NCBI GenBank assembly: GCA_024276935.1
Contig: JAJRWH010000063.1
Location: 1-59,441 of the forward strand
DNA from: Deltaproteobacteria bacterium
Lineage (GTDB): Bacteria; Desulfobacterota; Desulfuromonadia; Desulfuromonadales; Geopsychrobacteraceae
Reading direction: 5' to 3'
DNA length: 59,441 nt
The notes below the pieces were generated by a model that made no database searches, was not told the DNA's origin, and saw nothing but the letters and a program-made list of their open reading frames with translations. The position numbers and the translations under genes are program-made. This document shows positions 1 through 59,441 of this stretch, piece by piece (the stretch's first letter is position 1; each line of letters opens with the position of its first letter).

Positions 1-138
1 CTCGCGGTGGACACCCTTGCCGTCCGGCTAGCGGTTCCCGTCATCAGGGTCCGCAGAGGACTTGCACCTCCAAGTCACCATTCAGCCACCACGGCTAAAT
101 GGATGGTGCTTACGCACCACGCGCCCTGCCGGGCGCAC
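1..138 (-). mobile_element. Group II intron, 5' end (class C type), runs off left edge
   Basis: Read on the minus strand, the intron starts at position 138 with GTGCGCCCGGC, matching the GUGYG 5' end of bacterial group II introns and the GUGxGCCCGGCA start of class C ribozymes such as that of Oceanobacillus. Further in come a GGTGCAAGTCC stretch and then GCCGGACGGCAAGGGTGTCC, which match conserved domain I elements. The upstream exon is the rho-independent terminator of pckA, and class C introns are known to insert just behind terminator hairpins. Only about 138 nt are visible. The rest of domain I, any reverse transcriptase ORF and domains V/VI lie outside the window, so activity cannot be judged. 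Confidence 0.88.
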
Positions 139-142
139 CAAT

Positions 143-175
143 AAAAAAAGGCGACCGATTATGACCGGTCGCCTT
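143..175 (-). terminator. Rho-independent terminator of pckA
   Basis: On the minus strand a 10-bp stem (AAGGCGACCG paired with CGGTCGCCTT) with an 8-nt loop is followed by a run of seven T. It begins 25 nt after the pckA stop codon. The group II intron starts four nucleotides beyond the T-run (exon end ATTG), so this hairpin is also the likely insertion target. Confidence 0.92.
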
Positions 176-199
176 GGCAAATCAAATGATCCTCGCTGT

Positions 200-1777
200 T
201 TACAACTGGGGACCATACTTGGTGAAGTCAACATCGCCAGGAATCACATATTTCTTGAAGTTCTCAACAAACATTCCGGCAAGTTTTTTGGCCGTTGCAT
301 CAAAATCGACCTTGTCTTCCCATGCATTGCGCGGATTAAGCAAATTGGCTTCAACACCGGGCAATTCTTTGGGAATGTGCAATTGGAAAAACTGGGTCTG
401 GTCAAATTCGACATTGTTGATCGACCCATCAAGAATAGCATTGATACAGGCGCGTGTTGCCTTGATACTCATCCGCTTGCCAACGCCATAACCACCACCA
501 ACCCAGCCGGTGTTGACAAGGTAGGCATTGACGCCATGTTCTTCGAGCTTCTGGCCAAGTAACTTACCGTAAACGGTCGGATGCAATGGCAAAAAGGCCT
601 CTCCGAAACAGGCCGAGAATGTTGCCTGAGGCTCGGTGACGCCACGTTCGGTTCCGGCAACTTTCGCCGTATAACCAGAGAGGAAGTAGTACATCGCCTG
701 CTCTTTGGTCAATCTGGATACTGGCGGCAAGACCCCGAAGGCATCACAGGTCAAAAAGATAACGTTCTGGGGGTGCCCACCCTTAAGGTTCGGCTCGTGA
801 TTTGCGATATGTTCAATGGGGTAGGAAACCCGGGTGTTCTCGGTTTTACTCCCATCATCATAATCAATTTTGCCCTGAGCATCGGCAACCACATTTTCGA
901 GGAGCGCATTACGCTTGATAGCACCAAAGATCTCAGGCTCATTCTCTGCCGAAAGGTTGATACATTTTGCATAACAACCACCCTCGAAATTGAACACACC
1001 ATCGTCGTCCCAGCCATGCTCGTCATCACCGATCAGCTTTCGTTTCGGATCTGTTGACAGGGTGGTTTTTCCGGTGCCCGAAAGTCCAAAAAAGAGTGCA
1101 ACATCTCCGGCTTCACCAACATTGGCACTACAGTGCATGGAAAGAATATTTTCCAGAGGCAACCAGTAGTTCATCATGGTGAACATCCCTTTTTTCATTT
1201 CGCCGCCATACCAGGTGCCGCCGATAATAGCGACATTCTTCTCGATATTGAAGACAACGAAAACGTCGGAGTTCAGACCATGTTTCTGCCATTTTTCATT
1301 GAGATAATTGCTGGCGTTGTAAATGGTAAAGTTCGATGTAAAAGCCTCAAGCTCTGCAGCTTCAGGACGGATAAACATATTGCGGACAAAGTGTGACTGC
1401 CAGGCAAACTCGGTGACAAAACGGACACTCTTGCGGGTTGCGGGATTCGATCCACAAAAACCATCTGTCACATAAAGGTCTTTCCCCGCCAGATAGGCGA
1501 GGGTGTCGGCATAAAGCTCATCAAAAACTTCGGGACTGACCGGCTGATTGATTTTGCCCCAGGCAATATTGTCCTGTGAGGGTGCCTGTTGAACAAAATA
1601 TTTGTCCTTGGGTGAGCGACCGGTAAATTTTCCGGTATCAACCATCATGGTGCCATTATCAGAAACAGCCCCTTCCTGACGGTCCTGCTCATGCTTGAAA
1701 AGCTGATCATAGTCGAGGTTGTGGTAGAGGGTACCGACGCTTTCCAGCCCCAGATCTGCTGCCTGCAATTGACTCAT
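200..1777 (-). CDS. pckA: Phosphoenolpyruvate carboxykinase (ATP)
   Basis: Cytoplasmic enzyme converting oxaloacetate + ATP to PEP + CO2 + ADP at the entry to gluconeogenesis. The product is 525 residues, normal for the ATP-dependent family. Visible motifs are RSPKDK near residue 54, the P-loop GLSGTGKTT near 231 (kinase-1a), and GDDEHGWDD just after it (kinase-2, metal binding). The ATG at 1777 was chosen over an upstream in-frame start because AGGGAG lies at good spacing before it and the family N-terminus matches [11 protein letters not shown]. It is a single gene with its own terminator, and a hairpin at 1850-1881 separates it from the upstream cytochrome gene. Confidence 0.97.
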
Positions 1778-1849
1778 CTGAAAACTCCCTGAAGGAAAAC
1801 GGTAATAATACAGAGCGGACCGAAGCAAACATCCGGTTTTGGCCCGACA

Positions 1850-1881
1850 ATAAAAAGAAAACCGGCCGTGTAAACGGCCGG
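1850..1881 (-). terminator. Rho-independent terminator downstream of cytochrome c gene
   Basis: Minus-strand hairpin CCGGCCG/CGGCCGG with a 6-nt loop (TTTACA), followed by TTTTCTTTTT. It lies between the cytochrome c gene (stop at 2004) and pckA. It most simply ends the cytochrome transcript. It could instead attenuate pckA if the pckA promoter lies upstream of it. Confidence 0.85.
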
Positions 1882-2003
1882 ACTATAGCGTAATCTTTAG
1901 GTGATGACAAGGGACCGCACGATTAAATTTAACCACCGTCAAAGGGTGATCTTTGCTGGCAAACCTTCCAGGTTGTTCTGCAGGTAGATTTCTCTTTTCT
2001 GCC

Positions 2004-2417
2004 TCATTGAGTTGCCCCGGAACGATCACGGATAAAAGCAACCAGCGACCAGATTTGCTCAGGATTCATGTAGGGCCCCCAGGCGGGCATAACCGACCCG
2101 GAAGACCGATAGGGTTCCACGTTTCGGCCCTGTTCGATTCGTCGGTACAGGTAGCCTGGTAAAAGGGTTCGATAACGTCGCTCTCTGAAATCAGGCGGAA
2201 TCGGAATCAGTCTTGCTGCTCTTTGGGTTCTTCCCTCACCAACACTGCCATGACATTCTGCACAATGTGCCTTGAACAATCGTTGACCGATCATTATTTG
2301 GGTCTGGTTACCAAACAGACCAGGTGGTGGAACCGGAAGTTTTTCACTTTCCTTGTGACAGGCAGCAATACTCAGAACTGCCAACATCAAACAAAGGAAA
2401 ACCTGGCATCGCCACAT
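2004..2417 (-). CDS. Monoheme c-type cytochrome lipoprotein
   Basis: A 137-residue exported electron carrier. The first 20 residues form a lipoprotein signal ending in a LSIAAC lipobox, so the mature protein should be anchored by a lipidated Cys20. One heme site, CAECH, sits at 52-56, with a candidate axial Met at 110 (SGSVMPAWG), as in class I cytochromes. AGGGA precedes the ATG at fair spacing. It lies downstream of the hydrogenase genes on the same strand but behind a hairpin terminator, so it probably has its own transcript or is reached by read-through. A role in taking electrons from the hydrogenase or another quinol-linked complex is inference. Confidence 0.85.
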   Translation of the reverse strand: MWRCQVFLCLMLAVLSIAACHKESEKLPVPPPGLFGNQTQIMIGQRLFKAHCAECHGSVGEGRTQRAARLIPIPPDFRERRYRTLLPGYLYRRIEQGRNVEPYRSSGSVMPAWGPYMNPEQIWSLVAFIRDRSGATQ

Positions 2418-2432
2418 AATTTTGTTCCCTAA

Positions 2433-2490
2433 CAGGGTGTTGAAAAACGTTTTCGAGGCCGCGAGTACAAGGCAGACAGTTTTTCAACCG
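2433..2490. repeat. Intergenic inverted repeat (GTTGAAAAAC arms)
   Basis: A perfect 10-bp inverted repeat, GTTGAAAAAC at 2439-2448 and GTTTTTCAAC at 2479-2488, brackets about 30 nt. It lies between the cytochrome c gene and the hydrogenase terminator. It looks like a REP-type element. I recall similar sequences between genes of Desulfuromonadales, but no second copy is visible in this window. Confidence 0.5.
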
Positions 2491-2496
2491 CTTGCT

Positions 2497-2528
2497 AAAA
2501 AAATATGGGCCATCTTATGTGATGGCCC
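2497..2528 (-). terminator. Rho-independent terminator of the hydrogenase operon
   Basis: Minus-strand stem GGGCCATC/GATGGCCC with a 6-nt loop, followed by ATATTTTTTT. It lies 24 nt past the stop of the maturation protease gene. Confidence 0.9.
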
Positions 2529-2551
2529 AATCCAGATAACAAAATTTTTTT

Positions 2552-3040
2552 TTATCCGCTGGGATCAAGATCCCTGAAGGGTTGCCCCCATTCTTCCAGC
2601 TGATTCCGCACTGCATCAACGACTTTGTCCAACGCACTGTCAACCGGCGGGGAAAGCTCCATCCCCATTTCAATCAGGCCTGACTGCGCTCCGATAACAA
2701 CCAGCTCGGAGGGCAGATTCCCTTGGAGCTCAGCCACCGCCAGAAGGTCTTGCAATCCCATCTGGTGAACCGACAGTTTGTTGGCAAATGCGCGGGGCAC
2801 CTCTTCTCCTTCCAGACGAAAAAGCGTTCCCGGGTCTGCACCCATCTGCAAGGCATCAACAATCAACAGACGATCTATCCCTTCCAGGCGAGGCAACAGA
2901 TCAAGCCCCAGGGTTCCGCCATCAAGCAATTGAACCTGAGCTCCCGGAACAAAACGTCGCTCCAACTCACTGATAACGCGACTGCCAAGACCATCGTCGC
3001 TCATGATCAGGTTACCTAATCCAAGAACCAGAATTCCCAT
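2552..3040 (-). CDS. hyaD: [NiFe]-hydrogenase maturation endopeptidase
   Basis: Removes the C-terminal tail of the hydrogenase large subunit after nickel insertion. The product is 162 residues, matching the HyaD/HybD family. The N-terminus MGILVLGLGN is typical. Candidate nickel ligands are in SDDGLG (Asp near 16), IVDAL and SVHQMG, aligning with Glu16/Asp62/His93 of E. coli HybD; an Asp here at the first position is common. The ATG at 3040 is preferred over a TTG one codon upstream. It overlaps the stop of hyaC (TGATG), so translation is probably coupled. It is the last gene of the operon. Confidence 0.93.
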   Translation of the reverse strand: MGILVLGLGNLIMSDDGLGSRVISELERRFVPGAQVQLLDGGTLGLDLLPRLEGIDRLLIVDALQMGADPGTLFRLEGEEVPRAFANKLSVHQMGLQDLLAVAELQGNLPSELVVIGAQSGLIEMGMELSPPVDSALDKVVDAVRNQLEEWGQPFRDLDPSG

Positions 3041-3693
3041 CAAAGATCCTTCGGGTCAATAAATTTGTAACCGCCAAAAATCGAGCTTAAGGTTCCGTTT
3101 TTCTCTTTTACGTCCATCAGCCAGGCGCTGTAAACATGATGAATTGCAAAACCGATGACCAGCCACATAATCATATGGTGGGTCAGGCGCAGGGCCTGGT
3201 TACCAAAGACACTTAAAAAGGGCGCGGTCAGGCTGGCCCAGAGGCCATTGGGATCATACTGGCCGTAAAGGGCAAAACCGCTGACAACCTGTACTGCAAA
3301 AAGAACAAAAACAAGTGAATAGGCCATGGCTGCCAAAGCATTGTGCCCCACCACATAAGGCGGTTTTTTACGCAAAAAGGTGTAGTAGGTGAAGGTTCCG
3401 ATGATATGCCCCCAGCCCTCTCTTGACGCCCAGGGTAAAAAGGCCCTCCAGCTTGCATGTTTGTTTCCGCAAAACATCCAGAGAACTCGAACGATCACCG
3501 AAACGGTAAACAGATAGGCAAAACCATAATGCACCACCCGCATCCAGCCCATGACAAAGGATTCGGTCTGCGGCACTGACAGGCTCGGATTGCCGATGTA
3601 ATATCCGGTAACCGATAAAACAATGATCGATATAACATTGAACCAGTGGGTCAGGCGTACCGGCCATTCCCAGACATAACGTATCTGCAACAT
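3040..3693 (-). CDS. hyaC: Ni/Fe-hydrogenase b-type cytochrome subunit
   Basis: Inner-membrane diheme cytochrome b of 217 residues that takes electrons from the hydrogenase small subunit and passes them to the quinone pool. Four hydrophobic segments and several membrane His residues are visible (WPVRLTHWFN near the start, RVVHYGFAY, VVGHNALAAM, LTHHMIMW). It belongs to the HyaC/HupC family. It lies 18 nt after the large subunit gene and overlaps the protease gene, so it belongs to the same transcript. Presence of this subunit points to H2 uptake linked to quinones rather than a soluble enzyme. Confidence 0.94.
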   Translation of the reverse strand: MLQIRYVWEWPVRLTHWFNVISIIVLSVTGYYIGNPSLSVPQTESFVMGWMRVVHYGFAYLFTVSVIVRVLWMFCGNKHASWRAFLPWASREGWGHIIGTFTYYTFLRKKPPYVVGHNALAAMAYSLVFVLFAVQVVSGFALYGQYDPNGLWASLTAPFLSVFGNQALRLTHHMIMWLVIGFAIHHVYSAWLMDVKEKNGTLSSIFGGYKFIDPKDL

Positions 3694-3711
3694 GGATCGA
3701 TCCTCCCTGAG

Positions 3712-5424
3712 CTAGAGTGCCTTGACCTTGATAATTTCATTCCCCCGTCCATCAAACAGATGAACGGCACAGGCCAGACAGGGGTCAAAGGAGTGGATGG
3801 TCCGCAATATTTCGAGCGGTTGCTCCTCGTTGGCAATTGGCGTACCGATCAGGGCCGCCTCATAGGGACCCAGCTGACCTGCGGCATCCCGCGGTCCGGC
3901 ATTCCAGGTTGAGGGAACGACCGCCTGATAATTGGCAATGGCTCCATTTTCAATGCGAATCCAGTGGCCGAGAGCACCGCGTGGGGCTTCATGGTAACCA
4001 AAACCCTGGGCTTCTTTCGGCCAGGTTGAGGGATCCCATTTTTCAGCGTTGTGGACCTCAAGAATACCGCGACCCATGTTGTCTTTCAGCTGATTCAGCC
4101 AACGTTCGGTTTTTTGCGCCAACATCAAACAATCAATGCCCCGTGCGGCAGTTCGACCAAGAGTTGAGAAAAGGGCTGCCGGGCCGACACCGAGAGTTTT
4201 CAGAACATGGCCGACAATCGCCTTGGCATCCTGGTTCCCGCTGGCATAAGCCACCAGCACCCGGGCCAACGGACCGACTTCCATCGGTTGGTCCATATAG
4301 CGCGGAGACTTGACCCACGAATATTTGCTGTCGGTATCGAGGAACTCGTAGGGCGGTTTGGGTCCGGTATAGTTGGGGGTTGTTTCACCATCGTAGGGAT
4401 GTTTCCCTTTATCATCACCACCAGTATAACTGTACCAGGAGTTGGTCACCGACTCGGTGATCTTCTTTTCATCCATCTCCAGCACATTGGCCAGGTCCTT
4501 GCCCATGATCACGCCGCGCTGGAAATAGAGGTTGTCGGTTCCACCACTGTTGTCCATCGGGAAATCACCGTAGGACAGATAGTTACCAACCCCTGCGCCA
4601 ATCCCAGCCCAATCCTTGTAAAAAGAAGCAACTGCCAGCAGATCAGGAATATAGACCTGCTCGACAAACCGGCGGGCTTTTTTCAACAACTTGCCAATCA
4701 GGGCAATCTTGTCAGCATTGAGCGCATTCTGGCTGTCAGGATCGACCGGAATCGCCATCCCGCCAACCAGGAAGGTTTGCGGATGCGGATTTTTCGAACC
4801 GAGAATCGCATGGATCTTGATGACGTCCTTCTGCCACTCGAGCGCTTCGAGATAATGGGCCACCGCCATCAGATTGGCTTCAGCCGGCAACTTGTAGGCA
4901 CTATGGCCCCAGTAAGCATTGGCAAAAGGTCCGAGACGCCCGGTTCCGACAAAGGCTTTAACCCGATCCTGAATCCCTTTAAAGTACTTGACGCTGCTCA
5001 TTGGCCAGTCTGAAACCGACTGGGCCAGCTGGGCCGTCTTTTTCGGATCAGCCGACAGCGCACTGACGATATCAACCCAGTCGAGCGCATGCAGATGATA
5101 AAAATGGATCACGTGATCCTGAACGTTCTGGATACCCATAATCAGGTTACGGATCAGGCGGGCATTATCCGGAATCTGAATCTTGAGCGCATCCTCAACC
5201 GCACGGATACTGGCCATGGAGTGAACGGTAGTACAAACACCGCAGAAACGCTGGGTGAAATGATGCGCATCTCGCGGATCACGCCCTTTCAAGATGGTTT
5301 CTATGCCACGAAAGGCGGTCGAAGAACTCCAGGCGTTCTGAATGCGCCCCCCTTCGATCTGCGCCTCAATCCGCAAGTGTCCTTCGATGCGGGTAATGGG
5401 GTCGACTGCTATCTTCTTCGCCAT
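3712..5424 (-). CDS. hyaB: [NiFe]-hydrogenase large subunit (group 1, uptake)
   Basis: Catalytic subunit (570 residues) holding the Ni-Fe(CN)2CO site. The N-terminal ligand motif RFCGVCTTVH has Cys61 and Cys64. The C-terminal motif DPCLACAVH supplies Cys549 and Cys552. The 15 residues after His555 form the peptide removed by the protease encoded two genes downstream. The N-terminus ITRIEGHLRIE is typical of the family. The gene follows the small subunit gene by 4 nt. The equivalent Geobacter genes are called hyaL; the symbol here follows E. coli usage. Confidence 0.97.
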   Translation of the reverse strand: MAKKIAVDPITRIEGHLRIEAQIEGGRIQNAWSSSTAFRGIETILKGRDPRDAHHFTQRFCGVCTTVHSMASIRAVEDALKIQIPDNARLIRNLIMGIQNVQDHVIHFYHLHALDWVDIVSALSADPKKTAQLAQSVSDWPMSSVKYFKGIQDRVKAFVGTGRLGPFANAYWGHSAYKLPAEANLMAVAHYLEALEWQKDVIKIHAILGSKNPHPQTFLVGGMAIPVDPDSQNALNADKIALIGKLLKKARRFVEQVYIPDLLAVASFYKDWAGIGAGVGNYLSYGDFPMDNSGGTDNLYFQRGVIMGKDLANVLEMDEKKITESVTNSWYSYTGGDDKGKHPYDGETTPNYTGPKPPYEFLDTDSKYSWVKSPRYMDQPMEVGPLARVLVAYASGNQDAKAIVGHVLKTLGVGPAALFSTLGRTAARGIDCLMLAQKTERWLNQLKDNMGRGILEVHNAEKWDPSTWPKEAQGFGYHEAPRGALGHWIRIENGAIANYQAVVPSTWNAGPRDAAGQLGPYEAALIGTPIANEEQPLEILRTIHSFDPCLACAVHLFDGRGNEIIKVKAL

Positions 5425-5428
5425 TGTT

Positions 5429-6553
5429 CTAGTCCTCCTTACTTACCTGATCAGATTCCATGTCATCACCCTTGCGCAGGGCACTGGCAACACCGTGTGC
5501 TCCAAAGGCGACCGCCGTTGCCGCTGCGATACCAAGACCAATCTTGTCTGCGGTTGCCTCAACTCCGAACCCGGGAACATTCGGTAAACGCTTGTAGAAG
5601 GGACTCATGGTATCCCAGAACTGAGGCTCGCTACAGCCGATACACCCGTGACCCGACTGAACAGGCCAACTGGTTCCTTCGTTGTAACGAACAGTCGGAC
5701 AATTGTGGAATGTTTCGGGCCCTTTACAGCCCAGCTTGTAGAGACACCAACCCTGGCGATGCCCGGCATCACCGAAGGCTTCAGCATACTGCCCGGCATC
5801 AAAGTGGGCACGGCGTTCGCAGTTATCATGAATCCGTTTGCCATAGGCAAACTTGGGGCGCCCCAAACTGTCGGTTGCCGGTAATCTGCCAAAAGTCAGA
5901 AAATGGACGATTGCCGCCGTCAGATTGGTTGCGTTGAGTGGACAACCTGGCAGATTCATGACCGTTGCACCGGGCACAGCTTCTGAAACCGAAATCGCAC
6001 CGGTCGGATTGGGTGCTGCCGCAGGAACACCGCCAAATGAAGCGCAGGAACCCACGGCAATGGTTGCCGCAGCATTGCCACAAACTTCACGCGCAATGTT
6101 CAATGCCGAATTACCCGCGACAGTACAATAGACGCCATCCTCTGCTGCCGGGATCGCTCCTTCGACAATGGCGATATACTTGCCTTTGTACTTTTCCATC
6201 GTCTGTCGCTTGGCCGCTTCGGCCTGATGTCCGGCAGCCGCCATGATGGTTTCATGATAGTCAATCGACAGATAATCGAGGATCAACTCGGTCGCTGTCG
6301 GCTGATTGGCACGCAGGAAGGCCTCTGAATCACCGGTACACCCCTGAAACTCCATCCAGATAACCGGAGGCCGATTATCGCCTTCAACGGCTTCGGCGAT
6401 TTTACCCATCATGGTGACAGGCAGGGCCAGGGTTGCCGTCATCACCGAACAGAATTTCATAAAATCTCGCCGACTGACTCCTCGAGTCTCCCAGCGTTGC
6501 AGGATTTCTTCCGGGATCACCCCATCCTGCATCTGTTTTTCTTCATGTGCCAT
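5429..6553 (-). CDS. hyaA: [NiFe]-hydrogenase small subunit, Tat-exported, membrane-anchored
   Basis: Iron-sulfur subunit (374 residues) that carries electrons from the active site to cytochrome b. A twin-arginine signal SRRDFMK lies at 27-33, followed by a hydrophobic stretch, so the folded heterodimer is exported by Tat to the periplasmic side. Cluster ligands are visible in EFQGCTGD, GSCASFGG, PGCPLNA, HDNCERR, GWCLYKLGCKGP and HGCIGC. A hydrophobic helix near the C-terminus (GLGIAAATAVAFGA) should anchor it in the membrane. The ATG at 6553 has AAGGAGGAG before it; an open frame upstream of this lacks such a site. First gene of the hya operon. Confidence 0.97.
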   Translation of the reverse strand: MAHEEKQMQDGVIPEEILQRWETRGVSRRDFMKFCSVMTATLALPVTMMGKIAEAVEGDNRPPVIWMEFQGCTGDSEAFLRANQPTATELILDYLSIDYHETIMAAAGHQAEAAKRQTMEKYKGKYIAIVEGAIPAAEDGVYCTVAGNSALNIAREVCGNAAATIAVGSCASFGGVPAAAPNPTGAISVSEAVPGATVMNLPGCPLNATNLTAAIVHFLTFGRLPATDSLGRPKFAYGKRIHDNCERRAHFDAGQYAEAFGDAGHRQGWCLYKLGCKGPETFHNCPTVRYNEGTSWPVQSGHGCIGCSEPQFWDTMSPFYKRLPNVPGFGVEATADKIGLGIAAATAVAFGAHGVASALRKGDDMESDQVSKED

Positions 6554-6690
6554 CACAGCTCCTCCTTTCTTGACTTCAAAAATAAACAATATCCTTGAGT
6601 AGATTGAATCGGGGCAGGCTTGCATATAAGGGTATTTATGACAGCAGGACTGCTCATCTGTCCTGCTGCAAAATTGACATAACAGCGTTT

Positions 6691-6777
6691 GTATACCGGC
6701 AGCCACAACTTGGAGTCAAGGTAAATTTATTATATAGCGTATACGGAATACAATATATGGTAATTGGTCGCGTATAC
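6691..6777. promoter_or_regulatory. Divergent promoter region with three GTATAC sites (candidate GntR operators)
   Basis: The 294-nt gap between hyaA and the epimerase gene contains GTATAC at 6691-6696, 6739-6744 and 6772-6777. The middle one, GTATACGGAATAC (6739-6751), differs at two positions from the 13-bp palindrome found before the GntR gene and the ATP synthase operon. It lies next to a minus-strand TATAAT (6729-6734) that could be the hyaA -10 box, a fitting place for a repressor. These are candidate sites only: the outer two are half-sites. Confidence 0.5.
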
Positions 6778-6847
6778 ATCTGCCAATATCCTGTTAAAGT
6801 TGCTAAAAGGAGCCAAGGTCGTTAAATATTCCTGTCAGGAGGATTTT

Positions 6848-7741
6848 ATGGATCTTTTTATAACGGGTGCCAGTGGTTTTGTCGGGCGGGCTCTGTGCCG
6901 GGAACTGGAGCAAAAAGGTCATCAACTCTACTGCCTGGTACGACCTGGTTCAGAAAAGCACCTTATCTCTTCACCTCGGGTCCATCCTGTTTGTGCAGAT
7001 TTGTTTTCGCTGGAAGAACTGACGGCTCCGATCAGCAAAGTCGATGCGGCCATTCATCTGGTGGGAATTATCCGCCAGTTCCCGACACGTCAGATCACCT
7101 TTGAGCGCTTGCACCAGCAGGCGACGACAATCATTTTGGAGGCAACCCGTCAGGCTGGGGTAAAGCGATTTTTACACATGAGTGCCAATGGGACAGATGA
7201 ACAGGCCCGCTCGGCCTACCACCAGAGCAAATGGCACGCCGAGCAGGCTGTGCGTAAAAGTGGTCTTGAGTGGACAATTTTTCGCCCCTCGCTGATTTAT
7301 GGCCCAGAAGATCAATTTATCAACCTTATTGCCAACCTGATTCGCCGTCTGCCCGTGGTTCCGGTGATCGGTGATGGTGAATACCTGCTGCAGCCTGTTC
7401 CTGTAGAACAGATTGCCCACAGTTTTTCCCTGGCGCTGGAACAGTCTGAAACGATTGAAAAAACCTATTTTTGTGGCGGGAAAGATCAATTGAGTTACAA
7501 CCAGTTGCTTGATCTTATCGGTGCTGCGCTGGGCAAGTCAAAGGTACGCAAGGTTCATCAACCCCTTCTGCTGATGCAACCCATTGTTGCGATATTACAG
7601 CATCTGCCGATATTTCCCTTGACCAGTGATCAGTTGCAGATGTTACTCGCAGGAAATTGTTGTGATACCACTCAGTGGCTTGCAGACTTTCATCTAGAGC
7701 CCTCTTCTACTGCTGAATCTCTCTCTTATCTGAAAAAATAA
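6848..7741 (+). CDS. NAD(P)-dependent epimerase/dehydratase, SDR family (NDUFA9/NmrA-like)
   Basis: A 297-residue atypical short-chain dehydrogenase. The Rossmann motif ITGASGFVGRAL lies near residue 5, a STY-like region follows (SAYHQSK near 120), and the FRPSLIYGPEDQF segment is typical of complex-I NDUFA9-like and UDP-sugar epimerase-like members. The ATG at 6848 is preceded by CAGGAGG. The longer frame upstream lacks this and would run through the regulatory region. Members act on nucleotide sugars, quinone-related or unknown substrates; none can be assigned here. It is divergent from the hydrogenase operon and may share its control region. Confidence 0.85.
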   Translation: MDLFITGASGFVGRALCRELEQKGHQLYCLVRPGSEKHLISSPRVHPVCADLFSLEELTAPISKVDAAIHLVGIIRQFPTRQITFERLHQQATTIILEATRQAGVKRFLHMSANGTDEQARSAYHQSKWHAEQAVRKSGLEWTIFRPSLIYGPEDQFINLIANLIRRLPVVPVIGDGEYLLQPVPVEQIAHSFSLALEQSETIEKTYFCGGKDQLSYNQLLDLIGAALGKSKVRKVHQPLLLMQPIVAILQHLPIFPLTSDQLQMLLAGNCCDTTQWLADFHLEPSSTAESLSYLKK

Positions 7742-7772
7742 AAGCCCCCCGACAACCATATGCCGGGGGGCT
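7730..7772 (-). terminator. Rho-independent terminator of the outer-membrane protein gene
   Basis: Stem AGCCCCCCG/CGGGGGGCT at 7743-7772. Read on the minus strand it is followed by TTTTATTTTTT. The plus-strand epimerase gene ends at its left edge and may use the hairpin as well, but there is no T-run in that direction. Confidence 0.88.
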
Positions 7773-7792
7773 GAAAGCTTGAAAAAGTAGAT

Positions 7793-8359
7793 TTAGAAAT
7801 CGAGGCTGATTCCAAAACGGACTGTATTGTCAAGATCCCGATTGCCCCGGTTTTTAATATCTGCCTGAATATTCTGGTAGGCCAGTGTCACCTTGGCATT
7901 CGGCAACACCTTGTAGCTGACACCACAGCCCCAATCGAGATAGTCTTTGCCATCCATAAAGGTGAATATTTCCGGAGAATATACCAGATGCCCGGCAAAG
8001 CCGACCCCCTGCAATGCTGGTGGCGTATACTCGGCCATAAAACCCAGACCAACAGCCAGTAACTTTTGGTCGTTTTTGGTTTGTCCACCATTGACCGCGA
8101 CATCAAGGCCCAGCTTCAACCCGGCGGCGTTACCCGGTGTTCCCGTAACCCCGGCCGCAGCACCAAACAGGTTTGTGCTGCTGTCGTCATTATAGAGGTA
8201 GCGAACCTTTGCGAAGGTATCGCCATAATTCTGGGTATCGAGCTGCTGAACATATTCAACTTGTGTGCTGTGCTGATTGAGATCAATTGAAAAGTTACCC
8301 GCAAAGACGGCGGGGACAAAGGCCAATGACAGCACCAGGCTCAAAAATAATCTTTTCAT
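7793..8359 (-). CDS. YfaZ-like outer-membrane beta-barrel protein
   Basis: A 188-residue exported protein. Residues 1-20 are a signal peptide ending AVFAG. The rest has alternating polar/hydrophobic strands rich in Gly and aromatics and ends in a strand with terminal Phe (VRFGISLDF), the usual signature for barrel insertion. Length, the central long glycine-rich part (LGLDVAVNGG) and the overall pattern resemble the YfaZ family, whose function is unknown. It stands 24 nt downstream of the GntR regulator gene on the same strand, so it may be co-transcribed with it. Confidence 0.7.
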   Translation of the reverse strand: MKRLFLSLVLSLAFVPAVFAGNFSIDLNQHSTQVEYVQQLDTQNYGDTFAKVRYLYNDDSSTNLFGAAAGVTGTPGNAAGLKLGLDVAVNGGQTKNDQKLLAVGLGFMAEYTPPALQGVGFAGHLVYSPEIFTFMDGKDYLDWGCGVSYKVLPNAKVTLAYQNIQADIKNRGNRDLDNTVRFGISLDF

Positions 8360-8383
8360 CTGTGACTCCTTCCAGAGACTTTT

Positions 8384-9094
8384 CTAGACATCAATGCGCT
8401 GGCTGAGAATCGATTCCCGGCCATGCCCACCTTCTGCTTCGGTCATACTTTCGAGTAAAACATGACCACCAATTGCTGCGGTCTTTTTTACCAGATTTTC
8501 AGCCTGACCTCCATCCTGATTTTTAAAGGCTTCGATTAAACGTTCGTGTTCTGCTACCGAAATATCCATCCGGCCATGAACCGAAAGGGAAGCCATTCTC
8601 AGGCGATTAAACTTCATGCCCAGATGAGTGATCAACTCTGCCAGTTTTTGATTTCCGGCGGCACGCACAAACAGATCATGAAACTCGTTATGAACACGGA
8701 AAAAGGCCTTTACATCACCTTCGGCGGCCAGTGTCTTGAGTTTTTCGTTGATCGTCTGCAACTTTTCAATATCTTTTGCCGTCAGTTTTTCTGCCGCCAG
8801 TTCGGCAGCATAGCCTTCAAGAATACTTTTGATCGCATAGAATTCCTGAACATCCTGCTCGGAAAGGGCGGCAACCACTGCGCCCTTGCGCGGAATAACG
8901 GTCAGATATCCTTCAGATTCAAGCTGCCGAAAAGCTTCACGAATCGGTGTACGACTAATCCCAAAACGTTCTGCCAGTTCCGGTTCTGCAACCTTTTCTC
9001 CCGGTTTCAGGGTCCCCTTAAGAATGGCTTCGCGAATCGTCTCAAGAATTTTTTCTCTCAACGTCTGATGCCGTTCGATAATTTTACTTTTCAA
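8384..9094 (-). CDS. GntR-family transcriptional regulator (FadR/FCD subfamily)
   Basis: A 236-residue DNA-binding regulator. An N-terminal winged helix-turn-helix covers about residues 10-75 (PELAERFGISRTPIREAFRQL is the recognition region). The C-terminal FCD all-helical domain has His residues suited to binding a metal and a carboxylate ligand (HNEFHDLFVRAAGN, VAEHERL). The ligand is unknown. A perfect palindrome GTATACAGTATAC lies 37-49 nt before its start, suggesting autoregulation. The same palindrome before the ATP synthase operon and weaker ones before the hydrogenase operon suggest wider targets. Confidence 0.93.
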   Translation of the reverse strand: MKSKIIERHQTLREKILETIREAILKGTLKPGEKVAEPELAERFGISRTPIREAFRQLESEGYLTVIPRKGAVVAALSEQDVQEFYAIKSILEGYAAELAAEKLTAKDIEKLQTINEKLKTLAAEGDVKAFFRVHNEFHDLFVRAAGNQKLAELITHLGMKFNRLRMASLSVHGRMDISVAEHERLIEAFKNQDGGQAENLVKKTAAIGGHVLLESMTEAEGGHGRESILSQRIDV

Positions 9095-9130
9095 AGCAAT
9101 TCTCCCCGTTTATGACATTTGTGGAAGATT

Positions 9131-9143
9131 GTATACAGTATAC
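9131..9143. promoter_or_regulatory. Candidate GntR autoregulatory operator GTATACAGTATAC
   Basis: A 13-bp perfect palindrome about the central base, with flanks TT and AG, 37 nt upstream of the GntR start codon. FCD-type GntR proteins typically bind TGTATACA-like palindromes, so the site fits the neighbouring gene. It lies between the divergent GntR and K+ channel genes and could affect both. Confidence 0.7.
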
Positions 9144-9258
9144 AGCGCATGTCAATCCTTTTTTAATCTTCACTCCAGGAGCCTTTTGAACCTCTGCTTT
9201 TGATTGTCTTTTCAGGTGGCTGCCGCTATATTGACGTTTCTTTACTAAGGCTGGATTT

Positions 9259-10272
9259 ATGGATCCTGTACGAAAATTTCGCTTTTCACTCTTAACCCTG
9301 ACCTTTGTCGTCTGTGGTGGAACAATCGGTTACTCGCTGATCGAGAACTGGTCGTTGTTCGAATCGCTTTACATGACGATCATTACTGTTGCCACCGTCG
9401 GTTTCAGAGAAATCCACGAACTCTCCTACCAGGGCAAAGTTTTTACTATTTTGCTCATCATCTTTGGCGCCAGTAGTCTGGCTTATACCCTGGGCACCTT
9501 GTTTCAGTTCATGGTCGAAGGTCAGTTGCGTACAATTCTGGGGAGAAAAAAATTGGAAAAGAAGATCAGTTCTCTTAGCGGGCACTACATTGTTTGCGGT
9601 TATGGCCGCATCGGCAAGCTAATCTGCCGCGAATTTACGGCTCGTCCAGCCCCATTTATCATCGTTGAGGAAGATGCCGAGATTTGTCGCCAACTCGACG
9701 AAGCGGAACTTCTCTACGTTCATGGTGATGCAACGCGTGATGAAATCTTGCTTCAGGCCGGGATTCGTCAAGCGAAAGGGTTGATTACTGCGGTCACCTC
9801 TGATTCAGCCAACGTCTATATTACCCTGACTGCTCGCGGGCTGAACCCTGACCTTTTTATTCTTGCCCGAGCCAGTGAAGAGGGTTCTGAAATTAAACTG
9901 ATTCGTGCCGGCGCGAATAAGGTCGTCTCACCCTATACAATTGGTGCTTCCCGGATGGCGCATGCCATGCTTCGTCCAACGGTGGTTGATTTTATCGAGA
10001 TCGCAACCGGTGGTCAGGATCTTGAGTTGCAGCTTGAAGAAATTCGAATTGCTCCAGATTCGCAGCTGGCCGGGACCACTCTGCTCTCATCTGATATTCG
10101 AAAAAATCACGGTATCATCATCGTTGGCATTCGCAAGGATGGACAAAAAATCCTGTTCAACCCAGGGTCTGACACCCTGATCGAATCAGGGGATACCCTG
10201 ATTACCCTGGGTGAACGTAGTGCTATAAAAGATCTCGATCTCGTTGCTTCAGGAGGCCATTCTGCTCTCTGA
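9259..10272 (+). CDS. Two-helix potassium channel with RCK (TrkA-N/TrkA-C) domains
   Basis: A 337-residue MthK-like channel. Two membrane helices (about 9-27 and 60-85) flank a pore loop with the filter TVGFRE at 46-51; the common form is TVGYGD. An RCK-N Rossmann domain follows with GYGRIGK at 114-120, then an RCK-C domain to the end (about 245-330, ending in a GDTLITLGE motif). The cytoplasmic ring would gate K+ flux by nucleotide or ion binding. The replacement of the last filter Gly-Asp by Arg-Glu occurs, as I recall, in other bacterial members, so it need not mean loss of function. Its end overlaps the next gene. Confidence 0.9.
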   Translation: MDPVRKFRFSLLTLTFVVCGGTIGYSLIENWSLFESLYMTIITVATVGFREIHELSYQGKVFTILLIIFGASSLAYTLGTLFQFMVEGQLRTILGRKKLEKKISSLSGHYIVCGYGRIGKLICREFTARPAPFIIVEEDAEICRQLDEAELLYVHGDATRDEILLQAGIRQAKGLITAVTSDSANVYITLTARGLNPDLFILARASEEGSEIKLIRAGANKVVSPYTIGASRMAHAMLRPTVVDFIEIATGGQDLELQLEEIRIAPDSQLAGTTLLSSDIRKNHGIIIVGIRKDGQKILFNPGSDTLIESGDTLITLGERSAIKDLDLVASGGHSAL

Positions 10273-11035
10273 TATTTTCATTCACTTACCCGTTGAGCAA
10301 TTGCCTGCCCGACTCGCCACTTTCATCAAAAAAGGGTGGCAACCTGAACTGGCATTACAATCCCGCGATCTCGATCAACTGGAGGCTGCCTCTATAGCTG
10401 CCCTCAAACAAGATCTTGCTGCATCAAGGTTGAGGTCCAGTATTCATGCACCCTTTCTTGATCTTAACCCGGCGGCAACCGATCTTGATATCCGGCGGAT
10501 TACCGAGCGACGCTTTCGCCAGACCATCTCCTTTGCAGCCCAGATCAATGCCTCTTGTGTTGTCTTTCATCCGGGATTTGATCCCTGGCGTTATGCACGA
10601 ACTCCAGATGCCTGGCTGAACAACTCTCTTGAATTCTGGCCACCTCTTCTTGAACTGGCTGCCGACAATGACCTGATTTTGTGTCTGGAAAATATCTTCG
10701 ACACTCAGCCTAATCCCCTGGTTGATCTGCTCAATGCTATTGATTCGCCGCAACTGCGTCATTGCTTTGATATCGGCCATTGGTTTCTGTTTTCAAAAAC
10801 ACCCCTGGACCGCTGGTTTGATCTTCTTGGCCCCTACCTTTCTCACCTTCATCTTCATGACAATCGGGGTCGTCGCGATGATCATCGGCCCATCGGAGCA
10901 GGGAAGATAGATTTTGACGCTTTTTTCTCCCAACTGCAGCAGTCGAATCTTTATCCAACTGCAACCCTTGAGGCGCATAATCTGCAAGATGCTGAACAAT
11001 CTCTTGCTGCTTTGCAGGCATTGCTCGATTCCTGA
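10244..11035 (+). CDS. Sugar phosphate isomerase/epimerase-like TIM-barrel protein
   Basis: About 260 residues of the xylose isomerase-like/AP endonuclease 2 TIM-barrel superfamily. Metal-site motifs include HAPFLDLNP, VFHPGFDPW, CLENIFDT, CFDIGHW, HLHDN and a late ATLEAHN Glu. The substrate is unknown. There is no ATG near the expected N-terminus. The frame opens with TTG at 10244, but the best ribosome site, AGGAGG at 10251-10256, sits 5 nt before a CTG at 10262, so the true start may be that rare codon. Both overlap the end of the K+ channel gene, implying coupled translation. Confidence 0.82.
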   Translation: MLQEAILLSDIFIHLPVEQLPARLATFIKKGWQPELALQSRDLDQLEAASIAALKQDLAASRLRSSIHAPFLDLNPAATDLDIRRITERRFRQTISFAAQINASCVVFHPGFDPWRYARTPDAWLNNSLEFWPPLLELAADNDLILCLENIFDTQPNPLVDLLNAIDSPQLRHCFDIGHWFLFSKTPLDRWFDLLGPYLSHLHLHDNRGRRDDHRPIGAGKIDFDAFFSQLQQSNLYPTATLEAHNLQDAEQSLAALQALLDS

Positions 11036-11059
11036 ATCAGTCCATCCCGTTATCTCTAA

Positions 11060-11095
11060 AAAAAACGGGCAACTCCGCTTGGAGTTGCCCGTTTT
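11060..11095. terminator. Bidirectional terminator between TIM-barrel gene and ATP synthase operon
   Basis: A stem of about 15 bp (AAAACGGGCAACTCC/GGAGTTGCCCGTTTT) with a 4-nt loop between convergent genes. The minus-strand reading has a strong T-run and ends the atp operon. The plus-strand reading has a shorter one. Confidence 0.92.
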
Positions 11096-11118
11096 ACTAT
11101 TCTTCACTGACTGACGGA

Positions 11119-11526
11119 TCAGCGTTCGCCCGCAACCTTGATTCTGACCAACGCTCTTTGCAGAGCCGCTTCCATTACCGCAAAGTCGACATCCTCCTGC
11201 GAGAGTGTTTTCAGTGCTTCTTCGGCACGGCCCAAGGCGGCTTTTGCGCGTTCCAAATCGATTTCATCCGCTTTTTCAGCCGTATCGACCAGAATCGTCA
11301 CCTTGTCGTCACCAACCTCCAGATAGCCCCAGTTAACGGCGACATGAAAGGTTTTGCCATCCTGCTTGTAGCCAAGATCGCCAATCTTGAGAGTTGTCAG
11401 TAACGGTGTGTGTCCAGGAAGAAGGCCCAACTCACCCATTGCACCGGGAGCCGTAATCTCATCAACATCCAGAGACAGGACCTTCTTGTAAGGTGTCACC
11501 ATTTCAAGTGTAAGCTTTTCAGCCAT
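11119..11526 (-). CDS. atpC: ATP synthase F1 subunit epsilon
   Basis: A 135-residue central-stalk subunit that couples gamma rotation and can inhibit ATP hydrolysis. An N-terminal beta-sandwich (LTLEMVTPYKKVLSLDVDEI, then GELGLLPGHTPLLT) is followed by a two-helix C-terminal domain (DLERAKAALGRAEEAL). Last gene of the atp operon; the terminator follows 24 nt past the stop codon. Confidence 0.97.
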   Translation of the reverse strand: MAEKLTLEMVTPYKKVLSLDVDEITAPGAMGELGLLPGHTPLLTTLKIGDLGYKQDGKTFHVAVNWGYLEVGDDKVTILVDTAEKADEIDLERAKAALGRAEEALKTLSQEDVDFAVMEAALQRALVRIKVAGER

Positions 11527-11559
11527 CAGGACAATCCTTTATCTGCGCTCAAAAATCGA

Positions 11560-13032
<1,473 letters not shown>

Positions 13033-13899
13033 TTATTTGATCGACTCTGAACCGGAAATAATTTCCATCAGCTCTTTGGTGATTGCAGCCTGTCGAGCAC
13101 GGTTGTATTGCAGGGTCAGTTTGCCGATCATTTCAGAGGCATTGCGACTGGCACTATCCATTGCCGCCATCCGTGCACCATGTTCAGAAGCATTTGATTC
13201 CAGAAGACCCCGGAAAATCTGAACTTCGACCATTTTCGGCAAAATCTGTGACAACACCTCAAGACGATTCGGCTCATAGATGTAATCTGTTGAACCTGCC
13301 TCCTCCAGATCACCTTCAGGCTTAATTGGCAACAGCTGCTCCAAGGTTACGACCTGGCTGATCGCGCTTTGAAACGCATTGTAGATCAGATACACCGCAT
13401 CATACTTTTCTTCTTCGAATGAAGCGACGATCTCCTGACCAATCAACGCGGCAGTCTTGTAGCTGAGATTTGCAGCGAGGTTCTCATGAACCTTGACAAT
13501 ATTCTCGCCCAGACGGTTACGGAGAAATTCGTTACCTTTTCGCCCGGTAATCATCAGATCAATCGCTTCGAATCCGTGTTCATTGCTGCGGATGAATTGT
13601 TCTGCCGCTTTTGAAACGTTGGCATTGAAGCCACCGCACAAACCACGGTCTGCAGTCATCAGCACCAGTAAAGCACGTCCTTTGCCGCGCTGGACCAACA
13701 AGGGGTGAGCGTCAGCCTCTTCACGACGAGCCAGATTGGCAAGAACCGTTTGCAACTTTTCGGCATAGGGCCGAGCAGCAACAGCCGCCTCCTGGGCACG
13801 GCGCAACTTAGCTGCCGAAACCATCTTCATTGCCTTGGTGATCTGCTGGGTATTTTTAACCGAGCCGATCCGCTTTTTTATGTCCTTAAGACTGGGCAT
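13033..13899 (-). CDS. atpG: ATP synthase F1 subunit gamma
   Basis: Rotor stalk subunit, 288 residues. The N-terminal helix begins [20 protein letters not shown] and the C-terminal helix carries [27 protein letters not shown], the signature region. The central segment [13 protein letters not shown] is typical. It stands 29 nt after atpA. Confidence 0.97.
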
Positions 13900-13928
13900 A
13901 CGTTCAAACCTTCTGTCGGCAAATTAAA

Positions 13929-15446
<1,518 letters not shown>

Positions 15447-15989
15447 TCACCCCTTTGCTAAGGTATCTGCTATCTGCTTCAGCTGGGTTTTCACGCTTCC
15501 GTCAAAAAGTTTTCCGCCCATTTCGGCCTTGACTCCACCAATCAACTCGGGATCAACCGCCAGGTTGAGAACGACCTTTTTACCGGTCTGTTTCTCCAGA
15601 CCGCTCCGGATCGCTTCATTCGTTTTTTCATCCAGCGAATGGGCCGAAGTTAGCGTTGCCCGAACAATCCCTGAAAGATCATCCGCGAAACGTCGGTAAT
15701 TTTCATAAATCTGCGGCAACTGTGCGATACGACCCTTTTCAACCAGTAAACCGAGAAAGGTCTTCATTCCATCGCTCAATTTCATCGCAGCTGCGACATC
15801 GCTCATGATTGCGCTCTTTTTTTCTACCGGAAAGGTCGGACTATCCAGAAGCAGGCGCAGCAAGTCCTCAGCACGCATAACCTCTACCAGCGAGGACAAC
15901 TCATCAGCATAGGGCTCAACCCGATCATTTTCTTTACCGATCGCAAGTAAAGCCTTGGCATATCGAATGGCAATAGCACTGTTACTCAA
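15447..15989 (-). CDS. atpH: ATP synthase F1 subunit delta
   Basis: Stator subunit joining F1 to the b/b' stalk, 180 residues. The N-terminal helical bundle begins AIRYAKALLAIG and the C-terminal segment PELIGGVKAEMGGKLFDGSVK matches the OSCP/delta signature. Its start overlaps the stop codon of atpF by 4 nt (ATGA), so translation is coupled. Confidence 0.96.
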   Translation of the reverse strand: MSNSAIAIRYAKALLAIGKENDRVEPYADELSSLVEVMRAEDLLRLLLDSPTFPVEKKSAIMSDVAAAMKLSDGMKTFLGLLVEKGRIAQLPQIYENYRRFADDLSGIVRATLTSAHSLDEKTNEAIRSGLEKQTGKKVVLNLAVDPELIGGVKAEMGGKLFDGSVKTQLKQIADTLAKG

Positions 15990-16564
15990 TGTAACTCTCC
16001 CACCTTCTGCATATACTCGTCGATCAGACGGGTATCATCTTCGCTGGTAAAGTTCTTCTTCAGCAGGTCCTCTGACAGGTCGACAGCAAGGCGAACGGCT
16101 TCAATCTGAAGTTCTCTGCGAGCCTTGGCAATTTCCAGGGCTGCGGCCTTTTCGGCATCCTCTTCAATCTTGACCGCCATCTCACGAGCACTGGCAATAA
16201 TTCTTTCTTTCTCCAGCTCGCCTTCCTTCTTGATCGCTGTGCTGATTTCTGCAATCTCAGCATTGGCTTTTGCGAGCTTCTGATCATATTCAGCAAACTT
16301 GGCCTCTGCTTCCTGTTTGATTCGTTCAGCCTCAGCCAGAGCTTTTTCAATCTCTTCCGTACGACCAGTCAAACCCCTTTTCAAGGGTTTGGCCAAAAAG
16401 TAAACCAGGACGCCAACGACAATGGCAAAGTTAAAGACCCGATAAAGAAAATCCTTAAGCAGGGCTCCACTGTCAGCATGACCTTCACCACCTGATGCAT
16501 AAACCATTGCGGCCATCAGGATCACCAGGCTCAGGGTCAGCAATACTGTTCTTGTTTTGCGCAT
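15986..16564 (-). CDS. atpF: ATP synthase F0 subunit b
   Basis: Peripheral-stalk subunit of 192 residues. An N-terminal hydrophobic, signal-like segment (about 5-24) is followed by a second membrane helix (about 45-60, FNFAIVVGVLVYFLAKPL) and a long charged coiled coil rich in Ala, Glu and Lys. The extra N-terminal segment is common in the b subunit of Desulfuromonadales, as I recall. Its partner is the b' gene directly upstream. Confidence 0.94.
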   Translation of the reverse strand: MRKTRTVLLTLSLVILMAAMVYASGGEGHADSGALLKDFLYRVFNFAIVVGVLVYFLAKPLKRGLTGRTEEIEKALAEAERIKQEAEAKFAEYDQKLAKANAEIAEISTAIKKEGELEKERIIASAREMAVKIEEDAEKAAALEIAKARRELQIEAVRLAVDLSEDLLKKNFTSEDDTRLIDEYMQKVGELH

Positions 16565-16584
16565 CGATATCCCTTCTTGTTTTT

Positions 16585-17013
16585 TCAGGCCAGTTTTCGA
16601 CCCAAAACCTTCGTCGCAATCTGTGCGGCCAGCGCTGTGGCTTCTTTTTTTAGAATTTCCCGGGCTTCGGCAGCTTCCTTCTCGACCTGCTCACGGATCC
16701 CCTTTACCCGCTGTGCGGCCTTTTGTTGTGCCTCACCGGTAATCTCAGCTTCCTGTTGCTGTGCTGCCTTGCGTAATTCGGCGCGTTCTTGCGCAGCTTC
16801 TGCCTTGGCAGCATTCAACTGCTGCTGGTAGCTCTGCATCTTTGCCTCGATTTCTGCTTCGAGAGCACGAGCCTGTTCCTGTCCGGCAGAGATCTTTTCA
16901 CGGCGCTTGGCCATGATTTCAAGCAGAGGCCGATAGAGGAGCTTGTTCAGAAAGAACAACAGGACCAAAAAGTTAAAGAATTGCAGAATCAGAGTCCAGT
17001 CGATACTGATCAC
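16585..17013 (-). CDS. ATP synthase F0 subunit b' (second b-type subunit)
   Basis: A 142-residue peripheral-stalk subunit. An N-terminal membrane helix (LILQFFNFLVLLFFLNKLLYRPL) is followed by an Ala/Glu/Gln coiled coil. It is shorter than the neighbouring b subunit, so the stalk is probably a b/b' heterodimer. It is the first gene of the cluster. The a and c subunit genes (atpB, atpE) are not in this window and must lie elsewhere. A GTATACTGTATAC palindrome lies 42-54 nt upstream. Confidence 0.92.
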   Translation of the reverse strand: MISIDWTLILQFFNFLVLLFFLNKLLYRPLLEIMAKRREKISAGQEQARALEAEIEAKMQSYQQQLNAAKAEAAQERAELRKAAQQQEAEITGEAQQKAAQRVKGIREQVEKEAAEAREILKKEATALAAQIATKVLGRKLA

Positions 17014-17054
17014 TATTTCACCTCATATCGATTAACAAGTGTGGTTTTTCGTCG

Positions 17055-17067
17055 GTATACTGTATAC
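17055..17067. promoter_or_regulatory. Candidate GntR operator GTATACTGTATAC before the ATP synthase operon
   Basis: A 13-bp palindrome identical, apart from the central base pair, to the one before the GntR gene at 9131-9143. It lies 42 nt upstream of the first atp gene, within the likely promoter. Control of ATP synthase by this regulator is inference. Confidence 0.62.
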
Positions 17068-17220
17068 AGGTTTTGGAGCTAAATTTTTTTGGCCGGAGCC
17101 AAAAACAGGGGATTGCTATCATATGCCCACTGTTGATGTCAACAATTTTCCCCTTTTCACCTCGTTTTATTCTTCAATTACGGCTTGCAGGGTCAGACCA
17201 TTTATTTACCGGATGCAGGG

Positions 17221-17571
17221 TTAATCGGTGGTCGTTTTCTCCTCCGAATTTGCCATACGAATCTCACCGTTGAAAATGACCTGTTCTTCGATCTTCAGAA
17301 CCCTGGTTTCAATGACGCCTTCAACCCGGGCCGGATTCAGTAATTCAACCCTTTGGCTGGCCACAATATTGCCCTTGAAGCTCCCGCTTAAAATCAGGGT
17401 CCCAACATGGATATCACCCTCAACCTCAGCGGTATCACCAATAACCAGGGTGTCCGATGAGCGGATCTCGCCGATAAACTGCCCATCCAGACGAACCATT
17501 TCATCAAAGCTCAGTTTCCCCTCAAATTGGCTTCCTGGCCCAAGAAAGGCTTTAATATCTGCTTTTTCCAT
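17221..17571 (-). CDS. Bactofilin (polymer-forming cytoskeletal protein)
   Basis: About 116 residues of the bactofilin family, which forms nucleotide-free filaments as a right-handed beta-helix. The core runs from IKAFLGPGSQFEGKL to about residue 105, with the repeating hydrophobic spacing and the family phrase VEGDIHVGTLILSGSFKGNI. Short polar tails flank the core. The ATG at 17571 has AAGG at good spacing; upstream in-frame starts do not. It follows parB on the same strand with an 89-nt gap. In Myxococcus bactofilins act with ParAB-parS in chromosome positioning, so the neighbourhood is suggestive. Confidence 0.93.
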   Translation of the reverse strand: MEKADIKAFLGPGSQFEGKLSFDEMVRLDGQFIGEIRSSDTLVIGDTAEVEGDIHVGTLILSGSFKGNIVASQRVELLNPARVEGVIETRVLKIEEQVIFNGEIRMANSEEKTTTD

Positions 17572-17660
17572 ATTGGTTACCTTTTTTTTCATGGCAGCAC
17601 TTATTCTTTCTGAGTCAACAAACAACAGGCCCGGCCTGGCGTCTTTGCTTTAAAGACAGA

Positions 17661-18515
17661 TCAGACTGAAACACCCAAAATCTCAAGCAATCGATCAAGA
17701 TCATCAAGGTTCTGATAACCGACTTCGATTTTCCCCCCCTGTCCTTTCGGTACAACGCGGGCCTTGGCTCCCAGACGTTGCGTCAGGGCATTTGCCAGGG
17801 TTTCCAGATTTGGGTCTATTTCTTTTTTCGCTGTTTTTGTTGGCTTATCGCCAAAAGCTTTAATTTTCTTGACCAGCTTCTCGGTCTCACGCACGGAAAG
17901 GTTTTTGGTTATGACCTGTTGTGCCGCCTCGGTCATATCTTCATCATCACCCAGAGCAAGCAGGGCTCTCGCATGTCCCATACTGAGATGCCCCTCGACC
18001 AGATCATGCCGGATATTGTCCGGCAGTTTTAAAAGGCGCAGGGAATTCGCAACGGTAGGTCTTTCCTTACCCACCCGCTTTGCAACCTCTTCCTGAGACA
18101 GATCAAAAGACTGGATCAGATACTGGTAGGCCTCAGCCTCTTCAATCGGGCTCAAGTCCTCACGCTGGACATTCTCGATCAGCGCCATTTCCAGTGCCCA
18201 GTCTTCACTCACATCCTGGATAACCACCGGAACCTTGGCCAGTCCCGCTTTTTGTGCCGCACGCCAGCGACGCTCACCGGCAATGATCTGATAGTGGTCA
18301 TCAACCCGGCGGACGACCAGAGGCTGGATGATACCCTTTTCCTTGATGGATGCTGCAAGCTCGGCTAGCTTTTCCCCGTCGAAGTGTTTACGAGGCTGAT
18401 TGTTGTGCGGACGTAATTCTTCAACTGGACATTGAAAATATTTTTTGCCCCCCTCCTGGGCGGCAGTATTCAGCAAGGCACCAATCCCTTTGCCAAGAGC
18501 AGGTCGCTTAGCCAT
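17661..18515 (-). CDS. parB: Chromosome-partitioning protein ParB (Spo0J family)
   Basis: A CTP-dependent DNA clamp of 284 residues that loads at parS and spreads. The N-terminal domain has PRKHFD, the [13 protein letters not shown] box and [14 protein letters not shown]; the helix-turn-helix follows ([24 protein letters not shown]); a C-terminal dimerisation part ends the protein. Overlaps the end of parA by 8 nt. A parS sequence lies 3.5 kb away at 22040. Confidence 0.97.
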
Positions 18516-19284
18516 GAATCACTTCCTCCTGATCCATTATTTCTTTTGCCAATTCCAGATATGAACGCGCTCCCGTTGATGCAATATCATAAAGAAGCGC
18601 TGGTTGACCAAAACTTGGTGCCTCAGAAAGTCGGACATTCCGCGGAACAACCGCCGAGTAGACCTTATCCCCAAAATGACTGCGGATTTCTTCGCTGACC
18701 TGACGGCATAGATTATTGCGCCCGTCAAACATCGTCAGCAGAATTCCGCCTATTTCAAGTTGCGGGTTGAGCTCTCCCTGGACCAGCCGAATCGTCTGCA
18801 TCAGCTGACCGAGACCTTCCATGGCGTAGAATTCACATTGCAGTGGGACCAGAACCGAGTCCGCTGCGGTCAGAGCGTTCAACGTCAGTAAAGACAGGGA
18901 TGGCGGGCAATCGATTATAATGTATTCGTAATCTGCGCCCAAAGGCGCCAACGCCTCCTTGAGCCTGTCTTCACGTTCAGCCTTATCTATCAACTCTATT
19001 TCAGCGCCAATCAAATCTGTATTGGAAGGCAGAATCTGCAGATATTCCAGATCGCTGTTCACAATAACATTGCGCACATCCTCGTCACCAATCAAAACGT
19101 TATAGACTGTCGAAATCACAGTTGTTTTATCAATTCCAAGGCCACTGCACGCGTTGGCCTGCGGGTCCATATCGACCAACAGGGTTCGTTGCTCTGCTGC
19201 AGCCAGTGACGCGGCAAGATTGATTGCGGTCGTCGTTTTTCCGACTCCGCCTTTCTGGTTGGCAACGGTAATAATACGCGCCAT
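18508..19284 (-). CDS. parA: Chromosome-partitioning ATPase ParA (Soj)
   Basis: A 258-residue deviant-Walker ATPase that forms a dynamic gradient on the nucleoid and moves ParB-parS complexes. The Walker A motif [14 protein letters not shown] starts at residue 10, with the switch region [13 protein letters not shown] and Walker [17 protein letters not shown] lies upstream of the ATG. A 245-nt gap separates it from rsmG; nothing else was recognised there. Confidence 0.97.
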
Positions 19285-19529
19285 AAGAAAACTCCTTGCT
19301 ACAAATATCTGAATCGGGGATTTTTCATCGATACTTGCAAGTTTTTATAGGATGAACCCTTTGAGTCTGCTTGCTCACAAATCTCAATCACTTGTGTTTT
19401 GTCTGACACACCCTCTTCAAGAGAACTCATCTGGAAAAATGAAGCCAAAGACTAGCACAGCACGCCAGACAAAATCATCTCTATTTTGCAGCAAAACGGG
19501 CCTTGAAGACCAAAAAGAACCGACAAATT

Positions 19530-20168
19530 TCAACTTCGAGCTATTTGTATTATTTGTCTCTGGGCTCCGCTGAAAGGAAGAGCGTAATTCCGCAACACCT
19601 CGGCCTCTAATTTATACTTCTGCAATTCTGCTATCAGTTGGGGGTCCGCAAGCTCACCCTCTTTACCACGCAGCAGAATTAACCGCCCGCCTGGCTCCAA
19701 CAGGGGTAATGTCATTTCAACAATCTTGGTCATGGAGGCAAATGCTCGTGCCGTTATCAGGGGATACTGATCCTCTCTGGGCAGATCCTCAATACGACAG
19801 TTCACAGGAGAAAAATGACTCAATTGCAGTGTTCTGCGAATATGTTTTTGAAAACTGATTTTCTTACCAACAGATTCGACACTCGTAATCTGTATTTCAG
19901 GGGTTGCTATTGCCAGGGGAATCCCTGGCAGACCGGCACCCGATCCGACATCTAGCAATCGTTTTGCTTGACAGTGAGGCTGCAGAACCAAAGAATCCAG
20001 CAGATGCTTTTCTATCCCCTCGTGCCAGGTTCGGATACTGGTAAGGTTAATCCGGGCACTCCAGCGGATCATTTCATCCAGAAACCATAATTCTTTTTCC
20101 AGAATCGAATCATCCAGAGCAAGACCCAGGCGTGTCAGTCCCTCTTTAAGGTTTATTGTTTTTTCCAT
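19530..20168 (-). CDS. rsmG: 16S rRNA (guanine(527)-N7)-methyltransferase
   Basis: A SAM-dependent methyltransferase of the 530 loop of 16S rRNA, 212 residues. The SAM-binding motif is LLDVGSGAGLPGIPLAI near residue 70, with TARAFASM and RLILLRGKEG later. It overlaps the end of mnmG by 16 nt, matching the classic gidA-gidB order next to the origin. Confidence 0.96.
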   Translation of the reverse strand: MEKTINLKEGLTRLGLALDDSILEKELWFLDEMIRWSARINLTSIRTWHEGIEKHLLDSLVLQPHCQAKRLLDVGSGAGLPGIPLAIATPEIQITSVESVGKKISFQKHIRRTLQLSHFSPVNCRIEDLPREDQYPLITARAFASMTKIVEMTLPLLEPGGRLILLRGKEGELADPQLIAELQKYKLEAEVLRNYALPFSGAQRQIIQIARS

Positions 20169-22024
20169 CGTTTTAGATAAACCGTCAGGACAGCAATTGC
20201 TGCAGGTGTCACTCCCTGAATACGACTTGCCTGCCCCAGAGTTTCAGGTTTTACTTCTGCCAGCCTCTCTTTAACTTCCTGCGACAGACCACTGATTTCA
20301 GGATAGTTGATATCTGCCGGCAAGGCCTGACCTTCAAGGCCCTCCATCCGTTCGACCAGCTGTTGTTGCCGCCGAATATACCCCTCATATTTTATCGCTA
20401 TTTCCAGCTGTTCCAGAACCTCGTCATCGGCCCCTGTCAGGGCATCAACATGAGGGACCAATTGATCAATGCTGATTTCCGGCCTGCGAAGGATATCCCT
20501 TAAACTTGCGCCCTGCTTCATCTCTTTCAAACCAAGACCGGCAAGAATATCCTTTTGTTTGCTACTGAGTCTCTGACCCTCCAGAGCCTCAACCCCATCA
20601 CTAAACCACTTTTGTTTTTCCGTATATCTTCGCCAGCGCTCATCATCAACCAGACCAACACTCCGTCCCAGAGGCGTCAACCGCTGATCTGCGTTATCCT
20701 CTCTGAGCAAAAGCCTGAATTCTGAACGCGAGGTAAACATTCGGTATGGTTCTCTTGTCGTCTGGGTCGTCAAATCATCGATCATAACCCCGATATAGGC
20801 CTGATCTCTCCCCAAAACAAGTGGCGGTTTCTCCTGACTGCGACGCGCGGCATTGATTCCGGCAATCAGCCCCTGCGCTGCTGCCTCCTCATATCCGGAT
20901 GTTCCGTTAATTTGTCCCGCATGATAAAGACCTGAAATTGCTTTTGTTTCCAGACTTTTCTTAAGCTGCATCGGTTCGACAAAATCATACTCAATGGCAT
21001 AACCAGGTCGCATTATTTCAACCTGTTCAAGCCCTTCCATTGAACGGTAAAAGGCCAGCTGCACATCAGGCGGCAGGGAGGTCGACATGCCACTCGGGTA
21101 AACCTCAGAGCTTTCACGACCCTCTGGTTCCAAAAAGGTCTGATGTGACGTTCTTTCAGGAAATCGCACCACCTTATCTTCGATAGAAGGACAATATCTG
21201 GGGCCTACTCCTTCGATGACCCCAGCATATAGTGGTGAACGGTGTAGATTCTGCCTTATGATCTCATGGGTTTTTTCATTGGTATTGGCGATAAAACAGG
21301 GAACCTGTTCAAGATCGAGACTCTGCGCCAGAAAAGAAAACCCTCTTATCTGGCTATCTCCTTCCTGCTTTTGCAGTCGGCTAAAATCTATACTTCTCTG
21401 ACTCAAGCGCGCAGGAGTTCCTGTTTTCAAACGCCCAACCTTGAAACCAAGATCTCGCAAACAATCAGATAATCCCTCTGAAGCAGGTTCTCCGGCTCGC
21501 CCGCCGGGGTAATTATTCAATCCGACATGTATCAGACCACGCATAAAGGTTCCTGTGGTCAGCACAATATTTTTAGCTGAAAAATAGAGTCCCTCCTTGG
21601 TATAAACCCCACGCACTCCAGATTCATCAGTGTCAATCGAAACAACAGCCCCCTGCTTGAGATCAAGTGCACTCTCTGCTTCCAGAATACGCTTCATTCG
21701 AGCACTATAGGCCATTCTGTCAGCCTGAGCACGGCTGGCCCTGACTGCTGGTCCCTTGCGCGTGTTAAGCCGCCTGAACTGGATCATTGTTGCATCGATA
21801 TTAAGGCCCATCTCTCCCCCAAGGGCGTCAATCTCATGAACCAGGTGACCCTTGGCCGATCCACCAATGGCAGGATTGCACGACATCATAGCAACAACAT
21901 CCAGGCCCATCGTCAGCAGGAGAGTCGAACAACCGATACGTGCTGCAGCCAGAGCAGCTTCACAACCAGCGTGACCCGCTCCAACAACGATGACCTGATA
22001 TTCTTTTCCATAACCTGTCAACAT
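20153..22024 (-). CDS. mnmG: tRNA uridine-5-carboxymethylaminomethyl modification enzyme MnmG
   Basis: FAD-dependent partner of MnmE (encoded just upstream) that installs cmnm5 on U34 of some tRNAs. 623 residues. The FAD-binding motif VVGAGHAGCEAALA is at the N-terminus. NPAIGGSAKGHLV, KTGTPAR and the GYEEAAAQGLIAGINAA signature are present. The start ATG is separated from the mnmE stop by 33 nt that contain a parS site. Confidence 0.97.
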   Translation of the reverse strand: MLTGYGKEYQVIVVGAGHAGCEAALAAARIGCSTLLLTMGLDVVAMMSCNPAIGGSAKGHLVHEIDALGGEMGLNIDATMIQFRRLNTRKGPAVRASRAQADRMAYSARMKRILEAESALDLKQGAVVSIDTDESGVRGVYTKEGLYFSAKNIVLTTGTFMRGLIHVGLNNYPGGRAGEPASEGLSDCLRDLGFKVGRLKTGTPARLSQRSIDFSRLQKQEGDSQIRGFSFLAQSLDLEQVPCFIANTNEKTHEIIRQNLHRSPLYAGVIEGVGPRYCPSIEDKVVRFPERTSHQTFLEPEGRESSEVYPSGMSTSLPPDVQLAFYRSMEGLEQVEIMRPGYAIEYDFVEPMQLKKSLETKAISGLYHAGQINGTSGYEEAAAQGLIAGINAARRSQEKPPLVLGRDQAYIGVMIDDLTTQTTREPYRMFTSRSEFRLLLREDNADQRLTPLGRSVGLVDDERWRRYTEKQKWFSDGVEALEGQRLSSKQKDILAGLGLKEMKQGASLRDILRRPEISIDQLVPHVDALTGADDEVLEQLEIAIKYEGYIRRQQQLVERMEGLEGQALPADINYPEISGLSQEVKERLAEVKPETLGQASRIQGVTPAAIAVLTVYLKRWKKQ

Positions 22025-22039
22025 CTCTTTGTCCTTAGA

Positions 22040-22055
22040 TGTTCCACGTGGAACA
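22040..22055. promoter_or_regulatory. parS site TGTTCCACGTGGAACA
   Basis: A perfect 16-bp palindrome matching the conserved bacterial parS sequence (TGTTNCACGTGNAACA). It lies in the short gap between mnmE and mnmG, close to parAB and about 4 kb from dnaA, the usual position. ParB encoded at 17661-18515 should load here. No second copy was noticed in the window. Confidence 0.93.
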
Positions 22056-22057
22056 AA

Positions 22058-23419
22058 TTACTTGCCTATGCAAAAACGGCTGAATATTGATTCAAGGATA
22101 TCATCATTCGTTGTCTCGCCAGTGATCTGACCTAATGAGTTTAGAGCTTCCCTGATATCAACAGCTAAAAACTCCAGAGAAAAAGATTGGTCCAGCGCAT
22201 CAAGAAATCGTCTCAGGCTGATCGTTGTTGATATGGCCGCCTGCTGGTGACGCTGGTTGGTGATAAAAATTGAATCTTCTTGTTGTATGTCAGCTTCGAT
22301 CAACGCACCATGAATGGACTTGCGAAGCAGGTCAAGCCCCTGCCCTGTCTTGGTGGAAATAGCCAGAGGCTCAAAAGGCAAGTCAGGGAGAATGCAGCGT
22401 TGGGGCAAGTCAGCCTTGGTCAGCAAAACCAAAAAATTTGTATGGACACAACGATCCAGGGCCGCCTTATCTTCACTGGAAAATCCCTGGGATCCATCAA
22501 ACAATAAAAGGATAAGGTCAGAGGATTTAATTTTACCCAGGGTCCGATTAACGCCTTCCTTTTCAATCGGGTCAAGAGTATCCCTTACCCCGGCTGAGTC
22601 AATCAGACGAACAGGCAAGCCATTTATAACCAGGCCTTCTTCAAGAAAATCCCGTGTTGTTCCTTCTATTTCAGTAACAATAGCCCTTTCTTCACCAAGC
22701 AGAGAATTCATCAAAGAGCTTTTGCCTACATTTGGTTTACCCAGAATAAGTAAAGAAACACCTTCGGTGTAGAAACGACCTGTATTGTAACTGCTCACCA
22801 TTTCCTGAAGTTGTACAATAGAAGACTCTACCTGCTGGCGAATTTGAATGATATTTTCCTGGGGTAATTCCTCTTCCGGAAAATCCAGCCAGGCCTCAAT
22901 AAGAGCCAGAATATCTTTTAGTTGCTCTTTTAATTTATATAAAGACTGAGAAAGTCTGCCCTCAAGCTGAGAAAGAGCCAGAGTCCGTGCCTTATCAGAA
23001 CGAGCATGGATAAGATCCGCAATTGCTTCAGCCTGCGAAAGGTCAAGGCGACCATTCAAAAAAGCCCGATAACTGAATTCTCCTGGTTGAGCGAGACGGG
23101 CCCCTGCTGAAATAAAAATTTGCAAGATTTTGCTGACTGTTTGATGACCACCGTGACAATGGATTTCAACAACATCTTCAGCGGTAAAGCTCCGTGGAGA
23201 CGCCATATAGACGAACATGATCTCATCGACATCTGAACCGCTGTCGTCGAAGATAAATCCATGATAAAAAACATGTGAATTGGGAGACGTTTGGGAACCG
23301 CTGGCACGAAAGTAATCCAGGGCAAGATCAAGACAACCTTTGCCGGACAGTCTGATAATAGCCACCCCACCTTCACCAGGTGGGGTGGCTGGAGCAATTA
23401 TAATATCCTGCGAATTCAC
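22058..23419 (-). CDS. mnmE: tRNA uridine-5-carboxymethylaminomethyl modification GTPase MnmE
   Basis: K+-activated GTPase of 453 residues working with MnmG. An N-terminal folate-binding domain (about 1-120) and a helical domain enclose a G domain with GKPNVGKSSLMN, DSAGVRDT and LTKADL. The C-terminal CIGK carries the conserved Cys. Start codon is GTG at 23419, 6 nt after the yidC stop. The gene jag (khpB), usually between yidC and mnmE in related genomes, is not here. Confidence 0.97.
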   Translation of the reverse strand: MNSQDIIIAPATPPGEGGVAIIRLSGKGCLDLALDYFRASGSQTSPNSHVFYHGFIFDDSGSDVDEIMFVYMASPRSFTAEDVVEIHCHGGHQTVSKILQIFISAGARLAQPGEFSYRAFLNGRLDLSQAEAIADLIHARSDKARTLALSQLEGRLSQSLYKLKEQLKDILALIEAWLDFPEEELPQENIIQIRQQVESSIVQLQEMVSSYNTGRFYTEGVSLLILGKPNVGKSSLMNSLLGEERAIVTEIEGTTRDFLEEGLVINGLPVRLIDSAGVRDTLDPIEKEGVNRTLGKIKSSDLILLLFDGSQGFSSEDKAALDRCVHTNFLVLLTKADLPQRCILPDLPFEPLAISTKTGQGLDLLRKSIHGALIEADIQQEDSIFITNQRHQQAAISTTISLRRFLDALDQSFSLEFLAVDIREALNSLGQITGETTNDDILESIFSRFCIGK

Positions 23420-23425
23420 ATCAAA

Positions 23426-25066
23426 TCAGGCTGGTTTGCGATTGATCATATACTGCTGCGCAATTGTCAGCAGGTTATTGATCAACCAGTAGATAACCAA
23501 ACCAGAAGGAAAATTCAAAAAGATGAAGGTAAAGAAGACAGGCATAAACATCATTATTTTAGCCTGGGTTGGATCCATATTGGTTGGTGTCATCTTTTGT
23601 TGTAAAAACATCGTAAATCCCATAATTAACGGTAAGGGACCCAGAGTAAAGCTAAGATGAAAAGCATCGCTGATTAGAGTATCTGCCGCAGATAAATCTG
23701 TAATCCACAGCATAAAGGGGGCATGCCTGAGTTCGATAGATTCAAGAAGAACACGATAAAGAGCAAAAAACACCGGGATCTGAATCAGCATAGGGAGGCA
23801 ACCCCCAAAAGGATTAACACTGTTTTCCTTATAGAGGGCCATCATTTCCTGGTTAAGCTTTTGCTTGTCCTTGCCATACTTGGCTCTAAGTTTTTGCATT
23901 TGCGGCTGCAGTTTCTGCATATTCTTCATGGAGCTGTAACTTTTTTGAGTTAAAGGCCAGAAGAGTAATTTGATACATACAGTTAAAAGGACAATCGCAA
24001 ACCCATAATTACCCAAAAAACCGTAGAAAAACTTAAGCCCGGTCATCAAGGGTTTAGCAATAATTCCGAAAAAACCCAGATCAATTATACGCTCAAAGGA
24101 GTAACCAGGCTCCTTCAATAAATCATAATCCCTTGGACCAATGAAACCTGTGTATTTGAACGTTTGTGAGTCTTTGCTGTCCAAAAGAACCACTGGTGAT
24201 GTTACCGTATTTACAATAGAATTATTTTCATAAGAAACGTGAACGTTTTTAATAGAACCTTCAAAAGGTTTTAAAATATTAACAAAATATTTAGTTGTGA
24301 AAGAAGTCCAAAGAATATTGCTGCCATAATTTTTACTTTCTTCTTTCAGCTTTTTGGGTTCATCTTCAAATAAGTCGTTTCCATCAAAACTTACAGCACC
24401 AACAAAATTATAACGTCCACCTTTTATAGAATCATTCCACTTATCAACAATAGCTAAATTTATGCTTCCCTTTTGAGGAGAAGTAGATAGGTTTTCTATT
24501 TTAATATTAACGTCGAAATAATATTTATCCGGATAAAAAATAAACGTTTTTATTATTTGTAAATTATCTTTAGTTGTTGCATAGAAAGATACTGATGTTT
24601 TTTTATCCTTGGATAAAAGTATCTCATCATTATCAGACATCAAATTGTAAGAAATATTTCCGGGAATGTATAAACCATTACCACCATATAGAGCATAAGA
24701 ACCAAAATCTGGAGAATCTACATTGATAAGCTTTACAAGATCAGAATCAGGAGTATTTGAAACTTTATATTTATTAAGTTGAGCACCTATTAAACGTGCT
24801 CCGTTTGTCGTAAATTTTAGATCGAATAAGTCGGATTTTATTTTTATAATCTTGTTATCAGAATTACTATCGTTATTTGTTTTAAGTATGACAGGTGCTG
24901 GTACCGATGCTGGTAGCGATTTTTTCTCAACACTTTGTTTTTCTACTTTTTCACTGACAACCTTTTCCTTATTCTGATCTTTTTTAGAATTAGGATATAA
25001 AAGATTGAAACCTGACCAGACAAAAAGGATCAGTGCGATAGCCAATATAAAACGACGATTTTCCAT
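23426..25066 (-). CDS. yidC: Membrane protein insertase YidC
   Basis: Inserts and folds inner-membrane proteins, alone or with Sec. 546 residues: an N-terminal membrane helix (about 5-22), a large periplasmic domain (about 55-320) and a conserved C-terminal five-helix-type core (from LMTGLKFFYGFLGNYGFAIVLLT) with GGCLPMLIQIPVFFALYRVL. Bases coding for the N-terminal half are strikingly AT-rich with many AAA, ATA and TTA codons, while the C-terminal half is near the window average; the change is near 24.1 kb. Followed by mnmE after 6 nt. Confidence 0.97.
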   Translation of the reverse strand: MENRRFILAIALILFVWSGFNLLYPNSKKDQNKEKVVSEKVEKQSVEKKSLPASVPAPVILKTNNDSNSDNKIIKIKSDLFDLKFTTNGARLIGAQLNKYKVSNTPDSDLVKLINVDSPDFGSYALYGGNGLYIPGNISYNLMSDNDEILLSKDKKTSVSFYATTKDNLQIIKTFIFYPDKYYFDVNIKIENLSTSPQKGSINLAIVDKWNDSIKGGRYNFVGAVSFDGNDLFEDEPKKLKEESKNYGSNILWTSFTTKYFVNILKPFEGSIKNVHVSYENNSIVNTVTSPVVLLDSKDSQTFKYTGFIGPRDYDLLKEPGYSFERIIDLGFFGIIAKPLMTGLKFFYGFLGNYGFAIVLLTVCIKLLFWPLTQKSYSSMKNMQKLQPQMQKLRAKYGKDKQKLNQEMMALYKENSVNPFGGCLPMLIQIPVFFALYRVLLESIELRHAPFMLWITDLSAADTLISDAFHLSFTLGPLPLIMGFTMFLQQKMTPTNMDPTQAKIMMFMPVFFTFIFLNFPSGLVIYWLINNLLTIAQQYMINRKPA

Positions 25067-25070
25067 AGAA

Positions 25071-25304
25071 TTAAACCTGATTATCCCTAGGAGGAACAGG
25101 ATCCAAGCCTCCAGGATGAAATGGGTGACATTTTAATAAACGACGAACTGTCAAAAAAATACCGCGCCAAGGTCCATGAATATCAATAGACTGACGAGCA
25201 TAAGCTGAACAACAGGGATAAAAACGACAAGATGGCGGAAATAATGGTGATATTAAATACCGATAAATATTTATTAGAAATATAAATAATTTTTTTGCAA
25301 ACAC
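25071..25304 (-). CDS. yidD: Membrane protein insertion efficiency factor YidD
   Basis: A 77-residue small protein beside the inner membrane that assists YidC. The conserved pattern is visible: [22 protein letters not shown], then HGPWRG and [17 protein letters not shown]. It overlaps the end of rnpA by one nucleotide and precedes yidC by 4 nt, the usual rpmH-rnpA-yidD-yidC order. Confidence 0.96.
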
Positions 25305-25642
25305 TAGAATAACCTGGAAAAAAAAATTTCGAGCTCATTCCATACTTTTGCGGTGCTCATTTGGCCAGCTCCACGCTTGGCAATAATAGATATATCTGTC
25401 GAGTTTTTAAAACAAGCTCTGTTGATGCGAAAGAATTCACGTATTATTCTTTTCAATCTATTACGTACAACCGCGTTCCCAACTTTACGACTTACCGTTA
25501 TACCGAGTCGGCTTTCAGGTAACGAACTGGTCTTGAGCAAAAGCACAAAATGGGGTGTATTAAATTTACACCCCATTTTGTACACGGTATTGAATTCATA
25601 TCGCTTCCGCAAGCGCGCGTCAGGCGGAAAGTAAAAATGCAT
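25304..25642 (-). CDS. rnpA: Ribonuclease P protein component
   Basis: Basic protein subunit (112 residues) of RNase P, which matures tRNA 5' ends. The RNR signature lies in the [20 protein letters not shown] segment, and the N-terminus [13 protein letters not shown] is typical. It lies 19 nt after rpmH. Confidence 0.95.
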
Positions 25643-25661
25643 CTCTTATTTAAAATGCAAC

Positions 25662-25814
25662 TTACTTTTGCGGTGTAACGGCGCTCAATGTACGACGACC
25701 ACGAGAACGACGACGATTGATTACGTGACGTCCATTTTTGGTCTGCATTCTTTTCCGAAAACCGTGGGTACGCTTACGCTTGATTCTGCTTGGTTGATAA
25801 GTACGTTTTGACAT
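25662..25814 (-). CDS. rpmH: 50S ribosomal protein L34
   Basis: A 50-residue, very basic ribosomal protein. It begins [20 protein letters not shown] and ends TLSAVTPQK, matching L34 in length and pattern. First gene of the minus-strand operon rpmH-rnpA-yidD-yidC-mnmE. A 22-nt inverted repeat (25832-25853) lies in its leader. Confidence 0.97.
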
Positions 25815-25854
25815 CTTTATTATTCCTTTTTAGACAGTTATGACGAACTGTCTC

Positions 25855-25883
25855 TTTAAACACAGGCAAAGACCGGCTGTCAA
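25855..25883 (-). promoter_or_regulatory. Sigma70-type promoter of rpmH
   Basis: On the minus strand, a perfect -35 box TTGACA (25878-25883) is 17 nt from a -10-like TTTAAA (25855-25860). The transcript would start near 25848, inside or beside an inverted repeat GACAGTT-6 nt-AACTGTC. Confidence 0.65.
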
Positions 25884-26019
25884 GAAAAAAGCAGTAAAAA
25901 AATTATTCCAGGACGAACTGGCATTGTCTGGACACCCTTGCAAAAAAACGACTGCTTTGCTAGCCTGTGGCAGGCTTCCAGCAAAGTAGAAAACCCCCTT
26001 TTTTTTACATATCAACAGC

Positions 26020-26028
26020 TGTGAATAA
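26020..26028 (+). promoter_or_regulatory. DnaA box upstream of dnaA
   Basis: TGTGAATAA is the reverse complement of TTATTCACA, within the DnaA-box consensus TTATNCACA. It lies 25 nt before the dnaA start, a position suited to autoregulation or to being part of the origin. Confidence 0.6.
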
Positions 26029-26053
26029 ATTGTTGATTATAAGGATATAAAGT

Positions 26054-27382
26054 ATGGCCGTGTCACTTTGGGATAAGGTTATAATTCAACTTAAAGAAGA
26101 GTTGAATAACCATAATTTTAATACATGGATAAACCCTATACAATTTGAATCAATAGAAGGAAATATAATCAACTTATTAGTCCCAAATAAATTTTTTTCA
26201 GACTGGATCAAAGACAATTACAAATCTAGAATTGAAGAAATAATAAATAAGATATCTACAAAAAAAATATCAGTTAATATAAAAATATCAAATATAAAAG
26301 TAAAAAACGAAATTAAAAATATATATATTGAAGAAGAAGTAGAAGAAAAAAAAGTAATAACTAATAATACATTAAATAGTAAATATACGTTTGAAAGCTT
26401 TGTATCAGGACCATCAAATCAGTTTGCACATGCAGCTGCAATGGCAGTAGCTAATAATCCAGCTACAACTTATAATCCATTATTTATTTATGGTGGTGTA
26501 GGTTTAGGAAAAACCCATATTATAAATGCTATTGGAAATTACATACATAACAAAAACAATAGTATAAAAATTGCTTATTATAGTTCAGAAAAATTTATGA
26601 ATGAACTCATAAATTCTCTAAGATATGCAAAAATGGAAGATTTCAGAAATAAATTCAGATCAATGGATGTATTGCTCATTGATGACATTCAATTTATAGC
26701 TGGAAAAGAAAGAACACAGGAAGAATTTTTTCATACATTCAATGCACTATATGAGTCACATAAACAGATTATAGTTACTTCTGACAAATTTCCCAAAGAA
26801 ATACCAGGACTTGAAGAACGACTGAGATCCCGTTTCGAATGGGGATTAATTGCAGATATACAAGCTCCAGATGTAGAAACCAAATTGGCCATACTCAAAA
26901 TGAAAGCAGATCAAAACGGGCTGAATATCCCTGAAGATGTTGCTTTTTTTCTCGCAAGCTCCATTACCAGCAATGTCAGAGAGCTTGAAGGATACCTTGT
27001 GAGAATTGGTGCCTATGCAAGTTTGACATCAACACCAATAGATATGGATATGGCTAAAAATATACTCAAAGATATTTTAATCGAGCAAAACAGGGAAATA
27101 TCAATCGAGTCAATTCAAAAAATCGTTGCGAATCATTTCAATATAAAAACAGCAGAACTCAAATCGTCCAAAAGATTAAAAACCCTGGTATTACCCAGAC
27201 AGGTTGCAATGTATATTTCCAGAAAAATGACCTCATCCTCTTTTCCGGAAATAGGCAATCGTTTTGGAGGAAAAGACCATTCAACCATTATTCATGCCAT
27301 TAAAAAAATTGAACAAAAAATGGAAGAAGACATTCAATTAAAAACGACTGTCGAACGCCTTATGGATAATATGCGTGCATAA
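26054..27382 (+). CDS. dnaA: Chromosomal replication initiator protein DnaA
   Basis: Replication initiator of 442 residues. Domain I spans about 1-80; a short, Lys/Ile/Asn-rich domain II follows. The AAA+ domain has GGVGLGKTHI (Walker A) and LLIDDIQFIAGKE (Walker B); domain IV ends with FGGKDHSTIIHAIKKIE. The first ~250 codons are very AT-rich, the last ~190 clearly less so. AAGGA precedes the ATG. Genes diverge here: everything to the left up to 11 kb is on the minus strand, everything to the right up to 42.8 kb on the plus strand. Confidence 0.98.
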   Translation: MAVSLWDKVIIQLKEELNNHNFNTWINPIQFESIEGNIINLLVPNKFFSDWIKDNYKSRIEEIINKISTKKISVNIKISNIKVKNEIKNIYIEEEVEEKKVITNNTLNSKYTFESFVSGPSNQFAHAAAMAVANNPATTYNPLFIYGGVGLGKTHIINAIGNYIHNKNNSIKIAYYSSEKFMNELINSLRYAKMEDFRNKFRSMDVLLIDDIQFIAGKERTQEEFFHTFNALYESHKQIIVTSDKFPKEIPGLEERLRSRFEWGLIADIQAPDVETKLAILKMKADQNGLNIPEDVAFFLASSITSNVRELEGYLVRIGAYASLTSTPIDMDMAKNILKDILIEQNREISIESIQKIVANHFNIKTAELKSSKRLKTLVLPRQVAMYISRKMTSSSFPEIGNRFGGKDHSTIIHAIKKIEQKMEEDIQLKTTVERLMDNMRA

Positions 27383-27605
27383 CCTGTGTTCAGAAAATGG
27401 TCTGAACTGTGGATAAATCACCAAATTGAAAATGTAAACAAAAACGGGGAAATATTCAGGAATCTATAAACAGACAATATTCAAAAAAAAATATTTGATT
27501 TCAGCTGGTTATGGATTTTATCAATAATCAACAACACCTACTGCTTCTACTATTTTTTATAAATATAAAAGAATAATATATAGATGTTGTGCACGGGAGG
27601 ATTAA
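27383..27605. other. Probable origin of replication (dnaA-dnaN intergenic region)
   Basis: A 223-nt AT-rich gap with a perfect DnaA box (TGTGGATAA, 27408-27416) near its left end. A long A/T stretch lies near its right end (about 27550-27590, TTTTTTATAAATATAAAAG), suitable as an unwinding element. Only one perfect box was seen, so the origin could instead lie before dnaA (26020 box) or be bipartite. The strand switch of genes and the parS/parAB neighbourhood support an origin here. Confidence 0.6.
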
Positions 27606-28709
27606 ATGCAGTTTAAAATTGAAAAAGAAGTTTTTCTAAAAGCGCTGGGCCAGATCCAGGGCATCATTGAAAAAAAACACACCATACCAATATTAGCCAA
27701 TGTACATATTTATGCCAAGAATGATGAAATTGAATTGACTGCAACTGACCTGGAGATAGGTGTCAGATCTAAATTTTCATCAGAAGTAATCCAAGAAGGA
27801 AAAGTAACCGTATCGGCAAAAAAATTATTTGAAATAATAAGAGAACTACCAAACAGAGATATAATTTTCACATCAAAAGATAATTGCTGGATTGAAATAA
27901 AATGTGAAAAATCAGTATTTAATTTAGTTGGACTTTCGTCTGACGAATATCCTAAATTTCCTGAAGTTGTATCATTAAATCTTCTTAAAATTAAATCTAG
28001 TATATTGAATAATATGATAGATAAAACAATATTTTCAATATCAAACGATGAAACTAAATTTAATTTAAATGGTATATATTTAAAATATGAAGATAATAAA
28101 CTATCTATGATATCAACAGATGGACATAGATTATCTTATAATTTTATAGATATATCAGATGATTTTTCATGTTTCGAAAAAGGATCAATACTTCCTAAAA
28201 AAGGAATTTTTGAATTAAGAAAAATAATTGATAAAGATAATAATAACTTAGAAATTGGAATAGTAGAAAATAACTTCGTTGTTATAGATAATAATACAGT
28301 TCTTATAATGAGATTAGTAGATGCAGATTTTCCTGATTATAAGAGAGTTATACCAGAGAAAAGTGGTAATACCGCTATTATAAATAAAGAAGAATTTTTT
28401 CACGCATTGAAAAGAATATCAATTTTTTCAAGTGAAAAGTCTAAAGGTATAAAAATAAGCTACGAAAAAAATAAAGCGATTCTTACATCATCAAATCCAG
28501 ATTTTGGTGATGCAAGAGAAGAAATTGATATTTCATATGAAGGACATGAAATATCAATCGGATTTAATTCAAAATATATATTGGATATTTTACAAGCAAT
28601 AGATGAAGATTTTATTGAATTTCATTTAAAGGATAATATTTCTCCTGGAATGATTGAACCAGAAAAAAATAAAAATTTTTTATCTGTAATTATGCCAATG
28701 CGTTTATAA
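27606..28709 (+). CDS. dnaN: DNA polymerase III beta subunit (sliding clamp)
   Basis: Ring-shaped processivity clamp of 367 residues in three similar domains. The N-terminus MQFKIEKEVFLKALGQIQGI and the end FLSVIMPMRL are characteristic, as is ISTDGHRLSY in domain 2. GGGAGG lies before the ATG. Apart from its first ~50 codons the gene is extremely AT-rich. recF starts directly at its stop codon. Confidence 0.98.
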   Translation: MQFKIEKEVFLKALGQIQGIIEKKHTIPILANVHIYAKNDEIELTATDLEIGVRSKFSSEVIQEGKVTVSAKKLFEIIRELPNRDIIFTSKDNCWIEIKCEKSVFNLVGLSSDEYPKFPEVVSLNLLKIKSSILNNMIDKTIFSISNDETKFNLNGIYLKYEDNKLSMISTDGHRLSYNFIDISDDFSCFEKGSILPKKGIFELRKIIDKDNNNLEIGIVENNFVVIDNNTVLIMRLVDADFPDYKRVIPEKSGNTAIINKEEFFHALKRISIFSSEKSKGIKISYEKNKAILTSSNPDFGDAREEIDISYEGHEISIGFNSKYILDILQAIDEDFIEFHLKDNISPGMIEPEKNKNFLSVIMPMRL

Positions 28710-29756
28710 ATGTACACAGAACAAATAAATATAAATAATTTTAGAAATATAAATAATGAAATTTTTATACCATCTAAGAATATTAATATATTAGTAGGTA
28801 AAAATGCGCAGGGAAAAACAAGTTATATAGAATCAATATATTTAATTTCTAATTTAAAGAGTTTTCGAACAAGAAATATAAATGAAATTGTAAATCATTC
28901 AAGTGATTCAACTATAATTGATTGTAAATATAAAATAAATGATTGTAATAATGAATTAAAACTAAAAATACAAAATAATAAAAAGGTATATTTAAAAAAC
29001 GATAAAAAAATAAATGTAAATGAATACTTGTGGTCATTATTATCTATAATATTTAAACCTGGAGATATTTTATTAATAGATGGATCTCCTTCTCTTAGAA
29101 GAGAATTAATAGATAAGGCTATATTTTATATTGATAAAGATTATATAAAAATACTTATAAAATATAAAAAAATTATTGCGAATAAAAATCATATTTTAAA
29201 AACAAAAAATTATAAATATTTAGATGAATGGAATGATCTTGTAGTTAAATATTCAAAAATAATAACGAGTAAAAGAAATAATTATATACAAAGAATTAAT
29301 ACCTTAATAGATAAACATAATTATGAAATAAAAAGTGATTTTAAAATTATTGATATTGATAATTTTTTTTATGATGAATTAATAAAAAATTTAGAAAAAG
29401 AAAAAAATTATGGGTATTCAGTAGTTGGTTCACATAGAGAAAACATAGATTTTTATTTAGAAGGTAGAAAACTAAAAAGTTTTGGTTCTCAAGGTCAAAA
29501 AAGAGCTTTTATTTTATTATTTAAATCATCACAAATTTTAGATTTTGAAAAAGAAAATAATTTTTCACCCGTATTATTGTTAGATGATATGGCTAGTGAG
29601 CTTGATAAGAATAATAGAAATTTATTGTTTGATATTATAGAAAATTTTAAAGGACAGACATTTATTACAACAGTTGATGATACATTATTTAGTAAATCAG
29701 ATAGAATTTCTTGGTTTCATGTAGAAGATGGAAAAATATCTTCATTTTCTTTATAA
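28710..29756 (+). CDS. recF: DNA replication and repair protein RecF
   Basis: SMC-like ATPase of 348 residues that helps load RecA at gaps. Walker A is GKNAQGKTSYIES near 30, the signature is SFGSQGQKRAFILLFKSSQ and Walker B is LLLDDMASELD. The gene is the most AT-rich of the window, with Ile, Asn and Lys codons dominating. The ATG directly follows the dnaN stop codon (TAAATG). Confidence 0.97.
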   Translation: MYTEQININNFRNINNEIFIPSKNINILVGKNAQGKTSYIESIYLISNLKSFRTRNINEIVNHSSDSTIIDCKYKINDCNNELKLKIQNNKKVYLKNDKKINVNEYLWSLLSIIFKPGDILLIDGSPSLRRELIDKAIFYIDKDYIKILIKYKKIIANKNHILKTKNYKYLDEWNDLVVKYSKIITSKRNNYIQRINTLIDKHNYEIKSDFKIIDIDNFFYDELIKNLEKEKNYGYSVVGSHRENIDFYLEGRKLKSFGSQGQKRAFILLFKSSQILDFEKENNFSPVLLLDDMASELDKNNRNLLFDIIENFKGQTFITTVDDTLFSKSDRISWFHVEDGKISSFSL

Positions 29757-29765
29757 GGAGCATAA

Positions 29766-32138
<2,373 letters not shown>

Positions 32139-32231
32139 GAACAGGAAAAAGGTTAAGGGATAAAGATCAGAGAAGAATCGCTGATTCTTTTTCGATTTTT
32201 GACTTACGACGCTTTTTCCGGAGGAAGATAG

Positions 32232-34727
32232 ATGCTGACAGAACAGAACAAGGTTACAGTCAATATTGAAGATGAAATGCGTAAATCCTATATGGACTAC
32301 GCGATGAGTGTCATTGTCGGGCGGGCCTTACCCGATATTCGCGATGGGCTTAAACCGGTTCACCGACGAATACTCTTTGCGATGCATGATCTGAACAACG
32401 ACTACAATAAACCCTATAAAAAATCGGCACGCGTGGTTGGTGATGTTATCGGTAAGTACCATCCGCACGGAGATACCGCCGTTTATGATTCAATCGTGCG
32501 CATGGCACAGGATTTCTCGATGCGCCATCCATTGGTCGATGGCCAGGGAAACTTTGGATCTGTCGACGGTGATTCAGCTGCAGCGATGCGTTATACCGAA
32601 ATTCGCATGGACAAGCTGTCACATGAATTGTTGGCTGATATCGACAAAGAGACCGTCGATTTTGGTCCCAACTACGATGATTCATTGGAAGAACCTCTGG
32701 TTTTACCCTGTAAATTTCCAAACCTGCTGGTCAATGGTTCAGAAGGTATTGCCGTTGGTATGGCGACCAAGATTCCCCCGCACAATCTTGGTGAGGTCAT
32801 AGATGGTCTGGTCGCGATTATCGATAATCCACGGTTGGATTTTGAAGAATTGACCGGACATATCACGGGTCCTGACTTTCCGACTGCTGGTTTTATCAAT
32901 GGTCGAGAGGGAATCCGCGAGGCTTACAGTACCGGTCGCGGTATCGTCCAAATGAGAGCCCGTGCTCTGGTTGAAGTAGACCGGCGCAGCGGACGGGAAA
33001 AAATCGTCATTACGGAGCTTCCCTACCAGGTCAACAAGGCGCGCTTGATTGAAAAAATTGCCGATCTGGTCAAAAATAAAAAGATCGAGGGGATTTCGGA
33101 CCTGCGGGATGAATCAGACCGTGACGGCATGCGAGTTGTGATCGAGCTTAAACGGGATATGGTCCCCGGGGTTGTTCTGAACCAGCTGTATAAAATGACC
33201 GCCATGCAATCCTCTTTCGGGATCATTATGCTGGCGATTGTTGCGGGACAGCCACGCATCTTGACCCTGCGTGAAACCCTTGATCATTTCATTGATCACC
33301 GGCGTGAAATTGTTACCCGGCGCTGTATTTTCGAACTGAAAAAAGCCGAAGCCCGAGCTCATATCCTCGAAGGGCTCAAGATTGCCCTTGATAACCTTGA
33401 TGAGGTGATCAATCTGATCAAATCCTCAACCAATCCGGCTGAAGCCAAACTGAAACTGATTGAGCGCTTCGCATTCAGCGAAATTCAGGCCCAGGCGATT
33501 CTTGATATGCGTCTGCATCGTCTGACCGGGCTTGAGCGCGACAAAATTATCAATGAACTCAATGACGTCATGGCACAGATTGCCCGGCTTAAGGAGATTC
33601 TTGCCAGCGAAAAAGAAATTCTGAAAATTATTCGGGCAGAACTTCTTGAAGTTAAAGATAAATTCGCCAATCCTCGCCGGACAGAAATTATTGATCGGAC
33701 CGCTGATTTAACCCTCGAAGATATGATTGTTGAAGAGGATATGGTGGTTACGGTTTCTCACAGTGGCTACATCAAGCGCAATGCCGTGTCCCTCTATCGT
33801 GCACAGCGACGTGGCGGTAAGGGAAAAACCGGGATGCGGCCCAAAGAAGAGGATTTTGTCGAGCATTTGTTTATTGCTTCGACCCACTCCTATATCCTGG
33901 TATTTACCAGCCGAGGCCGGGCCTACTGGTTGAAGGTCCACGAGATTCCCCAGGGCGGCCGCGCTGCGCGCGGCAAGGCAATTATCAACCTGCTGCAACT
34001 CGATGATAACGAAACGGTAACCACAATTTTACCGGTTAAAGAGTTTGCTGAAGGCAACTATATTGTTATGGCGACTCGAAACGGAGTGGTTAAAAAGACC
34101 GAACTGATGGCCTACTCCCGACCCAGGGCTGGTGGAATTATCGCACTTAATGTTGATGATGGAGATTCCCTGATCTCGACACGGCTGACAGACGGAAGTA
34201 TGGATATCCTGCTCGCAACACGTGGGGGCAAATCGATTCGATTCCCTGAAAATGACGTTCGGGCCATAGGCCGGGTCGGTCGTGGAGTCAAAGGGATGAC
34301 GCTGGAAAAAGGCGATCTGGTCATAGGAATGCAGGTTGTTAACGACAACACTGCAGCAACGCTGGTGACCATTACCGAAAATGGTTACGGTAAACGAACC
34401 GCTCTTGATGAATATCGGGTTCAGAGCCGGGGCGGCAAGGGAATCATTACCATCAAGACCACAGAACGTAACGGTCAGGTTGTAGATATCAAATTAGTCG
34501 ATGAAGATTCTGACCTGATGTTTATCACTGACGGAGGAAAAGTTCTGCGCACCCGGGTTGGCAATATTTCCACCATCGGACGAAATACTCAGGGTGTCAG
34601 GATGATGGTTCTTGAACCGGGTGAAAGAATCGTTTCAGTTGCCAAGCTGGCAGAGAAAGAGTCAGAAAATGAGTCCGCAGAAGTTGAAGAAGACATTGCA
34701 GAAGGATCTGCGGGCGAAGAGGAATAA
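32232..34727 (+). CDS. gyrA: DNA gyrase subunit A
   Basis: DNA cleavage-religation subunit of 831 residues. The catalytic Tyr lies in [10 protein letters not shown]. The GyrA box [10 protein letters not shown] marks the C-terminal DNA-wrapping beta-pinwheel. The quinolone-region sequence is [17 protein letters not shown], with Thr at the E. coli Ser83 position and Asp at 87. The C-terminus is acidic (about the last 25 residues). A 93-nt gap with a GGAGGAAG ribosome site separates it from gyrB. Confidence 0.98.
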
Positions 34728-35532
34728 AAACCGTCGTTCGACCTGGATTTACGGGTTTCTTCTGCTCAGTCTGTTGGCGGCTGGCGGTTATCTGTTGTGG
34801 ACGAAACATCGCCCTGCTGTGTTGTTGCAGCAGGGTATTCGTCTGGAACAACAGAAAAAGCTGACCGAAGCGCTGGATCGCTACCAGCGATTGTACGAGC
34901 ATTATGATTCAAGTAACGAGGCCGAAAATGCCCTGTTTCGTAGTGGGCGAATTTTACAGGATGACCTTGGCCAGGACCAACGCGCCCTGCTCTCTTATCT
35001 GCGCCTGGAAAAAAACTATCCCCGGAGTAAATTTGTTCGTCAAGCTCAACAGAAAGCCGCAAAGCTGACGAAGTATCGGCTGGGAGACTGTGATCAGGCC
35101 ATTCCGATTTATCAACGTTTGCTTGAAGAAACCAAAGAACAGGGTGATCGCTACCAGTACGAAATTGGCGATTGTTATGTTCGACAGGAAAACTGGTCAC
35201 AGGCTGCAATCGAATTTGAAGCCTTGCTTGGCAGCTATCCACAAAGCGACCTGAGAGAATTGGTCAGTTATAGGTTGGCAGATGCGCGTCTGTTGAATCA
35301 CCAGCCGGAACAAGCCCGGGCGGCGTTTAAACTGGTGCTGAAGAATTATCCACACTCTGCTCTGGCCCAGGAGGCGCGGTTTCGTTTGGCAGAGATGCTC
35401 GAAGAAGAAGAGCACCTCAAAGAGGCTTTGCAGGCGTTTTCCAAAATGACAGATTATCCACGCCAGGATCTGCTTAAAGAGAAAATTCTGCGTCTCAAAA
35501 AACGGATGGCACGCAAAAAAAAGGTGTTGTAA
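34669..35532 (+). CDS. Membrane-anchored tetratricopeptide-repeat protein
   Basis: A 287-residue protein. A basic N-terminus (about 1-27) is followed by one membrane helix (about 28-43, [18 protein letters not shown]), and then by at least four TPR-like repeats with A..Y...L..YP spacing, as in YbgF/BamD-type outer-membrane-assembly adaptors. The repeats should face the periplasm. The ATG at 34669 lies inside the end of gyrA, an overlap of 59 nt; a start further upstream would overlap more. The stop overlaps the gpsA start (TAATG). Role unknown. Confidence 0.8.
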
Positions 35533-36551
35533 TGGAACAGACGCAATTTTGTAAATGTACCGTCATTGGAGCGGGCAGCTGGGGAACAACTCTGGCCCAC
35601 CTGCTGGCTGACAAAGGACATCAGACGACACTCTGGGCGTACGAAGCCGATCTGGTGCAGCGGATGCAGGCCCATCATGAAAATGATCTGTATCTGCCGG
35701 GGCACAAACTGGCCAGCGAGTTGCGCTTTACCGCAAAACTGGATGAGGCTGTTGCTGGGGCTGAAATGGTTTTGCTGGTTTGTCCGTCACAGGTGATGCG
35801 CAAGGTTCTGGGGGAACTGGCTCCTCTGCTGCAACCGGAAACCCTTCTGGTTTCAGCGGCCAAGGGAATCGAAAATGATAGCCTTATGATGATGTCCGAG
35901 GTCATCGAAGATCTTTTACCGACGTCGTTAAGAAAAAAGGTCGGTTTTTTATCCGGTCCCTCCTTTGCGCGTGAAGTTGCACAAAAAATCCCGACTGCAG
36001 TGGTTGCTGCTGCTGAGGATTTCAGGGTTGCCGAAGAGATTCAGCAGATATTTACAACCGATTATTTTCGCGTTTATACCCACGATGACATTATAGGTGT
36101 TGAACTTGGTGGCGCGATGAAAAATGTCATTGCTTTGGCTGCCGGTGTTTCGGATGGGCTTGGTTTTGGTTATAATTCGAGAGCCGCATTGATCACCCGC
36201 GGACTGGCCGAGATGACACGCTTGGGAATCGCCATGGGTGGCGCGGCACCAACCTTTGCAGGTCTCAGCGGGATGGGAGATCTGGTTTTGACCTGTACCG
36301 GGGATTTATCACGTAACCGCAGTGTTGGTATTGAGCTTGGTAAGGGAAAAACATTAGCAGAGATCATGGCAGGGATGCAGATGGTTGCAGAGGGAGTGAA
36401 AACAACCCTTTCAGCCTATCAACTGGCGCAAAAACTTCAGGTTGACGCCCCGATTATCGAGCAGATGTACCTGATTTTGTACCAGGATAAAGATCCTCGG
36501 CAGGCGGTTGGTGATCTGATGCTTCGTGGCCTGCGACCAGAATCTGTTTGA
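35532..36551 (+). CDS. gpsA: Glycerol-3-phosphate dehydrogenase [NAD(P)+]
   Basis: Makes sn-glycerol 3-phosphate from dihydroxyacetone phosphate for phospholipid synthesis. 339 residues. The nucleotide motif VIGAGSWGTTLA is near residue 11. The catalytic Lys region is GGAMKNVIALAAGVSDG, and GLSGMGDLVLTC matches the family. Translationally coupled to the TPR gene by a TAATG overlap. Confidence 0.97.
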   Translation: MEQTQFCKCTVIGAGSWGTTLAHLLADKGHQTTLWAYEADLVQRMQAHHENDLYLPGHKLASELRFTAKLDEAVAGAEMVLLVCPSQVMRKVLGELAPLLQPETLLVSAAKGIENDSLMMMSEVIEDLLPTSLRKKVGFLSGPSFAREVAQKIPTAVVAAAEDFRVAEEIQQIFTTDYFRVYTHDDIIGVELGGAMKNVIALAAGVSDGLGFGYNSRAALITRGLAEMTRLGIAMGGAAPTFAGLSGMGDLVLTCTGDLSRNRSVGIELGKGKTLAEIMAGMQMVAEGVKTTLSAYQLAQKLQVDAPIIEQMYLILYQDKDPRQAVGDLMLRGLRPESV

Positions 36552-36574
36552 GGACAAAACCAAAGGAGAAAATC

Positions 36575-37141
36575 GTGAAAAGATTATTGCTGTTGCTGCT
36601 ATTGACCATCGGTTTAACAAGCCCCGTTCTGGGAGCCGATCTGGTTGAAATGAAAACATCGGCAGGGACTCTCAAGATAGAGTTATATCGTAATAAGGCA
36701 CCGCAAACCGTTGAAAACTTTTTGCAATATGTCGATAAGGGCTTTTTTGATGGTACCATTTTTCATCGGGTTATCGATAAGTTTATGATTCAGGGTGGAG
36801 GTTTTGATCAAAACCTGAAGCGCAAGGCAACGGGTGCACCAATCAAAAACGAAGCGACCAATGGCCTGGCCAATGATCGTGGAACACTCGCCATGGCCCG
36901 AACCCAGGTTGTTGACAGTGCAACAAGCCAGTTTTTTATCAATCTGAAAGACAATGATTTTCTCAATAATCGCGGAACCACCACACAGAAATATGGTTAT
37001 GCAGTTTTTGGCAAGGTCATTGAGGGAATGGATGTGGTCGATAAAATTGGCCACAGCCGCACGGTGCGAAAGAACATGCTGTTTCAAAATTTGCCGGAAC
37101 CCCTGATTGTCATTGAAAGCGTCCGGAGAATAAAACAGTAA
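36575..37141 (+). CDS. Exported cyclophilin-type peptidyl-prolyl isomerase
   Basis: Catalyses proline cis-trans isomerisation during folding of exported proteins. 188 residues, with a signal peptide (about 1-20, ending SPVLGA). The cyclophilin core includes GTIFHRVIDKFMIQGG, GTLAMARTQVVDSATSQFFI and YAVFGKVIEGMDVVDKI. GTG at 36575 is the start because AAAGGAGA precedes it. The PpiA/PpiB family name fits, but the signal peptide points to PpiA-like location. Confidence 0.93.
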   Translation: MKRLLLLLLLTIGLTSPVLGADLVEMKTSAGTLKIELYRNKAPQTVENFLQYVDKGFFDGTIFHRVIDKFMIQGGGFDQNLKRKATGAPIKNEATNGLANDRGTLAMARTQVVDSATSQFFINLKDNDFLNNRGTTTQKYGYAVFGKVIEGMDVVDKIGHSRTVRKNMLFQNLPEPLIVIESVRRIKQ

Positions 37142-37165
37142 TTTCAACCCTGATCCAACGTAACA

Positions 37166-37198
37166 AAGCAGGGCCTTATATCGGGCCCTGCTTTTTTT
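37166..37198 (+). terminator. Rho-independent terminator after the cyclophilin gene
   Basis: Stem AGCAGGGCC/GGGCCCTGCT followed by a run of T (TTTTTTT). It ends the transcript that probably starts upstream at gyrA or the TPR gene. Confidence 0.93.
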
Positions 37199-37295
37199 GT
37201 GTCATTGTGCTTTCTGTTGACCCCTTCTATAATCATCAGCAGCATGATGGATAGCAGCCTTTTCCGGATATGAGCCAACCGGTTGTGGAGGAAAA

Positions 37296-37997
37296 ATGGC
37301 AATCCTGCGGGTTATGACCTACGCGCTGAACAGTCCGCCAGGGGTGGCGACTGGTGATATTGCGCAAATTATCAGGTTACAGCGACCCGAACTGGTCTGT
37401 TTGCAGTTTCTGTCCGCAGATCAGCTGCAAGAACTGGCCAGGGAAACAGGTCTGCAATCCTATGGTGGTCGGAGCAGCTGTGGTTTTTTGAGTTGTCATC
37501 CCATAACGGCTGTTCAGGAAAGCCTGCTGGGAAGTGCGGGAAACTGTTTGCGTGCTGACCTCAACCTTGCGGATAAACGACTGCACCTGTTTAATGTTCA
37601 GCTGGCGTTTGACCCGGCACTTCGTAGCCAGCAGATTGCTCGGCTCTTTGCTGAGGATATGCTGGGGGCCAATCTGCCCTGTGCGACTCTGGTCAGTGGT
37701 GATTTCAGCTTTCCACTGTGGGGAGGCGGGCAATGGTTGTTGCGACGCCGACTGAAACGGGTCAAGCATCCACGCTGGGGGGCCAATTATCCCGCCGAGT
37801 TTCCTCTCTGGGCACGTGATCGTATTTACCTCCGTGGTCCAATTCATTCATTGGCCGGTCAGGTTATCGCAACTCCCGAAGCGCGTCAGCTGTCGCGTCA
37901 GCTGCCCATAGTCACAACTCTTGAACTGACAGATACTCGCGAATACCTGAAAATACCAGAGGTCGCTAAATCTCGCATGAGACCCGTGGCAGGCTAG
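37296..37997 (+). CDS. Degenerate endonuclease/exonuclease/phosphatase (EEP)-like protein
   Basis: A 233-residue protein with the layout of the EEP superfamily but altered active-site motifs. The N-terminus LRVMTYALNSPPG matches the usual LRVmTYNvh start. The Glu motif (usually LQE) reads VCLQFLS, GDFN reads GDFSF, and the C-terminal SDHxPV reads SRQLPI, so the catalytic Glu and His are missing. It probably lacks nuclease/phosphatase activity and may bind a ligand. TGGAGG precedes the ATG. Its TAG stop codon coincides with the left end of a 165-bp repeat element. Confidence 0.6.
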   Translation: MAILRVMTYALNSPPGVATGDIAQIIRLQRPELVCLQFLSADQLQELARETGLQSYGGRSSCGFLSCHPITAVQESLLGSAGNCLRADLNLADKRLHLFNVQLAFDPALRSQQIARLFAEDMLGANLPCATLVSGDFSFPLWGGGQWLLRRRLKRVKHPRWGANYPAEFPLWARDRIYLRGPIHSLAGQVIATPEARQLSRQLPIVTTLELTDTREYLKIPEVAKSRMRPVAG

Positions 37998-38158
37998 TGT
38001 CCCGTTTGGTTAGTCATATCAATTAATTCTGAGACATTTTAGCTGCGGACAAGGCACTTCGACGCAGGCCTGGCCTGAGTTAAGCCGAGGAGAAGAGACG
38101 CAGCCCGCAGTTAAAAGGGCCTGAATTAGAAGGCAGAACTAACCGCACGGGACACTGG
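37994..38158. repeat. MITE-like 165-bp element, copy 1
   Basis: Begins CTAGTGTCCCGTTTGGTTAGT and ends with the inverted counterpart (ACTAACCGCACGGGACACTGG). It carries no gene. It is clearly homologous, in opposite orientation, to 45637-45801, with the same length. The CTAG at the left end supplies the stop codon of the EEP-like gene. The right-end CTAG has become CTGG and is followed directly by another GTGTCCCGT, as if a second element end abutted it. Confidence 0.85.
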
Positions 38159-38184
38159 TGTCCCGTAAGGGGACAGGGACCGCC

Positions 38185-38213
38185 TGTGGATAAGTTGTGA
38201 AACGGGTGGATAA
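38185..38213 (+). promoter_or_regulatory. DnaA-box triplet upstream of nth
   Basis: A perfect DnaA box in reverse-complement form (TGTGGATAA, 38185-38193) is followed by TGTGAAA (38196-38202) and GGTGGATAA (38205-38213, one mismatch). The same layout occurs at 49934-49963. Position is 36 nt before the nth start, so it could control nth or titrate DnaA. Confidence 0.5.
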
Positions 38214-38249
38214 CCCGAGACGCCGCAACAGCTGTTGGAGTGAGCCATA

Positions 38250-38891
38250 ATGCCGACCACAAGTGAAGCTGAAGATCTGCTCGATCGCCTTGAACAGATA
38301 TATCCCGAGGCAAAATGCGCGTTGCACTATGGATCGGCCTGGCAACTGCTGGTTGCGACCATTCTTTCGGCACAGTGTACAGACAAGCGGGTTAACCTGG
38401 TAACACAGGATCTTTTTCGTCAGTTGCCAACGGCTGAAAAGATGGCCGCAGCCCGTCAGGAAGACGTTGAAGAGCTGATTCGCTCGACCGGGTTTTATCG
38501 CAACAAGGCAAAGCATCTGATTGCCTGTGCGCAGGTTGTGCAAACGAAACATGCCGGAAAAGTCCCGGCTCAACTGACAGACCTGGTTGCCCTGCCCGGA
38601 GTTGGTCGTAAAACGGCCAATGTTGTGCTGGGCAATATTTTTGGTATTCCCGGGATGGTTGTGGATACGCATGTCAAACGTTTGAGTCGACGTTTCGGTT
38701 GGACTCAACAAAGTGATCCGGTCAAGATAGAACAGGACCTTTGCCTGCTGCTTCCTCCAACCCGCTGGACCCAATGTGGTCATACCCTGATCGAACATGG
38801 TCGGGCTTGTTGCAAGGCCCCTGTTCCCAACTGCGGCCACTGCCAGATTCAGGAATTCTGTCCCCGGGTCGGGGTCGTCAGGAAAGACTGA
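38250..38891 (+). CDS. nth: Endonuclease III
   Basis: Bifunctional DNA glycosylase/AP lyase for oxidised pyrimidines, 213 residues. The helix-hairpin-helix LPGVGRKTANVVLGN with the catalytic Lys near 122 and the catalytic Asp in VVDTHVKRLS are present. The [4Fe-4S] cluster Cys set is C-(6)-C-(2)-C-(5)-C in CCKAPVPNCGHCQIQEFC. It stands between the repeat element and the esterase gene. Confidence 0.97.
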   Translation: MPTTSEAEDLLDRLEQIYPEAKCALHYGSAWQLLVATILSAQCTDKRVNLVTQDLFRQLPTAEKMAAARQEDVEELIRSTGFYRNKAKHLIACAQVVQTKHAGKVPAQLTDLVALPGVGRKTANVVLGNIFGIPGMVVDTHVKRLSRRFGWTQQSDPVKIEQDLCLLLPPTRWTQCGHTLIEHGRACCKAPVPNCGHCQIQEFCPRVGVVRKD

Positions 38892-38921
38892 CCCAAAAAT
38901 CAAAGACCGGTTGAAACGTCT

Positions 38922-39824
38922 ATGTCAAAAGAGATTTTCAAAGCTGTTCGCTCGGTTACCGCCCTCCTTTTTCTTCTGCTTGTTTTCCCGCTTACAGTTA
39001 CTGCGGCCAGCAAGGTTCTGTTCAGCAAAATGAGGTCGCAAGTCCTGGGGACTGACTACCCTTTTTCGGTTTATCTTCCCGATGGATATGAAACAGGTTC
39101 GCAGAAGTATCCGGTTCTTTATCTGCTCCATGGCAATGGGGGAAATGAAACCGATTGGTTGATCAGAGGACAGATTCAGCTCAGGGTCGACAGGCTGATT
39201 GAGGAACAAAAAATCCCGCCTGTTTTGATTGTTATGCCAGGGGGAGGCAGCTCCTGGTGGGTCGATGGTCACCAGGAGCCCGGTGAAGAGGTGTTGATAA
39301 AGGAACTGATTCCCTATATCGACACAAGATTCCGCAGTAGAGCGATCCGCGGTGGACGACTGATTGCGGGAGTTTCAGCAGGTGGTTACGGAACAATCAA
39401 TGCGGTTTTTAAACATCCTGAACTCTTTGCTGCTGCCGCGGCATTAAGCCCGGCAATCTATGTTCCTGGCCCACCGCCATCATCTGCGGCAAAACGGATC
39501 GCACAATTTCAAAAGGACGGCCATTTTGATCTGGCGATCTGGCAAAAGCTGAACTATCCCGCGACCTGGGACTCCTACAAGAGAAAAAAAATTGTGGTAC
39601 CCCTCTATCTGAGCAGTGGAGATCACGACCGCTTTCTTATTGCCTGGCACCTGAGCCAACTGTTTCGGTTGTTGTATGACTATCAGCCTCGGCAGGTTGC
39701 TCTTCGTGTGGTTGATGGTGGGCATAATTGGCATTTGTGGCAAAATAGTATCGAAGATGCATTAGAATATATGGCTGAGTACATCAAGGTGTCTGCTGAC
39801 AAAGAAAAAAATAGCCCGTTCTGA
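38922..39824 (+). CDS. Exported alpha/beta-hydrolase, esterase D/feruloyl esterase-like
   Basis: A 300-residue exported hydrolase. Residues 1-29 are a signal peptide (TALLFLLLVFPLTVTAA). The fold is that of the esterase D/antigen 85/feruloyl esterase group (FSVYLPDGY, YPVLYLLHGNGGNETDWL). The nucleophile is in GVSAGGYGT, the acid is probably in SSGDHDRF and the His in DGGHNWHLW. The natural substrate cannot be read from the sequence. No strong ribosome site precedes the ATG. Confidence 0.87.
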   Translation: MSKEIFKAVRSVTALLFLLLVFPLTVTAASKVLFSKMRSQVLGTDYPFSVYLPDGYETGSQKYPVLYLLHGNGGNETDWLIRGQIQLRVDRLIEEQKIPPVLIVMPGGGSSWWVDGHQEPGEEVLIKELIPYIDTRFRSRAIRGGRLIAGVSAGGYGTINAVFKHPELFAAAAALSPAIYVPGPPPSSAAKRIAQFQKDGHFDLAIWQKLNYPATWDSYKRKKIVVPLYLSSGDHDRFLIAWHLSQLFRLLYDYQPRQVALRVVDGGHNWHLWQNSIEDALEYMAEYIKVSADKEKNSPF

Positions 39825-39914
39825 AGTCTCAACCCGGCCACGACTCAGCAGGTAACGGGAATAAAGGGTACACTGAAGACAGAACGCAAAACTTACTTTC
39901 TCAAGGGGAACTGT

Positions 39915-42554
39915 ATGAATAAACAAACAGGTGCCACCTATAAAACGTTATCGGTTGAAAACCAGAGTTATCGTTATTACAGCATCAAGCAGTTGGCTGC
40001 CGACCAGGGCGCCAATCTGGATCGCCTGCCCATAACCATTCAGATTCTGATTGAAAATCTGTTGCAAAATCAGGATGGAAGCAAGGTCGCCAGTCAACAA
40101 CTGGAGGCCCTGCTGAATTGGCAGGTCGGAGAAGAAATTGCCTACCGTCCCGCCCGGGTTCTGATGCAGGACTTTACCGGAGTTCCGGCAATTGTCGATT
40201 TGGCGGCAATGCGAGACGCGGTGGTAGAAGCCGGTGGCGATCCGGCACAGATTAATCCGCAGATACCGGTCGATCTGGTTATCGACCATTCGGTGATGGT
40301 TGATCGCTATGGCAGTGCCGAGGCATTTCGGGCCAACGTCGATATAGAAATGACGCGAAATCGCGAACGATATGCCTTTTTGCGTTGGGGCCAGAAATCG
40401 TTTGATAATTTTCGGGTTGTCCCGCCGGGAACCGGAATCTGCCACCAGGTCAATCTCGAATACCTTGCTCAGGCTGTCTGGACAAGACCCGAGGGGGAAG
40501 AGATTCTGGCCTATCCCGATACCCTGGTCGGAACCGACAGTCATACGACGATGATCAACGGTCTGGGTGTTCTTGGCTGGGGGGTTGGTGGCATTGAAGC
40601 GGAAGCTGCGATGCTTGGCCAACCGATTTCGATGTTGATCCCTGAAGTGGTGGGTTTTCGTCTTGCGGGAACTCTGAGTGAGGGTATTACCGCCACCGAC
40701 CTGGTTCTGACCGTGACCGAGAAGCTGCGAGCCCAGGGAGTGGTTGGAAAGTTTGTCGAATTTTTTGGTCCGGGTCTGGCTCAACTGCCCCTGGCGGATC
40801 GCGCAACAATAGCCAATATGGCACCAGAATATGGTGCGACCTGCGGGTTTTTCCCGATTGATGAAACCACGCTTGAATACCTGCGTCTGACGGGGCGTGA
40901 TCCGCAGCAGATCAGGCTGGTTGAAGCCTATTGCAAGGAGCAGGGCCTGTGGGGTGATGCCAATAAGCCGGCACCTGAATACACGATTGTTCTCGATCTT
41001 GATCTGGCAGAAATCAAACCAAGCCTGGCCGGACCGAAACGACCCCAGGATCGGGTAACCATGCCTGAGCTTAAACAGGCTCTGAAAGAGTTCATTCCGG
41101 CAGAAAAGCAGCAACAACAGGTGGCGGTAGCGGGAGAAGACTTTTCTTTAACCAGTGGTGATGTGGTGATTGCCGCTATCACCAGTTGTACCAATACCTC
41201 GAATCCGGCAGTCATGATGGCGGCGGGCTTATTGGCCCAAAAAGCTCTGGAGGCTGGTTTGATGACCAAGCCCTGGGTCAAGACCTCGCTGGCACCCGGG
41301 TCCAAGGTGGTTACAGACTATCTGGCTGTAGCTGGTTTGCAACCTGCTCTCGACGCGCTCGGTTTTCAGGTTGTTGGTTATGGTTGTACAACCTGTATCG
41401 GGAATTCAGGCCCCTTGAAAGGGCCCATCGCTGATGCGATCAGTGAAAACGATCTGTGGGTTTCTTCTGTCCTGTCAGGAAATCGCAACTTTGAAGGCCG
41501 GATTCATCAACAGGTCAAAGCCAACTGGTTGGCATCGCCTCCTCTGGTTGTTGCCTATGCACTGGCCGGGACAACAAAGATTGATCTCAGTTGTGAACCA
41601 CTGGGAACCGGAAAAGAAGGCCAGGCTGTTTATCTGCGTGATCTCTGGCCAACCAATGCAGAGGTGGCCGAAAAGATTCATCTGGTTGACGCCCAGATGT
41701 TCCGTCAGGAATACGCGGCGGTTTTTGATGGCGATGACCAATGGCAGCAATTACCGGTGCCAGAGGGCCAGACCTATACCTGGGACAAGGACTCGACCTA
41801 TATTCGCCAGCCCGCATTTTTTGCTGTCCCTGAACAGACCAAAGAGTTTGCCGGTTTCAACAGGGCACGAATTCTGGCGTTGCTTGGCAACTCGATTACG
41901 ACCGACCATATTTCACCGGCAGGTGCCATCAAGGCCGAGAGTCCGGCGGGACATTACCTTCAGGAGGCCGGAATTGCAGAGAGCGATTTTAATTCCTATG
42001 GCTCCCGACGAGGTAACCATGAGGTGATGATGCGGGGAACTTTTGCCAATATTCGCCTGCGCAACAAAATGGTGCCCGAACAGGAAGGGGGGGTTACCCG
42101 ATACCTTCCCACTGGTGAGACAATGGCTATTTTTGATGCCGCAGCCAGGTATGCTGCGGACCAGCAACCCCTGGTTGTCATTGCCGGGCGTGAATATGGT
42201 ACAGGTTCGAGTCGGGATTGGGCCGCCAAGGGAACCCTGTTGCTTGGCGTCAAGGCCGTGATTGCCGAAAGCTATGAGCGGATCCACCGTTCCAATCTGG
42301 TTGGCATGGGAATACTCCCCTTGCAGTTTACCGCCGGGGATAATACCGAGAGTCTTGGATTGACCGGAGAAGAATTGATCAGCCTTCCTTTTACCGGACC
42401 CTTGCAGGCCAAAATGACGCTTCCTTTGGTGATTGAATCCTCTTCAGGAGAGAAAAGAGAGTTGCAGCTTCTGTGTCGAATCGATACTGAAGACGAAGTT
42501 GCCTATTATCAAAGCGGCGGTATACTCAACTACGTGCTGGGTCGGCTGGTCTGA
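39915..42554 (+). CDS. acnA: Aconitate hydratase (AcnA/IRP type)
   Basis: Citrate-isocitrate isomerase of the TCA cycle, 879 residues. The [4Fe-4S] ligands are in SCTNTSNP and YGCTTCIGNSGP. The substrate region DSHTTMINGLGVLGWGVGGIEAEA and the swivel-domain SRDWAAKGTLLLGVKAVIAESYERIHRSNLVGMGILPLQF are typical of the AcnA group. AAGGGGAA lies before the ATG. A 389-codon antisense open frame inside it is a shadow. Confidence 0.97.
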   Translation: MNKQTGATYKTLSVENQSYRYYSIKQLAADQGANLDRLPITIQILIENLLQNQDGSKVASQQLEALLNWQVGEEIAYRPARVLMQDFTGVPAIVDLAAMRDAVVEAGGDPAQINPQIPVDLVIDHSVMVDRYGSAEAFRANVDIEMTRNRERYAFLRWGQKSFDNFRVVPPGTGICHQVNLEYLAQAVWTRPEGEEILAYPDTLVGTDSHTTMINGLGVLGWGVGGIEAEAAMLGQPISMLIPEVVGFRLAGTLSEGITATDLVLTVTEKLRAQGVVGKFVEFFGPGLAQLPLADRATIANMAPEYGATCGFFPIDETTLEYLRLTGRDPQQIRLVEAYCKEQGLWGDANKPAPEYTIVLDLDLAEIKPSLAGPKRPQDRVTMPELKQALKEFIPAEKQQQQVAVAGEDFSLTSGDVVIAAITSCTNTSNPAVMMAAGLLAQKALEAGLMTKPWVKTSLAPGSKVVTDYLAVAGLQPALDALGFQVVGYGCTTCIGNSGPLKGPIADAISENDLWVSSVLSGNRNFEGRIHQQVKANWLASPPLVVAYALAGTTKIDLSCEPLGTGKEGQAVYLRDLWPTNAEVAEKIHLVDAQMFRQEYAAVFDGDDQWQQLPVPEGQTYTWDKDSTYIRQPAFFAVPEQTKEFAGFNRARILALLGNSITTDHISPAGAIKAESPAGHYLQEAGIAESDFNSYGSRRGNHEVMMRGTFANIRLRNKMVPEQEGGVTRYLPTGETMAIFDAAARYAADQQPLVVIAGREYGTGSSRDWAAKGTLLLGVKAVIAESYERIHRSNLVGMGILPLQFTAGDNTESLGLTGEELISLPFTGPLQAKMTLPLVIESSSGEKRELQLLCRIDTEDEVAYYQSGGILNYVLGRLV

Positions 42555-42630
42555 AATCTGAGCGCCTTGCACACTGCTTCTTCGACCTCGGAATTTTTTT
42601 GCGCCTATCCAGAAAAAGGAGAAAATGCAG

Positions 42631-42810
42631 ATGAATCTGACCGAGATCAAACAGTTGGCAAGGGATCGCGGCATTGTTCCCGGGCGAATGCGCAAAGCAG
42701 AATTGATACATCGTTTGCAGGCTCAGGAGGGCAATCCCCAGTGTTATGCCACCAACTTTTCAGCGAACTGCGAACAGTTTCATTGTTTATGGCGTTCTGA
42801 TTGCCACTGA
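42631..42810 (+). CDS. Small SAP-motif protein with Cys-rich C-terminus
   Basis: A 59-residue protein. Residues 1-33 form a SAP-like helix-extended-helix (NLTEIKQLARDRGIVPGRMRKAELIHRLQ), a nucleic-acid-binding motif. The C-terminal half has four Cys in C-(8)-C-(4)-C-(5)-C spacing (QCYATNFSANCEQFHCLWRSDC), which could bind a metal. I recall similar short proteins in Geobacter and relatives; the function is not known to me. AAAGGAGA lies 9 nt before the ATG at 42631; an ATG at 42625 is too close to it. Confidence 0.75.
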   Translation: MNLTEIKQLARDRGIVPGRMRKAELIHRLQAQEGNPQCYATNFSANCEQFHCLWRSDCH

Positions 42811-42837
42811 TCCTCTGCTTCAGCACAGGATCAGTGG
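42804..42837. terminator. Bidirectional hairpin between convergent genes
   Basis: An 11-bp stem (CCACTGATCCT/AGGATCAGTGG) with a 12-nt loop. It overlaps the stop codon of the SAP protein gene and touches that of trmO. T-runs are weak, so termination strength is uncertain. Confidence 0.6.
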
Positions 42838-43539
42838 TTATTCCGCAGAGACGGAAAGAACCAGCGCTGTATCAGCCTCCATTTTCCACTTCAGGTTCAA
42901 ATCGTAAAGACTGACCCCATAGAGCCTGTCATCGACTTTTTTCCCACGATAAGCAGGGCGAGGATCTTGCCCGAGAAGTTCGCAAATTGTTTGACGAAGG
43001 TGGGGATAGCAATCACGCAGCTCGACTAATTGCTGTTCTGCCTGGGGAGAAAATGCGACTTCGATCGTGGTGGGACGCTGCGGGGCAAAGGCTCCTTTTG
43101 CCTGAGGCAGGGCATCGGAGTATGGCAGATAGGGCTTGATATCAAGAACCGGTGTTCCGTCAACCAGATCTGCTCCCCGCAGGTGCAGGACAGAACCAGA
43201 GCTGTTCCATTCGGTTTTGAGCAGTTCGACGGCAGAGAGTCCCAGCGGGTTTGGTCGAAATGGAGAGCGGCTGGCAAAAACACCGACACGCTGGTTGCCG
43301 CCCAGGCGGGGCGGGCGTACGGTTGGGCGCCAGGGGCGATCAAGGTTTTGGTGAAAAATGAAAATCAGCCAGATATGACTGAAATCCTCAAGCCCGCGCA
43401 GGATTTCTTGCTGGTTGCAAAAGGAGAACAGTTCCAGTTTGGCGGTCACGCTGGGAACCAGACCCGGTTGACGTGGAACGGCAAATTTCTCTTTAAACGG
43501 TGAATGAATAATACCGATCGGTTGCAGACTGATATCCAT
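42838..43539 (-). CDS. trmO: tRNA (N6-threonylcarbamoyladenosine(37)-N6)-methyltransferase
   Basis: A SAM-dependent methyltransferase of t6A37 in some tRNAs (TrmO/TsaA/YaeB family), 233 residues. The N-terminal beta-barrel domain begins ISLQPIGIIHSPFKEKFAVPRQPG, and the conserved RVGVFASRSPFRPNPLGLS and VDGTPVLDIKPYLPYSDA segments follow. The C-terminal part (from about 155) matches the accessory domain. It is convergent with the SAP gene and runs the same way as the exporter gene upstream. Confidence 0.94.
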   Translation of the reverse strand: MDISLQPIGIIHSPFKEKFAVPRQPGLVPSVTAKLELFSFCNQQEILRGLEDFSHIWLIFIFHQNLDRPWRPTVRPPRLGGNQRVGVFASRSPFRPNPLGLSAVELLKTEWNSSGSVLHLRGADLVDGTPVLDIKPYLPYSDALPQAKGAFAPQRPTTIEVAFSPQAEQQLVELRDCYPHLRQTICELLGQDPRPAYRGKKVDDRLYGVSLYDLNLKWKMEADTALVLSVSAE

Positions 43540-43572
43540 TTTTGTCTCTCGGCGTACGGATACAGGTTCAAA

Positions 43573-44463
43573 TTAATGCTGAAGTTTCTTTCCCCCATGA
43601 CGGCTCAGAAAAACACCGGCGAAAACCAGGGAAACCGCTAACCATTGCCAGATTGTCAGTTTTTCGGCCAGAACCAGTGAACCCAGAATAACGCTGAAAA
43701 CCGGAATCAGGTTGACAAAAGCGGCAGCCTGGTTGGCTGGAATCCGACTGACTCCAAAATTATACAGACCATAGGCTCCAAAGGTAATAAAGGTTCCGAG
43801 ATAAATAACTGCAAGACCAGGCCCTGGTACCCAGTGTGCGGGAAAGCCGACCTCATCCGGAAGCAGAAAAAAAGCAAAGAAGATGCTGCCCAGAAATGCC
43901 TGGGCTGCAGTCAGAAACAGGGGTGAATAACGTCCGCTGAGGTGTTTGAGACAGATGGTATATCCGGTGGCACAAATCATTGCCGCCAGCTCAAAAAGGT
44001 TGCCAACCAAAGGTGCTGGAGAACGGCTGGTTGCTTCGGCGGCAAGACTGAGCAGCACAGCACCACAGATCGCGATAAAAAATCCGATCAGGGTCAGGCG
44101 GCTGATCCGTTCCTTGAGAAAAGCCCAGGCTGCAACGGCAACCAGCAGGGGCAACATTGCGGTAATCATTCCGGCTTGTGAGGCACTGGTATTTTCCAAC
44201 GCCTTGGCCTCAAAGATAAAATAGAGGCAGGGTTCGAAGATCGCCATCAATAACAGGTAGCGCAGATCCTGCAAAGACCACTTAATTCGCAAAAAACTGG
44301 GAATGAACGGCAAAAAACAGATGCTGGCAATCAGCATGCGGCCAAAAATTACCTGCATGGGATGATAGGCGGTAAAAGCAATTTTCAAAGCGACAAAGGA
44401 ACTGGCCCAGAGCAGCATGGCCAGTAGCAGGGACAAGGTCGCGGCAAGGCTTGGTTGCGACAA
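43573..44463 (-). CDS. DMT-superfamily transporter (EamA domains)
   Basis: An inner-membrane exporter of about 296 residues with ten predicted membrane helices as two EamA repeats (LSLLLAMLLWASSFVALKIA near the start, the second repeat from about residue 150). The substrate is unknown. I chose a TTG at 44463 as the start since GGGAG lies 6 nt before it and MSQPSLAA fits the family. The longer frame begins with a GTG at 44499 lacking a spaced ribosome site. Confidence 0.88.
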   Translation of the reverse strand: MSQPSLAATLSLLLAMLLWASSFVALKIAFTAYHPMQVIFGRMLIASICFLPFIPSFLRIKWSLQDLRYLLLMAIFEPCLYFIFEAKALENTSASQAGMITAMLPLLVAVAAWAFLKERISRLTLIGFFIAICGAVLLSLAAEATSRSPAPLVGNLFELAAMICATGYTICLKHLSGRYSPLFLTAAQAFLGSIFFAFFLLPDEVGFPAHWVPGPGLAVIYLGTFITFGAYGLYNFGVSRIPANQAAAFVNLIPVFSVILGSLVLAEKLTIWQWLAVSLVFAGVFLSRHGGKKLQH

Positions 44464-44645
44464 ATTGGTCTCCCATCCAGCAAAGAGTAAAAGACGCACC
44501 TTAACTGTTTTAATCTGTGGGAACCAGTAAAAAACAGCATAATCTGCCGCCGGGATTTTTTGCTGATTCAGGCGAAAGGTTAAGAGGCTTTTATTTTGTC
44601 TGATTACAGGTATAGTTGGGTTAACTATTTCAACAGGAGCGTTCA

Positions 44646-45353
44646 GTGTCCCATCCTATCGTCATCGCCCACCGGGGAGCCAGCGGTTGTTGTCCTGAAA
44701 ATACCTTGCTGGCATTTCGTACTGCACTGGAATCAGGAGCCAGATGGCTGGAGCTTGATGTGCAGTTGATCGAAAACCGCTTGCTTGTTTTTCATGATGA
44801 TTATCTGGATCGGACGACAAACGGTTGTGGCCCGCTGGACAATTATTCGTTGAATGATCTTCGGCAGCTTGATGTCGGAGCGGGTGAAAAAATTCCTTTT
44901 TTGGAAGAGGTGCTGGACCTTGCTCTTGGCCGGGCGGTTGTTAATATTGAGCTCAAGGGCGCCGGGACAGCTGAGGCAACAGCCGCTCTGTTGACAAGGC
45001 TTTTTACCCTGACGCAACTGACCCCCGAAGATATTCTGGTCTCTTCTTTGAAGAGGAATGAATTGCGCAGGTTCCAGGAATTGTTGCCACAGGTTCGGCG
45101 GGCACCGGTTTACGAAAAAATTCCCCATGATTTAGATCGGCAATTGGAACAATTTGCTCCCTGGTCGGTTCATCTTAAGAAAACCCTGATTACAGCGACC
45201 CTGGCCAGGCACGTTCAGCAGAGTGGGTGCAAGCTCTTTGCCTGGACAGTCAACCGCAAAGGTGAGGCTGAAGAGCTTCTGGCCGCAGGGGTTGAAGGCT
45301 TTTTTACCGATTTCCCGGAAAGGTTTTTGCTGAAATCAGGGGGCTCAGAATAA
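44646..45353 (+). CDS. Glycerophosphodiester phosphodiesterase
   Basis: Hydrolyses glycerophosphodiesters to sn-glycerol 3-phosphate and an alcohol. 235 residues, no signal peptide, so UgpQ-like and cytoplasmic. The catalytic N-terminal motif IAHRGASGCCPENTLLAF holds the His and Glu; ELDVQLIENRLLVFHDDYLDRTTNG holds the metal ligands and second His. The C-terminus FAWTVNRKGEAEELLAAGVEGFFTDFPE is typical. GTG start with AGGAG 7 nt upstream. Confidence 0.93.
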   Translation: MSHPIVIAHRGASGCCPENTLLAFRTALESGARWLELDVQLIENRLLVFHDDYLDRTTNGCGPLDNYSLNDLRQLDVGAGEKIPFLEEVLDLALGRAVVNIELKGAGTAEATAALLTRLFTLTQLTPEDILVSSLKRNELRRFQELLPQVRRAPVYEKIPHDLDRQLEQFAPWSVHLKKTLITATLARHVQQSGCKLFAWTVNRKGEAEELLAAGVEGFFTDFPERFLLKSGGSE

Positions 45354-45403
45354 AAGAAAACAGGGCACAAGGAACTCGAACCATCATTAACAAGGGGATC
45401 AGG

Positions 45404-45640
45404 ATGACCGAACTGGAAAAGTACTGTTCACGTTTTGGAAAAATTGCGGTTGAAAATGGTTTTTTAAGTGCCGAGCAATTGCAGCAGGCATTGTGGGACC
45501 AGGTGAGTGACAACCTTGCTGATCGTCCCCATCGGGTGATCGGTGCGATCTGCTTTGATCATGGCTGGATGACACCGGGTCAAATTGAAGAGGTGTTGAA
45601 CATCATGTTTAAGGCCCGGCAGGAAGAAGAGTCTCGCTAG
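45404..45640 (+). CDS. Small conserved protein resembling a MshEN/GspE N-terminal motif
   Basis: A 78-residue protein of unknown role. It contains the helical pattern FGKIAVENGFLSAEQLQQAL and later GAICFDHGWMTPGQIEEVLNIM, two repeats of the type found in MshEN/GspE-N domains. In full-length proteins some of these bind c-di-GMP, but the usual nucleotide-binding residues cannot be confirmed here. AGGGGATCAGG precedes the ATG. Its TAG stop codon lies in the left CTAG of the MITE-like element that follows. Confidence 0.7.
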   Translation: MTELEKYCSRFGKIAVENGFLSAEQLQQALWDQVSDNLADRPHRVIGAICFDHGWMTPGQIEEVLNIMFKARQEEESR

Positions 45641-45801
45641 TGTCCCGTGTGGTTAATTCTGCCTTCTAATTCTGGCCCTTTTGGCTGCGGCCTGCGTTCC
45701 ACCTCCTTGGCTTAACTCAGGCTAGGCCTGTGTCGGCGCGCCTTGTCCACAGTCAAAATGACTCAGAATTAATTGACACAACTAACCAAACGGGACACTA
45801 G
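45637..45801. repeat. MITE-like 165-bp element, copy 2
   Basis: Begins CTAGTGTCCCGTGTGGTTAAT and ends ACTAACCAAACGGGACACTAG, with no coding capacity. It is the reverse-oriented homologue of 37994-38158 and equally long. CTAG at both ends holds stop codons: TAG at 45638-45640 for the small gene on the plus strand and TAG read on the minus strand at 45798-45800 for mrcA. A 4-bp target duplication of a palindromic CTAG would explain this. Confidence 0.87.
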
Positions 45802-48209
45802 AGGTCCTGCTGATCAAGACGGAAAAAATCACGGGCTCCGGGGGCTTTTTCGGCATGAGCAAATTCGGTCGGTGCTGTTCCGGGAGCAAAGGCTTCAATC
45901 CGCGCCTCGGGATCATCGTCTGCCAGCAGTTTACCGCTTTTCACGTCTATCGGATAAAATTCAATATCATCCGGAACCGTAAAGTCTCTGGCCGGAAACT
46001 GCTTGATGGCTTCTTTCATGAAGGCAACCCAGGCAGGAGCCGCTGCACGCGAACCGGTCTCACTCCGTCCCAGGGGCCGTTCCTGATCATAACCCACCCA
46101 GGAAACACAGGCCAATTGCGGGATATATCCGATATACCAGGCATCTTTCAAATCATTGGTGGTTCCGGTTTTTCCAGCAGAAGGTCGTCCCAGAGCCTTG
46201 GCACGCCAGCCCGTTCCCTCACGGACCACGCTTTCCAGAATGTTGGTAATCAGATACGCCGTTTCCGGCGAGATAACCCGCCGTGGTGGTTTGCGGATCA
46301 TGCGTTGGTCGGCTTCAATACCGCTGGCAAAATCTGCCGGGTCGATCGATTCTAGAATGCGACCGGTCCGGTCGACAATCTTGTTGATATAGCTGGGAGA
46401 AACCCGAACCCCGCCATTGGCAAAAACGGTATAGGCATTCAGCATTTCTATCGGAGTGACTGCTGTTGAGCCCAGGGCAAGGGTTAAATCACGGGTCAAA
46501 GGTGTTTTGATCCCCAGTTTTTTTCCGTACGCGGCCACATAGTTGACCCCGATATCCTCCAGAATTTTGATGGTGACGACATTGCGTGAATGGGCCAGGG
46601 CCTGGCGAAAAGAGGTTGGGCCGTAGAATTTTTCTTCGTAGTTGCGGGGTTTCCAGGCGCTGAGTTTTCCCTGTTTGTTAAGCTCTTCATAAATCAATGG
46701 TGTATCCAGGATAACGGATGCCGGGGTGTAGCCTTTATCGAGAGCGGCAGCGTAGATGATCGGCTTGATGGCAGAGCCGGGCAGACGTTTGGCCTGGATT
46801 GCACGGTTGAACTGGCTTTCACCAAAATCGTAACCTCCGACCATTGCTTTTATTTGGCCGGTTTCCGGATCACTGGCAATCAAGGCTCCCTGGGCCAGAG
46901 GGTGTTGATCAAGTGCCAGTTTCAGCGGACCTTCATCCGGAATCTGTAAAACCTCGACTTCGATCAGAGAACCCACAGGAAGATGTGAAGAACGGCCAGG
47001 TTCGGCATTGCCAGAAGGTTCCGCGTCAGCCGCCACCACAGACAGGGGCGCTGCCCATTCTGCTTTTTTGATCCTGATGATCCCTTCGCGATCACCGATC
47101 AGACAAACAATCTGCTTGAGATCTCCGTCGATGACCAGGGCTTTGGTGAGGGTTCCCTTTTGCAGCGGTTGTTTTTTCAGTGCTTCCTGCTGTTTTTCAA
47201 GGAAAGCATCCTGGGCCTGATCATCGAGTAATTGCAACGGGCCTCGGTAGCCTTGACGCTTGTCATGATTACGCAGGTTGTTGCGGACGGCCCTTTCGGC
47301 CGCCTGCTGCATCGGGATATTGATACTGGTGTAGACCTGTAATCCCCCGGTATAGAGTTGCTCGGTGCCAAAACGCTCTTCGAGATATCGTCTGACCTGT
47401 TCGTTGAAGTAGGCGGTTTCTTTGAGATGCGTATTAAGGCGTGGTTTGATGACAACCTTTTCGCGCCGGGCTGCTTCGGCTTCAGCCGGAGTGATGTAGC
47501 CCTCTTCGGTCATGCGTTGCAGAACGTACTGCTGACGATCAATGGCCCGTTGGTAATGCCGATAGGGAGAGTAGCGACTGGGAGCCTGGGGAAGTCCGGC
47601 AAGAATAGCGCACTCAGCCAGCGAAAGCTGGTCAACATTTTTGTCGAAATAATTTTCAGCGGCAGCCTCGACACCATAGGCCCGGTGCCCGAGATAGATC
47701 TGGTTGAGATAGAGATAAAGAATCTCTTTTTTGGTGAGGGCTTTTTCCATTCTCCGGGCCAGGATGGCCTCTTTAAACTTGCGAGAGAAGGAACGTTCAG
47801 AAGTCAGCAATAATTGCTTGGCAACCTGCTGGGTGATGGTGCTGCCCCCCTGAGCAATCCCGCCTGCGGCAACATTTTTCATGGCTGCCCGCATGATCGA
47901 GGTGAGATCTATCCCCTGATGCTTGAAGAAATTGGCATCTTCTGCGGCGACAAAAGCCTGAATCAACTGCCAGGGCATTTTGTCGATCGGCACCAGAATT
48001 CTTCGTTCGCGGGAGTATTCGGCAATGATTGTCCCGTCATCACTGTAGATGCGAGTGATCAGAGGCGGTCGGTAATCTGACAGGGTTTCGACCCGGGGCA
48101 AAGAACTGGCCACGTAAAAATACGCAATTCCCAGACCGATTAAACCGCTCAGACCAAGACCGGCACAAATCAACAGGATATACTTGAGAACAGGTTTTTT
48201 GGTTGCCAT
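45798..48209 (-). CDS. mrcA: Penicillin-binding protein 1A (bifunctional glycosyltransferase/transpeptidase)
   Basis: Peptidoglycan synthase of 803 residues anchored by one N-terminal helix (about 9-31). The glycosyltransferase domain has AAEDANFFKHQGIDL, QGGSTITQQVAKQLLL and the catalytic Glu motif RRMEKALTKKEILYLYLNQIYLG. The transpeptidase has SAIKP (SxxK), SRN (SxN) and KTGTTND. An OB-like insert (about 290-420) is typical for PBP1A. The C-terminus ends at the repeat element, whose CTAG forms the stop codon. Confidence 0.97.
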   Translation of the reverse strand: MATKKPVLKYILLICAGLGLSGLIGLGIAYFYVASSLPRVETLSDYRPPLITRIYSDDGTIIAEYSRERRILVPIDKMPWQLIQAFVAAEDANFFKHQGIDLTSIMRAAMKNVAAGGIAQGGSTITQQVAKQLLLTSERSFSRKFKEAILARRMEKALTKKEILYLYLNQIYLGHRAYGVEAAAENYFDKNVDQLSLAECAILAGLPQAPSRYSPYRHYQRAIDRQQYVLQRMTEEGYITPAEAEAARREKVVIKPRLNTHLKETAYFNEQVRRYLEERFGTEQLYTGGLQVYTSINIPMQQAAERAVRNNLRNHDKRQGYRGPLQLLDDQAQDAFLEKQQEALKKQPLQKGTLTKALVIDGDLKQIVCLIGDREGIIRIKKAEWAAPLSVVAADAEPSGNAEPGRSSHLPVGSLIEVEVLQIPDEGPLKLALDQHPLAQGALIASDPETGQIKAMVGGYDFGESQFNRAIQAKRLPGSAIKPIIYAAALDKGYTPASVILDTPLIYEELNKQGKLSAWKPRNYEEKFYGPTSFRQALAHSRNVVTIKILEDIGVNYVAAYGKKLGIKTPLTRDLTLALGSTAVTPIEMLNAYTVFANGGVRVSPSYINKIVDRTGRILESIDPADFASGIEADQRMIRKPPRRVISPETAYLITNILESVVREGTGWRAKALGRPSAGKTGTTNDLKDAWYIGYIPQLACVSWVGYDQERPLGRSETGSRAAAPAWVAFMKEAIKQFPARDFTVPDDIEFYPIDVKSGKLLADDDPEARIEAFAPGTAPTEFAHAEKAPGARDFFRLDQQDL

Positions 48210-48330
48210 CGACTGATCCAGGTTCAGAGCGTTAAAACGGAGTAAATTTCAGGGAAAAAGTAATCCTGAAACAGGCACTTATAGCATGTGAATCAGCTGA
48301 CGGGCAACTCTTGCGCCGTCCTCTTCCTTC

Positions 48331-48359
48331 TTGACCCGGTCTCGGCAGTGCCCTATGCT
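48331..48359 (+). promoter_or_regulatory. Sigma70-type promoter of queC
   Basis: TTGACC at 48331-48336 and TATGCT at 48354-48359 with 17-nt spacing. The transcript would start about 25 nt before the queC ATG, leaving no room for a preQ1 riboswitch in the leader. Confidence 0.6.
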
Positions 48360-48390
48360 CCAGAAATCTTCAACAAAGGATTATTTAACG

Positions 48391-49062
48391 ATGAAAAAAG
48401 CCGTAATTCTTTACAGTGGCGGGCTTGACTCAACCACCTGTATGGCCATTGCGCGTGACAATGGTTTTGAGCCCTATGCACTCAGTTTTTCCTATGGTCA
48501 GCGTCACTCGGTTGAGCTTGAAAAAGCTCGTGAGTATGCGCCCCTGGTGGGGGCCAAAGAGCACATGGTTGTCGACATCGACCTGAGACAGATGGGCGGG
48601 AGTGCGCTGACCAGTGAAATTGAGGTTCCTAAAGATGGAGCCGATCAGACACAGATTCCGATCACCTATGTACCGGCCCGTAATACCATTTTTCTGTCCT
48701 TTGCCTTGGGCTGGGCCGAAGTTCTCGGTGCGCAGGATATTTATATTGGCGTGAATGCGGTTGATTATTCCGGTTATCCGGATTGTCGCCCGGAGTTTAT
48801 CGCTGCCTTTCAGGCCATGGCTGATCTGGCAACCCGGGCCGGGGTTGAGGGAAATCCCTACAAAATTCAGGCTCCGTTGATCAATCTGACCAAAGCACAG
48901 ATTATCGAACGCGGCCTTGCTCTGGGGGTCGACTATCGTTATACCCACAGTTGTTATGATCCGGCAGAAGATGGTCGGGCCTGTGGACATTGTGATTCCT
49001 GCCTGTTGCGGCTCAAGGGGTTTGCGGATGCCGGCAGCAGCGATCCGGTGGCATATGTTTGA
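48391..49062 (+). CDS. queC: 7-cyano-7-deazaguanine (preQ0) synthase
   Basis: Converts 7-carboxy-7-deazaguanine to preQ0 in queuosine synthesis. 223 residues. The ATP pyrophosphatase loop is [10 protein letters not shown] at the N-terminus, with [15 protein letters not shown] and [14 protein letters not shown]. The Zn site is in [21 protein letters not shown]. The ATG at 48391 follows AAAGGA and fits the family; the frame opens 20 codons earlier, but those codons overlap the likely promoter. Confidence 0.96.
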
Positions 49063-49147
49063 AGGGCTTGCTGACAACAGAGAATTGATTTCAGTCGGGG
49101 TATCTGTACCCGGGAAATATCGCCTGGTTTTATCGAGGGACTTCTAA

Positions 49148-49942
49148 ATGAAAACTATGCCCGACATGCAGAAAAGTGCCGATCCACGTCGTATTGCCAT
49201 CGACAAGGTGGGCGTCAAGGATATCCGTTATCCAATCGTGGTGCTTGATCGTGCCCGTCAGGAGCAGCATACCGTCGCCCGGGTCAATATGTATGTTGAT
49301 CTGCCTCATCATTTCAAGGGCACTCACATGAGCCGTTTTATAGAAGTGCTCAACCTTTACCATGGTGCGGTGAGTATCGAAAATATTGAAGAGATCCTGA
49401 GTGCAATGAAGCAACGGCTCGAAGCCAGTTGCGCATATCTTGAACTTGATTTTCCCTACTTTATTGAAAAACAGGCCCCGGTTTCGGGGGCGCGTGGGCT
49501 GATGGAGTATCAGTGCCGGATGACAGGTATTCTGGGGGACAAATTCGATTTTGTTCTTGAGGTCAGTGTGCCGGTAACGTCCCTTTGTCCCTGTTCGCGC
49601 GAGATCAGTGAGCGTGGTGCCCATAATCAACGCAGTCTGGTCAATGTGCAGGTCCGTTATACAGAGCATCTTTGGCTTGAAGAGCTGGTTGAGCAGATCG
49701 AGGCCTGTGCCAGCGCTCCGGTCTACTCTTTACTCAAGCGTGAAGATGAAAAAGCTGTGACTGAGCAGGCCTATGATAATCCGATGTTTGTTGAGGATAT
49801 GGTGCGTGCTGTTACCGAACGACTGAAATCGATCCCGACCATTTCCTGGTTTCGGGTTGAATGTGAAAATTTCGAGTCGATTCACAACCATTCGGCCTAT
49901 GCCCAGCTCGAATATCCTGGCCCCACCGAGACCTGTGGATAA
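49148..49942 (+). CDS. folE2: GTP cyclohydrolase FolE2 (type IB)
   Basis: Forms 7,8-dihydroneopterin triphosphate from GTP, the first step for both folate and queuosine. 264 residues of the non-canonical COG1469 family, recognisable by RRIAIDKVGVKDIRYPIVVLD, the VTSLCPCSREIS Cys region and ISERGAHNQRS. FolE2 works with various metals when zinc is scarce. Its place right after queC suggests it feeds the same pathway. The stop codon lies inside a DnaA-box-like sequence. Confidence 0.95.
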   Translation: MKTMPDMQKSADPRRIAIDKVGVKDIRYPIVVLDRARQEQHTVARVNMYVDLPHHFKGTHMSRFIEVLNLYHGAVSIENIEEILSAMKQRLEASCAYLELDFPYFIEKQAPVSGARGLMEYQCRMTGILGDKFDFVLEVSVPVTSLCPCSREISERGAHNQRSLVNVQVRYTEHLWLEELVEQIEACASAPVYSLLKREDEKAVTEQAYDNPMFVEDMVRAVTERLKSIPTISWFRVECENFESIHNHSAYAQLEYPGPTETCG

Positions 49943-49963
49943 ACCTGTGGAAAAGGTGGATAA
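49934..49963 (+). promoter_or_regulatory. DnaA-box triplet at the folE2/glycosyltransferase junction
   Basis: TGTGGATAA (49934-49942, perfect), TGTGGAAAA (49946-49954) and GGTGGATAA (49955-49963), in the same order and nearly the same spacing as at 38185-38213. It spans the folE2 stop and the start region of the next gene. Confidence 0.45.
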
Positions 49964-50648
49964 CTCGGCAATTCTCGGCATTTTTGCCAAAGAACCTGTC
50001 GCGGGTCTGGTCAAAACCCGGCTCTGCCCTCCCCTCGATTTTGAACAGGCGACAGAGCTCTACTGCCAGATTCTCGATGAAACAATTCGACGTTTTTCAG
50101 GGCAGTTTTTTGATCTGGTGATCTGTTATGCCGGAAATGAAGATTTTTTTGCGCAAAACTATCCGCAGATTCCCCGGCAGCCTCAACAGGGAGCGGACCT
50201 GGGAGAACGGATGGCCAATGCACTTCAGGGTTTTCTGAGTGCAGGGTACCGGCAGGCGATCCTGATCGGCAGTGACAGCCCCGATTTGCCGCTGAGTCAT
50301 CTTGAGCAGGCCTTTGTCGCCCTGCAATCGACCGAGGTGGTCATTGCCCCGGCAACAGATGGGGGTTACGTGCTGATTGGTGAGAACGTTCATCAGCCAG
50401 AACTCTTTGCAAAAATGCCCTGGAGTCAGGCGGATCTGATGCAGCAGACGAAAAAGCTGCTGGCACAGCAACAGATTTCCTGGCAGCAACTTCCCGTTTG
50501 GGAAGATATTGACGACGCAATATCATTGATCCGCTTGCTGCAACGCTCACCTGACAGTTTGACCGCCTCCTATGTCAGGGACCGGCTGGGTTTTATTCTG
50601 CCGGAGAAGATTGATCCCCAAGAGTCCCGGGGGCTTGACTTGCCCTGA
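49935..50648 (+). CDS. TIGR04282-family glycosyltransferase/nucleotidyltransferase-like protein (DUF2064)
   Basis: About 238 residues with a GT-A nucleotidyl-binding fold. The N-terminal motif LGIFAKEPVAGLVKTRLCPPL is diagnostic. GSDSPDLPLSHLEQAF and ATDGGYVLIGE carry the nucleotide/metal residues. Family members are often called rSAM-associated or CofC-like glycosyltransferases; the substrate here is unknown. The start is uncertain: GTG codons at 49935, 49947 and 49956 are all in frame and none has a good ribosome site; an ATG at 49899 would overlap folE2 further. Confidence 0.82.
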   Translation: MDKPVEKVDNSAILGIFAKEPVAGLVKTRLCPPLDFEQATELYCQILDETIRRFSGQFFDLVICYAGNEDFFAQNYPQIPRQPQQGADLGERMANALQGFLSAGYRQAILIGSDSPDLPLSHLEQAFVALQSTEVVIAPATDGGYVLIGENVHQPELFAKMPWSQADLMQQTKKLLAQQQISWQQLPVWEDIDDAISLIRLLQRSPDSLTASYVRDRLGFILPEKIDPQESRGLDLP

Positions 50649-50764
50649 CAGCTGGCTGATAATTTCGTTCGACCTGCCCTTTTTCTGCGGTTTTTCTGTG
50701 TTCTGTATTTGTCGTCAGGCGCAGAAAGTCAGATAACCTTCTCAATCAACCCAAGGAGTCTGTT

Positions 50765-51433
50765 TTGGATCTGGTACTTCAGGCAGGACCTATCGTCAAG
50801 CTGGTTCTGCTGGTTCTGCTCTACTTTTCCCTGGTGTCCTGGGGCATTATTTTTTACAAGTTTAAAACCATTCAACAGGCCATTCGTGAATCGGAACGTT
50901 TTCTCGATTTTTTCTGGGAGAAAAAACGTTTTGACGTGATTGGTCAGGGGGTGAAAGATTTTACCCAAACCCCTTTGGCCATCCTGTTTCGCGAGGGTTA
51001 CCATGAGTTGTTGCAACTTAAAAAACAGAATCGTCCTGAAGCGGCTCGTGAACTTTCGGCAGATCTGGGGGGGCTGGGAAATGTTTCCCGGGCCTTGCGC
51101 CGTGCAACCACTCAGGAGACCCAACGACTCGAAAAGTACCTGACCTTTCTGGCGACGACCGGATCAACCGCGCCCTTTATCGGTTTGTTCGGAACTGTTT
51201 GGGGCATCATGGATGCCTTTCACGGGATCGGTCAGACAGGCAGTGCTTCTCTTGCGGTTGTTGCCCCGGGGATTTCCGAAGCTCTGGTTGCAACCGCTAT
51301 CGGTCTTGCCGCAGCGATTCCGGCGGTTATGGGCTACAACCATTTTCTTAACAAGGTCAATCTGCTGATCGGCGAGATGGATAATTTCAGCCAGGAATTT
51401 CTCAATATCGTCGAGCGGATGGAGCGGAGTTAA
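50765..51433 (+). CDS. tolQ: TolQ proton-channel subunit (MotA/TolQ/ExbB family)
   Basis: Inner-membrane stator of the Tol-Pal system, 222 residues with three membrane helices (about 10-30, 130-150, 165-185). The conserved segment FIGLFGTVWGIMDAF and GISEALVATAIGLAAAIPAVMGYN line the proton path. Start codon is TTG at 50765 with AAGGAG 6 nt upstream. Gene order tolQ-tolR-tolA-tolB-pal-cpoB identifies it as TolQ rather than ExbB. Confidence 0.94.
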   Translation: MDLVLQAGPIVKLVLLVLLYFSLVSWGIIFYKFKTIQQAIRESERFLDFFWEKKRFDVIGQGVKDFTQTPLAILFREGYHELLQLKKQNRPEAARELSADLGGLGNVSRALRRATTQETQRLEKYLTFLATTGSTAPFIGLFGTVWGIMDAFHGIGQTGSASLAVVAPGISEALVATAIGLAAAIPAVMGYNHFLNKVNLLIGEMDNFSQEFLNIVERMERS

Positions 51434-51436
51434 GCG

Positions 51437-51859
51437 ATGGAAGTCGGACGCCCCGGCACAGGCCGCCGCAGCAATATGTCACAGATCAACGTGACTCCTT
51501 TTGTTGATGTCATGCTGGTGCTGCTGATTATCTTCATGGTTACGGCCCCGATGCTTGATCAGGGAGTCTCGGTTGATCTGCCCGAAGTCAAGGAAGCCCC
51601 AAGCCTGCCGAGCAAATCTGAACCTCTGGTGATTACCATCAAAAAAAATGGCCATCTGCTGATTGGTAAAACCCGGATCAAAAAGATCAGCAAACTGGCG
51701 CCGGTCATTATCCAGGCTCTTAAGGGCAAGGAAAGCCGGGAAGTTTTTATTGAAGCGGATAAAGCGGTTGCCTACGGTCGTGTGGTTGAAGTGATGGCGG
51801 CAGTTAAAAAGGCCGGAATCGAACGCCTGGGAATGGTCACCCGCATGCCCGAGGAGTAG
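51437..51859 (+). CDS. tolR: TolR proton-channel subunit (ExbD/TolR family)
   Basis: A 140-residue partner of TolQ. A single membrane helix carries the proton-accepting Asp (INVTPFVDVMLVLLIIFMV), followed by a periplasmic domain with the YGRVVEVMAAVKKAGIERLGMVT ending. The start is 3 nt after tolQ. Confidence 0.95.
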   Translation: MEVGRPGTGRRSNMSQINVTPFVDVMLVLLIIFMVTAPMLDQGVSVDLPEVKEAPSLPSKSEPLVITIKKNGHLLIGKTRIKKISKLAPVIIQALKGKESREVFIEADKAVAYGRVVEVMAAVKKAGIERLGMVTRMPEE

Positions 51860-51867
51860 ACGCAGGC

Positions 51868-52695
51868 ATGTCCGAATACTATCGACATCGTCTGCGCCAA
51901 TTGCAGAGCCTGCTCGAACCCGGGCTACGACGGATGCTGTTTATCTCCTTTCTTCTGCATCTGATCGTACCGGTGATTCTGTCAGGTGTTCTGATTGCAA
52001 CTCACCGTACCCCCAAGGTACCGGTTTATCGGGTTAATCTGGTGAACAAGCCGGTCAAAAATCCACGTGCTGGTCGCCCTGATGCTGCGCCGACCAAAAA
52101 GAAAAAAAAGAAGGTCGTCAAAAAGAAAGTTGCTGCCAAGACAATTCCACTCAAGAAAAAAAAGACGGCAAAAAAATCGGTCGCAAAAAAGACGACACCG
52201 GTGGTGAAAAAGAAAAAACCGCCGGTCAAAAAGGTTAAGCTGGACAAGACTGCCGAGACCGATCTGCAAAAACGCATAGCCGAGATGCAAGCCCGGGCCG
52301 AGCGGCAAAAGAAGCTTGATAGAATAAAGGCGGCACTTGCGGCGCAGCGAGCTGAATTGGGTAAGCCCGATGTTCAGGCCCCGGTTGGTGAACCTGATGG
52401 CAAGGGAGACGAGATCGGTATCAGTTCGATTACCAAAATAAAGGGAATTATCACTGAAAACTGGCGATTATCACAGTATCAGCTTCCCTCACTTGAACTT
52501 CAGGCTGAAGTAAAAGTTATTTATTCGAAAGAGGGGAAGATGCGCAGTTGGGAGTTTATTGATAAGTCGGGAAATAGTTTTTTTGATGAGTCGTTGCGCA
52601 AGGCTATTGTGAAATCTAAAGATATTGGTGAAACGCTTCCCGTTGCCGGAACCTTTGAAATCGTCTTCAACCTCAAGGATCTGCAAAACCGATGA
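51868..52695 (+). CDS. tolA: TolA-like periplasm-spanning protein (TonB C-terminal domain)
   Basis: A 275-residue protein linking the TolQR motor to TolB/Pal. One membrane helix (about 24-42) is followed by a Lys/Pro-rich stretch (about 68-130), a short helical part, and a C-terminal TonB/TolA domain (about 190-275). The Lys-rich linker is much shorter than the TolA helix of E. coli, so reach across the periplasm may differ. The stop overlaps the tolB start by 4 nt. Confidence 0.9.
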   Translation: MSEYYRHRLRQLQSLLEPGLRRMLFISFLLHLIVPVILSGVLIATHRTPKVPVYRVNLVNKPVKNPRAGRPDAAPTKKKKKKVVKKKVAAKTIPLKKKKTAKKSVAKKTTPVVKKKKPPVKKVKLDKTAETDLQKRIAEMQARAERQKKLDRIKAALAAQRAELGKPDVQAPVGEPDGKGDEIGISSITKIKGIITENWRLSQYQLPSLELQAEVKVIYSKEGKMRSWEFIDKSGNSFFDESLRKAIVKSKDIGETLPVAGTFEIVFNLKDLQNR

Positions 52696-53987
52696 GAAGA
52701 ATACAAAGTTTGCTGTTGGTGGTAGCCCTGTTGGTCCCCTTGTCTGCCCAGGCTGTGAGGATTGAGATCAGCGCACCAGGGGAACAAACCATCCCTCTGG
52801 CGTTGACTCGTTTTCTGCCGATGGATGATGCGTCAAAGTCTGTTGCAACGGAAATCGATCAGGTTTTGAATGCCGACCTTGACCTGTCAGGGCTGTTTGA
52901 ACTGGCAGATCGGGCCGCTTTTCTTTCAGATGCCGAAAAACTGGGCCTGCACAGTACCCAGGTCGATTTCGCCCAGTGGCGCTTGCTGGGGGTCGATGCG
53001 GTGGTCAAGGGAGGCTACCGCCTTGAAGGTGATCAGCTTGTGGTTGAGGCGCGGCTATATGATGTGATAACTCAGCGATTATTGACCGGACGGCGTTATG
53101 TGGGCAGCCCCGGTGATGAGCGGCGGATCGCTCACAGCTTTGCCGATCAGATCATGCTTGCCCTGACAGGTAAAAAGGGTCCGTTCAATAGTCGGTTGGC
53201 CTATATTTCGACTCGCAGCGGTCATAAGGAACTCTATCTGATGGAGGTTGATGGCCACAACCCGATCCGGTTAACAGACCATCGTTCAATCGTTCTTGAC
53301 CCTGACTTCTCACCGGTACGCAAAGAGATTACCTTCACTTCCTATAAGCACGCCAATCCCGATCTCTACCGCAAGGAAATCTACACCGGTCGCGAAGCGC
53401 GGTTGTCGCAACGCCCAGGTTTAAATACCGGTGGGCGTTACAGCCCGGACGGCAGCGAAGTGGTGGTAACCCTGTCAAAAGGGAATAATTCAGACATTTA
53501 TCTGCTTGGAACCGATGGCACGATTCACAAACGCCTGACCAAACACTGGGGAATTGATGTGGCTCCAAGCTGGAGTCCTGATGGTGACAGGGTCGCCTTT
53601 GTTTCAGATCGGCGCGGCAATCCCCATCTTTTTATTGTCGATATTGCAAGTCTCAAGGTTGTCCGTCTGACCTTTGAAGGTAAGTATAATGCAACCCCTG
53701 ACTGGAGCCCGACCGGAGACTGGATCGTATTTACCCGCCGCACCGAAGGGCAGTTCGATATCTTCATGATTCGGCCTGATGGCAGTGGCGAACACCGGCT
53801 GACGTTTGGCCCCGGAACCAAAGAACATCCACGTTTCAGCCCTGATGGGCGGTTTCTGGTTTATTCTCTTGATCTCAACGGAGAAAAATCGATTCATGTT
53901 ATACGGACCGATGGCACAGGAGATCGGCGCCTGTCAGCTCCGGGGGGCAATGACACCCATCCTGCCTGGTCGGGACATTGGCAATGA
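52692..53987 (+). CDS. tolB: Tol-Pal system beta-propeller protein TolB
   Basis: A periplasmic protein of 431 residues that binds Pal and TolA. A signal peptide (about 1-21, ending SAQA) and an N-terminal domain (about 25-160) precede six WD40-like PD40 repeats with DPDFSP, GRYSPDG, APSWSPDG and HPRFSPDG motifs. It overlaps tolA at ATGA, indicating one operon. Confidence 0.96.
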   Translation: MRRIQSLLLVVALLVPLSAQAVRIEISAPGEQTIPLALTRFLPMDDASKSVATEIDQVLNADLDLSGLFELADRAAFLSDAEKLGLHSTQVDFAQWRLLGVDAVVKGGYRLEGDQLVVEARLYDVITQRLLTGRRYVGSPGDERRIAHSFADQIMLALTGKKGPFNSRLAYISTRSGHKELYLMEVDGHNPIRLTDHRSIVLDPDFSPVRKEITFTSYKHANPDLYRKEIYTGREARLSQRPGLNTGGRYSPDGSEVVVTLSKGNNSDIYLLGTDGTIHKRLTKHWGIDVAPSWSPDGDRVAFVSDRRGNPHLFIVDIASLKVVRLTFEGKYNATPDWSPTGDWIVFTRRTEGQFDIFMIRPDGSGEHRLTFGPGTKEHPRFSPDGRFLVYSLDLNGEKSIHVIRTDGTGDRRLSAPGGNDTHPAWSGHWQ

Positions 53988-54313
53988 TGTCAAGCAGGTT
54001 GAGAAAGTTTTGGCCATAAAAGACCAGTAATAGCAAGTGGTTATCCTGTTGTTTTGGATATGGACAGATCTTTCCGAGGGCTGAACATCCCGGTTCTGGG
54101 TAACCGATATCTTGCCCATGAATCGAGGGGTTCGAAAAACTCAACGCCATCAACTTCATGGGCATGGCCTAACCTGGCAGGAAAAGCGGGATTTCCCTGC
54201 ACCAGCTGTTGTTTTTCGCTGTGCTTTTTGTATAATGAGGCGAATTATCGGAGAATCTTTTGTCGTGCAAGCGACAATTCATGCATTCGCATCTGCGAAA
54301 GGAGTGGCTGATC
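53988..54313 (+). other. 326-nt intergenic region between tolB and pal with hairpins and a pal promoter
   Basis: No gene was recognised. It contains CGGTT/AACCG (about 54091-54106), a perfect 9-bp pair GCCCATGAA/TTCATGGGC (54114-54122 and 54155-54163), and a bulged hairpin at 54174-54205. TTGTTT at 54209-54214 and TATAAT at 54231-54236 (16-nt spacing) form a likely sigma70 promoter for pal. The hairpins might be a tolB 3' end or an RNA; neither is proven. Confidence 0.55.
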
Positions 54314-54868
54314 ATGCAATTGAAAGCTGTATTAAAACTGTCCGTGCTGCTGGTTCTGGCACTGGGACTGACCGTCGGTTGTGCTAAAAAGCCGACCCAG
54401 GATGAAGCGAAAAAGGTATCACAGACCGAGATGCAACAGAAAAAGGTTGCGCAGGTCAGTGAGCAACCTGTGACTGAACAGAATAATGGCAGTAGCACTG
54501 CAAGGAGTGCGGCCAGCAGTACCGTGTCGAACGTCGTTTCTTCGTTGATGCGGGTCAACTTTGAGTATGACCAATATGTCTTGACGGCTGGTGCTCGTGC
54601 GACATTGAAAAACAATGCCGCGTACCTGAAAGCCAAAGGTGTACGGGTACAGATCGAAGGCCATTGTGACGAGCGTGGTTCTGACGAGTACAACCTGGCC
54701 CTGGGCGAAAAACGTGCTCTGGCAGTTAAAAACTATCTGGTTTCCCTTGGTGTTCCTGCAGACCGGATGAGTATCATCAGCTACGGTGAAGAAATTCCGT
54801 TGGTGATGGGTAGCACTGAAGAAGCCTGGGCGCAGAATCGTCGGGCCGAATTCAAAGAACTCAACTGA
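54314..54868 (+). CDS. pal: Peptidoglycan-associated lipoprotein Pal
   Basis: Outer-membrane lipoprotein of 184 residues that binds peptidoglycan. The lipobox is GLTVGC (Cys23). A low-complexity linker precedes an OmpA-like domain (about 75-184) with VNFEYDQYVL and IEGHCDERGSDEYNLALGEKRA. The ATG at 54314 follows AAAGGAG; the frame extends upstream but without a ribosome site. Confidence 0.96.
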   Translation: MQLKAVLKLSVLLVLALGLTVGCAKKPTQDEAKKVSQTEMQQKKVAQVSEQPVTEQNNGSSTARSAASSTVSNVVSSLMRVNFEYDQYVLTAGARATLKNNAAYLKAKGVRVQIEGHCDERGSDEYNLALGEKRALAVKNYLVSLGVPADRMSIISYGEEIPLVMGSTEEAWAQNRRAEFKELN

Positions 54869-54885
54869 GAGCTCTGAAAGTTTCA

Positions 54886-54922
54886 GAAAAAAGGTCGCGT
54901 CGGTTCTGGCGCGGCCTTTTTA
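54886..54922 (+). terminator. Terminator after pal
   Basis: Stem AAAAAGGTCGCG/CGCGGCCTTTTT ending in a T-run. One G-T pair lies in the stem. It partly separates pal from cpoB. Confidence 0.8.
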
Positions 54923-54966
54923 GTTCGACCTGAAAAAGGCACAATGAAAAAGAGGAAGGAGAACAG

Positions 54967-55770
54967 ATGAGACGGTTACTCAGCTTGGCCTGTCTGTTGG
55001 TTCTGCTGGTTGGTTGTTTACCCCCGGCACAAACACAGCTCAAGATGGAAAATGATTTTGAAGAAATGAAGCGCCATCTTGCTCGCCTTGAACAGGGCCG
55101 TAATGACGGTGGCAGTCAATCTCGACGTCAACTGGAAAACCTGGGTCGACAGGTTGCAGAACTCCAGTCAGGTCTGGATACACTGCGGGTAGAATTTCAA
55201 TCCATCAATGGTCGTCTTGATGATCTGGGGCGTGCCAATGAACAGGCCGCTGCCGATATGGCTCTGGTCCGTGATGACCTTGGTATGCAGATATCTGTCC
55301 TGGCGGAACGATTGGCAAAAACCGAGACTAAAATTGCCCAGCTGGCAGTTCCTGCTCCTGCTCCTGCCCCGGTTGCACCATCCGTAAAACCAGCAACTAA
55401 GACCAGTGCCGAACAGGATTATCAGCAGGCCCTGGAGAAAATTCTTACGGGAAGTGATTTTGCCGGTGGGCGTGCTGACCTGGAAAAATTTCTGAAAAAA
55501 TATCCAAAACATGAGCTTTCAGTTAATGCCCTGTACTGGATCGGTGAAGCATTTTATGGTGAGAAAAAGTATGAGAATGCGATCCTGAAATTTCAGGAAG
55601 TTATTCAGAAATACAGTGATCATCCCAAAGCGGCTTCGGCCCTGCTTAAGCAAGGAAAAGCATTTGCTGCCCTGGGAGATACCAGCAATGCGGAAACAAC
55701 CTGGAAACAGCTGCTCAAAACCTTTCCCCTTTCACCAGAAGCCAAAAAGGCCAAGAAGCTGCTGAAATAG
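54967..55770 (+). CDS. cpoB: Cell division coordinator CpoB (YbgF)
   Basis: A 267-residue envelope protein that, in E. coli, ties Tol-Pal to PBP1B during constriction. The N-terminus is a lipoprotein-type signal with LLVGC (Cys17), whereas E. coli CpoB is soluble. A coiled coil (about 25-120) and an Ala/Pro linker precede three TPR repeats (about 145-265: DYQQAL, ALYWIGEAFYGEKKY, ASALLKQGKAFAALG). It closes the tol-pal cluster. Confidence 0.93.
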   Translation: MRRLLSLACLLVLLVGCLPPAQTQLKMENDFEEMKRHLARLEQGRNDGGSQSRRQLENLGRQVAELQSGLDTLRVEFQSINGRLDDLGRANEQAAADMALVRDDLGMQISVLAERLAKTETKIAQLAVPAPAPAPVAPSVKPATKTSAEQDYQQALEKILTGSDFAGGRADLEKFLKKYPKHELSVNALYWIGEAFYGEKKYENAILKFQEVIQKYSDHPKAASALLKQGKAFAALGDTSNAETTWKQLLKTFPLSPEAKKAKKLLK

Positions 55771-55800
55771 GTGATCAAACCTGCGAACAACCGATAACGA

Positions 55801-55840
55801 TAAAGCCCTCTGCTCATAATGAACAGGGGGCTTTATTGTT
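55801..55840 (+). terminator. Rho-independent terminator after cpoB
   Basis: Stem TAAAGCCCTCTG/CAGGGGGCTTTA (one G-T pair) with an 11-nt loop, followed by TTGTTG. Confidence 0.85.
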
Positions 55841-55933
55841 GTGGTACGGGCCTCTTCACCAGGGATGACCAATCATGTTATTTTATGACATATTGCGACT
55901 TCGCACGGAAATGAAAAGATGAAAAGGTAAAGA

Positions 55934-56713
55934 ATGACGAGCGAAAAAATCACCGCCAAGATTGAAGCTCTTGACTATCTTTTGGGGAAAGTCAGCCGCT
56001 ATCTGAAGAATAATCAATATGTCTATCTGCGGGCTTTTACGAGTTGGAAAGATGGCTACAACGAGATAGCAACAGAACTTAATACCGAAAATATTTTACG
56101 GGTGCCAATATTCAAGCTGGGTCCAGCCGATTTTTCCCCAACCGGTAAATCGATCAAAATGGCAACGGTCGACAAGTTTGTCAAAACAGTCCGCCATCAG
56201 ATTAACCGGCTGGAGGAAAAAGCATCGGAGCTGGCTGAAAAAGAACAACAAATATCAGCCCTTCCCCCTTTGCTTGAGCGATATATTACTTGTGATGATA
56301 GGAGAGATTCAGGGTGTCCGCCGGGAGATAACAAGCAGATTTTTGTTGCCCTGCCAGCCGGAGACAAAGCGCTGAAACGTTATCAGCAGGGGATATATCC
56401 AGTCCTCGAAGCATGGAAGCAGAAGGTTTTTTTAGCGAATCAGCCCTTGATAAATGAAGAGGACCTGGGAGAAATCTGTCGCCAGTTGTATCTCAGTCAA
56501 CAGGCTGTTTTTGACCTTGCAGGCCAGGCATCTCATGTCATGTTTGCTCTGGGTCTGGCCTATGGTCTTGGTAAGCAGGTTCTTGTTCTGCAACCCCAGG
56601 GAGAGCAGCCAATAACAGCAGAAGAAACCAAAAACCATTGCGCCTATACAGGGCCTGACAATCTGCGGCAAAAGCTTGATCTGTTGATTGCAGAAACTCG
56701 TGCCGAGGAATAA
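55934..56713 (+). CDS. Protein of unknown function with TIR-like/deoxyribosyltransferase-like C-terminal domain
   Basis: A 259-residue protein I do not recognise as a whole. Residues 1-110 are charged and helical with a coiled coil near 90-107. Residues 135-259 resemble the Rossmann-like domain shared by nucleoside 2-deoxyribosyltransferases and TIR-like proteins: IFVALPAG, then SQQAVFDLAGQASHVMFALG and LAYGLGKQVLVL. The usual N-x-N-V-x-Y-E-L-G motif reads S-H-V-M-F-A-L-G, so the catalytic Glu is Ala. It may bind nucleotides without hydrolysis. It follows the cpoB terminator and is not part of a clear operon. Confidence 0.55.
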   Translation: MTSEKITAKIEALDYLLGKVSRYLKNNQYVYLRAFTSWKDGYNEIATELNTENILRVPIFKLGPADFSPTGKSIKMATVDKFVKTVRHQINRLEEKASELAEKEQQISALPPLLERYITCDDRRDSGCPPGDNKQIFVALPAGDKALKRYQQGIYPVLEAWKQKVFLANQPLINEEDLGEICRQLYLSQQAVFDLAGQASHVMFALGLAYGLGKQVLVLQPQGEQPITAEETKNHCAYTGPDNLRQKLDLLIAETRAEE

Positions 56714-56806
56714 TCGTATATCCCTCGTGATTTTTACTTTGTTGTTGCCAGGTTTGCTAAACTGATAAACAACAGATTGAATCCGCAGCGAAGAGGAGCT
56801 TTCATC

Positions 56807-57334
56807 ATGTCAGTCCCGCCCACCAAGTTTTGTCGAGAATCAAGAGCGGTCAAAACGGCGCTGGTTCTGCCTCCTGATACAAACAATTACGGCACCATGT
56901 TTGGAGGTAAGGTAATGTCACATATTGATGATATTGCTGCGATTTCAGCAACGCGACACGCCCGGACATCAGTGGTGACAGCATCGACTGATTCGGTCGA
57001 TTTTCTTCATCCGATTCGCCAGGAGCATTCCGTTTGCCTTGAGGCTTTTGTAACTTGGACCAAGCGGACCTCGGTTGAAGTGTTCGTCAAGATTGTTGCT
57101 GAAGATATGCTGACCGGGGAGCGAACACTGTGTGCCACAGCATTTCTGACCTTTGTTGCTCTGGATATCAACGGTGAAAAGCAGATGGTTCCCGGTGTTG
57201 TTCCTGAAACTGAATTTGAAAAGTTTTTGTTTGAAGGAGCCCCGGAAAGAGCTCGAAAACGTCTGGCGAAACGTAAGCAGTCGAAAGCTCTGGCGGATCG
57301 ATTCGGGACCCATAGTTTCTGGCAGATGAGCTAG
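56807..57334 (+). CDS. Acyl-CoA thioesterase, hotdog fold (YciA/BACH-like)
   Basis: A 175-residue cytoplasmic thioesterase. The core motif NNYGTMFGGKVMSHIDDIAAISATRHA contains the conserved Gly and active-site Asp, and the TASTDSVDFLHPIRQEH segment matches the acyl-CoA hydrolase family. The ATG at 56807 follows AGAGGAG; an upstream in-frame ATG at 56777 lacks a ribosome site. Confidence 0.92.
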   Translation: MSVPPTKFCRESRAVKTALVLPPDTNNYGTMFGGKVMSHIDDIAAISATRHARTSVVTASTDSVDFLHPIRQEHSVCLEAFVTWTKRTSVEVFVKIVAEDMLTGERTLCATAFLTFVALDINGEKQMVPGVVPETEFEKFLFEGAPERARKRLAKRKQSKALADRFGTHSFWQMS

Positions 57335-57456
57335 GTTTTGACAAATAAAGCCCAAAAGACAACAGATCAATATGGGGTGCAGGAGTTCCCCACGCGGCGC
57401 TGATTTTGCTCGGAGATGTTTGTCAGATCTCAGGAAAACGGATTTGTTTCAGGTTG

Positions 57457-58644
57457 TCAGCCGGTTGTTTTACTCAACAGCTGAATCCCTTCATCCAGAC
57501 CCTCCAGGGTCAGCGGAAACATCCGTCCTTCCATGATCTGCTGGACCATCCCGATTGAGTGAGTGTAGTTCCACCAGTTCTGTGGAGTCGGGTTGAGCCA
57601 GATGGCGTTCTTATAGGTTTCGAGCAGGCGTTGGCCCCAGACATAACCGGGTTCTTCATTGTAGTGCTCAACGCTGCCACCGACCATGGAGATTTCATAG
57701 GGGCTCATGGACGCATCTCCAACAAAGATCAGCTTGTAGTCGGGTCCGTAGGTATGCATCAGCTCCCAAAGATCAATTCGTTCAGCCCGGTAGCGCTGAT
57801 TGTCACGCCAGACACTTTCGTAGATAAAATTATGAAAATAGAAATATTCCAGCTGTTTGAACTCGGCCCTGGCGGCAGAGAACAGTTCTTCACAGATCTG
57901 GATATGGTCATCCATCGAACCGCCGACGTCAAAGAAGAGCAGAACCTTGATTTTGTTATGACGTTTGGGCACCAGTTTTAAATCCAGATAACCGGCATTA
58001 TTGGCGGTGGCACGGATGGTGTCGGGCAGATCGAGAATTTCGGGAGCTCCCTCGCGAGCAAAGTGGCGCAAACGCCGCAGAGCAACCTTGATATTACGGG
58101 TTCCCAGTTCGACCGAGCCGTCGAGATTTTTGAACTCGCGCTTGTCCCAGACCTTGACCGCCCGCCGGTGGCGTGATTCCTCCTGGCCGATCCTGATCCC
58201 TTCGGGATTGTAACCGTAAGCCCCAAAGGGGGACCGCCCGCCAGTACCGATCCATTTACTCCCGCCCTGATGCCGCTCCTTCTGTTCAGCCAGTCGTTTT
58301 TTCAGCGTTTCCATCAACTTTTCGAACCCACCGAGGGCTTCGATCTGGGCTTTTTCTTCTTCAGAAAGCACCAGTTCAGAAAGTTTGCGCAACCATTCTT
58401 CAGGAATATGGGCCTCAATTTCTTCACTGAGGTCGGTGATCCCATCAAAATACTGAGCAAAAACCCGATCAAACTTATCGAAGTGTGCTTCATCCTTGAC
58501 CAGACAGAGGCGGGCCAGATAATAGAAGTCTTCCACTTTGCCCCAGATCACCTGTTTGTCGAGGGCTTCAAGCAAGCTCAGGTATTCGCGGATACTGACC
58601 GGGACCTTTGCCTGTTTCAGTTGGAGAAAAAAATCGACCAGCAT
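57457..58644 (-). CDS. VWA domain protein, CoxE-like
   Basis: A 395-residue cytoplasmic protein. The C-terminal half (about 230-390) is a von Willebrand A domain with the metal site DVGGS in KVLLFFDVGGSMDD, followed by FVGDASMSPYE. The N-terminal half is helical and starts LVDFFLQLKQAKVPVSIREYL, typical of the CoxE group. Such proteins usually pair with an MoxR-type AAA ATPase and act in assembly of metal enzymes, but no MoxR gene lies in this window. Confidence 0.9.
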   Translation of the reverse strand: MLVDFFLQLKQAKVPVSIREYLSLLEALDKQVIWGKVEDFYYLARLCLVKDEAHFDKFDRVFAQYFDGITDLSEEIEAHIPEEWLRKLSELVLSEEEKAQIEALGGFEKLMETLKKRLAEQKERHQGGSKWIGTGGRSPFGAYGYNPEGIRIGQEESRHRRAVKVWDKREFKNLDGSVELGTRNIKVALRRLRHFAREGAPEILDLPDTIRATANNAGYLDLKLVPKRHNKIKVLLFFDVGGSMDDHIQICEELFSAARAEFKQLEYFYFHNFIYESVWRDNQRYRAERIDLWELMHTYGPDYKLIFVGDASMSPYEISMVGGSVEHYNEEPGYVWGQRLLETYKNAIWLNPTPQNWWNYTHSIGMVQQIMEGRMFPLTLEGLDEGIQLLSKTTG

Positions 58645-58882
58645 GGTGTGGGTGCTTTCATATAAAAAGGACTATTGGTCCATGGGATGATAGACAGGCA
58701 GATAACAACGGTTTATTTATCCTGTCAGGTTTACGGCATACAGGCTCAGAGGTTTTTTCTTTTCAAGATTTTTACAACCGCTTTCTGGTGTGTTTTTAGT
58801 AAATACCCATCAAGAAAACAAAAAAGCACAACCACTTGAAGTTCCGGACATTTGGGCATAATTAGCTATTTTAACGTCTCTT

Positions 58883-59000
58883 CAGTCAAACAACTGTCAA
58901 ACAAATTTGAATCGATCATCAGGCTCACCATGGGAGATGTTCTCGGTCCCGAATCGTTCTCGCCAAAGGAGGTATTGGCCATGAAGTCGCGCTCATGTAT
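58883..59000 (-). pseudogene. Decayed, internally deleted copy of the 3' end of the adjacent AAA_4/AlbA_2-type gene
   Basis: Two blocks match the gene at the right edge. CAGTCAAACAAC... at 58883 parallels 59118, and TCCCGAATCGTTCTCG at 58947 parallels 59279. The blocks are 64 bp apart here and 161 bp apart in the intact copy, so about 97 bp are missing. The remaining frame encodes HERDFMANTSFGEN-like text before diverging. It lies in a 509-nt stretch (58645-59153) where nothing else was recognised. Confidence 0.7.
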
Positions 59001-59153
59001 CGGTCTCCAATAGTAGGCTGAAAAACATGATCGGCAAGCAATAGTCAAACAAATCTCCACACGTAACCTTTCGAAATAAGAGCATTTCATCAATACCAGG
59101 TTGTTTTAAAGCGTTCTCAGTCAAACAACGGTCAAACAAATTCGGATGGGTTG

Positions 59154-59441
59154 TCAGACCCACCAAGGTAGATATTTCCGGGCTTTACTCCCCACGGTTT
59201 CGTCATGACAACGTATCAGCCCTGCCTCAATGGCATCCCTGATGATCCTTGATGCCATAGAACTGTTCTTATTCTCGATCCCGAATCGTTCTCGCAAGGA
59301 GGTATTGGTCATGGAGTCGCGCTGTACATAGCGCAAACAGGCATGGAGATAACAGGCGCGGATGCGATCAACCTTGTCCATGTCCCTAAACTCACGGTGT
59401 GCAAAGAGGACGGCCCGGGTATGCTCGTCGGTTGTTTCAAA
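59154..59441 (-). CDS. Partial gene: C-terminus of an ATP-binding/AlbA_2-domain (AAA_4, COG2865) transcriptional-regulator-like protein
   Basis: About 95 residues run off the right edge (reading starts FETTDEHTRAVLFAHREF). The visible end, CYLHACLRYVQRDSMTNTSL followed by RERFGIENKNSSMASRIIRD and ending RKYLPWWV, matches the C-terminal winged-helix part of proteins with a Schlafen/AlbA_2 ATP-binding domain, as I recall the family. Function is unknown; such genes are often accessory. A decayed duplicate of its 3' end lies beyond its stop codon. Confidence 0.72.
   Translation of the reverse strand, partial: FETTDEHTRAVLFAHREFRDMDKVDRIRACYLHACLRYVQRDSMTNTSLRERFGIENKNSSMASRIIRDAIEAGLIRCHDETVGSKARKYLPWWV

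Follow-up and report, generated by a model that had tools for sequence, protein, structure and literature searches.

A class C group II intron copy at the pckA terminator of a Desulfuromonadales draft genome

Class C (IIC) group II introns are self-splicing mobile elements whose insertion just behind terminators is known biology of the class, as stated in two papers that both cite Robart 2007 (PMC4424553; PMC8919778). A preference for the lagging-strand template has also been reported for them (PMC8919778; PMC4424553). Their boundaries follow the consensus GUNYGCCNRGCAUGG...CCUACYCGAU (PMC4028801), and the catalytic triad of domain V is given as "CGC for some introns" (PMC4424553). Terminators are occupied by other introns as well, since types g6, U1 and U2, which are close to class C, occur behind them (PMC8919778). 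In this study, we analysed a window of 59,441 nt, which is the entire contig C36 of a draft assembly (131 contigs, 2.9 Mb); its position 1 is therefore the end of the contig. The element at this end almost certainly arose by retrotransposition of a class C group II intron that is present in multiple copies, and its insertion behind pckA is ordinary, well-documented class C behaviour.

The two sides of the insertion

The features at the left end of the window are as follows.

1 to 138, minus strand: 5' part of a class C (IIC) group II intron, start of domain I, GTGCGCCCGG...; the same 138 nt occur at seven places in this genome, and relatives with complete introns have a more diverged version
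139 to 142, minus strand: final 4 nt of the 5' exon, ATTG, the putative IBS1; all copies of this genome have NTTG, and pairing with the EBS1 loop is predicted from relatives
143 to 149, minus strand: T7 tract of the pckA terminator, as read from the sequence
148 to 175, minus strand: hairpin of the pckA intrinsic terminator, the insertion target; 12 pairs including two T of the tract, 4-nt loop, -20 kcal/mol, z -7.4 against shuffled sequences; orthologous hairpin in same-genus genomes
200 to 1828, minus strand: pckA, ATP-dependent phosphoenolpyruvate carboxykinase (TIGR00224, 791 bits, cut-off 590)

On the minus strand the junction reads AAGGCGACCGGTCATAATCGGTCGCCTT TTTTT ATTG/GTGCGCCCGGCAGGGCGCG, where the slash marks the exon/intron boundary. 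The last exon base is position 139 and the intron starts with the G at position 138, exactly 4 nt beyond the T-run, where the initial annotation had placed it. The extent of pckA is counted from a TTG start, and the true start may be an ATG near position 1776. It had also been stated that the intron is cut at the window edge, and this is indeed the case, as the window is a whole contig of a draft genome and the break in the assembly falls within the intron. A scan of the window alone gave no Rfam match, because the 138 nt end before the modelled part of domain I. Intron and pckA lie on the same strand; therefore, transcription of the intron from this side would, on sound grounds, require read-through of the pckA terminator.

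Contig C130 supplied the far side: it opens with domains V and VI at the 3' end of the intron (CCTACCCGAT) and, after a short spacer, runs on into thiL (identified by TIGR01379). In seven same-genus genomes the sequence orthologous to this 3' flank is the pckA-thiL spacer together with thiL, and in all seven no intron interrupts the run from pckA through its terminator to thiL, which represents the empty site. Thus, C36 and C130 form the two flanks of a single insertion, with the exons ...TTTTTTTATTG on the 5' side and AAATGC... on the 3' side. Leftward extension, as proposed in the initial annotation, ends at position 1 of C36, and the domain V and 3' end expected from it were both found on the partner contig by orthology. 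Consequently, C36 can be joined to C130, and intron copies account for many of the contig breaks in the draft genome. In G001, which belongs to another species of the genus, a contig stops exactly behind the pckA terminator (TTTTTTTTG; C150:6089, end of L112); this contig end may represent an independent insertion of the intron at the same terminator.

Copy number, class and alternative explanations

The 138-nt 5' end was detected at six further places of the source genome (97-100% identity), each directly behind a different terminator, and this recurrence identifies it as an element boundary and not a chance match. Six of the seven copies begin within about 60 bases of a contig start and the seventh lies at the end of its contig. 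Domain V was found by Rfam Intron_gpII (RF00029) above threshold at eight contig ends. All eight 3' ends carry domains V and VI with CCTACCCGAT, share the terminus ...GGAGGACGGCGGGGGTAACCCCGCCTCCTACCCGAT and continue into unique sequence. The source genome therefore contains at least eight near-identical copies, at which the draft assembly is broken, and this near-identity suggests a recent spread. Complete copies were not assembled in this genome, and the bin lacks the middle of the intron, with most of the reverse transcriptase (RT) and with EBS1. The best-extended 3' fragment (C42) reads in frame into the RT C-terminus (REAHAFRSAFNGRGPWWNAGASHMNLACPTSYFSKAGLFSYMTQFHPFRHTS, then stop), and the 3' fragments point to an intact RT in the source genome. 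The base just 3' of the intron varies across the eight flanks of this genome (L025-L032; 3 T, 3 A, 2 G), and IBS3 pairing seems to be loosely constrained in this intron family.

The class was assigned from complete introns of relatives that share this 5' end. The finished genome G039 contains four of them, each 1934 bp long, and G035 (1845 bp) and G041 (1929 bp) contain one each. Rfam group-II-D1D4-3 and Intron_gpII were detected in the three full copies scanned (L084, L075, L079), and D1D4-1 in two of these. The full copies encode an RT/maturase that consists of RVT_1 and GIIM only (TIGR04416); in the domain search of these proteins no endonuclease domain was found. In the PDB, the RT is closest to GsI-IIC (477 bits) and to the IIC protein of E. 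rectale (374), far ahead of LtrA of class IIA (150) and 6me0 (130), which we take to be a IIB intron protein. In a maximum-likelihood tree, with a partial and long-branched LtrA as outgroup, the RT groups with the IIC proteins (support 91/99). Domain V (GAACCGC-CGUGUACGG...CACGGUGG; fold z -6.1) has the catalytic triad CGC, which marks IIC. The 5' boundary GTGCGCCCGGCAGGG agrees with the class C consensus at 14 of 15 positions, and the 3' boundary CCTACCCGAT matches CCUACYCGAU exactly. The proximity of the RT to GsI-IIC, the Rfam matches, the CGC triad and the boundaries together support the initial assignment to class C, and with it the proposal that a group II intron of this class occupies the pckA terminator.

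For class C, a short EBS1-IBS1 pairing of 3-4 bp was looked for. Matches were observed in three G039 copies (CATA-TATG) and in G046 (CAAC-GTTG), and the match was poor in G041; EBS1 of the source genome was not assembled. Overall, the comparison for coevolution of EBS1 and IBS1 gave a mixed picture across the relatives.

Shortened copies also occur in relatives, namely in G020 (651 nt), G043 (849 nt) and G039 (262 nt). The one in G020 (L074 558-1208) is an ORF-less class C intron with intact-looking domains, and no group II RT was found in this 100% complete genome. ORF-less orphan introns are nearly unknown in bacteria (PMC4424553), and the G020 intron may be a dead relic.

Such short copies raise the question whether the pckA-site copy might itself be an internally deleted, ORF-less relic instead of a complete RT-coding element, the more so as its middle is absent from the assembly. 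However, an assembly would often have bridged a short copy, as in G020 and G039, whereas here the contigs break on both sides. Moreover, the C42 3' fragment retains the RT C-terminus in frame, while the 3' fragment of C130 itself is too short to decide. A relic is therefore unlikely at this site. It is still harder to believe that the element is an intron of the IIC-attC type whose main targets are integron attC sites. Plasmid relatives of its RT with about 59% identity adjoin sul1/qacEdelta1, and a Geobacter intron is listed as IIC-attC (PMC7923331), but all seven sites in the source genome are terminators with T-runs and none of those examined resembles attC. In addition, the 5' exon ends in NTTG and not in TTGT, and insertion at TTGT/T, as at attC, was not encountered. 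Finally, window and contig end together in this draft assembly of 131 contigs, and the end of C36 might be a chimeric mis-join that only seems to place the pckA terminator beside intron sequence. This is hardly conceivable, as the junctions, seven independent ones at the 5' end and eight at the 3' end, stop at the same intron base and the flank on C130 is orthologous to what lies downstream at the pckA locus. Retrotransposition of a multicopy class C intron remains by far the best explanation.

Terminator targeting, replication and a second intron lineage

Insertion sites were scored with a fixed rule that demands a stem of 6 or more pairs, 4 or more of them G-C, a loop of 3-10 nt, a stem end 3-16 nt before the insertion and 4 or more T among the following 8 nt. 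All seven sites of the source genome satisfy it, as do 36 of 40 sites overall, compared with 182 of 8000 random window positions (2.3%); of the four sites that fail, at least L055 and L065 still have a hairpin by eye. These counts agree with the earlier statement, known from the literature, that class C introns use terminator hairpins as targets, and they supply the further copies at terminators that had been called for.

Orientation was examined in the finished genome G039, which starts at dnaA. The first half of this genome holds four copies, all on the plus strand, and the second half holds one, which is on the minus strand, so that all five are co-oriented with replication. Likewise, in G004, a finished genome of the genus of the source genome, pckA is found 26 kb from dnaA and is co-oriented with replication. 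The orientation in G039 fits a preference for the lagging-strand template, but genes, and hence terminators, themselves share this bias.

A second intron was found on contig C26 (GTTTGCCCAGCG...CCCTACTCGAT; 2115 bp, domain V triad AGC), directly behind a terminator. Its RT of 422 aa (L018:1319-2587, minus strand; L018 is C26:39000-43500 of the source genome G000) is the only RT found in the assembly. It was considered as the RT of the pckA-site intron and rejected, because the C26 intron differs in its ends (GTTTGCCC...) and in its domain V, and its RT comes from a separate clade: together with its G041 homologue, the C26 RT falls outside the sampled class C clade. Across the order, 16 of 18 C26-type copies with recognisable ends lie behind a terminator-like element. 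The finished genome G089 has 12 near-identical copies, all 12 behind terminators and all 12 co-oriented with replication; from the strands of these copies the origin was predicted near 1.1 Mb, and dnaA was then located at 1,123,927. In L116 (G029), the 3' end of a C26-type intron is followed by gtttgcccag, the start of another, which represents a tandem insertion. It is possible, although on balance we doubt it, that terminator targeting defines a group of introns that is wider than class C or distinct from it. The ends of C26-type introns resemble the class C consensus and g6, U1 and U2 have already been reported behind terminators; therefore, this lineage is at most a modest extension.

Proposed mechanism and comparison with known systems

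The mechanism of IIC introns is established knowledge (PMC4424553; PMC8919778), and the following steps are proposed for the pckA site on this basis. A ribonucleoprotein of intron RNA and RT/maturase would recognise the hairpin of the pckA terminator together with the short IBS1 (ATTG). The intron RNA would then reverse-splice just behind the T-run into the same-sense strand, exposed at the replication fork, and would be copied into DNA by cDNA synthesis primed from the fork. Priming by the fork is probable because the RT has no endonuclease domain. The insertion spares pckA and its terminator, parts pckA from thiL and is probably neutral for pckA. Expression of the intron would rely on read-through or on other copies, and the family may still be active. 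The locus is a clean natural case of how class C introns spread behind terminators and break no gene.

In its boundary consensus, CGC triad and endonuclease-less RT, the intron resembles the class C introns B.h.I1, GsI-IIC and the E. rectale IIC intron, and it shares with them the insertion just behind intrinsic terminators, the multicopy state and the co-direction with replication. It departs from the class C consensus at one position, where the pckA-site intron has GCAGGG for GCAUGG. Compared with GsI-IIC, it belongs to a Desulfuromonadales sublineage with a clearly separate RT, which has about 64% identity to its nearest plasmid homologue. The RT is also related to those of the IIC-attC introns (S.ma.I2, Geobacter Ge.s.I1), with about 59% identity to the copy beside sul1/qacEdelta1. 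However, in contrast to these, the introns of the source genome target terminators, an attC context was not found at their sites, and their IBS1 is NTTG instead of TTGT. The C26 lineage, with an RT outside the sampled class C clade and insertion behind terminators, may be compared with types g6, U1 and U2 (PMC8919778).
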